From Actinomycetota bacterium (GTDB taxonomy: Bacteria; Actinomycetota; Thermoleophilia; UBA2241), in NCBI GenBank assembly GCA_026392275.1, contig JAPLCM010000149.1, positions 1 through 53,462 on the forward strand: 53,462 nt of DNA. The letters are read 5' to 3'. Shown piece by piece: positions 1 to 53,462 of this stretch. Each line of letters starts with the position of its first letter. The first letter of the stretch is position 1. The position numbers and the translations under genes are program-made. The notes beneath the pieces are model-generated. The model saw only the letters and a program-made list of their open reading frames with translations. It was not told the origin of the DNA and ran no database searches.

Positions 1-225
1 GATGGCCTCGCCCGCGGAGACGATCCCGTCGAGCTGGTGGGCCGCGCGCTCCGCTGCCACGATCCGGCTCCGGAACAGGCCATCTGCGGTCACCCCGACG
101 AGAGCGAGCCGCCGGCCGAGCAGGGCATGACCGTCGGCAGCATGGTCTGTGACCTGGACGAGCGCCGCATCTATGTCTGCGCCGGCCCGCCTTGCGAGAA
201 TCCCTACCAAGTGTACGAGATGTAG
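1..225 (+). CDS. C-terminal end of a C45-like (acyl-CoA:6-APA acyltransferase family) autoproteolytic acyltransferase/hydrolase, truncated by window start
   Basis: Frame 1 open from base 1 to TAG at 223-225; tail ...EQGMTVGSMVCDLDERRIYVCAGPPCENPYQVYEM resembles C45 family C-termini. Confidence 0.55.
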   Translation, partial: DGLARGDDPVELVGRALRCHDPAPEQAICGHPDESEPPAEQGMTVGSMVCDLDERRIYVCAGPPCENPYQVYEM

Positions 226-239
226 GGCCGGGAACGCCC

Positions 240-1886
240 GTGATCGCTCCCGACCTCGTCATCGCCAACGGCCGCGTCGTCGACGGCTGCGGCAACCCCT
301 GGTACCACGGCGACGTGGCCGTGCGCGGGGACCGTATCGCCGCCATCGGCGCGGCGCACACGCTGCGCGGCCGCGCGGTCGTGGACGCGGGCGGCCGCTA
401 CATCGCTCCGGGGTTCGTCGACCCGCATACGCACTCCGACATCTCCATCCTGCAGCACCCGCGGGCGGAATCCGCGGTGAGGCAAGGGGTCACCACTCAT
501 GTCACGGGCAACTGCGGTATGTCGGCGGCGCCGCTTGGCGCGGCTCACCGCGACGAGACGCTGCACAACTGGGCGCACTACTGGGACATCAGCGGAGTCG
601 CCTGGGACTGGACGAGCTTCCGCCAGTATCTCAAGGCGCTGGAGCTCGCGGGCGCGGCCATCAACATCGCTCCTCTGGTCGGTCACGGCGCCCTGCGTCT
701 GGCGGTCATGGGCCTTGCCGAGCGGCCGCCCACCGCAAAGGAGCAGGCGCGCATGGAGCGGCTGCTGGACGCCGCCCTCCGCGCCGGCGCCCACGGCCTC
801 TCCACGGGACTCGTGTACCCGCCCGGCTGCTACGCGTCCACCGACGAACTGGTGCGCCTTTGCCGCGTCGTCGGCCGTCACCAGGCGATCTACACCTCTC
901 ACGTGCGCGGGGAGCGCGAGACCATCCTCGGGGCCGTCGCCGAGGCGCTCGCCATCGCTCGTGAGTGCGGCGTCGCCGTCGAAGTGTCGCACAACGCCCC
1001 CAAGTGGGGGGCTCCCGAGCACGCCGGCGCCAACCTGGCGCTCATCGAGGAGGCGCGTCTCGACGGTCTCGACGCCACGACCGACAACGACGTGCATCCC
1101 GAGCTTGCGCCGCGTCTGTCGAGGGCGCTGCCGCAGCCCCTGCTCGACCTCGACCGACCGGCGCTCGTGCGGCTGCTCGCCGACCGTGCTGAACGGGACA
1201 ACCTGCGCCGCGCCGTGGCCGAGGACGCGCTGCCCGGCGCCGGCTATACAGGATTGCTCCGCCACGGCCGCTTCGACCGCATCGTGATCCTGCATGCGGA
1301 GCGGCACCCCGAGCTGCGCGGCAGGTCCGTGGCCGATATTGCCGCTGAGCGGGGCCGCGACGGCTTCGACACGTTCCTCGACCTCATCGTCGAGGAGGAC
1401 GACCGTGTGGTCGGCATCTTCGACTACATCGCGCAGGACGACATCAAGACTCTGCTCCGCCATCCGCTCGCAATGGTCTGCTCCGACGGTCTCGTCATGC
1501 CCCCGGCGGAGGACCTCGACGGCACGTCGCTCTACTGGCCCTGCAGTTACGGCGAGTACCCGGGCATCCTCGAGCGCTACGTGCGCGACGAGCCGGTGCT
1601 GCGCCTCGAGGAGGCCGTCCGCAAGATGACCTCCTTCCCCGCGCAGCGCTTCGGCTTGCTCGACCGCGGCGTGCTGCGTCCGGGGCTGTGCGCCGACATC
1701 GTCGTCTTCGATCTCGACAAGGTGCGCGACCGGGCCACCAACCTGTATCCGCACACATACCCCTTCGAGAACATCCCCCATCGGCACCCCGAAGGGCTCG
1801 ATTGGGTGCTGGTCAACGGCCGGCCGGTGATCGCCGAAGGCGAACACACGGGGGCCTTGCCCGGGCGCGTGCTGCGGCGCCGCTGA
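240..1886 (+). CDS. N-acyl-D-amino-acid deacylase (D-aminoacylase, amidohydrolase superfamily)
   Basis: GTG 240; GFVDPHTHSDISIL metal motif, GVTTHVTGNCGMSAAP, SHNAPKWG, FPAQRFGLLDRGVLRPGLCADIVVFD. Confidence 0.88.
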   Translation: MIAPDLVIANGRVVDGCGNPWYHGDVAVRGDRIAAIGAAHTLRGRAVVDAGGRYIAPGFVDPHTHSDISILQHPRAESAVRQGVTTHVTGNCGMSAAPLGAAHRDETLHNWAHYWDISGVAWDWTSFRQYLKALELAGAAINIAPLVGHGALRLAVMGLAERPPTAKEQARMERLLDAALRAGAHGLSTGLVYPPGCYASTDELVRLCRVVGRHQAIYTSHVRGERETILGAVAEALAIARECGVAVEVSHNAPKWGAPEHAGANLALIEEARLDGLDATTDNDVHPELAPRLSRALPQPLLDLDRPALVRLLADRAERDNLRRAVAEDALPGAGYTGLLRHGRFDRIVILHAERHPELRGRSVADIAAERGRDGFDTFLDLIVEEDDRVVGIFDYIAQDDIKTLLRHPLAMVCSDGLVMPPAEDLDGTSLYWPCSYGEYPGILERYVRDEPVLRLEEAVRKMTSFPAQRFGLLDRGVLRPGLCADIVVFDLDKVRDRATNLYPHTYPFENIPHRHPEGLDWVLVNGRPVIAEGEHTGALPGRVLRRR

Positions 1887-1982
1887 CGTCCGCGGCCGGC
1901 GGGCCAGAACGTACAAGACGCCCGCCGCCGACGCGGCCCGCGCTCTCGCGCTGTACTTGGACATGATGTAGAATCGCGGCCG

Positions 1983-3635
1983 ATGATCAGCGTCCAGGAC
2001 ATCCTCGAGATCCCCGACCTGAACCTCAGATTGCTGGCCGGAGCCAAGTCCACCAGCAACCCCGTGCGCTGGGTGCACATCACCGAGGTCCCCGACCCGA
2101 CCAGGTGGCTCAAGGGCGGCGAGCTGCTCCTCACCACCGGCTACGGTTTCGTCGGCGCGGAGGACCGCCAGATCGAGCAGCTCAAGCTGCTCATCGATCA
2201 CAACCTCTCGGGGCTCGGCTTCGGCACCGGCTTCAGCTTCGATACGGTGCCGCCGGCGCTTGTCAGGGTCGCGGAGGAGTACGGTTTTCCGCTCTTCGAG
2301 GTGCCGTACCACGTGCCGTTCATCGCCATCACCGAGGCCGTGGCCTCGAAGATCGTCAACGAACAGTACTCGCTTCTGCAACGCAGCCTGGCGGTGCACG
2401 AGAAGCTCACCAAGATCGTGCTCGAAGAGAAGGGCCTCGAGGCCATTCTCTCGACGCTGTCGGCCCTGGTCGGGTGTTCGGCGGTTCTTTTCGACTTTCA
2501 CGGCGTGGTGCTCAGTGAGGCCGCCTACCGGCGCCACCTGGGCGGCGAGCTCATCGCCGATCTCTGGGGCCGGATCAGCGACCGCCGCGCCGATCGTCAG
2601 AACTTCGCCCTCAGCATGGAGGGCGTCGGTTCGGGGGTGCAGGTCTACCCCGTGGTCGCCTCGCATCGCATCGGCGCCTTCCTCGCCGTGGTCAAGGACA
2701 GCGGCGACTTCAGCGAGTACGACCGCATCATCCTGCACAGCGTGGTCACCGTGACGGCGCTGGAGCTGGTGAAGAAGAAAGCTGTCGCCGAGACTGAGAA
2801 GCGGCTGGCCGGCGACTTCTTCGACGAGCTCATCGCCAGCGATCTCTTCGAGGAGGAGATCGCCCGCCGGCTGGCCTTCTTCGGTCTCGACGCGCAGTCT
2901 CCGCACCTCATCGTTCTTCTCGACATCGACGGCTTCGCGGCGGCTGGCGACGCGCGTGGCGAGCGCGAGGAGACCATGGTGCAGGACGTCAAGGAGCGGT
3001 TGCACTGGGCGGTCGACGAGTTCATGGCACAGCGCGACGTGCTCTTCATCTCGGCGTCCCGCAGCGACTCAGTGGTCATCCTCGTGCAGCCGGGCAAGCT
3101 CGACGGCGGCGCGGTGATCGCCCTCGCCGGAGAGCTCCAGGCGGCCATCGACCTGCTCATTCCCGAGATCAGCGTGTCGGTCGGCATCGGCCGCCCGCAC
3201 CGCCAGCTCATCGATCTGCGCCAGAGCTACTACGAGGCCAGCTACGCCATCAAGATCCGCAGGCTCAAGGGCGAGCCGGGCGTCATCGCCAGCTTCGACG
3301 ATCTGGGTTCCTATGGGCTTCTGTTGGGCCTGCAGGACACGCTGTCACTGCAGGTCTTCTACGACAGCGTGCTCGGCAAGCTGCAGGACTACGACGAGCA
3401 GAACTCCAGCGATCTCGTGAAGAGCCTCGCCTCATTTCTCGAGGCCAACGGCCACTGGGGCGACGCCGCCGAGAAGCTCTACGTGCACCGTCACACGCTG
3501 CGCTACCGCATGAAGCGCGTGGAGGAGATCACCGGCCGCGACCTCAACAAGTCGCAGGACCGCATGGAGTTCTGGCTGGCTCTCAAGGCCAAGGAGATCA
3601 TGGACCAGGCCAAGACGGGCAAGGCCTCGTCCTAG
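1983..3635 (+). CDS. PucR family transcriptional regulator
   Basis: N-terminal PucR domain (ILEIPDLNLRLLAGAKSTSNPVRWVHITEVPDPTRWLKGGELLLTTGY) and C-terminal PucR HTH (YVHRHTLRYRMKRVEEITGRDL). Confidence 0.93.
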   Translation: MISVQDILEIPDLNLRLLAGAKSTSNPVRWVHITEVPDPTRWLKGGELLLTTGYGFVGAEDRQIEQLKLLIDHNLSGLGFGTGFSFDTVPPALVRVAEEYGFPLFEVPYHVPFIAITEAVASKIVNEQYSLLQRSLAVHEKLTKIVLEEKGLEAILSTLSALVGCSAVLFDFHGVVLSEAAYRRHLGGELIADLWGRISDRRADRQNFALSMEGVGSGVQVYPVVASHRIGAFLAVVKDSGDFSEYDRIILHSVVTVTALELVKKKAVAETEKRLAGDFFDELIASDLFEEEIARRLAFFGLDAQSPHLIVLLDIDGFAAAGDARGEREETMVQDVKERLHWAVDEFMAQRDVLFISASRSDSVVILVQPGKLDGGAVIALAGELQAAIDLLIPEISVSVGIGRPHRQLIDLRQSYYEASYAIKIRRLKGEPGVIASFDDLGSYGLLLGLQDTLSLQVFYDSVLGKLQDYDEQNSSDLVKSLASFLEANGHWGDAAEKLYVHRHTLRYRMKRVEEITGRDLNKSQDRMEFWLALKAKEIMDQAKTGKASS

Positions 3636-4381
3636 GACACCACCAGCGAGCCGTTGTCCACGACCACGTTGACGCCGGTGACCGCCTCCGTCTCGAGACA
3701 GAACCGCACGGCGGCCCCGACGTCGGCCGGCGCCACAAGGCGCTCCGACGTCACCTTGGCGGCCGCCCGCAGCGTGGCCGCCCTGTGCTCGTCGTCCTCC
3801 AGGTCTACAGGCCCCGGAGCGACGCCGCAGACTCTCACGCCGTCGTCGGCCCAGGCTCGTGCCAGCTCCTTGACGAGGTGGATCTGAGCCGCCTTGGCGG
3901 CGCCGTGCGCCGCGAACGTCGCCCAGGGCTGCAGACCCAGGTAGTCGGTGATGGCGACAATGGCGCCGCCCGCGGCCGCGCCGGCCGTGAAGAGATCGCG
4001 GGCGGCGACGGCCGTGAAGAAGAAGCCTTTCGCGATGGTGTCGAGCGAGGCGTCCCACGAGGCCTCGTCCAGGCGCTCGGGTGGCGTGGGCACGAATGGT
4101 CCGCTGGCCGCATACACCAGCCCGTCAAGGCCGCCGAGAGCTGCTGCGGCCTCGGCTACCAGGCCCTCGGCCGCCGTTGGCCAGCGCACGTCGGCGGCCA
4201 CTGCGGCGACGACCGGCGCGCCTGCCGCGCGGAGCGCGTCGACCTGCGCGCCGGCTTCTTCGCCGGCCGTCCGCGAGGACACGCAGACGGCGGCGCCGTG
4301 CGCGGCGAGATCGAGGGCCAGGGCGCGACCGAGGCGGTGCACTCCGCCGACCACCAGGATCCGGGCGCCGGCGACCCTCAC
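3632..4381 (-). CDS. SDR family oxidoreductase
   Basis: From GTG 4381: VRVAGARILVVGGVHRLGRALALDLAAHGA..., C-terminal NVVVDNGSLVVS; stop shares a CTAG palindrome with the convergent PucR gene. Confidence 0.85.
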   Translation of the reverse strand: MRVAGARILVVGGVHRLGRALALDLAAHGAAVCVSSRTAGEEAGAQVDALRAAGAPVVAAVAADVRWPTAAEGLVAEAAAALGGLDGLVYAASGPFVPTPPERLDEASWDASLDTIAKGFFFTAVAARDLFTAGAAAGGAIVAITDYLGLQPWATFAAHGAAKAAQIHLVKELARAWADDGVRVCGVAPGPVDLEDDEHRAATLRAAAKVTSERLVAPADVGAAVRFCLETEAVTGVNVVVDNGSLVVS

Positions 4382-4527
4382 GTCGGCTCCCCTAGGTGCG
4401 CATACGACTCGGTGGCGACGCAGACGCTCGCCTGACTCGCGAGATCGCGGGCTGCCACTCTCACCGGGCCACCGAGTTCGGAGGAGAAGGCTGCGATCCT
4501 GTCGTGGACACGCTCGGGCCCGGCCAT
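4378..4527 (-). CDS. Small ORF (49 aa) translationally coupled to the SDR gene
   Basis: ATG 4527 preceded by GGAGG with 6-nt spacing; TGA overlaps the SDR GTG (GTGA). Confidence 0.5.
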   Translation of the reverse strand: MAGPERVHDRIAAFSSELGGPVRVAARDLASQASVCVATESYAHLGEPT

Positions 4528-4668
4528 GCAACGCCTCCGTTCGTGGGCTGTGGTAAACATATACGAGCGGGGAGCGCGACGGCCAGTGTCGCCGGCGCCG
4601 CAGGCGGCGGAGGGGGCGCGCAGCTTCGCGTGCCGTGCGGTTCTGCGCGTTTTCCTTTCTTTCTGGGC

Positions 4669-4696
4669 TTATCTGGGCGTTCTCATGTGCTAGACT
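4669..4696 (+). promoter_or_regulatory. Putative sigma-A-type promoter for alanine dehydrogenase
   Basis: TTATCT-16 bp-TAGACT with an extended TGc before the -10. Confidence 0.5.
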
Positions 4697-4769
4697 GCCA
4701 AATCGCGGAGGCCTTTGTGAGTGTTCGCATCAAGAGCGTCATCATCGGGATAAGGAGCGAGGAGGAGTC

Positions 4770-5891
4770 ATGATCGTCGGTGTCCCTAAGGAGATCAAGA
4801 ACGAAGAGTATCGCGTCGCGGTCACGCCGAACGGCGTCAAGGAGTTCGTGCGCGCCGGCCACACCGTCTACGTCGAGAACGGCGCCGGCGTCGGCAGCGG
4901 CTTCGACGACGCCGCGTACGCGGCTGCCGGCGCCACGCTGGTGAAGGTCGAGGACGTGTTCGCCAAGTCCGACATGATCGTCAAGGTCAAGGAGCCGCTG
5001 CCCGTCGAGTGGCCCATGTTCAAGAAGGACCAGATCCTCTACACGTACCTGCACCTCGGCGCGGCCTACGCCAAGGACCTTACCGACGGCATGCTCGCCG
5101 CCGGCATCCGGGGTATCGCCTACGAGACTGTTGAGCTCCCCAATGGCGCGCATCCACTCCTCTTCCCGATGAGCGAGGTCGCCGGCCGTCTGGCCATTCA
5201 GGCCGGCGCCACGCACCTGCAGAAGGACAACGGCGGCCGCGGCGTGCTACTCGGCGGCGTCACCGGCGTACCGCCGGCCAAGGTCGTCGTCATCGGCGGC
5301 GGCACCGTCGGCGTCAACGCCGCCAAGATGGCGGTAGGCCTCAATGCCCGCACCGTCATCCTCGACAACAGTGCCGACCGCCTCTCCTATCTCGACGACA
5401 TCTTCGGCGGTCGCGTCGAGACCGTGCTCTCCACCGAAGCCGCCATCGAAGAAGAGATCGAGCACGCCGACCTCGTGATCGGCGCCGTGCTGCTCCCCGG
5501 AGGCGCCCAGGCTCCGCACCTGATCAAACGCTCGATGCTCAAGAAGATGCTGCCCGGCTCCGTGATCGTCGATGTCGCCATCGATCAGGGCGGCTGCTTC
5601 GAGACCTCAAAGCCCACCACGCACAGCGATCCCACCTATGTGGTCGACGGTGTGATCCACTACTGCGTCGCCAACATGCCCGGCGCCGTAGCCCGCACCT
5701 CCACCATGGCGCTCACCGGTCGCACGCTGCCGTACGGCCTCGCCATCGCCAACAAGGGCTTCGAGCAGGCCGTCAAGGACGATGCGGCTCTCGCCTTGGG
5801 TGTCAACGTGTACCGTGGCAAGCTCACCACTCCCGCGGTGGCCGAGGCTCACAAGATGGAGTACACGCCGCTGGACAAAGTGCTGGCGTAG
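4770..5891 (+). CDS. ald: Alanine dehydrogenase
   Basis: MIVGVPKEIKNEEYRVAVTPNGVKEFVRAGHTVYVENGAG; GGAGGAG SD; Rossmann motif VVVIGGGTVGVNAAKMAVGL. Confidence 0.96.
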   Translation: MIVGVPKEIKNEEYRVAVTPNGVKEFVRAGHTVYVENGAGVGSGFDDAAYAAAGATLVKVEDVFAKSDMIVKVKEPLPVEWPMFKKDQILYTYLHLGAAYAKDLTDGMLAAGIRGIAYETVELPNGAHPLLFPMSEVAGRLAIQAGATHLQKDNGGRGVLLGGVTGVPPAKVVVIGGGTVGVNAAKMAVGLNARTVILDNSADRLSYLDDIFGGRVETVLSTEAAIEEEIEHADLVIGAVLLPGGAQAPHLIKRSMLKKMLPGSVIVDVAIDQGGCFETSKPTTHSDPTYVVDGVIHYCVANMPGAVARTSTMALTGRTLPYGLAIANKGFEQAVKDDAALALGVNVYRGKLTTPAVAEAHKMEYTPLDKVLA

Positions 5892-5950
5892 CAGCTGAAT
5901 CGGTGCCGCGGCGTCCACTGGCCGCGTCCCGTCGAGTATGCCAGACTGAA

Positions 5951-5986
5951 GCCGCGTGTGGACGCATGTCCGCACGCGGCTTCTTC
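5951..5986 (+). terminator. Terminator hairpin after ald
   Basis: GCCGCGTG-t-GGAC-gcat-GTCC-g-CACGCGGC followed by TTCTTC. Confidence 0.7.
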
Positions 5987-6093
5987 CGTTGCGGGCGGCG
6001 TCTCGCCCTGCCGGGGCCTGTCCTGCCGACCGGGACGGGCAGCGGGCGCGGTCGAAGCGCCGGGGGATGCATGGGCACGGCAAAGGAGCATGA

Positions 6094-7833
6094 ATGGGCG
6101 ATCTACTCCGCATCGACCTCACCACCCGCACTTCCCGAGAAGAGACGGTCCCGCCGGAGCTCATCGGGGAGTTTATCGGGGCCAAGGGTCTCGGGACCCA
6201 CTACCTCTGCGCCGAGGTAGGCCCCGAGGTCCAGCCGCTCGAGCCCGAGGCCAAGCTCATCTTCGCCATCGGCCCCATGGCCGGCACCACGATGCTGGGC
6301 AGCAATCGCTACGGTCTCTTCTTCGTCTCGCCGCTCACCGGCGCCTACTGCGAGTGCTACTCCGGGGGCAACCTCACGCCCCAGTTCGCAAAGACCGGCT
6401 ACAAGGTCGTTATCGTCGAGGGCAAGGCCGCCGGGCACGTCTACCTCGAGATCAGCGAAGAGGGCGTCGCCTTCCACAGCGCCGAAGACCTCTGGGGCCT
6501 CGACGCCTACGAGTCCGAAGACAAGATCATCGAGCGCACCGACCACAAGCGCGCCCAGGCGTGCGTCATCGGGCCGGCCGGGGAGCGCCTGGTGCGCTTC
6601 GCCTGCGTGAACAACAACAAGTGGCATCAGCTGGGCCGCGGCGGCCCCGGCGCCGTGTTCGGCAGCAAGAACCTCAAGGGCATCGTCTGGCACGGTGAGA
6701 AGAAGGCCGAGGTCGCACGACCCGACGCGTACAAGGCGGTCGTGCGCGACCTCCTCGCGCGCACCAAGGGCGACCCCGGCGTCGCCGCCTACCAGCGCGG
6801 CGGCACCCTCAACATGGTGCGCATCATGAACGGCGTGAACGCTTTTCCCACGCGTTACTGGCGCAAGGGCACGCTCGAGGGCTTCGAGCGCATCACCGTC
6901 GAGACGATGCTGGCGGAGCACGGCACCAGGCACGAGCTGTGCCCCCCCTGTACCTTCAAGTGCGTCAAGCACAACTTCGTCTTCGAGGGCCGGCACAAGG
7001 GCCTCGAGATCGAGGGTCCTGAGTACGAGACGGCCTACGTCTTCGGCGGGCTCTGCGAGATCAAGGACTTCTCCGAGATCATGTGGCTCAACGACATCTG
7101 CGACCGTCTCGGCGTCGACAGCATGACGGCCGGCAACCTCTGCGCCCTGGCCATCGAGGCCTCGCAGCGCGGCCTGATCGACGAGAAGATGGAGTTCGGC
7201 GACCCCGACTGCGTCGGTGATTTCCTCACCAAGATGTGTCTGCGCGAGGGCATCGGCGACATCTGGGCCGACGGCGTGCTGCGGGTCGAGAAGGAGTACG
7301 GCCTCGAAGGCATCGCCGTGCACGTCAAGGGCATGGAGCCGGCCGGCTACGACCCGCGCGTCATGAAGGGCATGGGTCTTGGCTTCGCCACCGCCACGCG
7401 CGGGGCGTGCCATCTGCGCGCCACGATGTACAAGCCCGAGCTCATCGGCGTCATCGATCCGCAGGCCATCGAGGGCAAGGCCGCCATCTACTGCGACTGG
7501 GAAGACCGCCTCACGATCATGGACACCTTGCTCTACTGCCGCTTCTACCGCGATCTCGTGCAGTGGCCGTACATCACCGCCGTGGTCAACGCCGCCATCG
7601 GCGCCGACTACGACGAAGACGACCTGCACCACATCGCCAACCGCATCGTCACGATGTCGCACGACTTCAATGCCGCGAGAGGCATCGGGCGCGAGTCGGA
7701 GCGGCTGCCGGACTGGGTCAGCGACAAGCCCATGGAGGACGAGGGCGCGCTCACCTTTCCGCAGGCCGAGATGGAGTACATGCTGGCCGACTACTACAGC
7801 ATCCGCGGCTGGGGCGAGTTGCCTGCGCTCTGA
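6094..7833 (+). CDS. Aldehyde:ferredoxin oxidoreductase family (tungsten-pterin type) protein
   Basis: MGDLLRIDLTTRTSREETVPPELIGEFIGAKGLGTHYL; CPPCTFKC cluster motif; ATRGACHLRATMY. Confidence 0.93.
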   Translation: MGDLLRIDLTTRTSREETVPPELIGEFIGAKGLGTHYLCAEVGPEVQPLEPEAKLIFAIGPMAGTTMLGSNRYGLFFVSPLTGAYCECYSGGNLTPQFAKTGYKVVIVEGKAAGHVYLEISEEGVAFHSAEDLWGLDAYESEDKIIERTDHKRAQACVIGPAGERLVRFACVNNNKWHQLGRGGPGAVFGSKNLKGIVWHGEKKAEVARPDAYKAVVRDLLARTKGDPGVAAYQRGGTLNMVRIMNGVNAFPTRYWRKGTLEGFERITVETMLAEHGTRHELCPPCTFKCVKHNFVFEGRHKGLEIEGPEYETAYVFGGLCEIKDFSEIMWLNDICDRLGVDSMTAGNLCALAIEASQRGLIDEKMEFGDPDCVGDFLTKMCLREGIGDIWADGVLRVEKEYGLEGIAVHVKGMEPAGYDPRVMKGMGLGFATATRGACHLRATMYKPELIGVIDPQAIEGKAAIYCDWEDRLTIMDTLLYCRFYRDLVQWPYITAVVNAAIGADYDEDDLHHIANRIVTMSHDFNAARGIGRESERLPDWVSDKPMEDEGALTFPQAEMEYMLADYYSIRGWGELPAL

Positions 7834-7874
7834 GGCGACGGCAGCGGCGGGCGCGACCGTGGACGCGCGCGTTT

Positions 7875-8204
7875 CTACAGGCCGAAGTAGTCCTTGACCC
7901 GGCGGTACGGGGCCAGGCTCTCGCTGAACGCCTGGAAGACGACCTGCAGGCGGCGCGTCGAGGCTCCGAGCCGGTCGATGCTGGCGACGACCTGCTCCGT
8001 CTGGTGGGCCATTTCGTCGCCGAGCTTCGCGAGCTCCTCCGCGCGCAGCGCGAGACCGACCGCCAGAGGCCCGGCCACGCGCGAGACCCTGATGCCGCGC
8101 TTCAGCAGCCGCCACGCCTTGATGGCGAGGTGGCCGGCCGCGACGCAGACCACCACGAAGCTGCAGAGACCGACAGCGAGCACAAAGAGACCGTTGGGTT
8201 GCAT
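7875..8204 (-). CDS. Hypothetical protein with N-terminal TM helix and helical C-terminus
   Basis: 109-aa ORF; hydrophobic LFVLAVGLCSFVVVCVAAGHLAI then heptad-like region. Confidence 0.6.
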   Translation of the reverse strand: MQPNGLFVLAVGLCSFVVVCVAAGHLAIKAWRLLKRGIRVSRVAGPLAVGLALRAEELAKLGDEMAHQTEQVVASIDRLGASTRRLQVVFQAFSESLAPYRRVKDYFGL

Positions 8205-8284
8205 GACGAGAGTCTATCTCGCTCGGGCCGCGAGGGACAGACCGGCGTCCATGGCGGCGGCCGGCACGACCCGCGAAGCCGCGT

Positions 8285-9376
8285 TCATGGCAGCCGGATG
8301 GGGTACCTGCAGGCCAGCGCGCAGCCGCGGCCGTCGAGCTTGCTCACCTTTACCACGTCGCCGGTGTGGGGAGCCTCGATGAAGAGGCCGCTGCCGATGT
8401 AGATGCCGACGTGGCTGTAGAAGCTCGCATCGCCGAAGAAGACGAGGTCGGCCGGCTGCATGCGGCTGAGCGGGACCGGCGTGCCCTGGCGAGCCTGCAG
8501 CGTGGCGCCGTGCAGGACGCTCACGCCGAACTTGGCGTACACATACATGACAAGGCCCGAGCAGTCGAAGCCGCCTGAGGGCGAAGCGCCGCCCCATACG
8601 TAGGGGATGCCGAGGTACTTCATCGTCTCCTTGACGAGCGCGATCTGGGCGGCGCTGCCGTTGATACTGTCGATGTCGACGCCGACGGCGTCGGCGAGGC
8701 GTTGCGACGCGGCAGCGTCGAGGCGGGCCTGCCGCGCGATGATCTCCTTGACCCGGGCGTCGAGCTCGGCGAGCAGCGCCTGCCGCTGTGCCAGCTGGTC
8801 CTCCACGTCGGCGCGCTTCTCGCGCAGGTCCATCTCCCGGGTGAGCGCCTGGGCGCGGTCCTTCTCGGCCCGATCGGCGAGCTGGCCCACCCTCTGGGTG
8901 AGTGCTTCGATGCCGGCGACGGTGTCTTCGTCTGCCTGGCTGATCTGCCGGAAGTAGTCGATCTGCGTGTCGATCTCGGTGAAATCGCGGGTGCCCAGCA
9001 TCACGTCGAGCACGCTCACGCCGCCGTTCTTGTAGATGTCGGCCATGCGCTCGCCGAGTACCGCGCGCGCCACGTCGAGCTGCAGCTGCGCGCGCGCCAG
9101 GTCGCGGCGGGTCTCGACGAGCCACACGTTGATGTCGTCGAGCTCCGCGCGCGCCACGTTGTACTTCTCGACGGTGATCTGGGAGGCGTGGTCCAGCCGT
9201 GCGACCTCGGCGCGCGCCTGCCTCGCCTGTGCCTGCAGAGACTCGAGATCCTGGGCCGCGGGGGCGGCGAGGGTCGCGGCGGGAAGCAGTATGAGGACCA
9301 CGGCGGCCAGCGCGCAGGCGAACGCGACCGTCATCGCGGCCTGCCGCGCCTTTGCCTGTGCTCGGTCTCGTATCAT
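8285..9376 (-). CDS. NlpC/P60 family peptidoglycan hydrolase with N-terminal coiled coil and signal/TM segment
   Basis: GGASPSGGFDCSGLVMYVYAKFG, SHVGIYIGSGLFIEAPHTGDVV; coiled coil LESLQAQARQARAEVARLDH. Confidence 0.93.
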   Translation of the reverse strand: MIRDRAQAKARQAAMTVAFACALAAVVLILLPAATLAAPAAQDLESLQAQARQARAEVARLDHASQITVEKYNVARAELDDINVWLVETRRDLARAQLQLDVARAVLGERMADIYKNGGVSVLDVMLGTRDFTEIDTQIDYFRQISQADEDTVAGIEALTQRVGQLADRAEKDRAQALTREMDLREKRADVEDQLAQRQALLAELDARVKEIIARQARLDAAASQRLADAVGVDIDSINGSAAQIALVKETMKYLGIPYVWGGASPSGGFDCSGLVMYVYAKFGVSVLHGATLQARQGTPVPLSRMQPADLVFFGDASFYSHVGIYIGSGLFIEAPHTGDVVKVSKLDGRGCALACRYPIRLP

Positions 9377-9496
9377 GGTCTCGCCGTAGTGTATCGGAAG
9401 TTTTCTCCCGCCCTTTACCACGCGCCTGCGGCGCGGCGCCTCCCGCTGCTTTACAACCCTGCGACGGAGGGTATACAATCCATGGTTCATTCACGT

Positions 9497-9573
<77 letters not shown>

Positions 9574-9581
9574 AGCCTTCC

Positions 9582-9603
9582 GGGGCGCCCGTTCGGGCGC
9601 CCT
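9582..9603 (+). terminator. Hairpin terminator after tRNA-fMet
   Basis: GGGCGCCCGTTCGGGCGCCC followed by TAATTGTTGT. Confidence 0.7.
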
Positions 9604-9745
9604 AATTGTTGTGCGGCGCGGCGCGCGCCCGGGATCCCTTGCGTGGGGGCGTGAGGTGCCCTCACGGCGTCCTGAGATTGAGGGGCAGTGCCGGTGGGTA
9701 CCACCGGACTCGGAATCGCAGTCCACAGACACCCGGGAGTCGATC

Positions 9746-10486
9746 ATGAGTACAGGGAAGCAAGCCGCCGCGGAGTTCTTCGGCACGTTCTGGCTGGTGT
9801 TCGGCGGCACCGGGGCCGCCGTGCTGGCCGCCTCCGTGGGCGCCAGCGGCATCGGCTGGCTCGGCGTCTCGCTGGCCTTCGGCCTCACCGTTGTGACCAT
9901 GGCGTATGCGGTGGGCCATATCTCCGGCGGCCACTTCAACCCTGCAGTGAGCATCGGCTTGTGGGTCGGCGGCCGCTTCCCGGCGGGCAAGCTCGCCGTC
10001 TACATCATCGCTCAGGTCCTCGGCGCCATCGCCGCGTCGGCCGTGCTCTACGTGATCGCCAGCGGCAAGGCCGGCTTCACTCTCGCCGACGGCTTCGCCG
10101 CCAACGGCTACGGCGACCATTCCCCGGCGGGGTACACGATGCTGGCCGCGATCGTCATCGAGCTGCTCCTCACCTTCTTCTTCCTGCTCGTGATCCACGG
10201 CGTCACCGACAGGCGCGCGCCGGTCGGTCTGGCGCCGCTGGCCATCGGCCTCACCCTGACGCTCATCCACCTCATCAGTATCCCGGTGGACAACACCTCG
10301 GTGAACCCCGCGCGTAGCCTGGCGCCCGCCCTGTTCGTAGGCGGCTGGGCGCTCAGCCAGCTGTGGCTGTTCATCGTGTTCCCGATCGTGGGCGCGGTGA
10401 TCGCCGGTCTCGTGTACCGGTACGTGCTCGAGGTTCCGCAGTCCGCCCGCGACAAGATCGAAGGTCCGGGCGAGGATACGGAGTAG
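9746..10486 (+). CDS. aqpZ: MIP family channel, aquaporin Z-like
   Basis: [21 protein letters not shown]; two NPA boxes ([21 protein letters not shown]). Confidence 0.94.
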
Positions 10487-10613
10487 GCGCTGGGACTCGC
10501 GGCGGGCGGGAGGCTACACCCGCCGGCCGCGAGTCCCCGTGGCCGTACGCCCTTCTGCTATGCTCGGCCGGGCTCGGGAGTGAGATTCTGAGCACGGCCT
10601 GAGAGGAGGCACC

Positions 10614-10961
10614 ATGTCGGTGCTGATCGTCGTCAACACCCCTCCGTACGGCAGCGAGGGGCCGTTCAACGCCTTTCGTCTCGCCGAGGCGCTGGCCCTG
10701 CGCGACGAACACGTCGAGGTCTTTCTCATGGGTGACGCCGTGCACGCGGCGCGCGCCGGGCAGGACCCCCGCGGCGCCCACGCCTCGCTTGAACACATGC
10801 TGCTCGGCCTCCTCGACAGGGCCGTGGACGTGTCGTGCTGCGGAACCTGCTGCACAGCCCGCGGCCTTTCGGAGGACGATGTCGTCCCGGCTGTTCGTAT
10901 GGCGACCATCCACGACCTTGCCGCTGCGACGGCTCGCAGCGACAAGGTCGTCTCCTTCTGA
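10614..10961 (+). CDS. DsrE family protein
   Basis: MSVLIVVNTPPYGSEGPFNAFRLAEALALRDEHVEVFLMGDAVHAA...CCGTCCTARGL. Confidence 0.85.
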   Translation: MSVLIVVNTPPYGSEGPFNAFRLAEALALRDEHVEVFLMGDAVHAARAGQDPRGAHASLEHMLLGLLDRAVDVSCCGTCCTARGLSEDDVVPAVRMATIHDLAAATARSDKVVSF

Positions 10962-10970
10962 CGGGTCGCT

Positions 10971-12413
10971 GTGGCGAGGGCCAACGCGGCCGGCTTCCGT
11001 CTCGAGAGGCGCCTGGCGAACTTCGTTGATCGGGAGGTCGTTCTTCGCTGCGACGAGCACGCGCTCCTTCTGCTGTCCGGGGGCGCCGACTCGATGGCTC
11101 TGCTCGCCCTCTTGCCGAATGTCGACACGCGCCTCGGCCTTCGACTTCGCCTCTCAGCTCTTCATGTCGACTATGGCGCCCGCGGCGCCGCTTCGGATCG
11201 CGACTGCGAGATCGTGGTGCGCGCCTGCGAGGCGGCTGGGGTACCTCTCCATGTCGTGAGCCTGCGGCCACGGCTCAGCGGCGCCGGCTTCCAGGCCCGC
11301 GCCCGCGCGTTCCGCTACGAGCGCGCAGCCGAGCTCGCCGCCGCCCTCGGCTGCCACGTCGTCGCCACCGGCCACAACCGCGACGATCAGGCCGAGACAA
11401 TCCTGTATCGCCTGGCTAAGTACGCGACGCCGCGCGGCCTCGCCGGCATGCGCCCGCGCGAGGCGCGGCTCGTGCGACCCCTCCTCTGCCTCGGCGCGGC
11501 TGAGATCCGCGAGTACTGCCACGCCTGCGGCGTCGAGTACGGGGAGGACGTCACCAACGCCCAGCCCGTCTACGCGCGCAACGCGCTCCGACTCGAGGTG
11601 CTCCCCGCGCTGGCGCGCCTGAACCCGCGGGTCGCTGAGACCCTTGCGGACACCGCGGCGATGGCCGCGGCGGAGGCCGACGTGCTGGCCGCGGCGACGG
11701 CCGCGGCGGCCGCGCGCTCGGCCGGGTCGCTCGCGCCCCAGGATCTGGCCGCTCTCGACATCGCAGCGCTGCGTGCGGAGGCGCCCGCGCTGCGTGCCCT
11801 GGTGCTTCACGAGGCGGCGCGGAAGGCGCTGGGCGGCGAGGCTCTCGTGGAGCGGCGCGTGGTGGAGGCGCTGCTCGCGCTGTGCGCGCGGCGCGACGAC
11901 TCCGGCCGCAGCAGCATCGGGCGCGGCCTCGAGGCGGTGCGCGCCGGCGGCGTGCTTCACTTCCGCCGGCGCGAGGCGCCGCACGACTGCGTACCGGCGA
12001 GCGTCGACGGCGCGGCGCTGGCGGCCGCCGAAGGCGGGGGCGTTGCCCTCGCCATCTGTGGCCGCCGCTTCCGCGCGCGCCTGCTCGAAGGTTCGGCGCT
12101 CGAGCGCGACCCGGCGAGAGCCTGCGTCGGCTTGGCCGCGCCGCCGCGCCGCGTGACGCTGCGTCACCTGCGGCGCGGCGAGCGTTTCGCCCCGCTCGGC
12201 CTTGGCCACGAGACGACGGTAGCGCGCTTTCTGGCCGGCGCGCGAGCGCCGGCCTCCGAGCGCGCCCGGGCCCTCGTGCTCACCATCGACGACGCCGTGG
12301 CGTGGGTGGGGTACACGGACGCCGGCGCGACCACGCGCGGCAGGGTTGCGCAGGGCTTTCGCGTGCGTGAGAGTAGCCGCTGTACGCTGCTCGTCGTCGA
12401 GGAGGACACGTGA
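10971..12413 (+). CDS. tilS: tRNA(Ile)-lysidine synthetase
   Basis: PP-loop LLLLSGGADSMALLALLP; ATGHNRDDQAETILYRL. Confidence 0.93.
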   Translation: MARANAAGFRLERRLANFVDREVVLRCDEHALLLLSGGADSMALLALLPNVDTRLGLRLRLSALHVDYGARGAASDRDCEIVVRACEAAGVPLHVVSLRPRLSGAGFQARARAFRYERAAELAAALGCHVVATGHNRDDQAETILYRLAKYATPRGLAGMRPREARLVRPLLCLGAAEIREYCHACGVEYGEDVTNAQPVYARNALRLEVLPALARLNPRVAETLADTAAMAAAEADVLAAATAAAAARSAGSLAPQDLAALDIAALRAEAPALRALVLHEAARKALGGEALVERRVVEALLALCARRDDSGRSSIGRGLEAVRAGGVLHFRRREAPHDCVPASVDGAALAAAEGGGVALAICGRRFRARLLEGSALERDPARACVGLAAPPRRVTLRHLRRGERFAPLGLGHETTVARFLAGARAPASERARALVLTIDDAVAWVGYTDAGATTRGRVAQGFRVRESSRCTLLVVEEDT

Positions 12414-12976
12414 AAGCCCCTATCGCAGAGGTGCTGGTCGGCCGCGAGGAACTGGCCGCCAAGGTCGAGGATCTTGCCGCCCAGATCTCGCGCGACTACG
12501 AGGGCAGGGAGATCCTCCTCGTCGGCGTGCTCAAGGGGGCGGTGTTCTTCATGGCCGACCTCGCGCGTCGCATCGACGTGCCGGTAGCTCTCGATTTCAT
12601 GGCTGTGTCGAGCTACGGTTCGTCCACCGATTCTTCCGGTGTGGTGCGCATCCTCAAGGACCTGGACCTCGAGATCGTCGGTCGCCACGTGCTCATCGTC
12701 GAAGACATCATCGACTCCGGGCTCACGCTCAGTTACCTTCTCAAGAACCTGCGCAGCCGCAAGCCAGCCTCGCTCGAGATCTGCGCCCTGCTCACCAAGC
12801 CCTCGCGGCGGCGCACGGAGATCCCCTGCAAGTACGTGGGCTTCGAGATCGAGGATAAGTTCGTCGTCGGCTACGGCCTCGATCTGGCCGACCACTTCCG
12901 CACGCTCGACTTCATTGGCGTCCTCACCCCCGAGGCCGCCGCCGCGATCGTCGACCACGAGGGTTCTTTGCTGTAG
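12410..12976 (+). CDS. hpt: Hypoxanthine phosphoribosyltransferase
   Basis: PRPP motif VLIVEDIIDSGLTLSYLL; GVLKGAVFFMADLARRI; GTGA overlap with tilS. Confidence 0.95.
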   Translation: MKAPIAEVLVGREELAAKVEDLAAQISRDYEGREILLVGVLKGAVFFMADLARRIDVPVALDFMAVSSYGSSTDSSGVVRILKDLDLEIVGRHVLIVEDIIDSGLTLSYLLKNLRSRKPASLEICALLTKPSRRRTEIPCKYVGFEIEDKFVVGYGLDLADHFRTLDFIGVLTPEAAAAIVDHEGSLL

Positions 12977-12996
12977 CCAGACGGGTATGCTACTCT

Positions 12997-13032
12997 GGCA
13001 GGAAGGGCCTTTGCAGGCTCAAAGACCCTGCC
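12997..13032 (+). promoter_or_regulatory. Stable imperfect hairpin in the ftsH 5' leader
   Basis: GGCA-[GGAA]-GGG-C-CTTTG-(CAGGCT)-CAAAG-A-CCC-TGCC. Confidence 0.5.
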
Positions 13033-13070
13033 TACCTGTGGTCCGGGAGCATCCGTCCAGAAGGGTCCAC

Positions 13071-15257
13071 GTGAGCAGATTCATCCGCAGCGCCCTGTTC
13101 CCCATCCTCATCGTGATCGTCGTCGCGATGTTCATCGAGTGGGTCATCCAGGGCAAGAGCAGCAACGAAGCCCCCAAAGCGATCTACTCGGCCCCCGGCA
13201 TGGCCACCGAGCAGGTCCTCACGAACGACCTGCAGGCCGGCGTCGTCAAGAGCGTCGTCCTCGACCCGCAGAGCAAGCTCGCGCAGGTGACCCAGCTCGG
13301 CGGCGTGTTCTACGTCACGCCGATCGCCGACCCCGCCGCGCTCGAGGAGTTGCTCAAGACCAGCGCACCTCGGGTGACCGTCAGCCAGGACACCGTGGCC
13401 AAGCCGCCCGCAGTGCCGAGCTTCACCAACGACGTCATCAACGGCCGCGTCCAGACGGTCGTCATGAACACCAAGGACCAGACACTGCAGGTCACCCTCA
13501 AGGCTCCCGAGGGCGGCAAGGAAACCCAGTACTCGGTCGGCACCACCGACCCCGCCATCACCACGGAGTTGCTCAACCAGTACCAGGTCCCCTACGACGC
13601 CAAGAGCCCCAACTCGCCCTGGTGGACGGGGGCGCTCACGTTCATCCTGCCGTTCCTCCTCATCATCGGCTTCTGGATCTTCATCATGAACCGCATGCAG
13701 GGCGGCGGGTCCAAGGTCATGAGCTTCGGCAAGAGCCGCGCCAAGCGCGTCAGCGCCGATTCCCCCAAGGTCACGTTCAAGGACGTGGCCGGCGCCGACG
13801 AGGCCGTCGAGGAACTTCACGAGATCAAGGAGTTCCTCGAGAACCCCAAGAAGTTCCAGCAACTGGGCGCGCGCATCCCTAAGGGCGTGCTGCTGTTCGG
13901 CCCGCCCGGCACCGGCAAGACGCTCCTCGCGAGGGCCGTCGCCGGCGAGGCGGGCGTCCCGTTCTTCAGCATCAGCGGCTCGGACTTTGTGGAGATGTTC
14001 GTCGGTGTCGGAGCCTCGCGAGTGCGCGACTTGTTCGCTCAGGCCAAGGAAAACGCGCCCTGCATCATCTTCGTCGATGAGATCGACGCCGTCGGCCGTC
14101 ACCGCGGCGCCGGCATGGGCGGCGGGCACGACGAGCGCGAGCAGACCCTCAACCAGCTGCTCGTCGAGATGGACGGCTTCGAGAGGAAGGACAACGTCAT
14201 CCTCATCGCCGCCACCAACCGCCCCGACATCCTCGACCCCGCGTTGCTGCGCCCCGGCCGCTTCGACCGCCAGATCGTCGTCGACCGGCCCGACAGGCCC
14301 GGGCGCCGAGCCATCCTCGACGTACACTCGCGCGGCAAGCCCATCGGCAAGGACATCGATCTCGACGCCCTGGCCGCGCAGACATCGGGCTTCACCGGGG
14401 CCGACCTCGCCAACCTCGTCAACGAGGCGGCGTTGCTGTCGGCCCGCTACGGCCGCAAGGTCATCGGGATGCACGAGCTCGAAGAGGGCATCATGCGCGT
14501 CCTCGCCGGCCCGGAGAAGAGGACGCGCATCATCTCCGAGAAGGAGAAGGCCATCACCGCCTATCACGAGATGGGCCACGCGCTCGTCGGGCACTTCCTC
14601 GAGCACACCGACCCGGTGCACAAGATTTCGGTCGTGAGCCGTGGCCAGGCCTTGGGCTACACTATTTCGCTGCCCACCGAAGACAAGTTCCTTACGACCA
14701 AGGGCGAGCTCATGGATACCCTCGCGATGACGCTGGGCGGGCGCGCCGCTGAGGAGGTCGTGTTCGGCGAGATCACCACGGGCGCCGCCAACGACCTCGA
14801 GAAGGCCACCGCCACCGCCAAGCAGATGATCATGCGCTTCGGCATGAGCGAGGAGCTCGGCCCGCGGACCTTGGGCCACGATCAGTCCATGCCCTTCCTG
14901 GGGCGTGAGTTCCAGCAGCAGGCCGACTACTCGGACGAAGTGGCGCGCCAGATCGACGACGAGATCCGCCGCATCATCGAAGAGGCGCATCAGGTCGCCC
15001 AGGATCTTCTCAACGACAAACGCGAGCTCCTCGACGCGATCAGCAAGATCCTCATGGTGCGCGAGACCATCGAGGCCTCCGAGTTTCAGGCGCTGGTCGA
15101 CGGCGTCCCCGAGGATGAGGCCTTCCGCGAGCGCGATGAGAAAGCCGCCCAGCAGCGCGCCAAGGTTGCCCGCGACCGCGAGAAGAAAGAACGCCCGGTG
15201 CAGCCGCCGGTGCCCAAGCCGGCGCACGTCAACCCGGTCAACCCCGAGACGACCTGA
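13071..15257 (+). CDS. ftsH: ATP-dependent zinc metalloprotease FtsH
   Basis: GTG 13071; two TM segments, Walker [12 protein letters not shown] region, zinc site HEMGH. Confidence 0.97.
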
Positions 15258-15286
15258 CGCCCCCCGGGCGCTCCGGCCAGACACTC

Positions 15287-15856
15287 GTGGATCGCGACAA
15301 GATCGAGCAGGGAGTACGCCTCATCCTCGAGGGCATCGGCGAGGACCCGGCGCGCGCCGGGCTCATCGGAACCCCGCACCGCGTGGCCGACATGTACGCG
15401 GAGATCTTCTCGGGCATCGACGCCCCAGACCCGGCCGAGCTGCTTGTGGCGATGGCCGGCGACCATCACCGCGAGATGGTGATCATCCGCGACATCGACT
15501 TCTACTCGGTCTGCGAGCACCACCTGCTGCCGTTCGCAGGGATGGCCCACGTGGCGTACATCCCCAGCAAAGACGGGCGCATCACCGGCCTGTCCAAGCT
15601 GGCCCGCGTGGTGCGTCAGGTGGCGGCGCGACCGCAGCTGCAGGAGCGCATCACGTCCGAGGTGGCCGACGCCATCGTGCGTGCCCTCGACCCGCTGGGC
15701 GCCCTCGTGCTCATCCAGGCCGAGCATCTTTGCATGTCCATGCGAGGCGTGCGCACCCCGGGGACGCGGACCGTGACGAGCGCCGTGCGCGGCATCATCC
15801 AGTCGCACGACGCCACCCGCGCCGAGGCCTTCTCCCTCATCAACTCGCCGCGCTGA
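15287..15856 (+). CDS. folE: GTP cyclohydrolase I
   Basis: DIDFYSVCEHHLLPFAGMAHVAYIP; QAEHLCMSMRGVRTPG. Confidence 0.97.
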   Translation: MDRDKIEQGVRLILEGIGEDPARAGLIGTPHRVADMYAEIFSGIDAPDPAELLVAMAGDHHREMVIIRDIDFYSVCEHHLLPFAGMAHVAYIPSKDGRITGLSKLARVVRQVAARPQLQERITSEVADAIVRALDPLGALVLIQAEHLCMSMRGVRTPGTRTVTSAVRGIIQSHDATRAEAFSLINSPR

Positions 15857-15861
15857 GCGCA

Positions 15862-16707
15862 ATGGCACTGCCGGCCCAGCCGACCTTCGCGTTCGAGCTC
15901 TCCTTCCCGTGCATCATGGGCGTGGTCAACGTCACCCCCGATTCGTTTTCCGACGGTGGCCGTTACTTCGGCGCTGACGACGCGCTCGCGCAGGGCCTTG
16001 CCCTCGCGCGCGAGGGCGCAGCGCTTGTCGACATCGGCGGCGAATCCACACGCCCCGGCTCGGATCCCGTGCCCGAGGACGAGGAACTGCGCCGCGTGCT
16101 ACCGGTGGTCGAGGCATTGGCCGGTCGCGTCGGCGTGCCGATCTCGGTCGACACGATGAAAGCCGAGGTGGCGCGCCGGGCGCTGGCCGCGGGCGCCGCG
16201 CTCATCAACGACGTGAGCGCCCTGCGCTTCGACCCCGAGATGGTCTCCGTGATCGCCGAGGCGGGCTGCCCGGTCAGCCTGATGCACATGGGCGGGGAGC
16301 CCAAGAGCATGCAGGACGACCCGCGTTACGACGATGTCGTCGACGAGGTGCTCCGCTTCCTCGAGAAGCGCATGGTCTTCGCGCTCGCGCAGGGGCTGCG
16401 CGAGGACCAGCTCATGGTCGATCCGGGCATCGGCTTCGGCAAGACCGTGGACCATAACCTCGCTCTGCTGCGCGACCTGCAGCGCTTCACCACGCTCGGC
16501 AGGCCGGTGGTGCTCGGTACGTCACGCAAGCGCTTTCTCGGCGCGATCCTCGGCGCCGAGCCTGCGGAGCGCACCATCGGCACCGTAGCCACCACGGTCG
16601 TGGGCCTTCTCGCAGGGGCGCACGTGTTCCGTGTGCACGACGTCAAGCCCAACTTCGAGGCGCTCCGCGTCGGGCTGGCCGTCCTGGAGGGCGCGCCGGC
16701 CGCGTGA
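15862..16707 (+). CDS. folP: Dihydropteroate synthase
   Basis: IMGVVNVTPDSFSDGGRYFG; DIGGESTRPGSDPV; PISVDTMKAEVARRAL. Confidence 0.97.
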   Translation: MALPAQPTFAFELSFPCIMGVVNVTPDSFSDGGRYFGADDALAQGLALAREGAALVDIGGESTRPGSDPVPEDEELRRVLPVVEALAGRVGVPISVDTMKAEVARRALAAGAALINDVSALRFDPEMVSVIAEAGCPVSLMHMGGEPKSMQDDPRYDDVVDEVLRFLEKRMVFALAQGLREDQLMVDPGIGFGKTVDHNLALLRDLQRFTTLGRPVVLGTSRKRFLGAILGAEPAERTIGTVATTVVGLLAGAHVFRVHDVKPNFEALRVGLAVLEGAPAA

Positions 16708-16751
16708 GCGCGCTCCGGCCGCGTGGCCGGCGCGCCTTTGGAGGCCCCATC

Positions 16752-17117
16752 ATGCCCAGCCGTCTGTCCATCTCCGTCGAAGGTATCGAACTGCGCGGCC
16801 GCTGCGGCGTCACCGCCGAAGAGCGCGCCGTGGGGCAGGCTCTCATCGTCGATGTGCATCTGGAGCCGGTCGCCTGCCCCGGCTCCTTGAGCGACGACCT
16901 CGCGGACACCGTCGACTACGGCTGGATCGTCGACGTGGTGCGCGGCATCGTGGAGGGCCACGAGTTCAAGCTGCTCGAGCGCCTCGCTGCGGTCATCGCC
17001 GACGCCATCTGGGACCCCCTCGACCTGGTCTTCATCGAGGTGGCCGTCACCAAGCCCGCCCCGCCGGTCGCTATCCCCATCGCCGCCGCGAGGGTGGAGG
17101 TCGTGCGCACCGCGTGA
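16752..17117 (+). CDS. folB: Dihydroneopterin aldolase
   Basis: ISVEGIELRGRCGVTAEERAVGQALIVDVHLE; VDYGWIVDVVRGIVEG. Confidence 0.94.
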   Translation: MPSRLSISVEGIELRGRCGVTAEERAVGQALIVDVHLEPVACPGSLSDDLADTVDYGWIVDVVRGIVEGHEFKLLERLAAVIADAIWDPLDLVFIEVAVTKPAPPVAIPIAAARVEVVRTA

Positions 17118-17623
17118 ACGAGGACCATCGCAGTCGCGTGTTCATCTCGCTGGGCTCCAACCTCGCCGACCGCCTGCGATCTCTGGCGGCGGCGCGCGAG
17201 GCGCTCGCCGCCTTGCCGGCCACCGCGGTCGTCGCGACATCGCGCATCTACGAGACTGCCCCACAGGGTCACGAAAGTCAGCCGGAGTTCCTCAATCAGG
17301 TCCTGTGTCTCGAGACCGGCCTGCTGCCGCACGATCTCCTGGCCGAGTGCCAGCGCATCGAGAACGAGCACGGCCGCGAGCGCGGGCTGCGGTTTGGCCC
17401 GCGCTCGCTTGATATCGATATACTCCTGTACCAGGATGTCGAGTCGGAGGAGCCCGAGCTCATGCTCCCACACCCGCGGATGTTGCGCCGTGCGTTCGTG
17501 CTTGCGCCTCTCGCCGAGATCTGGAGTTGTGCACGGGGGATGCCCGATCTTCACGTCACCGCCCTCGCGCAAGCGATGGCTCGCGACCAGGCGATACGGC
17601 CCTACGATGTCTCGGAGGTGTGA
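17114..17623 (+). CDS. folK: 2-amino-4-hydroxy-6-hydroxymethyldihydropteridine diphosphokinase
   Basis: GTG 17114 overlapping folB stop; FISLGSNLADRLRSLAAAREAL; RFGPRSLDIDILLY; LPHPRMLRRAFVLAPLAEI. Confidence 0.95.
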   Translation: MNEDHRSRVFISLGSNLADRLRSLAAAREALAALPATAVVATSRIYETAPQGHESQPEFLNQVLCLETGLLPHDLLAECQRIENEHGRERGLRFGPRSLDIDILLYQDVESEEPELMLPHPRMLRRAFVLAPLAEIWSCARGMPDLHVTALAQAMARDQAIRPYDVSEV

Positions 17624-17708
17624 GCAGTGACCAGCGGCCACGGTGCGACTATGCCCACGAGCGAGCTCGCGCCGACGGCCCGGGCCGGCGGCTGAGAGGC
17701 GCCCGGCC

Positions 17709-19352
17709 GTGTCGCGTCCGTACATCGCCAGCCGCTCCGGCGAGCCTCTGCACCGGCGCACCTTCGACGTCCTCGTGCTGGGCGGCGGTATCGCCGGTCT
17801 CACGGCCGCCATCGCCGCCGCGCGCCGTTGGCGCGTGGGGCTGCTCACCAAGTCGACCTTCGACGACACCACCACCTTCCTTGCGCAGGGAGGCATCGCC
17901 GCCGCGCTGGGCCCGTCCGACTCACCCGAGCTCCACTTCCAGGACACCGTCAACGCCGGCGCCGGTCTCTGCGACGAGGAGGCGGTGCGCGTGCTGGTCA
18001 GCGAGGGCCCCGAGCGCGTGCGCGAGCTCATGGACATCTGCCCGCGTTTTGACAAGGTCGACGGGCAGATCGTGCTCGGCCGCGAGGGGGCGCACTCGGT
18101 GGCTCGCGTGGTGCACGCCGGCGGTGACGCCACTGGCAGCGAGGTGTCGAGCGCCCTCGGCGAGGCGGCTCGTGTGGGCAGCCGCGTGCAACTCTACGAG
18201 AACGAGTTCGCCATCGACCTCCTCACTGTGGAAGGACGCTGCGTCGGGGCGCTCACGCTGAACCTCGATGACGGCGGGCTCACCCTTAACGTGGCCATGG
18301 TCACGGTGCTCGCCACGGGCGGTGCCGGTCAGGTATACGGACGCACCACCAACCCGTCGGTGGCGACCGGCGATGGCATCGCCATGGCGTACCGCGCGGG
18401 CGCCGCCATCCGCGACCTGGAGTTCGTGCAGTTCCACCCGACCGGGCTCGCGGTGCCCGGCCAGGAGACCGTGCAGCTGATCACCGAGGCGCTGCGCGGT
18501 GAAGGCGCGTACCTGCGCAACGCGGCGGGAGAGCGCTTCATGACCTCCTACGACCCGCGCGCCGAGCTCGCCTCGCGCGACGTGGTCGTGCGCGCCATGG
18601 TCGCCGAGATGCGGCTCGAGGGCACTGACCACGTGTATCTCGACGCGACGCACCTCGATGCGGCATGGCTGCAGCAGCGCTTCCCGCGGGTCACCGCAGG
18701 CCTGGCCGAGCACGAGCTCGATCTCGCCACGCAGGTCATCCCCGTGGCGCCGGTCTGCCACTACTTCATCGGCGGCGTCGTCACCGACGTGTGGGGCCGC
18801 ACCACGGTGCCCGGCCTGTACGCCAGTGGCGAGGTGGCCAGCACCGGCGTGCACGGCGCCAACCGGCTGGCCAGCAACTCGCTACTCGAAGGGCTGGTCT
18901 TCAGCGACCGCGTGGTGCGCGACCTCGACCGCTATATCGGCCGTCTCGGCGAGGACGTCCGTCGTCTGCGCTTCGACCTGCCCGAAGCGGCGGACGCCGA
19001 CGACGGCAGCAACGCCGCCGCCGCCCGCCGCCGTCTCACCTCCGTGATGTCGAGCAAGGTCGGCGTGCTGCGCCGCGGCGACGACCTGCGCGCGGCGCTC
19101 GCCGATCTCAACGCCCTCACCTCGGAGCTGCGCTTCGGCGCCCTCGGCGAAGCCGAGTACGAACTGCTCAACCTGCTCACGCTGGGCACGCAGATCGCCA
19201 AGTGCGCGCTGCTCCGCGAGGAGTCGCGCGGCGTGCATCTGCGCGACGATTTCCCGGCGGTGCACGACGAGCTCTGGCGGCGGCACCTCACGCTGCGGCT
19301 GCCGCCTCATCAGCGGGCAGACGGCGCGACCGGCAAGGCCGAGCGCTCGTGA
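17709..19352 (+). CDS. nadB: L-aspartate oxidase
   Basis: FDVLVLGGGIAGLTAAIAAA; FLAQGGIAAAL; LEFVQFHPTGL; GEVASTGVHGANRLASNSLLEGLVF. Confidence 0.96.
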   Translation: MSRPYIASRSGEPLHRRTFDVLVLGGGIAGLTAAIAAARRWRVGLLTKSTFDDTTTFLAQGGIAAALGPSDSPELHFQDTVNAGAGLCDEEAVRVLVSEGPERVRELMDICPRFDKVDGQIVLGREGAHSVARVVHAGGDATGSEVSSALGEAARVGSRVQLYENEFAIDLLTVEGRCVGALTLNLDDGGLTLNVAMVTVLATGGAGQVYGRTTNPSVATGDGIAMAYRAGAAIRDLEFVQFHPTGLAVPGQETVQLITEALRGEGAYLRNAAGERFMTSYDPRAELASRDVVVRAMVAEMRLEGTDHVYLDATHLDAAWLQQRFPRVTAGLAEHELDLATQVIPVAPVCHYFIGGVVTDVWGRTTVPGLYASGEVASTGVHGANRLASNSLLEGLVFSDRVVRDLDRYIGRLGEDVRRLRFDLPEAADADDGSNAAAARRRLTSVMSSKVGVLRRGDDLRAALADLNALTSELRFGALGEAEYELLNLLTLGTQIAKCALLREESRGVHLRDDFPAVHDELWRRHLTLRLPPHQRADGATGKAERS

Positions 19353-20188
19353 GTGCGCGCGGTTACGCGGAGGCGGCCCGCGCCGCCGCGCTCGCCGCGC
19401 TCGCCGAAGACCTCGCCGGCTACGGCGACATCACCGGCTCGGCCTTTCCCGGCGACGGCCTCGCACGGGTCGTCGCCCGCGAGGCCGGCGTGCTCTCCGG
19501 TACCGCCGCGTTCGCGGCCACGGCGGCGCTCGTCGATCCGGCTCTGCTGGTAGAATTCCGCGTCGCCGACGGCGGCCGGTTCGCGGGCGGCGACGTCATC
19601 GCCACCGTGCGCGGCCCGCTGGCCGCGATCTTCGCGGCGGAGCGTACGGGTCTCAACTTCCTCGCTCGCCTCTCGGGCGTCGCCACACTCACGGCGCAGT
19701 ATGTGGCCGAGACGGCCGGCACCACCGCGCGCATCGCGGCGACGCGCAAGACGACGCCGGGCCTGCGCGCCCTCGAGAAGCAGGCCGTGGTGCACGGCGG
19801 CGGCACGCCGCACCGTTTCGGCCTGTTCGACGGCGCCATGATCAAGGACAACCACGTGGCGGCAGCCGGCGGCGTGCGCGCGGCCCTGGCGCTGGTGCGC
19901 TCCGGCGCCGCTCACGTGCACGCCGTGGAGGTCGAGGTCGACACGCTCGACCAGCTCGACGAGGCTCTGGGCGCGGGCGCGAGCATCGTGTTGCTTGACA
20001 ACATGGACACGCCGGCCGTGCGTGCGGCTGTGGCGCGCGTCGCCGGTCGCGCTCTCGTGGAGGTGTCCGGAGGCGTGCGCCTGGATCGTGTTCGCGAGCT
20101 GGCCGAGGCCGGCGTGGACGTGATCTCGGTGGGCGCTCTCACGACGCGCGCGCCGTGGCTCGATCTCGGTCTCGACATGGGCGCCTGA
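19349..20188 (+). CDS. nadC: Nicotinate-nucleotide pyrophosphorylase (carboxylating)
   Basis: EDLAGYGDITG; ERTGLNFLARLSGVATLT; ATRKTTPGLRALEKQAVVHGGGTPHRFGLFDGAMIKDNH. Confidence 0.96.
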   Translation: MSARGYAEAARAAALAALAEDLAGYGDITGSAFPGDGLARVVAREAGVLSGTAAFAATAALVDPALLVEFRVADGGRFAGGDVIATVRGPLAAIFAAERTGLNFLARLSGVATLTAQYVAETAGTTARIAATRKTTPGLRALEKQAVVHGGGTPHRFGLFDGAMIKDNHVAAAGGVRAALALVRSGAAHVHAVEVEVDTLDQLDEALGAGASIVLLDNMDTPAVRAAVARVAGRALVEVSGGVRLDRVRELAEAGVDVISVGALTTRAPWLDLGLDMGA

Positions 20189-20190
20189 CG

Positions 20191-20964
20191 ATGTTGCTCG
20201 TCGCGGACGTGGGCAACACCCAGACACACGTCGGCCTCATGGACGGCGGGGACGTCGTCGGCGAGTGGCGTCTCGCCACCGTGCGCCACCGCACGAGCGA
20301 TGAGATCGCGGGTCTTCTGCAGGGGTTCTTCTCGTTGCAGGGCACGATGCTTCGGGGCACCGTCGACGAAGTCGGCATCGCCTCGGTGGTCCCGCGCCTC
20401 ACGCAGCAGTGGGTCGAGATGTGCGAGAAGCACCTGGGGGTGGAGGCGTTCGTCGTCGGGCCCGGGGCGCGGACCGGGATGCGCATCGCCATGAAGAACC
20501 CCGCCGAGGTCGGCGCCGACCGGATCGTCAATGCCGTCGCCGCGTTTGAGCGGTACGGTGGTCCCTGCATCGTCGCCGACTACGGCACCGCCACCACCTT
20601 CGACGTCATCTCGGCCGAAGGCGACTACCTGGGAGGCGTCATCGCGCCGGGCATCGAGGTGTCGCTGGAGGCTCTCACGACGCGCGCCGCCAAGCTCATC
20701 AAGGTGGAACTGGTCGAACCCGAGCGCGCCATCGGCAAGTCGACCACCGAGGCTCTTCAGTCGGGAGCGGTGTATGGCTTCGCCGGCGAGATCGAGGGCA
20801 TCGTGCACGCAATCTGGGCCGAGCTCGGCGCGCGCGCGCAGGTGATCGCCACCGGCGGCCTCGCCGAGCTCATCGCCCGGCACACCGACGTGATCAGCGC
20901 CGTCGATCCCCTGCTCACCCTGCGCGGCATCGAGATCGTCATGCGCCGCCAGCAGCGGACCTGA
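20191..20964 (+). CDS. coaX: Type III pantothenate kinase
   Basis: MLLVADVGNTQTHVGLM; GADRIVNAVAAFERYGGPCIVADYGTATTFDVI; GGVIAPGI. Confidence 0.96.
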   Translation: MLLVADVGNTQTHVGLMDGGDVVGEWRLATVRHRTSDEIAGLLQGFFSLQGTMLRGTVDEVGIASVVPRLTQQWVEMCEKHLGVEAFVVGPGARTGMRIAMKNPAEVGADRIVNAVAAFERYGGPCIVADYGTATTFDVISAEGDYLGGVIAPGIEVSLEALTTRAAKLIKVELVEPERAIGKSTTEALQSGAVYGFAGEIEGIVHAIWAELGARAQVIATGGLAELIARHTDVISAVDPLLTLRGIEIVMRRQQRT

Positions 20965-20975
20965 CGGAGGCTGCG

Positions 20976-21992
20976 GTGGCGACCCCGCCGTCTGAGACGC
21001 CGGGTCACGGGCGCGCCGCCGCGGCGCCCGGCGCCGGCGCCGTCGATCCTCTCCATGAGCCGCTGCGCCTCGGCGCGCTGGCGCTCGACCGGCGCCTGTT
21101 CATGGCGCCGATGGCCGGCATCACGGGCCTCGCCTTTCGCCGCAGCGTGCGCCGCTGGGGCGCGGGTCTCGCGTTCACCGAGATGATCTCAGCCTACGGT
21201 GTGCACTATCGCAACCGCCGCACGCTCGACTACCTGGCGTGCGGGCCCGACGAGCACCCCCTGGGCTTCCAGCTTTTCGGCGCAGACGCGAGCGTGCTCG
21301 CGGACGCGGCGGCGCGTTGCGTGGCCGCGGGCGCTGATCTGGTGGACCTCAACATGGCCTGTCCGATGCGCAAGGTCGTCAAGACCGGCGCCGGTGCGGC
21401 GCTTCTCGGCGATCCGGACGGCGCCGCGGCGATCGTCGCCGCGGTGGTCGGCGCCGTCGAGGGTCGAGTCCCCGTGACCGTCAAGATCCGCTCTGGGCTG
21501 CGCGAGGGTGACGAGGCGGGGCGCCGCACTGCCCCCCGCCTCGTCGCCGCGGGCGCCGCCGCCGTCTGCATCCACCCTCGTACCGCGAGCCAGATGTACC
21601 GCGGGCGCGCCGACCATGCCGTCACGTTCGCTCTGGCGGCGGAGCTGCCCGTCCCCGTGATCGCCTCCGGCGACGTGGACGGCCGCGCCGCGGCCCTCGC
21701 CCTGCTCGAGGGCGGCGCGGCCGCCGTGATGCTTGCCCGCCATGCCGTCGGTCACCCCTGGCTCTTCGCCGAGATCCTCTGCAACGCGGAGCCTCCCTCC
21801 CACGAAGCGCGTCTCGCCGAGGTGCGTCGCTTCACCGGTGAGGCGATGGAAGGTATGGGCGCTCGATCTGTGGGCTATCTGCGCCAGTTCTGGCCGCGGT
21901 ACCGGCGCGCCGGCGTCCTCGACAAGGAGCTCGCCCACGCGCTGATGCTCGCCCCCGACGCGCCGGCCGCGCGCGCGCTGCTCGGTATGTGA
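20976..21992 (+). CDS. dusB: tRNA-dihydrouridine synthase (DusB-like)
   Basis: LFMAPMAGITGLAFRRSVRRWGAGLAFTEMIS; DLNMACPMRKVVKTGAGAALL; VTVKIRSGLREGD. Confidence 0.92.
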   Translation: MATPPSETPGHGRAAAAPGAGAVDPLHEPLRLGALALDRRLFMAPMAGITGLAFRRSVRRWGAGLAFTEMISAYGVHYRNRRTLDYLACGPDEHPLGFQLFGADASVLADAAARCVAAGADLVDLNMACPMRKVVKTGAGAALLGDPDGAAAIVAAVVGAVEGRVPVTVKIRSGLREGDEAGRRTAPRLVAAGAAAVCIHPRTASQMYRGRADHAVTFALAAELPVPVIASGDVDGRAAALALLEGGAAAVMLARHAVGHPWLFAEILCNAEPPSHEARLAEVRRFTGEAMEGMGARSVGYLRQFWPRYRRAGVLDKELAHALMLAPDAPAARALLGM

Positions 21993-22024
21993 CCGGCACC
22001 GGCCCTGCTGCCTTCGCCGCACGT

Positions 22025-22053
22025 TTGCGCATCGCGAAATCATGACCTATACT
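22025..22053 (+). promoter_or_regulatory. Putative greA promoter
   Basis: TTGCGC-17 bp-TATACT. Confidence 0.55.
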
Positions 22054-22118
22054 TTCCGACTTGTTCGGCGCGCGGTCCCGGTTCGGGGCCGCGTTGCCGT
22101 GTAGACGAGGAGGAACCA

Positions 22119-22598
22119 GTGGTCGACCGCGAGATCATCCTCACGCCCGAGGGCTTTCAGCGCCTCAAAGAGGAGATCGAATACCTCTCGAGCGTCAAGC
22201 GCGATGAGGTGGCGGAGCGCATCCGCGCCGCGCGTGACTTTGGCGACATCTCCGAGAACTCCGAGTTCGACGACGCCAAGAACGAGCAGGCCATGCTCGA
22301 GTCGCGCATCTACTCTCTTGAGGATCGGCTGCGCAGCGCCATCGTCATCGACGCCGACGCCATCACCACCGACAAGGTCGGGGTGGGCACCAAGGTCACC
22401 CTGCAGGACATGAAGGCCGGCGACGTCGTGCAGTATTCCATCGTCGGCTCCGCCGAGGCCGATCCCGCTGCCCACAAGCTCTCCAACGAGTCGCCGGTGG
22501 GCAGCGCTATCATGGGCCACAGGCCGGGCGACAAGGTGACGGTGAGCGTTCCGCAGGGCTCCAAGAAGTTCAAGGTCCTCACCATCGAAAAGGCCTGA
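22119..22598 (+). CDS. greA: Transcription elongation factor GreA
   Basis: ILTPEGFQRLKEEIEYLSSVKRDEVAERIRAARDFGDISENSEFDDAKNEQAMLESRI. Confidence 0.97.
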   Translation: MVDREIILTPEGFQRLKEEIEYLSSVKRDEVAERIRAARDFGDISENSEFDDAKNEQAMLESRIYSLEDRLRSAIVIDADAITTDKVGVGTKVTLQDMKAGDVVQYSIVGSAEADPAAHKLSNESPVGSAIMGHRPGDKVTVSVPQGSKKFKVLTIEKA

Positions 22599-22609
22599 CG
22601 GCTCCCGCG

Positions 22610-24097
22610 GTGGACGAGCACAGCGAGCTCGCCGGCGGCGTCTTCGCCGAGCGGCGCGCCAAGCTCGCCGCCTGGCGTGCTGCCGGAGACGTCTACCCCA
22701 CCAAGTACCAGCCGCGCCACGAGATCGGGACGCTGAACGAGACCTACGCCGATCTCGAGGCGGGCCAGGACTCCGGCGACGTGCGCCGCATCGCCGGTCG
22801 CGTGATGGCCCGCCGCGTGCACGGCAAGCTCACCTTCGTGGTCCTCGAAGACTCCAGCGGCGAGCTGCAGCTGTTCGCCCAGCTCGACTCCCTCGGCGCG
22901 GAGCGCTACGCGGCGATGGAGCACGTCGACCTCGGCGACTTCGTCGGCGCCGAGGGCACCGTCATGCGCACCAGGCGCGGCGAGCTCAGCCTGCGCGTCG
23001 CGTCGTGGGAGCTGCTCTCCAAGTCGCTGCGACCCATGCCCGAGAAGTTCCACGGCCTCACCGACGTGGAGACCAGGTACCGCAGGCGCTACCTCGACCT
23101 CATGGTCAACGACGCCTCCCGCGAGGTGTTTGTCAAGCGCGCCCACATCATCCGCGCCATCCGCGAGTTTCTCGACGGGCGCGGCTTCATCGAGGTCGAG
23201 ACGCCCGTGCTCCAGCCGCTCTACGGCGGCGCGCTGGCGCGGCCGTTCACCACCCACCACAACGAGCTCGAGCGCGACCTCTACCTGCGCATCGCCACCG
23301 AGCTGTACCTCAAGCGCTGCATCATCGGCGGCCTCGACCGCGTCTACGAGATGGGCAAGGACTTCCGCAACGAGGGCGTGAGCTTCAAGCACAATCCCGA
23401 GTTCACGATGCTCGAGACCTACGAGGCCTACGTCGACTACAACTTCGTGATGGACATGGTCGAGCAGATGGTCGCCGAGGCGGCTCGCGCCGTCGGCGAT
23501 CTCAAGGTCACCTTCCGCGACCACGAGATCGACCTCACGCCGCCCTGGCCGCGCCTCACGATGCGCATGGCAATCGAGAACGAGACCGGCATCGACATCG
23601 GCGCCGACGACGCGCGCACCGTGGCCGATCTCCAGGCCGCCATCAAGGCGAAGGGGCTCGACGAGTCCGTGCCGCTCGCACCTGCGTGGGGGGCCCAGGT
23701 CGATGAGCTGTTCAGCGAGTGCGTCGAGCCCAAGCTCATCCAACCGGTGTTTATCACCGAGCACCCGCTCGAGACTAGCCCGTTCGCCAAGAAGACGCCG
23801 CACGACCCGCGCTTCGTCGAGCGCTTCGAGGGCTTCATCGCCGGCATGGAACTGAGCAACGCCTTCAGCGAGCTCAACGACCCCGAGGACCAGCGCGAGC
23901 GCTTCGTGCAGCAGATGCAGGACCTCGCCGACGGCGACGAGACCGCCCATCGCCTCGACGAGGACTTCCTCGAAGCGATGGAGCACGGCATGCCCCCCAC
24001 CGGCGGCATGGGCATGGGCATCGACAGGCTGGTGATGGTGCTCACCGGCGCGCCGTCGATCCGCGACGTCGTGCTGTTCCCGGCGCTGCGCGGCTGA
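22610..24097 (+). CDS. lysS: Lysyl-tRNA synthetase, class II
   Basis: FIEVETPVLQPLYGGALARPFTTHHNELERDLYLRIATELYLKR; motif 3 GMGMGIDRLVMVLTGAPSIRDVVLFPALR. Confidence 0.97.
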   Translation: MDEHSELAGGVFAERRAKLAAWRAAGDVYPTKYQPRHEIGTLNETYADLEAGQDSGDVRRIAGRVMARRVHGKLTFVVLEDSSGELQLFAQLDSLGAERYAAMEHVDLGDFVGAEGTVMRTRRGELSLRVASWELLSKSLRPMPEKFHGLTDVETRYRRRYLDLMVNDASREVFVKRAHIIRAIREFLDGRGFIEVETPVLQPLYGGALARPFTTHHNELERDLYLRIATELYLKRCIIGGLDRVYEMGKDFRNEGVSFKHNPEFTMLETYEAYVDYNFVMDMVEQMVAEAARAVGDLKVTFRDHEIDLTPPWPRLTMRMAIENETGIDIGADDARTVADLQAAIKAKGLDESVPLAPAWGAQVDELFSECVEPKLIQPVFITEHPLETSPFAKKTPHDPRFVERFEGFIAGMELSNAFSELNDPEDQRERFVQQMQDLADGDETAHRLDEDFLEAMEHGMPPTGGMGMGIDRLVMVLTGAPSIRDVVLFPALRG

Positions 24098-24106
24098 CGC
24101 GCGAAC

Positions 24107-24123
24107 GACCGGGACAGCCGGTC
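24107..24123. terminator. Short hairpin downstream of lysS
   Basis: GACCGG-GACAG-CCGGTC; lies between the lysS stop and the end of the opposing - strand block; no clear T-tract. Confidence 0.35.
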
Positions 24124-24160
24124 TTCGACAGCCGAGCCGGGGCCCAAGACCGTTGCTCGC

Positions 24161-24298
24161 CTACGCGCGCTTGCTGTGATCTACCGCCTTCAGGATCCTG
24201 AGATTCAGCACGACGAAGCGCAAGAACTGATACGGCTTGTTGTTCATCCAGAAGCGGTCTCTGTCTGTGAGCTCGAGTCTTTCTTCGGCACCGTTCAT
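24161..24298 (-). CDS. Small protein (about 45 aa) downstream of the SQR-like gene
   Basis: MNGAEERLELTDRDRFWMNNKPYQFLRFVVLNLRILKAVDHSKRA; GGAG SD 6 nt before ATG 24298. Confidence 0.5.
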   Translation of the reverse strand: MNGAEERLELTDRDRFWMNNKPYQFLRFVVLNLRILKAVDHSKRA

Positions 24299-24377
24299 CA
24301 TCATCTCCGAGCATCTCGGTCGCCGGCCTGAGCCGGTCGGGGTCCAGGGTGCCACATCACGGCGTCGCTCGACGTCT

Positions 24378-25817
24378 TCACTCGGGGATCAGGCGCCAGC
24401 CGACGCGCCCCTGGAGCTTGTGCCTGAACGCGCTGTGGAGCATGCGCTTCATCCACGCGCCGGCCAGACCCATCTCCATATGAGTGACGAAAGCGTCGCG
24501 CCCATCATCGTTGGGATAGCGCTGATGATCCGGGACCACCGGGTACATCGTGATCGTCGCTGCCGATCCGTCCCAGAGCGAGTCGCCCATCGACGCGATA
24601 CAGGCGGCCGCCATCTCGGTCAGGCGTTCGCCGTGCGTCATGCGGCCCAGCGTCACCAGGTCGATGACGTTCTTGGCCACGACGCGTCCGATGACGCCCG
24701 ACACCATGCCGGTGCGTGGTGGGGCGGCCGTGATGCTGGTGCCGTTGGGGGTGACGTGGGGCTGCGAGATGGGGCCCGGCGGCGCGAAGGCGATGCCGGC
24801 CGCGAAGATGCTCCCGTACTCGGGGCTCTGGTAGACCCTCGGCCAGGACTGGGGATCACCGATCGTGGTCTCGTAGGGCCGGCCGTAGATGCCGTCGACG
24901 ATCACGAACCCAGCCGGGTTCACGACCTTCGCGGAGACATCGTCGCCGTTCGCGCCGATGTACTTGAGCGGCATCCCCGTGAACTGCGGGATGAGCATGG
25001 CGAAGTCATACGTGGTCTCGCCGAAGCGGCCCTCGTAGTCTTCCCAGTGGACGGCGTTCTCGTCGACCTCGAGGACCCCTCTTCGCACCTGTGAGGCGAT
25101 GCCGTACTCGCGAAACACGGCGGCGATGAACGCTTCGCTCGACAGCAGGCGCCCGCGACGTCGGGCCGTGATGCCGCCCACACCGAAGTCGCCCGGGGCG
25201 CGCTCGTTCGAGAGCCAGACGAGCTCCGCCCGGTCGCGCACTCCGTGCCGCAACAGGTCTTTGTGGATGTTGGTGATGTACTCGAAGGCCGCCCCCTGAC
25301 ACGTTGCGCCTGGATGCCCCGTGCCGACCACCAGCTTGCGCCTCTCACCCTTCTTCATGCGGGCCACGTCTTCCAGGTACGCGTCGCGGCTCGCCACGGC
25401 GTGCGTCTCCGTGCAGATCGAATGGGTGTGGCCCGCCTCAGGTCCCAGCCCGGGGGTCGCCGCGAAGTTCAGGCGCGGGCCGGTGGCGACGATCAGGTGG
25501 TCGTAGTCGACGCGGACCTGCTGGTTGACGCCGTCGCCGTTCTTCTCGGCGACCACGAAGCGCTCGTCCGGGTGCACTTCGACGGCCTTGCCGGGCAAGA
25601 AATGGACGTGCATCCTGTCGTACACGGGGCGCAGCGAGAACCGCGTCTTCTCGGGCTTCATGTGCCCTACCCCCACCCACACCAGCGACGGCAGGTACAG
25701 GAATCGCTCGGAGGTGTTGATCATCGTGATGTCGTGCTGCGTGCCGAGGGTGCTGCCCAGGTAGAGGGCGGCCGTATGACCGGCGAATCCGGCACCGATG
25801 ATGACCACTCTCGCCAT
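24378..25817 (-). CDS. FAD-dependent oxidoreductase, sulfide:quinone oxidoreductase / NDH-2-like
   Basis: MARVVIIGAGFAGHTAALYLGSTLG; GTGHPGATCQGAAFEYITNI; conserved-looking cysteines in SICTETHA, GATCQG, AACIASMG. Confidence 0.82.
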   Translation of the reverse strand: MARVVIIGAGFAGHTAALYLGSTLGTQHDITMINTSERFLYLPSLVWVGVGHMKPEKTRFSLRPVYDRMHVHFLPGKAVEVHPDERFVVAEKNGDGVNQQVRVDYDHLIVATGPRLNFAATPGLGPEAGHTHSICTETHAVASRDAYLEDVARMKKGERRKLVVGTGHPGATCQGAAFEYITNIHKDLLRHGVRDRAELVWLSNERAPGDFGVGGITARRRGRLLSSEAFIAAVFREYGIASQVRRGVLEVDENAVHWEDYEGRFGETTYDFAMLIPQFTGMPLKYIGANGDDVSAKVVNPAGFVIVDGIYGRPYETTIGDPQSWPRVYQSPEYGSIFAAGIAFAPPGPISQPHVTPNGTSITAAPPRTGMVSGVIGRVVAKNVIDLVTLGRMTHGERLTEMAAACIASMGDSLWDGSAATITMYPVVPDHQRYPNDDGRDAFVTHMEMGLAGAWMKRMLHSAFRHKLQGRVGWRLIPE

Positions 25818-25940
25818 GGCTTCCTCCCGACGAACCACGTCCGATCCCATGAACTGGTTCCACGATAGTACTTTTCCGCGAGGGTTGCTGCGCCGTTCGG
25901 GGTACGTCTCGCCGCACGGCGGCCGTGGCCGCGGGCAGGA

Positions 25941-28076
25941 TCAGGTCGTGGACGCTGCCGGATCGCCCGGGACGGTGGCGTCCACGGCGTCGAGCGTCGT
26001 CGCCGCGCTCCTGGTCCACCGCGGCCCCGGCCAGCCGGCCTTGGGGCCAATCGCCAGCGTGAGCCCCGGCACCAGCGCGGTGCGCACCAGGAAGGTGTCG
26101 AGGAGCACGCCGAGCGCCACCCCGATGCTGATCTCGGCGAGGTCCTTGACCGGCTGGGACAGCAGGATCAGGAAGGTGCCGGCGAGGATGATGCCGGCGC
26201 TGGTGAGAACGCCGCCGGTGGCGGCCAGCGCCTTCACGGTGCCGTCACGCAGCCCGCACAGCATCGCTTCGCCGCGGATCCGCGTGGTGATGAAGATGTT
26301 GTAGTCGCTGCCCAGGGCCACGAGGAAGATGAACATGTAGAGCGGGATGCGGTAGCTGATGCGCTCCCAGCCGAGGATCTTCTCGGTGATGAGGATCGTA
26401 CCGCCGAGCGCCGCCAGGTATGAGAGCAGGTTGGTGGCCAGGAGATAGAGTGGCGCCACGAGCGCGCGCAGCAGCGCGGCGAGGATGACGCCGACGACGA
26501 CGAGCGCGATCACGGCCACCACCAGCGTGTCCCGGTTGCTCAGTGCCCACGTGTCGGCCTGGATGGCCGTGGGCCCGCCGACCAGCGCCGTCGCCTGACC
26601 GGCGGCGGCGGCCTTGCGGGCCGTCTCCCTGAGCCGGCGCACCTGTTGCAGCGCCTCTTTGGAGTAGGGGTCGCCCTCAAGAATAACCTGGAAGCTCAGG
26701 AGCTTGCCGTCGTCGGCAGTCCCGGTGGGGAAGGCCGCGGCGACGCCCGGGCTCTTGTTCAGGGCGCCGACGAGCATGCCGGTGACGTACTCGGGCGGCG
26801 CCTGCGGGGCCTGGATGAGCACGGTCGTCGGCGCCAGGCTGCCCTTGGGGAAGTGCTTCTCGAGCAGCGCATAACCCTGCTTGGAGGGCATGTCCTTGAG
26901 GAAGTCCTCGGTGAAGCTGAAGCGTGGGCTGTAGAAGAGGCAGCCGAGGGCCAGCACGACGAGGATGACGGTGACGAGGCCCGCCGCGCGCTTCGGCGCG
27001 GCGGCGACCCGCTCGGCGATGCGCTGCCAGGTGCGGTGCTCGGTCGGGTCGCCGAGCTTCGGGCGCCGCGGCCAGAAGGCCCGCCGGCCGAGCAGCGCGA
27101 GCAGGGCGGGCATCAGGGTGAGGCCGGCGATGAGAGTGACGAACACGCCCAGACCCAGCACCGGTGCGAACGACGTGTAGTCGCCGTAGTTCGCGAACAA
27201 CAGGGCGAGGACGGCCAGCGTCACGGTCAGGCCGCTGGCGGCGATCGCCTCCCAGGTCTCGCCGAGCGCCGTGGACAGGGCGACGCGCGCGTCGCTCTCA
27301 CGGCGCAGTTCCTCGCGGTACCGCGAGATGAGCAGCAGCCCGTAGTCGGTGCCGGCCCCGAAGAGGAGGATCACCATCAGCGACGTGGCCTGGCCGGAGA
27401 GAGTCACGTCCAGGGCTGTGGCGATCTGCGCGAGGATGCCGCCGGCCACGAAGTAGCCGAAGCCCACGGCGAGCAGGGGGACGAACGGAAGGACCGGCGA
27501 GCGGTAGATGACGAGCAGGAGGATGAGCACGAGCATCACCGTGCCGAGGAGGAGCTTCACATCGGCGTTGAGGAAGATCCGGTACACGTCGGTGATGAGG
27601 CCGCCGGGGCCGGTGACCCGCACCTGCATGGTGTTCACCGAGTCACCGAAGTGGTCGCCGATCGCCTGCACGGAGTCACGGAAGGCTTCGTCGCCGGGGT
27701 TGCCGGCGAGGCTGGCGAAGATCAGGGCGCCCTTGCCGTCGGGCGAGTACTCGACGCGGGCGCTGTTGATGGGCTCGGCGCCGCCGGTGAGCCAGGCCTC
27801 GCCCTCGGCGATCGCCGCTTTGTCGGCCTCGGTGAGCTGAGCCTCAGAGCTGTACACGACGATGATCGGCGTGCCCTTGGCGTCGGCGAACGACGCCTGC
27901 TGCAGCGCGTCGGCGCGTTTGCTCTCGAGACTCGCCGGCAGCGACTTGGAGGCGTCGTTACTGGTCACGCTCTGGAGCTTGGGGCCGGTGGCCAGGCCGC
28001 CGGCAACGAGCACCCAGATGGCGATCACGATCCACGGGTGTCTGCCGCGCGTGCTCCAGGTGATGATGTTCCGCAT
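25941..28076 (-). CDS. MMPL family (RND superfamily) transporter
   Basis: MRNIITWSTRGRHPWIVIAIWV; GAGTDYGLLLISRYREEL; ALGSDYNIFITTRIREE-like motif; about 12 TM segments. Confidence 0.93.
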   Translation of the reverse strand: MRNIITWSTRGRHPWIVIAIWVLVAGGLATGPKLQSVTSNDASKSLPASLESKRADALQQASFADAKGTPIIVVYSSEAQLTEADKAAIAEGEAWLTGGAEPINSARVEYSPDGKGALIFASLAGNPGDEAFRDSVQAIGDHFGDSVNTMQVRVTGPGGLITDVYRIFLNADVKLLLGTVMLVLILLLVIYRSPVLPFVPLLAVGFGYFVAGGILAQIATALDVTLSGQATSLMVILLFGAGTDYGLLLISRYREELRRESDARVALSTALGETWEAIAASGLTVTLAVLALLFANYGDYTSFAPVLGLGVFVTLIAGLTLMPALLALLGRRAFWPRRPKLGDPTEHRTWQRIAERVAAAPKRAAGLVTVILVVLALGCLFYSPRFSFTEDFLKDMPSKQGYALLEKHFPKGSLAPTTVLIQAPQAPPEYVTGMLVGALNKSPGVAAAFPTGTADDGKLLSFQVILEGDPYSKEALQQVRRLRETARKAAAAGQATALVGGPTAIQADTWALSNRDTLVVAVIALVVVGVILAALLRALVAPLYLLATNLLSYLAALGGTILITEKILGWERISYRIPLYMFIFLVALGSDYNIFITTRIRGEAMLCGLRDGTVKALAATGGVLTSAGIILAGTFLILLSQPVKDLAEISIGVALGVLLDTFLVRTALVPGLTLAIGPKAGWPGPRWTRSAATTLDAVDATVPGDPAASTT

Positions 28077-28303
28077 GTCTTCGAGCCCCCTGCCGGCGAT
28101 GGACGGTAGCGCTTCGACGCCCATCATAGCCGCGGCTGCGTCGACCGGCGCTCGGCGCCGGGTCGCGTCTCGCCGGGAATCGGGTACCATTGTGCTACGT
28201 CACGCTTCCGGGGGGTACGCTGGAGGCTGAGAGCAAGCACCCGGTGGCCGCCACCGTCCTTAGCCATCACGACGCGGCCCCGCCTTCCGGAAGGAGTTGC
28301 CGG

Positions 28304-30862
28304 ATGTTCGAACGATTCACCGAACGCGCCAGGCAGGTCGTCGTCCTCGCGCAAGAAGAAGCCAGGGCGCTCAAGCACAACTACATCGGCACTGAGCATC
28401 TGTTGCTCGGATTGCTGCGCGAAGAAGAAGGCGTGGCCGCGCGCGTTCTCGATAGCCTCGAAGTCTCGGTAGAAGAGGTACGCGCCGCCGTGGTACGCAT
28501 CGTCGGCTCCGGCGAAGAGTCGCCGCAGGGCCAGATCCCGTTCACGCCGCGCGCCAAGAAGGTGCTCGAGCTGGCGCTGCGCGAGGCGCTCTCGCTGGGC
28601 CACAACTACATCGGCACCGAGCACATCCTTCTGGGCCTGGTGCGCGAGGACGAAGGCGTGGCCGCGCGCATCCTGCTCGATCTGGACGCCGAGCCCGAGA
28701 AGATCCGCAGCGAGGTCATGCGCGCGCTCAGCGGCCCCGGCCGCCGCGGCCAGCAGCAGGGCGGCGGCGAGAGCAAGCGCCAGGCGAAGGTGCTCGAGCA
28801 GTTCGGCCGCAACCTCACCAAGCTGGCCGAAGACGGCAAGCTCGACCCCTGCATCGGGCGCACCACCGAGATCGAGCGCGTCATGCAGATCCTCAGCCGG
28901 CGCACGAAGAACAACCCCGTGCTCATCGGCGAGCCCGGCGTGGGCAAGACGGCCATCGTCGAAGGCTTTTCGCAGCGCATCTCCAACCACGAGGTGCCCG
29001 AGCTTCTCAAAGGCAAGCAGGTCTTCAGTCTCGACCTTGCCGCCCTCGTTGCAGGCTCCAAGTACCGCGGCGAGTTCGAAGAGCGCCTCAAGAAGGTCAT
29101 CAAGGAGATCCACGACACCGGCGACATCATCCTCTTCATCGACGAGTTGCATAACCTCGTGGGCGCCGGCGCCGCGGAAGGCGCCATCGACGCCGCCAGT
29201 ATCCTCAAGCCGGCACTGGCGCGTGGAGAGCTGCAGACCATCGGCGCGACCACCATGGACGAGTACCGCAAGTACCTGGAGCGCGACGCCGCTCTGGAGC
29301 GCCGCTTTCAGCAGATCAAGGTGGCCGAGCCGTCGGTCGAGGAGACCGTCGAGATCCTCAAGGGTCTCCGCGACCGCTACGAGGCCCACCACCGCATCCG
29401 CATCACCGACGAAGCGCTCGCCTCCGCGGCCGAGCTCGCCGACCGCTACATCAGCGACCGGTTTCTGCCCGACAAGGCGATCGACCTCATCGACGAGGCC
29501 GCCAGTCGCATGCGCATCCGCACCATGACGGCGCCGCCCAGCTACCGCGAGCTCGAAGAGGAGATCTCCGGGGTGCGCAAGGAGAAAGAGGCGGCCATCG
29601 AGGCGCAGGAGTTCGAGAAGGCTGCCAACCTGCGCGACAAGGAACGCAAGCTCAGCCACAAGAAGCTCGAGCTTGAAGACCAGTGGAAGACCAGCGACGA
29701 GGGCATGCGGGCGAGCATCGGCGAAGACGAGATCGCCGAGATCGTGAGCATGTGGACGGGCATCCCTGTGATCAAGATCACTGAGGCCGAGAGCCAGAAG
29801 CTCCTGCGCATGGAGGACGAACTGCACGTGCGGCTTGTCGGGCAGGATCCGGCGGTGCGCGCCGTCAGCAAGGCCATCCGCCGCAGCCGCGCCGGGCTCA
29901 AGGACCCCCGGCGCCCCACCGGCTCCTTCATCTTCCTGGGCCCCTCGGGCGTGGGCAAGACGGAGCTGGCGCGCACGCTGGCCGCATTCCTCTTTGGCGA
30001 CGAGGACCACCTTGTGCAGATCGACATGAGCGAGTACATGGAGAAGCACTCCGTGTCGCGGCTCGTCGGCTCGCCGCCCGGCTACGTGGGCCACGACGAA
30101 GGCGGCCAGCTCACCGAGATCGTGCGCCGCAAGCCGTACAGCGTCATCCTTTTCGACGAGATCGAGAAGGCGCACCCCGACGTGTTCAACATCCTGCTGC
30201 AGATCCTCGAAGACGGGCGGCTCACCGATTCCCAGGGCCGCACGGTCGACTTCCGCAATGCCATCCTCATCATGACCAGCAACATCGGCGCGGCGATGAT
30301 CACCAAGGACACGCCGCTGGGCTTCGGTCAGACGGCCAACCAAGGCATGACCTACGACGACATGAAGGGCCGCATCACCGGTGAGCTCAAGCGCGTCTTC
30401 AAGCCCGAGTTCCTCAACCGCGTCGACGAGGTCATCGTCTTCCACAAGCTCGAACGCGTCGAGATCGGCGCCATCGTCGACCTCATGATCGCGCGCCTGC
30501 AGCAGCAGCTCGACCCCAGCGGGGTCACCCTGCAGCTCACCGACGCCGGTCGCGAGGTGCTTGTCGAGAAGGGCTTCGACCCTATGCTCGGGGCGCGCCC
30601 TCTGCGGCGCGCCATCCAGCGCTACATCGAAGACAAGCTCAGCGACGCGATGCTGGCGCGGAAGTTCCCGGAGGGCACGGTCATCCTGGTGGACGGCGAG
30701 CTCGAGGACACCGTGCTCACGGTGAACGGCGAGGTTGTTGGGGGCAGCGTCGAGTTGCCGATGGTCGGCCTCGACGAGCCGGTTGCCCAGGGCGTGTTCC
30801 CCGTCTCGTCGTCGCGCGGCGACGACGGCCCCGACGCCGGCGGCGCGGCCGCCGGCGCCTGA
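28304..30862 (+). CDS. clpC: ATP-dependent Clp protease ATP-binding subunit ClpC
   Basis: [38 protein letters not shown]; two AAA modules ([27 protein letters not shown]); UVR-like middle region. Confidence 0.97.
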
Positions 30863-30870
30863 CGGCGGCT

Positions 30871-32301
30871 GTGGCGAAGCAGCAGACGGTCTTCACCTGC
30901 GGCCAGTGCGGCCGCCGCGAGGCCAAGTGGCTCGGCCACTGCCCCGACTGCGGCGCCTGGGACTCCTTCGTCGAAGAGAGGTTGATTTCGGCCGGCGGCG
31001 CCGGCTATGGCGGCAGCGCCCGCCGCAAGGCGAGTGACGGGGGCGTCGCCGCAGGCGCCCCCCCCGTGCGCTTGTCCGCCATCGTCTCGTCGGCCCACGA
31101 GCGTTTTTCCAGCGGCATCTCGGAGCTGGACCTGGTGCTCGGCGGCGGGATCGTGCCGGGCTCGCTGGTGCTTGTCGGCGGCGAGCCCGGCATCGGCAAG
31201 TCCACGCTCCTTCTTCAGGTCCTCGACCACGTCGCTGCTTCCGGGCGCCAGGTACTGCTCGTGTGCGGTGAGGAGTCCGCCGCCCAGGTCAAGATGCGCG
31301 CCGAGCGCATCTGCGGCGACCCCGGGGGCATCGCCGTCATCGCCGAGACCGAGTTGGAATCGGTCCTCGCGAGCATCGTGGCCGCCGCCCCGGCGCTGGT
31401 CGTGGTCGACTCCGTGCAGACCATGTATAGCGATGCCTTCACCTCGGCGCCGGGCAGCGTGAGCCAGGTGCGCGAGGCGGCGGGTCGTTTCCTGCGCCTC
31501 GCCAAGGCCACCGACGCAGCCGTGTTTCTCGTCGGCCACGTCACCAAGGAGGGCGCGATAGCCGGCCCTCGCGTGCTCGAGCATGTCGTCGACACGGTGC
31601 TGCAGTTCGAGGGCGACCGGTACCGGTTCTATCGCACCTTGCGCGCCGCCAAGAACCGTTTCGGCTCCACCAGCGAGCTGGGGATCTTCGAGATGACGGC
31701 CACCGGCCTGCAGGGCGTCGCCGACCCGTCGTCCCTGTTTCTCGGCGTCGCGGGGCCGGCCGCTGGGGCGGCCGTGCACGTCACCGTCGAGGGCAGCCGC
31801 TGTTTCGCGGTCGAGGTGCAGGCGCTCGTCAACCGCAGCGAACTGGCCATGCCGCGGCGCGTCGCCGTGGGTCTCGACCGCAACCGGCTGGCCATGCTCG
31901 TCGCCGTCCTCGGCCGTCACGCCAGGCTGCCGTTGTCAACGAGCGATATTTTTGTTACAATTGCAGGAGGAATTCGCATCGACGAACCTGCGGCCGACCT
32001 CGCGGTTGCTCTCGCCATCGCCTCTGCAGAGCGTGACGTACCGCTTCCACCGCGGGTCGCAGCAATCGGGGAGATCAGCCTGACGGGCGAACTTCGTTCC
32101 TGCAGTCAGAGTGAGCGACGTGTCGCCGAAGCCGCTCGTGCCGGCTTCGAACGTATCGTCGTACCCGCCGCCGACGCACGCCGCGCCGGCGGGATATCTG
32201 TGGGTGCTGCCGACCTTGGGGGCGTCCTCGCAACGCTTGTTCGCGAGGGTGCGCCGCCCCAGCCGGCCGCCGGGGCCACGAACGACCACAGGGGGGTTTG
32301 A
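30871..32301 (+). CDS. radA: DNA repair protein RadA
   Basis: Zn finger CGQCGRREAKWLGHCPDCGAWDSF; GGEPGIGKSTLLLQ; KNRFGSTSELGIFEM. Confidence 0.96.
   Translation: MAKQQTVFTCGQCGRREAKWLGHCPDCGAWDSFVEERLISAGGAGYGGSARRKASDGGVAAGAPPVRLSAIVSSAHERFSSGISELDLVLGGGIVPGSLVLVGGEPGIGKSTLLLQVLDHVAASGRQVLLVCGEESAAQVKMRAERICGDPGGIAVIAETELESVLASIVAAAPALVVVDSVQTMYSDAFTSAPGSVSQVREAAGRFLRLAKATDAAVFLVGHVTKEGAIAGPRVLEHVVDTVLQFEGDRYRFYRTLRAAKNRFGSTSELGIFEMTATGLQGVADPSSLFLGVAGPAAGAAVHVTVEGSRCFAVEVQALVNRSELAMPRRVAVGLDRNRLAMLVAVLGRHARLPLSTSDIFVTIAGGIRIDEPAADLAVALAIASAERDVPLPPRVAAIGEISLTGELRSCSQSERRVAEAARAGFERIVVPAADARRAGGISVGAADLGGVLATLVREGAPPQPAAGATNDHRGV
31933..31961 (+). promoter_or_regulatory. Near-consensus sigma-A-type promoter inside the radA 3' coding region
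   Basis: TTGTCA-17 bp-TACAAT with extended -10 (TGT) in an AT-rich island. Confidence 0.6.
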
Positions 32302-32843
32302 GTACGTTGTATTCAGTCGGTGACAAGGTCGTCTACCCGCATCACGGTGCGGGCAAGATCATGAAGATCGAGCAGAAAGAAGTGCTCGGCCAGCAGCGCG
32401 ACTACCTCACGATCCAGATCCTGCACAACGACATGACCGTCATGGTGCCGGTCGAGAACGCCGATCGCGCCGGCCTGCGCAAGGTCGTCGAGGCGGACGT
32501 CGTCGATCAGGTCCTCGAGGTCCTGCGCGGCGACCCCACCAGGATGCCCAAGAACTGGAGTCGTCGCTACAAGCACAATCGCGACAAGCTCAAGACCGGC
32601 GACATCTTCGAGGTCGCCGAGGTCGTCCGCAATCTCGCGATCAGGCACGCCATCAAGGGTCTCTCGACCGGCGAGAAGCAGATGTTCTCGAAGGCGAAGA
32701 AGATCCTCGCCAGCGAGCTCATGTACGCTCGCGACTTCGGCGAAGACCAGGCCAACGCCTTCCTCGACGAGGTGCTCGAGAACATCCACCTCGATGAGCC
32801 TGCCGTTGTCGACGAACCCCTCGAGCCGGCCACCGTCGTCTGA
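32298..32843 (+). CDS. carD: CarD family transcriptional regulator
   Basis: TTG start overlapping radA TGA; LYSVGDKVVYPHHGAGKIMKIEQKEVLGQQRDYLTIQIL; RYKHNRDKLKTGD. Confidence 0.95.
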   Translation: MSTLYSVGDKVVYPHHGAGKIMKIEQKEVLGQQRDYLTIQILHNDMTVMVPVENADRAGLRKVVEADVVDQVLEVLRGDPTRMPKNWSRRYKHNRDKLKTGDIFEVAEVVRNLAIRHAIKGLSTGEKQMFSKAKKILASELMYARDFGEDQANAFLDEVLENIHLDEPAVVDEPLEPATVV

Positions 32844-33933
32844 CGCCGGCTCAGCCGGCCCGGCTCGCAAGACCAAGGGCGTGCTTGCCCCTGCGGTCCG
32901 CGGGCTGCTGGCCCTGCTCGGCGCTCTCGCAGGGTACCAGATCGCGGAGAGCCTGCGCACCTCTTCGTATGCCCCGGATCTCGGGCAGCCCGGCAAGATC
33001 CTCTGGCTGCTCGCCTTCACCGCCGCAGGCCTCGTGCTCGGCTACATTTGCGGCATCCTGCTGTCGCGCGCCGTCAGACGCGGCCTCGACCACGTCGACG
33101 AGATCATGGAGGGCGCCACCGGCGCCGAGGTGGTCGTCGGCATCGGGGGCGTGGTCGTCGGGCTCGTCATCGCTACGCTCATCAGCATCGCCCTCGTGCG
33201 CATCCCGCTGGTCGGCGTGTATCTCACCGTGCCGATCTACCTCCTCTCGGGTTACTTCACGGCCTATCTTGCGGCCAAGAAGCACGTCGAGATCCTCAGG
33301 CTGCTCGGGTTGCGTGGCGCCTTCGAGGGGTTGCCCGGGCTCACCCCCTCCAAGCTCCTCGACTCGAGCGCCATCATCGACGGCCGGATCCTCGACATCG
33401 CCACGACGGGGTTTCTCGAGGGCGAGATGCTCGTGCCGCGCTTCGTCGTCGAGGAACTGCAGCACCTGGCCGACTCCGCCGACGCCGAGAAGCGCGTGCG
33501 CGGGCGGCGGGGGCTCGATTTCGTGCGCCGTCTTCAGAGCGGCTCTGGAACCGTGCGCATCGACGACAGAGACTACGCCGATCTCAAGGCCGTCGACGCC
33601 AAGCTCGTGCGTCTCGGCCGCGATCTCGGGGCGATGATCGTGACCACCGACTACACGCTCAAGAAGGTCGCCGAGATCCAGGGCGTCCAGGTGCTCAACG
33701 TCAACGACCTCGCCAACTCAGTGAAGCCGGCCGTCCGGCCCGGCGAGGTCATCGAAGTCAAGATCCTGCGCGAAGGCCGCGAGCACGACCAGGGCGTGGG
33801 CTATCTCGACGACGGCACCATGATCGTCGTCGAGTCGGGCGCGCTGCTCGTGGGCTCGCGCGTGAAGACCGAGGTGACGAGCGTATTGCAGAGCCCCTCG
33901 GGCAAGATGATCTTCAGCCGGGTGGTCAGCTAG
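32794..33933 (+). CDS. PIN/TRAM domain membrane protein (YacL-like)
   Basis: N-terminal TM segments, KLLDSSAIIDGRILDIATTGFLEGEMLVPRFVVEELQHLADS PIN motif, C-terminal TRAM; exact start uncertain. Confidence 0.88.
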   Translation: MSLPLSTNPSSRPPSSDAGSAGPARKTKGVLAPAVRGLLALLGALAGYQIAESLRTSSYAPDLGQPGKILWLLAFTAAGLVLGYICGILLSRAVRRGLDHVDEIMEGATGAEVVVGIGGVVVGLVIATLISIALVRIPLVGVYLTVPIYLLSGYFTAYLAAKKHVEILRLLGLRGAFEGLPGLTPSKLLDSSAIIDGRILDIATTGFLEGEMLVPRFVVEELQHLADSADAEKRVRGRRGLDFVRRLQSGSGTVRIDDRDYADLKAVDAKLVRLGRDLGAMIVTTDYTLKKVAEIQGVQVLNVNDLANSVKPAVRPGEVIEVKILREGREHDQGVGYLDDGTMIVVESGALLVGSRVKTEVTSVLQSPSGKMIFSRVVS

Positions 33934-33948
33934 CCGCGCCGGACAGAG

Positions 33949-34683
33949 ATGACGGGGGGTCTCGAAGTGGAGGAACAGCAGTCCGAAGAACTCTGGGTCA
34001 TCGTCGCCGCGGCCGGGGAAAGCCGCCGCATGGGCCTGCCTGACGGCGAGTCCAAGCAGTTCCTCAAGCTCGGCGGCGAGCCGATCCTCAATCACTCAGT
34101 GCGGCGGCTGCTGGCCATGCCGCAGGTCCACGGCCTCGTGGTGGTGCTGCACCCGTCGCACACGGTGCGCTTCGCCGGCGAGCTGCTCGCCTTCGACGAC
34201 GCCAAGCCTCTGCTGATCGCCGAAGGCGGTCGCAAGCGCTCCGACTCGGTGCGTGCCGGTCTGCTCGAGGTGCCGGCGTCGGCGGCCGTCATCGCCGTCC
34301 ACGACGGCGCCCGGCCGCTGTTCTCCCGCCATGTCTTCGAACGCTGCATCGCGGCGCTCGCCGACGTCGACGGAGCAGTCCCCGGCATCGAGGTCAGCGA
34401 CACCCTCAAGCGCGCCGACCTCACCGGAGCCGTCGCGGCGACGGTCGACCGCAGCGGCCTTTGGGCCGTGCAGACGCCGCAGGTCTTCAGGGCTGCCGTT
34501 CTCCGCGACGTGTACTCGCGCGTCGATCTCGACGGCGCCACCGACGACGCTACGCTTCTCGAGACGGGCGGCTACAAAGTCGGCCTCGTGGTGTCCACGC
34601 CGGCAAACGTCAAGATCACCACGCCGACCGACCTCCCGCTGGCCGGCGCGTTGCTCTCGTGGGAGGTCGAGGCCGACGTTTAG
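33949..34683 (+). CDS. ispD: 2-C-methyl-D-erythritol 4-phosphate cytidylyltransferase
   Basis: WVIVAAAGESRRMGLPDGESKQFLKLGGEPIL; VHDGARPLFSRH; AVQTPQVFRAAVL; stop TAG 34681-34683. Confidence 0.9.
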   Translation: MTGGLEVEEQQSEELWVIVAAAGESRRMGLPDGESKQFLKLGGEPILNHSVRRLLAMPQVHGLVVVLHPSHTVRFAGELLAFDDAKPLLIAEGGRKRSDSVRAGLLEVPASAAVIAVHDGARPLFSRHVFERCIAALADVDGAVPGIEVSDTLKRADLTGAVAATVDRSGLWAVQTPQVFRAAVLRDVYSRVDLDGATDDATLLETGGYKVGLVVSTPANVKITTPTDLPLAGALLSWEVEADV

Positions 34684-35149
34684 GGTAGGGAGCGGCTACG
34701 ACGCACACCGCTTCGCCGACGGACGCCGTCTGGTGCTCTGCGGGGTCGAGATCGATCACTCGCAGGGCCTGGCCGGCCACTCCGACGCCGATGTCGGCGC
34801 CCATGCGCTCATGGACGCCTTGCTCGGCGCTGCCGGGCTCGGCGACATCGGCGACGCGTTTCCTGATACGGATCCAGCGTTCGCCGGCATCTCGAGCATC
34901 GAGTTGCTGCGCCGCGTGATCGGCCGTCTGGCCGAGAGCGGCTGGATGGTCGCCAACGCGGACGTGACGCTCGTCTGCGAGCGGCCTCGCCTGTCGAGCT
35001 ATAGGTCCGCGATGCGGGACGTGCTCGCGAGCGCCCTGGGGGTCGCGAACGATGCGGTCAGCGTCAAGGCGACGACCACCGAAGGCATGGGGTTCGAGGG
35101 CCGCGGTGAGGGCATCGCGGCTCTCGCGGTGTGCCTGCTCACCCGTTGA
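34676..35149 (+). CDS. ispF: 2-C-methyl-D-erythritol 2,4-cyclodiphosphate synthase; start codon non-canonical or reached by recoding
   Basis: FRVGSGYDAHRFADGRRLVLCGVEIDHSQGLAGHSDADVGAHALMDALLGAAGLGDIGDAFPDTD; no ATG/GTG/TTG in frame near the N-terminus; nearest near-cognate is ACG 34676. Confidence 0.85.
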   Translation, partial: TFRVGSGYDAHRFADGRRLVLCGVEIDHSQGLAGHSDADVGAHALMDALLGAAGLGDIGDAFPDTDPAFAGISSIELLRRVIGRLAESGWMVANADVTLVCERPRLSSYRSAMRDVLASALGVANDAVSVKATTTEGMGFEGRGEGIAALAVCLLTR

Positions 35150-35154
35150 GCGAC

Positions 35155-35178
35155 GACGGCCCGCCGTGGCGGGCCGTC
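35155..35178. terminator. Bidirectional terminator between convergent ispF and tatA
   Basis: Perfect 10-bp stem GACGGCCCGC-CGTG-GCGGGCCGTC. Confidence 0.7.
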
Positions 35179-35197
35179 GGGGTACTCACGATCGACC

Positions 35198-35416
35198 TCA
35201 GGACTTGTCGGTGACGTCACCCTTCTCCAGCTTGGCGGCGTCGCTCTTTGAGGGCTTCTCGTCGTCGTCGTCGGGAGCGTCTTCCTGGAGGCCTGTCTTG
35301 AACCCGCGGATGCTCTGACCCATCGACTTGCCCAGCTTGGGCAGGCGTGTAGCACCGAAGAGCAGGAAGACGATGACAAGGATGGCGCCGATCTCCAGAG
35401 GGCCGATGTTCGGCAT
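35198..35416 (-). CDS. tatA: Sec-independent protein translocase TatA/E family
   Basis: MPNIGPLEIGAILVIVFLLFGATRLPKLGKSMGQSIRGFKTGL. Confidence 0.94.
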   Translation of the reverse strand: MPNIGPLEIGAILVIVFLLFGATRLPKLGKSMGQSIRGFKTGLQEDAPDDDDEKPSKSDAAKLEKGDVTDKS

Positions 35417-35570
35417 GTCACTCTCCTCAAGTGCTCGCCGCGCCCACTGCGGTCGGCGGCGGGATTGGGCAGGATTCGCAAGGTGGACCTGATGACACTC
35501 TACGGCCTGCAGGGAGGGTTATCAAGATGCGTGCGGCGCAAGCTCGACCTGGCACCCGGGCTTGACGGTG

Positions 35571-36695
35571 CTAGTAGCGCCGCAACGAGTCGAGGCGCAC
35601 GGCGAGAAAGCGCGCGAGACCGGCTCCGTCGCCCAACCCGAATACGTGCTGGTGAGGCAGGTTCGAGTCGGTGACGATCGCGATCGTCTCGCCGGGACCG
35701 CAGAGCGGCTGCGCGTGGCCGGCGCCGACGCGGAACAGCTCGACGCGGTGCGGAGCCGTGCGCTTGTAGCCCTCCGCCACGACGAGGTCGAAGTCGGCGA
35801 AGAAGCGGCGCGCGATGTCGGCGAGCGGCATCTCGCCGTCGAGCTTGGTGATGAAGGCGAGCCGCTCGGGCGATGCTATGGCATAGGCATGGGCGCCGGC
35901 CTGGCCGTGTCGCCAAGAGTCCTTGCCCGGATGGTCGATCTCGAAGCTGTGCGCGTCGTGCTTGACCGTGCCGACGCGCAGGCCGAGCTTGACGAGCTCC
36001 GGCACGACCTTCTCGATCAGCGTCGTCTTGCCCGAGTCGCTCTTGCCGACGATGGCGACGAGCGCCGGCTGGGCCGCGGCGCCATCTTCCGGCGTGTCGC
36101 TGCTTTCGGCCGCATGGCGGCGCGCTTCCTGGTAGTCGTCCATGGTGTTGATGTTATGAAACAGCGAGTCGTCAGGGAAGCGCACCTCGGCGGCGTCGAG
36201 CGACGTGAGGACTTCGACGATGCGGTGCCGACCCGCCTCGAGCAGCGTCGTCATCGGCGCCAGGCAGGCAAGCCCGTAGACGGCGAACAGCGGTTGATGG
36301 TACTCGTGCCCGATGGCCGGGAGCGCGAGGTCGTGGCCGGGGAAGGCCGCGATCACGCGCTGCAGGGCCCCCGCGTCGGGAAAGGCGGTGTCGGCGGCAA
36401 GGGCGAACACGGGCTGCCGGTAGCGGTCAAGAGCGGCGGCGATGCCCGCCAGCGGCGACCCGCCTGGCCAGGCGTCGTGCACGACGTCGGCGTCGCCCGC
36501 GTCCCCGAGGTCGAGCGACTGGCCGGCGCCCAGCGAGACGGCGACGGTTGGAAAGACGCTGCGCAGGAAGGCGACGTTGCGCAGCAGGACCGTGCGACCG
36601 TGCAGCACCAGAAAGCGTTTGTCTACGCCGGCGCGGCGACCACTCCCGCCGGCGAGGAGAACGCCGATCGTGACCTTTTCATTGTGGAACGTCAT
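35571..36695 (-). CDS. MobA-MobB fusion: molybdenum cofactor guanylyltransferase plus MGD biosynthesis adaptor
   Basis: N-terminal IGVLLAGGSGRRAGVDKRFLVLHG (MobA); C-terminal LVAIVGKSDSGKTTLIEKVVPELVKLGLRVGTVKHDAHSFEIDHPGKDSWRHGQAGA (MobB). Confidence 0.93.
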   Translation of the reverse strand: MTFHNEKVTIGVLLAGGSGRRAGVDKRFLVLHGRTVLLRNVAFLRSVFPTVAVSLGAGQSLDLGDAGDADVVHDAWPGGSPLAGIAAALDRYRQPVFALAADTAFPDAGALQRVIAAFPGHDLALPAIGHEYHQPLFAVYGLACLAPMTTLLEAGRHRIVEVLTSLDAAEVRFPDDSLFHNINTMDDYQEARRHAAESSDTPEDGAAAQPALVAIVGKSDSGKTTLIEKVVPELVKLGLRVGTVKHDAHSFEIDHPGKDSWRHGQAGAHAYAIASPERLAFITKLDGEMPLADIARRFFADFDLVVAEGYKRTAPHRVELFRVGAGHAQPLCGPGETIAIVTDSNLPHQHVFGLGDGAGLARFLAVRLDSLRRY

Positions 36696-36810
36696 CTCGG
36701 GGCGAGTCTACTCGTCCGCAGGAGACCGTTCTCCGGAATCCTTCGCGCGAACCCGTCCAGGAGCTTGGCCCTGGGCCGCCGCCGCGGGGCCGGCCACGGC
36801 CGGGCAAGGC

Positions 36811-38133
36811 TCAGCTCACGTGGATGTCGAGTGGCTCGGGAGGCGGCGCCAGGCGCGCCGTGAGGGCTGGCCAGCGAAGGCGCATATTGTGCAGTGGCGT
36901 GCGCTTGAGCACGGCGAAGACCGCCCAACCGACGAGGAAGCCGATGGCCAGATCGCTGGTCGCCGCGGCGACCAGCGCGATGAGCAGCGCACAGACGATA
37001 TCGTCCACGTTGGTGAGATCCGTGAGCAGCAGGCAGTGCTCGGCGCCGACGAAGAGCAGCATGCCGGCGAGCACGGCCCCCGGGATGAAGAGCGGCGAGA
37101 GGCCGAAGGCGGCGCCCGCGGCGAGAGTGGCGTACAGGCCGGCGGCGGCGAGCGTGGCGCCTGCCGTCCGCGCGCCGAGACGATAGTGGGCGGTCGCGCC
37201 GCCCGAGCCGTGGCAGAGCGCCATGCCGCCGAGCAGTCCCGTGGCGAGGTTGACGAGGCCGAGGCTCAGGCAGATGCTCGCCGGCGTGACCCGTCGCGCG
37301 GCGCTCCCGTAGTAGTGGTGCAGTACGTCGTCGGTGGCGAACACCGAGTTGCCCAGCGACAGCGGAAGCTGCGGCAACACGACGGCGAACAGGGCGATCC
37401 AAGCGTCGTGCAGGCTCGGCAGGTGCAGGAGGGGCAGCTGGGCGCTCGCTGGGACGGGCGGGAGTTTGGCGATGCCGGTGCCCACGAGCACGATCCCGAC
37501 GACGGCTCCCGCGCCGAGGACGAGCAGGCTGCCGGGCAGACGCTGCCGCTCCCGCCCGATGAGCAGGAAGGCGACGATCGCCAAGGCCACGATGACGCCG
37601 GCGCTGAGCGTGAGCCCACCGACGCTCAGACCGACGCGGAGGCCGGGGAAGGCGCTGGCGGCTCCGGCCATGACGAGAGCGCTCTTGAGGAGCAGGATCC
37701 CGATGGCGAGCTGGATGCCGCGCACGACGGCCCGCGGAAAGAGGCGCCCCAGGTGACGCGCCAGGGGGGTCACCGCGAACAGCAGCAAGAGAAGACCGAT
37801 CTCGAGACCGGCGGCGCTGACCACCGAGGCCGAGAGGCCGAGGGCGATGATCGCCGCCGCCATGGCCTTCATCGGCTGCACGGGGACGGGGACGCGGAAC
37901 GCCAGAGCGGTGACGGCATACACGGCCGCGACGCACACGAAGACGGTGACGAGGCTCAAGTGGGCTACGGCTGCGACCCCGCAGGCGAGAGGGATCATGA
38001 TGCCGATGTCGGCGACGCCGCCGGCGAGCTCGTGGCGGTCGAAGCGCACCGGCAGGAGGCCCGCGCGGGACGACCCGACTTGCCGGGTCGCGGCAGCGCG
38101 ATCATCCACGACAGAACGCGCGAAGAAGCGCAT
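36811..38133 (-). CDS. MOT1-like putative sulfate/molybdate transporter
   Basis: ELAGGVADIGIMIPLACGVAAVAHLS; VPVPVQPMKAMAAAIIALGLS; multiple TM segments; SD AGGAG 6 nt before ATG. Confidence 0.85.
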   Translation of the reverse strand: MRFFARSVVDDRAAATRQVGSSRAGLLPVRFDRHELAGGVADIGIMIPLACGVAAVAHLSLVTVFVCVAAVYAVTALAFRVPVPVQPMKAMAAAIIALGLSASVVSAAGLEIGLLLLLFAVTPLARHLGRLFPRAVVRGIQLAIGILLLKSALVMAGAASAFPGLRVGLSVGGLTLSAGVIVALAIVAFLLIGRERQRLPGSLLVLGAGAVVGIVLVGTGIAKLPPVPASAQLPLLHLPSLHDAWIALFAVVLPQLPLSLGNSVFATDDVLHHYYGSAARRVTPASICLSLGLVNLATGLLGGMALCHGSGGATAHYRLGARTAGATLAAAGLYATLAAGAAFGLSPLFIPGAVLAGMLLFVGAEHCLLLTDLTNVDDIVCALLIALVAAATSDLAIGFLVGWAVFAVLKRTPLHNMRLRWPALTARLAPPPEPLDIHVS

Positions 38134-38260
38134 CCCTCACTCCTTTCCAAACACGAGGAGGTCCGCGCGTTTCCGCCGCGGGCCCACGACAGCGCGCTCG
38201 GCGCTGCCCCATGGTCTGTCCATGGTACGGCCCGGCGCCCATAGCTGGTGCCGTAGGGCG
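38134..38260 (-). promoter_or_regulatory. Structured 5' leader of the MOT1-like/MobAB/TatA gene set
   Basis: CTCCT anti-SD (38156-38160) complementary to the AGGAG SD (38140-38144); CCATGG-ACAGA-CCATGG hairpin; TACGGC...GCCGTA stem; competing GGGCG pairings. Confidence 0.45.
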
Positions 38261-38568
38261 AAGGGCTTGGAGTAGGACTGACCGAAGACTAGCACCGCTT
38301 TCCCCAACGGCGCCACTGATCGCATCGCGGCCGAACAGCCTCGCGATGGAATCGCGCCGCTCGTGACGGCGCGCGTCGCGACGGTGAAGTGCCCATGATG
38401 TGGATGAGGGTGTTCGCATGGTGGACGGCCGACGCGAGTCTGCGGGGCCACGGTGCGGTCGTTGAGGTTGGGGCCAGGAGCGGAGGTCAGACAAGCATGG
38501 GTCGGGTCGACGGCAAGGGCCTCCGCGTGACTTCCATCGGCCCGCATGTCGACCAGAGCGGCTGGGGG

Positions 38569-38745
38569 GAAACGACGCCCGTCCGCGCGTCCATCGCGGG
38601 CATCGGCGCCGGCCTCATGGGACATGGCATAGCTCCGGTCTTCGCCTGCGCCGGCCACCCCGTGGCGGTCACCGCGGAGACCGGCCTTGACGAGACCCTG
38701 GCGGCTTCGCGCCGCTGCGTCGCGCTCTCCGCCGAAGGCGACTGC
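38569..38745 (+). pseudogene. Remnant of the NAD-binding N-terminus of a 3-hydroxyacyl-CoA dehydrogenase
   Basis: ASIAGIGAGLMGHGIAPVFACAGHPVAVTAETGLDETLAASRRCVALSAEG, then unrelated sequence. Confidence 0.6.
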
Positions 38746-38873
38746 ACATCTTCACCACGGGCGGGTACGCTCACACGGCGGGTTCAGCGGCGGAGAAGCC
38801 GGAGTTACACGCCGCCTCACGTGCTTGCGAGCGAACTGGCCGAGGTGCTTCTCGTCGGAGCTGGAGGCGCCGC

Positions 38874-39488
38874 CTAGAGGGGACGAAGGATCCGCGCCTC
38901 GGTGACGACGGCGCCGACGGCGAGGTCGTGCGGCTCGCAGGGCAGCTCGTCCACAAGCTGCGCCTCGAAGGCCAGCGCCACCCACGGGATGCCTGGGCGC
39001 GTGCGTGCCAGATACGTGTCGTAGAAGCCGCCGCCGTAGCCGCAGCGCCGTCCGGCGGCGTCGAACGCGGCTCCCGGCACGACGACCACGTCCATACGCT
39101 GCGGAGACACTTCCGCGAGTCCGTCGCGCGGCTCCGGGATGCCCCAGGAGCCGGGGACAAGGTCTGCCGCGGGATCCGTGATCAGGTAGGCGGCCATCAG
39201 CCGTGGGGCCAAGATTCGGGGTGCGCACACGGTCTTGCCTGCCGCCGACGCCCAGGCGAAAAGGGCCGTCGTCTCGACCTCGCTACGGAATGAGGCATAC
39301 AGCATGATGGTGGCGGCGTCAGCCAGCTCGGGGAGGGCGGCGGCGCGGGCGCAGACCTGGGCGCTGAGCAGGGCACGTACCGCGTCCGGCAGAGCGTCGC
39401 GCGCGGCCAGCGCGCGCCGCCGCAGCTCGAGCTTGGCGCCGGGGGGTTGCGGCCTCGAGCCCGCCTTGTCACGTCGTTCGGCAGTCAT
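38874..39488 (-). CDS. 5-formyltetrahydrofolate cyclo-ligase
   Basis: KLELRRRALAARDALP; MDVVVVPGAAFDAAGRRCGYGGGFYDTYLA. Confidence 0.92.
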   Translation of the reverse strand: MTAERRDKAGSRPQPPGAKLELRRRALAARDALPDAVRALLSAQVCARAAALPELADAATIMLYASFRSEVETTALFAWASAAGKTVCAPRILAPRLMAAYLITDPAADLVPGSWGIPEPRDGLAEVSPQRMDVVVVPGAAFDAAGRRCGYGGGFYDTYLARTRPGIPWVALAFEAQLVDELPCEPHDLAVGAVVTEARILRPL

Positions 39489-39560
39489 CCTGCCCTTCGT
39501 CCCGTCATCAATCCTGGCAACGCTAACGCCCTGAATGTCCCCGGACAGCGTCTCCTTCCT

Positions 39561-39571
39561 CTATAGTATAG
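39561..39571. promoter_or_regulatory. Symmetric -10 element, potential bidirectional promoter
   Basis: Palindrome CTATAGTATAG gives TATAGT on + and TATACT on -, between divergent 5-FCL and V4R-GGDEF genes. Confidence 0.5.
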
Positions 39572-39652
39572 GCGCGCAGTCGCCCGGCGGGCTTCCGGGT
39601 CTCGCGCTGAGACGAGAGGGAGCCGCCGGCACGAGGCCGCGCGGGCGAGAGG

Positions 39653-40828
39653 ATGGGCATGGCGCTTCGTTCCCAGGAGGAGATGTCTCTGGCGACCGTT
39701 TTCGCGCGTACGCTGAGTAACGTTATCGCGCTCACGACCGCCGAGGAGAAGCGCGTCTGGCCCACCTCCGCGCAAGTGCTTGAGCACACTCCCGACGACG
39801 CCGTGGCCCCCGCGGCGCTGTTCCGTCTGCTGCAGTTCTCCATCTTGCCCGAGATACTCGGCGCCAGCGCCGGCCCCGCCATCTACCTGGCGAGCAAACG
39901 CTTCAGCGGCGAGCTCGGCATCCGCTCCATCCAAGGCCTCAAGGACTGGTTCCGTCACATGCACCTCGGCGAGCTCGAGGTGGAGCTCGACGAGGAGCGC
40001 GTGCTCGTCAAGCTCGGCCAGTGTCTGAGTTGCCGGCGTCTGCCTGCCGGAGGCACTGCTGTCTGCGACTTCGAGCGGGGCCTGGTCGACGGTGTGCTCG
40101 AGGGCATCACGGGCAGAGAGGTCGTCACCAAAGAGACGCTCTGCTGGGGCCTCGGCGACACCGTGTGCCAGTTCGAAGGCTACAGCGGCGAGCAGGCGGG
40201 CTACCTGTATCGGGAGAACGGCTTCCACCCCGACGCCCAGCGGCGCCTCCTGACGCAGCTCGCCGACCAATCCGAGGTCGCGCTCGACAATCTGCGTCTC
40301 ATCAGTGAGCGCCGCGAGCACGAGACTCTTGACCCTCTCACCGGGCTCGTGAACTTCCGCCACCTTCGCGAGCGCGCGGCGTTCGAGCTGGCGCGCGCCG
40401 AGCGTCACAGCCGCACGGTGGCGTTCGTGATGCTCGACCTCGACGGTTTCCACACGGTCAACGAGACCGCCGGTCGCGAGGGCGGCGACGAGGTATTGTG
40501 CCACTGGGCCGCCGCTCTCACGGCGCAGCTGCGCAGCTGCGACCTGGTGTGCCGCTACGGCGCCGACGAGTTCCTGATCGTGCTGCCGGAGACTGCCGAG
40601 CAGCAGGCCGACGCGGCTCTGGAGCGGGTGCTCGGTGCGATGCGGGAGCTGGCCGTCGAGACCGGCGGCCGCCAGTTCGCGCTCACTGCTTCCGCCGGCG
40701 TCGCGAGCTTCCCCGCCGACGGCCGCACGGCGGAGGATCTGGTCGCCAAGGCCGCCACCACTATGTATGCGGCCCGGGCCGGAGGCCCGGGCCGCATCGC
40801 CTTCTACTCCCGCCCGCCCCGGCGCTGA
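39653..40828 (+). CDS. V4R-domain sensor with degenerate GGDEF domain
   Basis: V4R-like CLSCRRLPAGGTAVCDFERGLVDGVLEGITGREVVTKETLCWGLGDTVCQFEGY; GGDEF domain DPLTGLVNFRHLRERAAFELARAERH ... RSCDLVCRYGADEFLIVLPET. Confidence 0.88.
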   Translation: MGMALRSQEEMSLATVFARTLSNVIALTTAEEKRVWPTSAQVLEHTPDDAVAPAALFRLLQFSILPEILGASAGPAIYLASKRFSGELGIRSIQGLKDWFRHMHLGELEVELDEERVLVKLGQCLSCRRLPAGGTAVCDFERGLVDGVLEGITGREVVTKETLCWGLGDTVCQFEGYSGEQAGYLYRENGFHPDAQRRLLTQLADQSEVALDNLRLISERREHETLDPLTGLVNFRHLRERAAFELARAERHSRTVAFVMLDLDGFHTVNETAGREGGDEVLCHWAAALTAQLRSCDLVCRYGADEFLIVLPETAEQQADAALERVLGAMRELAVETGGRQFALTASAGVASFPADGRTAEDLVAKAATTMYAARAGGPGRIAFYSRPPRR

Positions 40829-40839
40829 GCGGCGCCACT

Positions 40840-41304
40840 ATGGCGGCTCGCGTCGAAATCCTCGCCGTGGGGTCGCTGCATCGCGACCTCGAGCCTGCGG
40901 CGCACCACTTCATCGACCTTCTTCGACCCCACGCCACGGTCTCCGTGCACGAAGTCAAGGAGGTAGCCCTGCGCGGCCGCAGCGAGGCAGAGGTGCTGCG
41001 CGACGAGGGCCGGCGCCTGCTCGCGGCGTGGCCGCAGGCGCCTGTCGTCGCGGCGCTCGCCGTCGATGGCCGCGCGCTCGACACCGTGGCGTTCGCCGAC
41101 TGGCTGCAGAGGGCTTTCGAGCGCGGCGGCGCGGGCTTCGTGATCGGCGGCTCGCTGGGACTCGCCGACGAGGTTCAGTCGCGCGCCGCCGCGCGGCTCT
41201 CCCTCTCGGCGCTCACCCTGCCGCACCAGCTGGCCAGAGTGATCCTGCTGGAGCAGCTCTTCCGCGCCGGCAAGATCCTGCGCCGCGAACCGTACCATCA
41301 CTGA
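40840..41304 (+). CDS. rlmH: 23S rRNA (pseudouridine1915-N3)-methyltransferase RlmH
   Basis: FVIGGSLGLADEV...RLSLSALTLPHQLARVILLEQLFRAGKILRREPYHH. Confidence 0.93.
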   Translation: MAARVEILAVGSLHRDLEPAAHHFIDLLRPHATVSVHEVKEVALRGRSEAEVLRDEGRRLLAAWPQAPVVAALAVDGRALDTVAFADWLQRAFERGGAGFVIGGSLGLADEVQSRAAARLSLSALTLPHQLARVILLEQLFRAGKILRREPYHH

Positions 41305-41476
41305 GCGTCCGGCCGCCGGCGGGCTGGGCGTCATCCGTGGGCGGCGCAAGTGGCCGCGCCGGCCGTGCGGCCTCGCCGCCGCCGCCCGGCAATCGCGCCG
41401 CCCGCCTGCGGCCGCTAGAATGGGCGTTCGCGCCGCCGCGCTCCCCGCTGCGGCCTCAGCGACCGGGTGGTGAGCC

Positions 41477-43234
41477 ATGAGCGACGACCTCTACGACCTG
41501 AGCGGCCTCGCCACGTCCCTGGCGGCGACGCTGCGAGAGCTTCTGGCCGAGGCTGGCCTGGTCGACGCCGCAGTGCCGCCCGTCGAGCTGGGGATGCCCG
41601 CGCGCCCCGAACACGGCGACCTCACCACCAATGCCGCCCTGGTGAGCGCCAAGCGCGCCGGCTGCCCGCCGCGCGAGCTGGCCCAGACGCTGGGCGAGCG
41701 CTGGCAGGCCGGCCCGGGCGCCGCCGTCTGTGAGCGCGTGGAAGTGGCCGGCCCAGGCTTCCTCAACCTCTTCCTGGGCGCGGCGTGGTACCGCGGCGCG
41801 GTGGAGCGTATGCGCGCCGCCGGACCGGACTTCGGGCGCGGCGTGCTGCCTGAGGATGATCGCCTCAAGCTGAACGTCGAGTTCGTGAGCGTGAACCCCA
41901 CCGGCCCGCTGCACGTCGGGCATGCGCGATACGCGTCATATGGCGACGCGCTCTGCCGCATCTTCGACTTCGTCGGTCACGACGTCACCCGCGAGTTCTA
42001 CGTGAACGACTACGGCACGCAGATGCTGCGCTTCGGGCAGTCGCTCGCCGCGCGCTACGGCCAGCGGCTGGGTCTGGACACGCCGGTCCCGGAGGAGGGC
42101 TACCAGGGCGAGTACCTGCTGGCGCTCGCCGACGAGCTCATCGCGGAGGTGGGCGAGCGCTACCGCGCAGCGATCGCCGCGGCGGCCCCCGACGTGACCG
42201 CGCTCGCCGCCGACGCCCTCGCGGCGATCAAGGCTTGGGGCCGCGACGCCGTCCTCACCCAGTTTCGCGCCACGCTCGAACGCCTGCGCGTGCCGTTCGA
42301 CGTGTGGGCGCAGGAGAGCCTCCTGTACGCCGGTGACGGCGAGCATCGCGGCTTCGCCGGCGAGGTCGGCAAGGCGCTCGCCGACCTGGACGGCGAAGAC
42401 CTCCTCTACGACGAAGACGGCGCCGTTTGGCTCAAGACGACACTGTACGGCGACGACAAAGACCGCGTGCTCATCCGCTCCAGCGGCGAGCCCACCTACT
42501 TCCTCAGCGACATCGCCTACCACCGCGACAAGATGGACCGCGGGTTCGCGCACATGATCGACATCTGGGGCGCAGACCACCACGGCTACGTGCCGCGCAT
42601 GAAGGCCGCCTTCACGGCGCTCCCGCCGCACGATCCCGACCGTCTGGAGCTCATCATCGGGCAGATGGTGAACCTCCTGGAGAGCGGCGAGGCCAAGCGC
42701 ATGAGCAAGCGCAAGGGCGACATCGTGACCGTCGACGACCTCCTCGACGCCATCGGCGTCGACGCCGCGCGCTTTCTGCTCGTGGGCCGCTCGCACGACA
42801 CCACGCTCGAGCTCGACATCGACCTCGCCCGCGAGCAGTCCAACAAGAACCCGGTGTACTACGTGCAGTACGCCCACGCGCGCATCTCCAGCATCCTTCG
42901 CAACCTCAAGGGAGCGGGGGAGGGGCCGGCCGGTGGGCCGGCCGGCGCAGCCCTGCCGGCCGTCTCCGTGGACGACCACGAGAGGTCACTGGTGCGGGCA
43001 CTTGCCAGGTACCCCGACGTGCTGCTGGCGACCGCCGGCCAGCGCGCTCCACACCGCCTGCACGCCTATCTCGGTGAGCTGGCGGCGGAGTTCCACGTGT
43101 TCTATCGCCACTGCCGGGTGCTCGGCGACGACCCCGACACGACGAGGTTCAGGGCCGCCCTCTGCGCGGCTACCAGAGACGCGCTGGCGAGCGGACTCTC
43201 GCTGCTCGCGGTGAGCGCCCCCGAGGCGATGTAG
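41477..43234 (+). CDS. argS: Arginyl-tRNA synthetase
   Basis: FVSVNPTGPLHVGHARYASYGDAL; YVNDYGTQMLRFGQSL; MSKRKGDIVTVDDLLD. Confidence 0.97.
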   Translation: MSDDLYDLSGLATSLAATLRELLAEAGLVDAAVPPVELGMPARPEHGDLTTNAALVSAKRAGCPPRELAQTLGERWQAGPGAAVCERVEVAGPGFLNLFLGAAWYRGAVERMRAAGPDFGRGVLPEDDRLKLNVEFVSVNPTGPLHVGHARYASYGDALCRIFDFVGHDVTREFYVNDYGTQMLRFGQSLAARYGQRLGLDTPVPEEGYQGEYLLALADELIAEVGERYRAAIAAAAPDVTALAADALAAIKAWGRDAVLTQFRATLERLRVPFDVWAQESLLYAGDGEHRGFAGEVGKALADLDGEDLLYDEDGAVWLKTTLYGDDKDRVLIRSSGEPTYFLSDIAYHRDKMDRGFAHMIDIWGADHHGYVPRMKAAFTALPPHDPDRLELIIGQMVNLLESGEAKRMSKRKGDIVTVDDLLDAIGVDAARFLLVGRSHDTTLELDIDLAREQSNKNPVYYVQYAHARISSILRNLKGAGEGPAGGPAGAALPAVSVDDHERSLVRALARYPDVLLATAGQRAPHRLHAYLGELAAEFHVFYRHCRVLGDDPDTTRFRAALCAATRDALASGLSLLAVSAPEAM

Positions 43235-43243
43235 CGGGCGACT

Positions 43244-43669
43244 CTACGCGGCGAAGCGTTCGCGCACCCAGGCGCGGAGCTCAGCGGTCTCTTCCGGCGT
43301 GAGCTCCCGGTCGAGCTTCAGGAGCTGCGACACGGCGACGTTGTAGTCCCCCGTCAAGAGGCGGTCGACGACGCTCTCGAGGACGGTCTGCACGACCTCG
43401 CGTCCGGGGATGGCCGGCGAGTACACGTAGGCGATGTGCGACCTGTCCTGCACCAGCAGATGCTTCTTGACGAGGTTGTTCATCACCGTCATCACGGTGG
43501 TGTAGGCGATCTGCCGCCGCTCGAGCAGCGTCTCGTAGACTCGGCGCACCGTGGTCTGGTCGTGTTGCCAGACCACGGCCAGGATGTCGGCCTCCAGGGA
43601 GCCGATGCCGGTGAACGGCGCCCCCTTGGAGCTGCGCATCCATTTGGGTCGGGCGGTTTCTTCCATCAC
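43244..43669 (-). CDS. BlaI/MecI/CopY family transcriptional regulator
   Basis: LEADILAVVWQHDQTTVRRVYETLLERRQIAYTTVMTVMNNLVKKHLLVQDRSHIAYVYSP. Confidence 0.93.
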   Translation of the reverse strand: MMEETARPKWMRSSKGAPFTGIGSLEADILAVVWQHDQTTVRRVYETLLERRQIAYTTVMTVMNNLVKKHLLVQDRSHIAYVYSPAIPGREVVQTVLESVVDRLLTGDYNVAVSQLLKLDRELTPEETAELRAWVRERFAA

Positions 43670-43710
43670 GATACCTTTCGCCAGGTGATCTTGGAGTGCG
43701 TCTCCACGTG

Positions 43711-43742
43711 GTACGCACTACGTAGGTGGTGCAGCGTACGTA
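43711..43742. promoter_or_regulatory. Putative BlaI-family operator in the divergent intergenic region
   Basis: GTACGC-N17-GCGTAC inverted repeat enclosing CTACGTAG; two TACGTA hexamers (43719, 43737) 18 bp apart. Confidence 0.55.
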
Positions 43743-43815
43743 TTCCCGGCTGGTCGCGGACTCACGCCCACGCGTGTAGTAGAATCGAGCGCCTGTTGCT
43801 GAAGGAGGTGCGCAG

Positions 43816-44883
43816 GTGTCTGCCGATGTCGAACTGCTGAGCTCGCTGTGTCTCGCCCCGGGCCCCACGGGGTTCGAGGCGCCGGCACAGGACGTCGTAC
43901 GCCGGCGCCTGGCGCCTCTCGGCGAAGCTCAGGCCGATCCGCTGGGCAACATCTGGCTCGAGGTCGGCCCTGTCGGCGGCCCGCAGGTCGTCGTCACCGC
44001 GCACGCCGACCAGATCGGCCTGATCGTCACCTACGTCGATGAGCACGGCTACGTCTTCGTCGAGAGGATCGGCGGCGTGGCGCCCCTGCTGGTCCCAGGG
44101 CGCCATTTCGTGATCCACGGCGCCGGCGGCACGGTGCACGCGGTCGGCGGCAAGAAGCCCACGCACATCATCCCCGCCGCCGAGCGCGACAAGGCGCCGG
44201 CCCTCGACGAGCAGTTCCTCGACATCGGCGCCTCGAGCCGGGAGGCCGCACTCGAAGTCGTGGCGATCGGCGACCCCATCACCTTCACGCCCGAGTTCAT
44301 CGAGCTGTCGCCGGGCGTCTACGGCACCCAGGCGCTCGACGATCGCGCCGGAGTGTACTGCCTGGTGCGCGCCCTCGAGCTCTACGCGGCCGCGCCCGGC
44401 GCGGCGCGGCTCACCGGTGTTTCCACGGTGCACGAGGAGACCACGTTCATGGGCGCCAAGGCGCAGGCGAAGCGCCTTGCGCCGGCCGTGATGATCGTCG
44501 TCGACGGCGATTTCTGCAGCGACACGCCGGCCGCCGACGCCAAGAAGCTCGCCGGCGAGGTCAAGCTCGGCGCCGGCCCGGTGCTCGGCCGCGGCGCCGG
44601 CAGTAACCACCGCCTTCTGGCGATGGCGCGCGAGGTGGCCGCCGCCGAGGGCATCCCCGTGCAGCTCAAGGCCGCTCCCGAGGCGATGTCTACCGACGCC
44701 GACGAGCTTATGGCCGCGGGCACCGCGGCGACGCTCTCGCTGAGCGTCCCGGTGCGCTACATGCACTCTCCGTTCGAGGTCGCGCATGGCGACGACCTGG
44801 AGGCCGCAGCGCTCCTGGTCGCCGCCCTCGCGCGACGGGTGGGCGAGACCGGCGGGGCCGAGACGTTCGTGCCCCGCATCTGA
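43816..44883 (+). CDS. M42 family metallopeptidase
   Basis: LCLAPGPTGFEAPAQDVV; VVVTAHADQIGLIVTYVDEHGYVFVERIGGV; ALDDRAGVYCLVRALE; STVHEETTFMGAK. Confidence 0.92.
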   Translation: MSADVELLSSLCLAPGPTGFEAPAQDVVRRRLAPLGEAQADPLGNIWLEVGPVGGPQVVVTAHADQIGLIVTYVDEHGYVFVERIGGVAPLLVPGRHFVIHGAGGTVHAVGGKKPTHIIPAAERDKAPALDEQFLDIGASSREAALEVVAIGDPITFTPEFIELSPGVYGTQALDDRAGVYCLVRALELYAAAPGAARLTGVSTVHEETTFMGAKAQAKRLAPAVMIVVDGDFCSDTPAADAKKLAGEVKLGAGPVLGRGAGSNHRLLAMAREVAAAEGIPVQLKAAPEAMSTDADELMAAGTAATLSLSVPVRYMHSPFEVAHGDDLEAAALLVAALARRVGETGGAETFVPRI

Positions 44884-44915
44884 CGTAGCCCGCCGCCGCG
44901 TTCCCGGGAGGCCGC

Positions 44916-45731
44916 ATGAAGCTGTTCATCGCCATCGATCTGGAAGGCATCACGGGTGTGGTGTCCGAGCTCGACACGGCCCGCGAAGGACCGGCCGCGG
45001 TGATCGCCCGCGAGCACATGCGCGCCGATCTCGACGCGGTGCTCGAGGGCTGCTTCGCGGCCGGCGCCGATGAGGTCGTGGTGTGCGACGCGCACGACGA
45101 CGGCCGCAATCTCGACGCCGCCGGCCTGCCCCCGCAGGTCGTCCTCGTAAGCGGCTCCTCGACGCCGTACAGCATGCTTCAGGGCATCGGCCGCGGCTAC
45201 GACGGCGCGCTGTTCGTGGGCTATCACGCGCGCGCCGGCACCGCCGGGGCCGTTCTCGAGCACACCTGGAACTACAAGGTCTTTGCCGCCACGCTTGGCG
45301 ATCTGGAGGTCGGCGAGTTCGGCCTGGGCGCCCTGCTGGCCGGGCATTACGGCGTGCCCGCCGTCTTTCTGTCCGGCGACGACAAGGCGGCCGCCGAGGC
45401 TGAGGCCCTGGCGCCGGGCATCGTCACCACTGTGGTCAAAACGGGGATCACGCGGCTGGCCGCCGGCCTGCACTCGCCGCGCGCCGCGCGCGAGCGCCTT
45501 CGCGCCGACGTTGCGCGCGCGCTGCGCGCCGAACACAGGCCGGCGCCGCTCGCCTGGAACGGCGAGCCCCTCCGGCTGACCTTTGCGCGGGTCGAGTTCT
45601 GCGACCGCGCCGCAGGCTGCCCCGGCGTGCGGCGCGTGGACGGTCGCACGCTCGAGATACCCGGCGCGGACTTCGAGGAGGTCTACCGCGGCTTCCTCGC
45701 CTGCGTCCGGCTGTCGGACCTCGAGGATTGA
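44916..45731 (+). CDS. M55 family metallopeptidase (DppA-like D-aminopeptidase)
   Basis: MKLFIAIDLEGITGVV; DEVVVCDAHDDGRNLD; ALFVGYHARAGTAGAVLEHTWNYKVF; GVPAVFLSGDDKAAAEA. Confidence 0.93.
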   Translation: MKLFIAIDLEGITGVVSELDTAREGPAAVIAREHMRADLDAVLEGCFAAGADEVVVCDAHDDGRNLDAAGLPPQVVLVSGSSTPYSMLQGIGRGYDGALFVGYHARAGTAGAVLEHTWNYKVFAATLGDLEVGEFGLGALLAGHYGVPAVFLSGDDKAAAEAEALAPGIVTTVVKTGITRLAAGLHSPRAARERLRADVARALRAEHRPAPLAWNGEPLRLTFARVEFCDRAAGCPGVRRVDGRTLEIPGADFEEVYRGFLACVRLSDLED

Positions 45732-45779
45732 CCGCTCAAGTTGCGGGGGCGCGGCTGGTGTGGTGAACTACTGCTGCGG

Positions 45780-45855
45780 GCGGATGTAGTGTAGTTGGCA
45801 ACACGTCAGCTTCCCAAGCTGAAGATCGCGGGTTCGACTCCCGTCATCCGCTCCA
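45780..45855 (+). tRNA. tRNA-Gly (CCC), CCA encoded
   Basis: GCGGATG...TCAGC-TTCCCAA-GCTGA...GCGGGTTCGACTCCCGT-CATCCGC-TCCA. Confidence 0.95.
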
Positions 45856-45923
45856 CGTGCTTCCGGGCATCCAGTGGGAATCGCGGCCCCTTTCTTGGGG
45901 CCGTTCGCGTGCGCCGCGGCCCT

Positions 45924-46418
45924 CTACATCCCGCTGTGCCGCTCCTCCAAGCCGAGCTCGCGCAGACGCGCCTGCATGGCCTTGCGGCCGACCTCGAAAC
46001 GGTCGGCAAGACGGTTGACGTCGGGGCCGTGCTCGCGCACCGCCTCGCGCACGAGAGGCTCGGGCATGAGCAGCTCGGCGGCAAAGGCGTCGGCCTCGCG
46101 CTCCTCGGCGCGCCCCGCCTCGGCGACGGAGCCGTAGTGCACGGGGCGGCAGCGCTCCTCGTGCAGCACGAAGTGGCCGATCTCGTGGGCGATGGTGAAG
46201 CGCCGACGGCCCGACTCGCCGCCGTTCGGCGCAGCGGGGCGCTCGTCGCCCAGGAGCTCCAGGGCGGCTTCACTCGTGAAGGGCTAACGGGTCTCGCCGA
46301 CCAGTGCGAGATCGAGCGCGCTGACGACATCGCGCAGCGACACCGGCTCGTGCGAGACGCTGGCGGAGTCGAGCAGGGGCGTGGCCTGACGGCGCACGTC
46401 TGACGCGGGATGACTCAT
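45924..46418 (-). pseudogene. ImmA/IrrE-like metallopeptidase gene interrupted by an in-frame TAG
   Basis: ATG 46418 reads MSHPASDVRR...LALVGETR then TAG (46286-46284); the same frame continues PFTSEAALELLG...RRRFTIAHEIGHFVLHEERC...EREADAFAAELLMP. Confidence 0.7.
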
Positions 46419-46500
46419 GAGGACGGCCCCCTCCGGGGACGGCAGTCTACCGCCGCCCGCCGCGGTCTCGCGACCGGTGGTCGCGGCCCCGGAACCGCGG

Positions 46501-48501
46501 TCAGGCGCCGATGAGCGGCAGCAGGCGGGCGACGACGCCGCCGACGGCCAGGGCCAGCACGATGGTGCCGGCGGAGATGGCCGCCGTCCACTTCCAGCCC
46601 AGCTCGCGGCGCAGCACGGCGATGGTCGCGAGGCAGGGGATGTAGATCGTGTTCACGATGGCGTAGGTGATGATCTGTGGCTTGGTCATGATGCTCGAGA
46701 TGTCGGCTACAGCGCCGCCGACGCTGACTGCGGCGAACACCAGCAGGAGCTGCAGAGCGAGCTCCTTGCGCAAAACTGCAAAGACCAACGTGAGCCCGGC
46801 CACGGCGGGGAGCATGAGCCAGCCCTCCACCACCGGCGACAGAGGAGCGGTGAGCTTCCAGACGAGCCCGGTCTCGTAGAGGGCGCCGAGCACCATGCTG
46901 CCGATGAGGATGATGGGCGCGGCGTCCCACACGAACTCGCGGAAGCGCCGCCACGTCTTGGCGGCCACCTGGCGGATCACCGGGCGGCGGAAGGGGAACA
47001 TCTCCATGACGAAGGCGCCCTTCTGACCGGGCAGAAGGCGGTTGAGGCCGAGACCGGCGGAGACGCCGATGACGAAGACCACGAAGTAGGTGAACAGCGC
47101 CCACTGCCAGCCGGCGAATGCCGCTACCGCGCCGATGATCACGGCGGTGCGGGCGCTGCAGGGCGTGAGCGTGGCCAGCGCCGAGGCGATCACGCGCTCG
47201 CGCTTGGTCGGCAGCGAGCGCGTGGCGATGATGGCCGGCACGTTGCAGCCGCCGGCAGCGATGAGCGGGATGACCGCGCGCCCGTGCAACCCGAAGCGGT
47301 GCATGACGCGGTCGCTGAGGAAGGCGGCCGCGTTCATGTAGCCGGTGTCCTCGATGAAGGCCAGAAGGAAGTAGAACGTGAGGATGTACGGGATGCCGAC
47401 GGCGATGGTGGCGAGAATGCCGCCGTCGACGCCCCACAGGACGGTGCGACCGACGACGCCGTCCCCGAAGATGCCGGTGACCACGGAGGTCACTGCCGGC
47501 GAGACCCAGGTGGTCCAGGCGGCGGTGAGCACGCGCGACAGCACGTCCCCGACCACAAAGAGCGTAGCGAACATCGCGGCGATGACGCCGAGCAGGATAG
47601 GGACGCCGGTACGTGGGGAGGTGGTAAGGCGCCACCAGGCGTCGGCGCCGGCTCGCGGCGGGGGCGCCTGCGCCGCCACCGCGAGCCGGCGCGCCTCAGC
47701 GTGGCGTGCCTGCGCGATGGCCAGCGGGAGGCCGTCGTCATCCGGCGTAAGTACCCCGGCTGCGTCGAGCTGCAGCGCCTCGACGACCTCGGCGTCGCCT
47801 TCGAGAACGGTGATGGCCGCGGCACGAGGCGCCAGCCCGAAGGGCGGATGCCCGGCCTCCGCGGCCCGCGCGGAGATCTCTGCGGCAAGGGACTCGACGC
47901 GGTCGGCGACGCCCTGGGGCAGCGGTGTGCCTCCGGCTCGCCCCAGACCGTTGTTCGAGGTCGCGACGCGAAGCAGCGCAGCTTCGAGTTGCGGCAGTCC
48001 CTCGCCGCGTGGCGCCACTGTCGCGACCACCGGAACGCCGAGCTCGCGGGCGAGGGCCTCGGTGTCGACGTCGCGGTCGTGGCGGCGTGCTTCGTCGGAG
48101 AGATTCACGGCGATGACCACACGAAAACCGAGGTCGAGAAGCTGCAGGGGCAGGTACAGGCTGCGGCCCAGATTGGTGGCGTCGACGACCGCGACCACCA
48201 CGTCCGGCTTCCGCGTGAGCAGGGCCACCCGCGCGGCACGCTGGTCGCCGCCCTGGCCGTCCAGCGAGTAGGTGCCGGGCAGGTCGACGACCTCGACGCG
48301 CCGGCCACCCCAGCGCGTACACACGACGCACGCCTCGGTGGTCACTCCGGCGCAGTTGGCGGTCTCGCAGGCGGCGCCGGTGAGGGCGTTGAACAGCGAG
48401 CTCTTGCCGACGTTGGGGTTGCCGGCCAGACAGGCGACGAGCATGCGCTCGTCGTGCCCATGGCCGGCCTTCTGCCGGCGTCGTGTCGGGACGGTCGCCA
48501 C
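46501..48501 (-). CDS. feoB: Ferrous iron transport protein B (FeoB-like)
   Basis: G1 GNPNVGKSSLFNALTG; VVDLPGTYSLDG; C-terminal Gate/Nucleoside-recognition domains with TM helices. Confidence 0.95.
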   Translation of the reverse strand: MATVPTRRRQKAGHGHDERMLVACLAGNPNVGKSSLFNALTGAACETANCAGVTTEACVVCTRWGGRRVEVVDLPGTYSLDGQGGDQRAARVALLTRKPDVVVAVVDATNLGRSLYLPLQLLDLGFRVVIAVNLSDEARRHDRDVDTEALARELGVPVVATVAPRGEGLPQLEAALLRVATSNNGLGRAGGTPLPQGVADRVESLAAEISARAAEAGHPPFGLAPRAAAITVLEGDAEVVEALQLDAAGVLTPDDDGLPLAIAQARHAEARRLAVAAQAPPPRAGADAWWRLTTSPRTGVPILLGVIAAMFATLFVVGDVLSRVLTAAWTTWVSPAVTSVVTGIFGDGVVGRTVLWGVDGGILATIAVGIPYILTFYFLLAFIEDTGYMNAAAFLSDRVMHRFGLHGRAVIPLIAAGGCNVPAIIATRSLPTKRERVIASALATLTPCSARTAVIIGAVAAFAGWQWALFTYFVVFVIGVSAGLGLNRLLPGQKGAFVMEMFPFRRPVIRQVAAKTWRRFREFVWDAAPIILIGSMVLGALYETGLVWKLTAPLSPVVEGWLMLPAVAGLTLVFAVLRKELALQLLLVFAAVSVGGAVADISSIMTKPQIITYAIVNTIYIPCLATIAVLRRELGWKWTAAISAGTIVLALAVGGVVARLLPLIGA

Positions 48502-48506
48502 AGGCG

Positions 48507-49208
48507 TCAGGCACGCACCATGATCTTGCCGGCCACCTCGCGCCCGAGGGCGTACTGCGAGCCGGCCACGCGCACGAGAAGTGGGCCGCCGAACGGCGCC
48601 ACGCTCTCGACCTCGACGGGCGTCTCGGGCAGCAACCCGAGAGAACCCAGATACCTGAGTAGCTCGCCGTCCTCCTCGGAGATGCAGCCGATCACGCCGT
48701 GCTCACCGGCGCCGAACTCGACCAGCGGGCGCATGGCCTCGTCAGGAAGCGTGCCATCCTCGCCGGGGATCGCGTGCCCGTGTGGGCACGTGGTGGGGTT
48801 GCCGAGCTGCTGCGCAAGCCGCGCCTCGACTTCGGGGCTGAGCACGTGCTCAAGCTTGCAGGCCTCGTCGTGCACCGCATCCCAGGGCATGTCGAGGTAA
48901 TCGACCAGGAAGCGCTCGCTGAGACGGTGGCGACGCACGAGCGCCGCGCCCTCGATATCGCCTTCGGGCGTCAGCAGAATGCCCCCCTCGCCGTGCGGCG
49001 TCACAAGGCCCGCCGCCCGCAGTCGGCCGAGCATCTCAGAGACGGATGGAGGCGCCACTCCGAGCTCTTCGGCGAGGCGCTTGACGGTGACGGGGGCGCT
49101 GCCTCGCTGTAGCTTGAACATGGCTTCGAGGTACTCCTCGGTGCTCTGCGTGAGCTTGTTCACGGTCTCCTCCGGCGCCTTGGCCTGATCCTCCCGCCGC
49201 GGGCGCAC
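48507..49208 (-). CDS. DtxR/IdeR family metal-dependent regulator with C-terminal FeoA/SH3-like domain (start may be GTG 49163)
   Basis: STEEYLEAMFKLQRGSAPVTVKRLAEELGVAPPSVSEMLGRLRAAGLV; RHRLSERFLVDYLDMPWDAVHDEACKLEHVLS. Confidence 0.94.
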   Translation of the reverse strand: MRPRREDQAKAPEETVNKLTQSTEEYLEAMFKLQRGSAPVTVKRLAEELGVAPPSVSEMLGRLRAAGLVTPHGEGGILLTPEGDIEGAALVRRHRLSERFLVDYLDMPWDAVHDEACKLEHVLSPEVEARLAQQLGNPTTCPHGHAIPGEDGTLPDEAMRPLVEFGAGEHGVIGCISEEDGELLRYLGSLGLLPETPVEVESVAPFGGPLLVRVAGSQYALGREVAGKIMVRA

Positions 49209-49239
49209 CTTGGGCCGGTCCGACGAGCGGGGCTGCTCA

Positions 49240-49253
49240 TTAGGATACCCTAA
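49240..49253. promoter_or_regulatory. DtxR/IdeR-type iron box
   Basis: TTAGGATACCCTAA, perfect TTAGG-N4-CCTAA dyad upstream of the dtxR-feoB pair. Confidence 0.75.
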
Positions 49254-49546
49254 TCATCGGCAGAAGGGAATCCTGACTTTAGTCAAGAGGCGGAATGGGG
49301 ACAGGCGCTGAGGTGCGCCGAAGGTACCCCACTCATCAGGCGCGGGACCAGCCCAGCCGAGCACGGCAGCAGCGTCTCGCACCCCGCCAGGGGCGGCATG
49401 CATCGTCCGCATATCAGCGTCCCCACACGTTCCGTGGACTCCGTACGCAGAACAACGTAGGCTGCTTTCGCCGGGCTACACACACCGCACACTCATTGTT
49501 AGCCCGAGCCGATTCTGTTCACACACCCGTAGGGAGGCTTCTCGCA

Positions 49547-50293
49547 GTGGACATTCCGCGGATATTCAGCATCACCGAGAGTGCTCACCGCATCCACAAC
49601 CCAATCACACCCGAGAAGCTTGCCACTCTCGGCGCGGCGCTCCGTCTGGAATCGGGGGTCCGAGTGCTCGACCTCGGCAGCGGTTCGGGGGAGATGCTGT
49701 GCACCTGGGCGCGCGATCACGGCGTCGTCGGCACCGGCATCGACATGAGCCAGTTGTTCACCGAGCAAGCGAGACTCCGTGCTGAAGAACTCGGAGTCGC
49801 CGATGAGGTCAAGTTCATCCATGGCGATGCTGCCGGCTATGTCTCTGACGAGAAGACCGATGTGGCGGCCTGTGTCGGTGCCACTTGGATCGCTGGGGGA
49901 GTTGCCGGCACTATCGAGCTTCTGGCGCGGAGCCTGCGCACCGGAGGGATCATCCTCATCGGCGAGCCCTACTGGCGGCAGTTACCGCCAACGGAAGATG
50001 TTGCCACGGGGTGTCTTGCCAATTCAATCTCCGACTTCCTCATGCTTCCAGGACTTCTCGCTTCTTTCGGCCACCTTGGCTACGACGTTGTTGAGATGGT
50101 TCTCGCTGACCAAGACGGCTGGGACAGATACGAGGCGGCCAAGTGGCTCACTATGCGCCGATGGCTCGAAGCCAATCCCGACGACGAGTTCGCGAAAGAT
50201 GTTCGAGCCGAACTTACCTCGGAACCCGAGCGCTACGCCGCCTACACGCGTGAATACCTGGGCTGGGGTGTGTTCGCACTGATGCCGCGGTGA
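49547..50293 (+). CDS. SAM-dependent methyltransferase
   Basis: GVRVLDLGSGSGEMLCTWARDHGVVGTGIDMS; GTG 49547. Confidence 0.88.
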   Translation: MDIPRIFSITESAHRIHNPITPEKLATLGAALRLESGVRVLDLGSGSGEMLCTWARDHGVVGTGIDMSQLFTEQARLRAEELGVADEVKFIHGDAAGYVSDEKTDVAACVGATWIAGGVAGTIELLARSLRTGGIILIGEPYWRQLPPTEDVATGCLANSISDFLMLPGLLASFGHLGYDVVEMVLADQDGWDRYEAAKWLTMRRWLEANPDDEFAKDVRAELTSEPERYAAYTREYLGWGVFALMPR

Positions 50294-50419
50294 TGCGTTG
50301 GCGCATCCGGCGAATCGTCAACGCCTAAGGTCATTGGTGGTTGGTGGTGCCCAGATTGGCTACACGCGGTCGGGCCAATAGAAGGCATCAACCTGACGGC
50401 CAGAAGGTAGACTGACCAG

Positions 50420-51157
50420 ATGGCGCCTGCGCCGCAGGTCATGCCTGAGAAGTTGGGCAGGCGAGAGGCCAGGTTGAGGGTGCAGGGCTACTACTCCACG
50501 AAGCTATCAGGCGATCGCCTGCAGCAGTGCTGTGAGCTGACCCCCACTCGCGTGAAGCAGTACCTGGAGGCTGAGATCGAGTTCGTCCTCAGCCGGCTTC
50601 GGCCGACTGATTCCGTGTTGGAGCTCGGCTGCGGATACGGGCGCGTGGCGTTTCGCCTCGCCGACGTCGCGGCGCGCGTCGCAGGGGTCGACACTTCGTC
50701 CGTAAGCCTCACCTTGGCGCGTCAGCTTGCCCGTCCTGAATCGCGGTGCTTGTTCCTGCAGATGGACGCGTCGGCTCTGACGTTTGGAGACGGCACGTTT
50801 GACGTGGTCGTGTGCGTGCAGAACGGCATCTGCGCGTTTGCACTCGACGCCGTGCGGCTCGTGCGTGAGGCACCGCGGGTGACTCGACCTGGGGGGAGAG
50901 TCGTGTTCTCATCGTACTCTGCGGGGTTCTGGCCGGAACGGCTCCAGTGGTTCGAGTCCCAAGCAGCGGCCGGCTTGGTGGACCCGATTGACAACGACCA
51001 GACGGAGAATGGAACGGTCGTGTGCGGGGTGGAGGTTGTGGGTCGCGCTGTTGAGGCAGCGTGCCAGATCTTCGTTGAGGCTCTGGGGCCTGAAACACCG
51101 ATGTTCGACCGCCCAGGCCGAGGTCAAGCGTCGTCTGTGCAACGTCGGCCTGCTTGA
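50420..51157 (+). CDS. SAM-dependent methyltransferase, C-terminus disrupted by a recombination junction
   Basis: DSVLELGCGYGRVAFRLADVAARVAGVDTS; homology-like region ends near IFVEALGPETP, then out-of-frame tail. Confidence 0.8.
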   Translation: MAPAPQVMPEKLGRREARLRVQGYYSTKLSGDRLQQCCELTPTRVKQYLEAEIEFVLSRLRPTDSVLELGCGYGRVAFRLADVAARVAGVDTSSVSLTLARQLARPESRCLFLQMDASALTFGDGTFDVVVCVQNGICAFALDAVRLVREAPRVTRPGGRVVFSSYSAGFWPERLQWFESQAAAGLVDPIDNDQTENGTVVCGVEVVGRAVEAACQIFVEALGPETPMFDRPGRGQASSVQRRPA

Positions 51158-51611
51158 GCGGTTCGACGTCGTGGTGGGCGGATACGAGGTCGCGCGCGGC
51201 AAGCCGGCATTCGACCTCTTCCTGCGCGCCGGCGAGGACCTCGGCGTCGTCGCGGCAAACTGCGTCGTCTTCGAAGACCCGGAGGCGTGCATCAGGGCAG
51301 CAGCCGCCGCCGGGATGATCCCGGTGCTGGTCCCGGACCTTGTGGATCCGTCGCCGGTCGCCCGCGAGCTCGGGCTGCCACACCTGACCCTTATGGACAT
51401 GGCCCTGGCGATCGAGCCGTACTTCGAGACGGTCGAGATCAGGGCAGACGTGTTCGGGCACCCGCCGGACGCCTACTTTCGTGCCTTCGTCGGCGTCTTC
51501 CGTCGTCGATATGCGGCGTCGATAGCGTCGGCTGGGCGTCCGCGCCTGAGTGGGCGTGTGAAGCGTACGCCGCCGGGTGCGGTCGGCGGGCCGCTCATTC
51601 GCCGTTCGTGA
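51103..51611 (+). pseudogene. C-terminal fragment of a HAD-superfamily hydrolase (beta-phosphoglucomutase-like)
   Basis: STAQAEVKRRLCNVGLLERFDVVVGGYEVARGKPAFDLFLRAGEDLGVVAANCVVFEDPEACIRAAAAAGMIPVLVPD; N-terminal nucleophile region absent. Confidence 0.75.
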
Positions 51612-52335
51612 GGGCCCACTCGAGCGTCGCCCGCGCGACCTCGGGCGAGCGCCCGGGGCCGTGGTGGCCGCCCTCGTCCAGAGCGATGAAGCGCGTCGGG
51701 GCGGCCAGCACGGCCGCCAGGCGCTCGCTGTGCGAGAACGGCACGGCCTCGTCGTCGCGGGCGTGCGCGAGGAGCACGCGCGGCAGGCCGCGTGCCACGG
51801 CGGCCAGGTCGAGCCGACGTAGATACGGGCGCAGGGCGACGGCGTCGAAGCGGCCGTAGTACTCGCGGTCGGGGTCTTCGGCGCGCTCGAGCCGCTCGAG
51901 GTCGTCGAGGCCGGCGAGCAGGGAGGGGCCGTCCGCCGGGCAGAGCAGAACCAGCGAGCGGAACAGCTGCGGGTGGGCGCGCGCCGCCAGCAGCAGGAAG
52001 CACCCCCCCATGCTGGCCCCGCGCGCCGCCAGCCACGGGGCGCCGCTCGCGGCCAGCAGCGCCTCGCCGGCCGCGACGGCGTCGCGCCAGCCCTCCGGGC
52101 CCAGCACGCCGTCGCTCTCGCCGTGGCCGCGGAAGTCGAAGGTCAGCGCGGCCAGCCCTGCGGCAGCAGCCTGCTCGCCCATGATGCCGTGGTTCTCCTT
52201 GCGGCTGCCGGCGCCGTGGCAGATCAGCAAGGCGCCGCGTGGGCGCGCGGCCGGCCGAAAGAGCAGGCCGGCCAGCTCGAGCCCGTCGGAGGCGATGCGA
52301 AGCGGCTCCGGCGCCGGTGCGGACGAGGCATTCAC
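51595..52335 (-). CDS. Alpha/beta hydrolase
   Basis: GALLICHGAGSRKENHG; LTFDFRGHGESDG; GASMGGCFLLLAAR; HARDDEAVPFSHSERLA. Confidence 0.9.
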   Translation of the reverse strand: MNASSAPAPEPLRIASDGLELAGLLFRPAARPRGALLICHGAGSRKENHGIMGEQAAAAGLAALTFDFRGHGESDGVLGPEGWRDAVAAGEALLAASGAPWLAARGASMGGCFLLLAARAHPQLFRSLVLLCPADGPSLLAGLDDLERLERAEDPDREYYGRFDAVALRPYLRRLDLAAVARGLPRVLLAHARDDEAVPFSHSERLAAVLAAPTRFIALDEGGHHGPGRSPEVARATLEWALTNGE

Positions 52336-52461
52336 GGCGCGAGTGTAGCCGACGCCTCCGTTCTCATGTACTTGCGGCACCGCGGGCCGGCTGCGCCGCC
52401 GCGGCCGTACCGTCCCTGCGACACCCGGCGGGCCGCGACGCCCCGCTGTCACGGAGGTCCC

Positions 52462-53365
52462 ATGCACGAGGTCAACGTCTGCCACAAGACCCTGGGGGAC
52501 CACCGCTCGATCGTCCCCGGGGAGCTGATGGCCGAGATCGACGAGCTGGCCGCCGGCCTCCGCGGCAGGCGCGTCCTGCACGTCAACGCCACCGCCTTCG
52601 GCGGCGGCGTCGCCGAGATCCTCTACACCCCGGTGCCGCTCACCTCCGACGCGGGCCTTCCGGCAGAGTGGCGGGTGATCACGGCGCCGCCCGAGTTCCA
52701 TGACGTCACCAAGAGACTCCACAACGGCCTGCAGGGCCAGGCCGTCGACTTCCCGGCGGCGGCCCGGGAGCTCTACGAGAGCGTCTGCCGCGCCAACGCC
52801 GCCGACCTTACGCGGGCCTACGACTTCGTCGTGATCCACGATCCGCAACCACTGGCCATGCGCGATTGCGTCACCGTGAGTCAGGACCGCTCCACGTGGT
52901 GGATCTGGCGCTGCCACATCGACACGTCGACGCCCGGCGAGGGGCTCTACGACTACCTGCTGCCGTCCATCAACCGCTACGACGTGGCCGTCCACACTCG
53001 ACAACGTCGGGTCCGTCGAGATCAACGTCTTCCAGAGCCATGCCGACGTGATCGTGCAGAAGTCCACCCGCGAAGGCTTCGGTCTCACCGTCACCGAGGG
53101 GCTGTGGAAGGGCCGGCCCACGATCGGCGGCGACGTGGGGGGGGATCCCGCTGCAGATCGAGGACGGCGTCACCGGGTACCTCGTCAAGTCCGCGGCCGA
53201 GTGCGCCGAACGGTGTCTGCAGGTGCTGGCGGACCCCGAGAAGCACCGGCGCATGGCTCTTGCTGGGCAAGGAACACGTGCGCCGCGAATTCCTTACGCC
53301 GCGGCTGCTGCGCGACGAACTGCGGCTCTTCTCCGACCTGCAGGCGGGTAAGATAGGGCGGCAAG
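52462..53365 (+). pseudogene. Trehalose synthase (TreT-like) GT4 glycosyltransferase, degraded
   Basis: VLHVNATAFGGGVAEIL...WWIWRCHIDTSTPGEGLYDYLLPSINRYDVAVH, then a jump to out-of-frame HADVIVQKSTREGFGLTVTEGLWKGRPTIGGDVGG, IPLQIEDGVTGYLV, GKEHVRREFLTPRLLRDELRLFSDLQ; frameshifts and missing centre. Confidence 0.75.
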
Positions 53366-53462
53366 GCCCGGCCAGCGACGCTTCGCCGGTCCGGCCGGGC
53401 GCGACCGCGACGCAGGGGGTGCGGCGTGCACGCCGACGATCTCGCAGGACGCCGTCTCGTGG

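Follow-up and report, generated by a model that had tools for sequence, protein, structure and literature searches.

The ispD-ispF junction described here raises the question of how ispF can be translated when its reading frame lacks an ordinary start codon. The window, i.e. the whole stretch of 53,462 nucleotides that was analysed, belongs as contig C202 to a Thermoleophilia MAG consisting of 334 contigs with an estimated contamination of 7.8%, from a family of actinobacteria that are uncultured, and the features relevant to the question are collected in Table 1. The 3' end of ispD reads GAC GTT TAG, and the ispF frame, which at the junction reads GGG AGG TCG AGG CCG ACG TTT AGG GTA GGG AGC GGC TAC GAC, passes directly through the ispD stop codon. 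No ATG, GTG or TTG is found in frame near the conserved FRVGSGYDAHRF of IspF, and the closest upstream in-frame ATG of the window, which is not common to its relatives, lies 117 codons 5' of the conserved Arg and thereby deep within ispD.

Table 1. Positions of the ispD-ispF junction features and of the initiator tRNA in the window.
Feature	Position	Strand	Remarks
ispD	33949..34683	+	244 aa; stop TAG 34681-34683 inside ispF; TIGR00453 205.7 bits, cut-off 181.3
SD-like GGGAGG	34661..34666	+	in ispD tail; GGAGG (34662-34666) ends 9 nt 5' of ACG
ACG, proposed ispF start	34676..34678	+	ACG in 10/13 family genomes
TTT, IspF codon 2 (Phe)	34679..34681	+	TTT/TAT in 7/7 CTG-less genomes
ispF	34676..35149	+	157 aa counted from ACG; stop 35147-35149; 8 nt overlap with ispD
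Initiator tRNA-Met	9497..9573	+	ARAGORN and sequence; CAU, GGG/CCC anticodon stem, 1-72 mismatch

Translation from the ACG gives a full-length IspF with the N-terminal D-x-H motif, which matches TIGR00151 over residues 3-156 with 195.7 bits (cut-off 116.45). Its alignment with IspFs of solved structure begins at residue 2, which puts the ACG one residue ahead of the Met of E. coli IspF. It is the sole IspF match in the window's genome, which holds no second copy of the gene. Furthermore, IspH is present in all 15 family genomes and HMG-CoA reductase in none of them, and the MEP pathway therefore appears to be the only isoprenoid route in the family and IspF should be essential; the missing reductase likewise speaks against an alternative route that would make ispF dispensable. 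The dN/dS of about 0.13-0.26 within the window's genus is indicative of purifying selection on the gene.

The initial annotation, made from the window alone, had claimed that the ispF frame has no ATG, GTG or TTG nearby, and this is borne out both in the window and in 12 of the 13 family genomes that contain the junction, all of which lack a usable canonical ispF start. The exception is G010, in which an ordinary ATG is found 40 nt past the ispD stop, that stop being TGA. ACG occurs in six genomes of the window's genus (g1) and in two each of g4 and g2, i.e. in three genera, while G008 has CTG-ATA and G011 CTG-ACA with the second codon at the same place. Six of the 12 genomes (G004, G005, G007, G008, G011 and G013) have no ATG, GTG or TTG in the entire open frame, and in-frame stops lie only 9 (G004) and 8 (G008) codons upstream of the conserved Arg, which makes an upstream start impossible there; on the evidence of these six genomes we reject a canonical start further upstream. 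When 399 Thermoleophilia genomes were searched for the TAG-overlapping junction, exact matches were confined to these 12 genomes, and outside the family 103 of 113 IspF loci have a canonical start at most 13 codons from GxGYD, the lack of a canonical ispF start in the family being beyond chance. It should also be mentioned that the ispF of G012 (L115, G012:C116) is interrupted by ambiguous bases and by a change of frame, which probably reflect a gap in the assembly. In another Thermoleophilia family, the ispF of L217 (G288) seems to start with CTG in a CTGA overlap at about 1490-1500, where its relatives have ATGA or GTGA, and in L103, from a termite-gut Oscillospiraceae MAG, no canonical ispF start is found 5' of position 227 in the stretch that separates an in-frame TGA from the active site, the candidates being CTG or ATA behind GGGAG.

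The codons chosen in the tail of ispD suggest that two start states exist in the family, one in which CTG gives M-T-S-R-V-G and one in which ACG gives M-F/Y-R-V-G. In five genomes (G013, G008, G007, G012 and G011) the third-last IspD residue is spelled GCT or ACT, which creates a CTG one codon before the ACG position, and T is found at only 6% of Ala/Thr third bases in the ispD genes of these genomes. The seven genomes without this CTG, which are those of g1 together with G009, spell the last IspD residue GTT or GTA, which makes residue 2 of IspF Phe or Tyr, and GTT and GTA account for 4.8% of the Val codons in their ispD genes. Outside the family, R-V-G is preceded by F or Y in 37 of the 113 IspF loci and by L, M, I or V in 58. 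Since fourfold-site identity between genera is about 0.4-0.6 and thus near saturation, shared ancestry alone is an unlikely cause for the retention of these rare codons. The rare ispD codons can be understood only if this stretch is read in the ispF frame, although the argument is post hoc and concerns few independent events, and the sister genera probably start ispF at the CTG one codon upstream of the ACG position. In a tree of ispD and ispF, g1 forms a firm group, with G009 and G013 close to it on open forks. The simplest count is two losses of the CTG, and a single loss would also be possible.

All 12 genomes that keep the overlap carry GGGAG at a fixed distance upstream of the proposed start. 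The motif may serve as a putative SD for ispF, but it lies within conserved Trp-Glu codons of IspD and its conservation may stem from IspD alone, so that selection for an SD is not proven. In the window the motif is part of a strong predicted hairpin (34631-34669, CGACCTCCC/GGGAGGTCG); this SD-sequestering structure is strong in the window's genome and is not conserved in the relatives. A short stem, CCGAC-GTNTAGG-GTCGG, with the ispD TAG in its loop is likewise predicted at 34671-34689, but its inner five pairs are intact in only 8 of 12 genomes and broken in the window's genome as well as in G006, G002 and G004, for which reason we do not treat it as functional. An altered initiation machinery is improbable, since IF3 is found in 14 of 15 family genomes and the initiator tRNA of the window looks ordinary, leaving no sign of relaxed start selection. 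As to near-cognate starts across the clade, a comparison of about 20 syntenic window genes, in which shadow frames were sorted by eye and the coding filter dropped ispF itself, revealed no further genuine gene in which a canonical start common to the relatives is missing.

On the basis of these observations we consider it probable that ispF is translated by near-cognate initiation at ACG coupled to translation of ispD. Translation of ispD would deliver a 30S subunit or a post-termination ribosome to the junction, where it would pair with the GGGAG(G) near the end of ispD and begin IspF with fMet at the ACG to give M-F-R-V-G; in the sister genera the start would most likely be the CTG. At the position where IspF proteins start, no codon but the ACG differs from ATG by a single base, and ACGTTTAG at 34676-34683 constitutes a same-strand start/stop overlap whose -8 spacing would hold the ribosome finishing ispD beside a weak start. 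That the ACG acts as the initiation codon, that coupling brings the ribosome to it and that ispF is expressed at a low level or in dependence on ispD are points which we infer. Against initiation at ACG it counts that the codon may persist passively, that the SD may be conserved as nothing but Trp-Glu codons, and that ACG is a weaker start codon than CUG, which is weak itself. Expression from CUG in E. coli amounts to 0.86% of that from AUG (PMC11497404). The literature searched yielded no bacterial case of ACG initiation. Coupling may compensate for the weak codon, or small amounts of IspF may suffice.

Several other explanations have to be weighed against initiation at ACG. A one-base sequencing or assembly error, which the initial annotation took as its null hypothesis, might be expected of a MAG as fragmented and contaminated as this one, but can practically be dismissed, since the ACG stands at the same place in 10 genomes of three genera. 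The codon recurs in nine other family MAGs, which are named after different sampling sites, so that it is not an assembly artefact, and a pattern of ACG and CTG kept in so many genomes cannot be put down to sequencing. In chloroplasts, C-to-U editing of the RNA is known to turn ACG into AUG (PMC9845219), but such editing is very improbable here, since G008 has ATA and G011 has ACA, neither of which it could convert to AUG; the literature searched held no precedent from bacteria. Initiation may alternatively occur in all genomes at some other non-canonical codon or by 70S scanning near the stop, the ACG being a mere by-product of an ispD Asp codon. This notion is in agreement with GAC making up about 85-88% of the Asp codons of ispD, a preference that might passively preserve the ACG as ispD sequence, with the ATA and ACA found at its place, and with the AGG codons, one base from ATG, that sit 5' of it in most genomes. 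The earlier AGG positions however overlap or abut the SD, and in G004 and the other genomes without CTG the ACG alone makes a good candidate at normal SD spacing, and we find such a start elsewhere improbable.

The second route proposed by the initial annotation, by analogy to prfB, was a +1 slip at the end of ispD. As a programmed frameshift (xTN-TAG-G) it would make an IspD-IspF fusion the only source of IspF. In favor of it, each of the 12 overlap-keeping genomes retains the +1 offset of the frames and the TAG, enzymes of the fused IspDF type are known (PMC5821942), in-frame fusions with short linkers occur in L041, L059, L078, L106 and L110, and the residue preceding RVG would be Val or Ile, which IspF tolerates. 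However, the hallmarks of such a slip are missing: the P-site codon varies between GTT, GTA, GTG, GTC and ATC, none of which would re-pair well after a +1 shift, the SD-like GGGAGG is separated from the GTT by 11 nt as opposed to 3 nt in prfB, and the stop is TAG-G and not TGA-C. Furthermore, the shift leaves both the T that creates the CTG and the Phe/Tyr codon unexplained, and we regard it as improbable, as we do a start at another codon. Recoding as a whole, whether by a +1 shift at the ispD UAG that yields a fusion without P-site re-pairing or, less likely, by editing of the ACG, is unlikely. A +1 shift would give the junction-spanning peptide EVEADVRVGSGYDAHR, and initiation at ACG would give (M)FRVGSGYDAHR. 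Of the interpretation originally offered, it is thus the near-cognate ACG behind GGAGG that stands as the best-supported reading, while the slip lacks its hallmarks and the base error is refuted; the CTG of the sister genera could not have been seen from the window.

If ACG is indeed the start, a very weak codon has been conserved for an essential metabolic gene across a genus, and although a single synonymous change in ispD, GAC to GAT, would turn it into ATG, the ACG has been kept. It would then become possible to test whether near-cognate initiation can be rescued by stop/start coupling, and likewise how GC pressure in one gene can erode the start codon of an overlapping one. On a practical note, gene callers that accept only ATG, GTG and TTG will miss, truncate or over-extend ispF throughout the family.

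The arrangement is reminiscent of several known systems. As in the bacterial genes with near-cognate starts, such as the AUU of infC and the rare CUG, there is no AUG, GUG or UUG available to the frame and the presumed start is one base from AUG. The infC start serves autoregulation by IF3, whereas ispF is a metabolic gene with ACG as its candidate codon and a start inside the upstream gene. The prfB frameshift shares with the junction an SD-like motif upstream of a stop and a needed frame at +1, but it follows almost universal rules, namely a CTTT slippery codon, an SD-like motif 3 nt before it and TGA-C (PMC12421855), and the junction has neither a conserved slippery codon nor this SD distance, and has TAG-G in place of TGA-C. 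In the bifunctional IspDF enzymes (NF006899) ispD and ispF are likewise adjacent and in the same order, but they form a single continuous reading frame, whereas here ispF is offset by +1 from ispD, which retains its own conserved stop in each of the 12 genomes that keep the overlap. The -8 nt coupled pairs (NTGNNTGA; PMC12548453), whose arrangement is one of three enriched between stop and start in neighbouring gene pairs (PMC12548453), have the same spacing as the junction, the same strand and an SD-like motif within the upstream gene, the difference being that the ispD-ispF pair has ACG instead of NTG and TAG as its stop.
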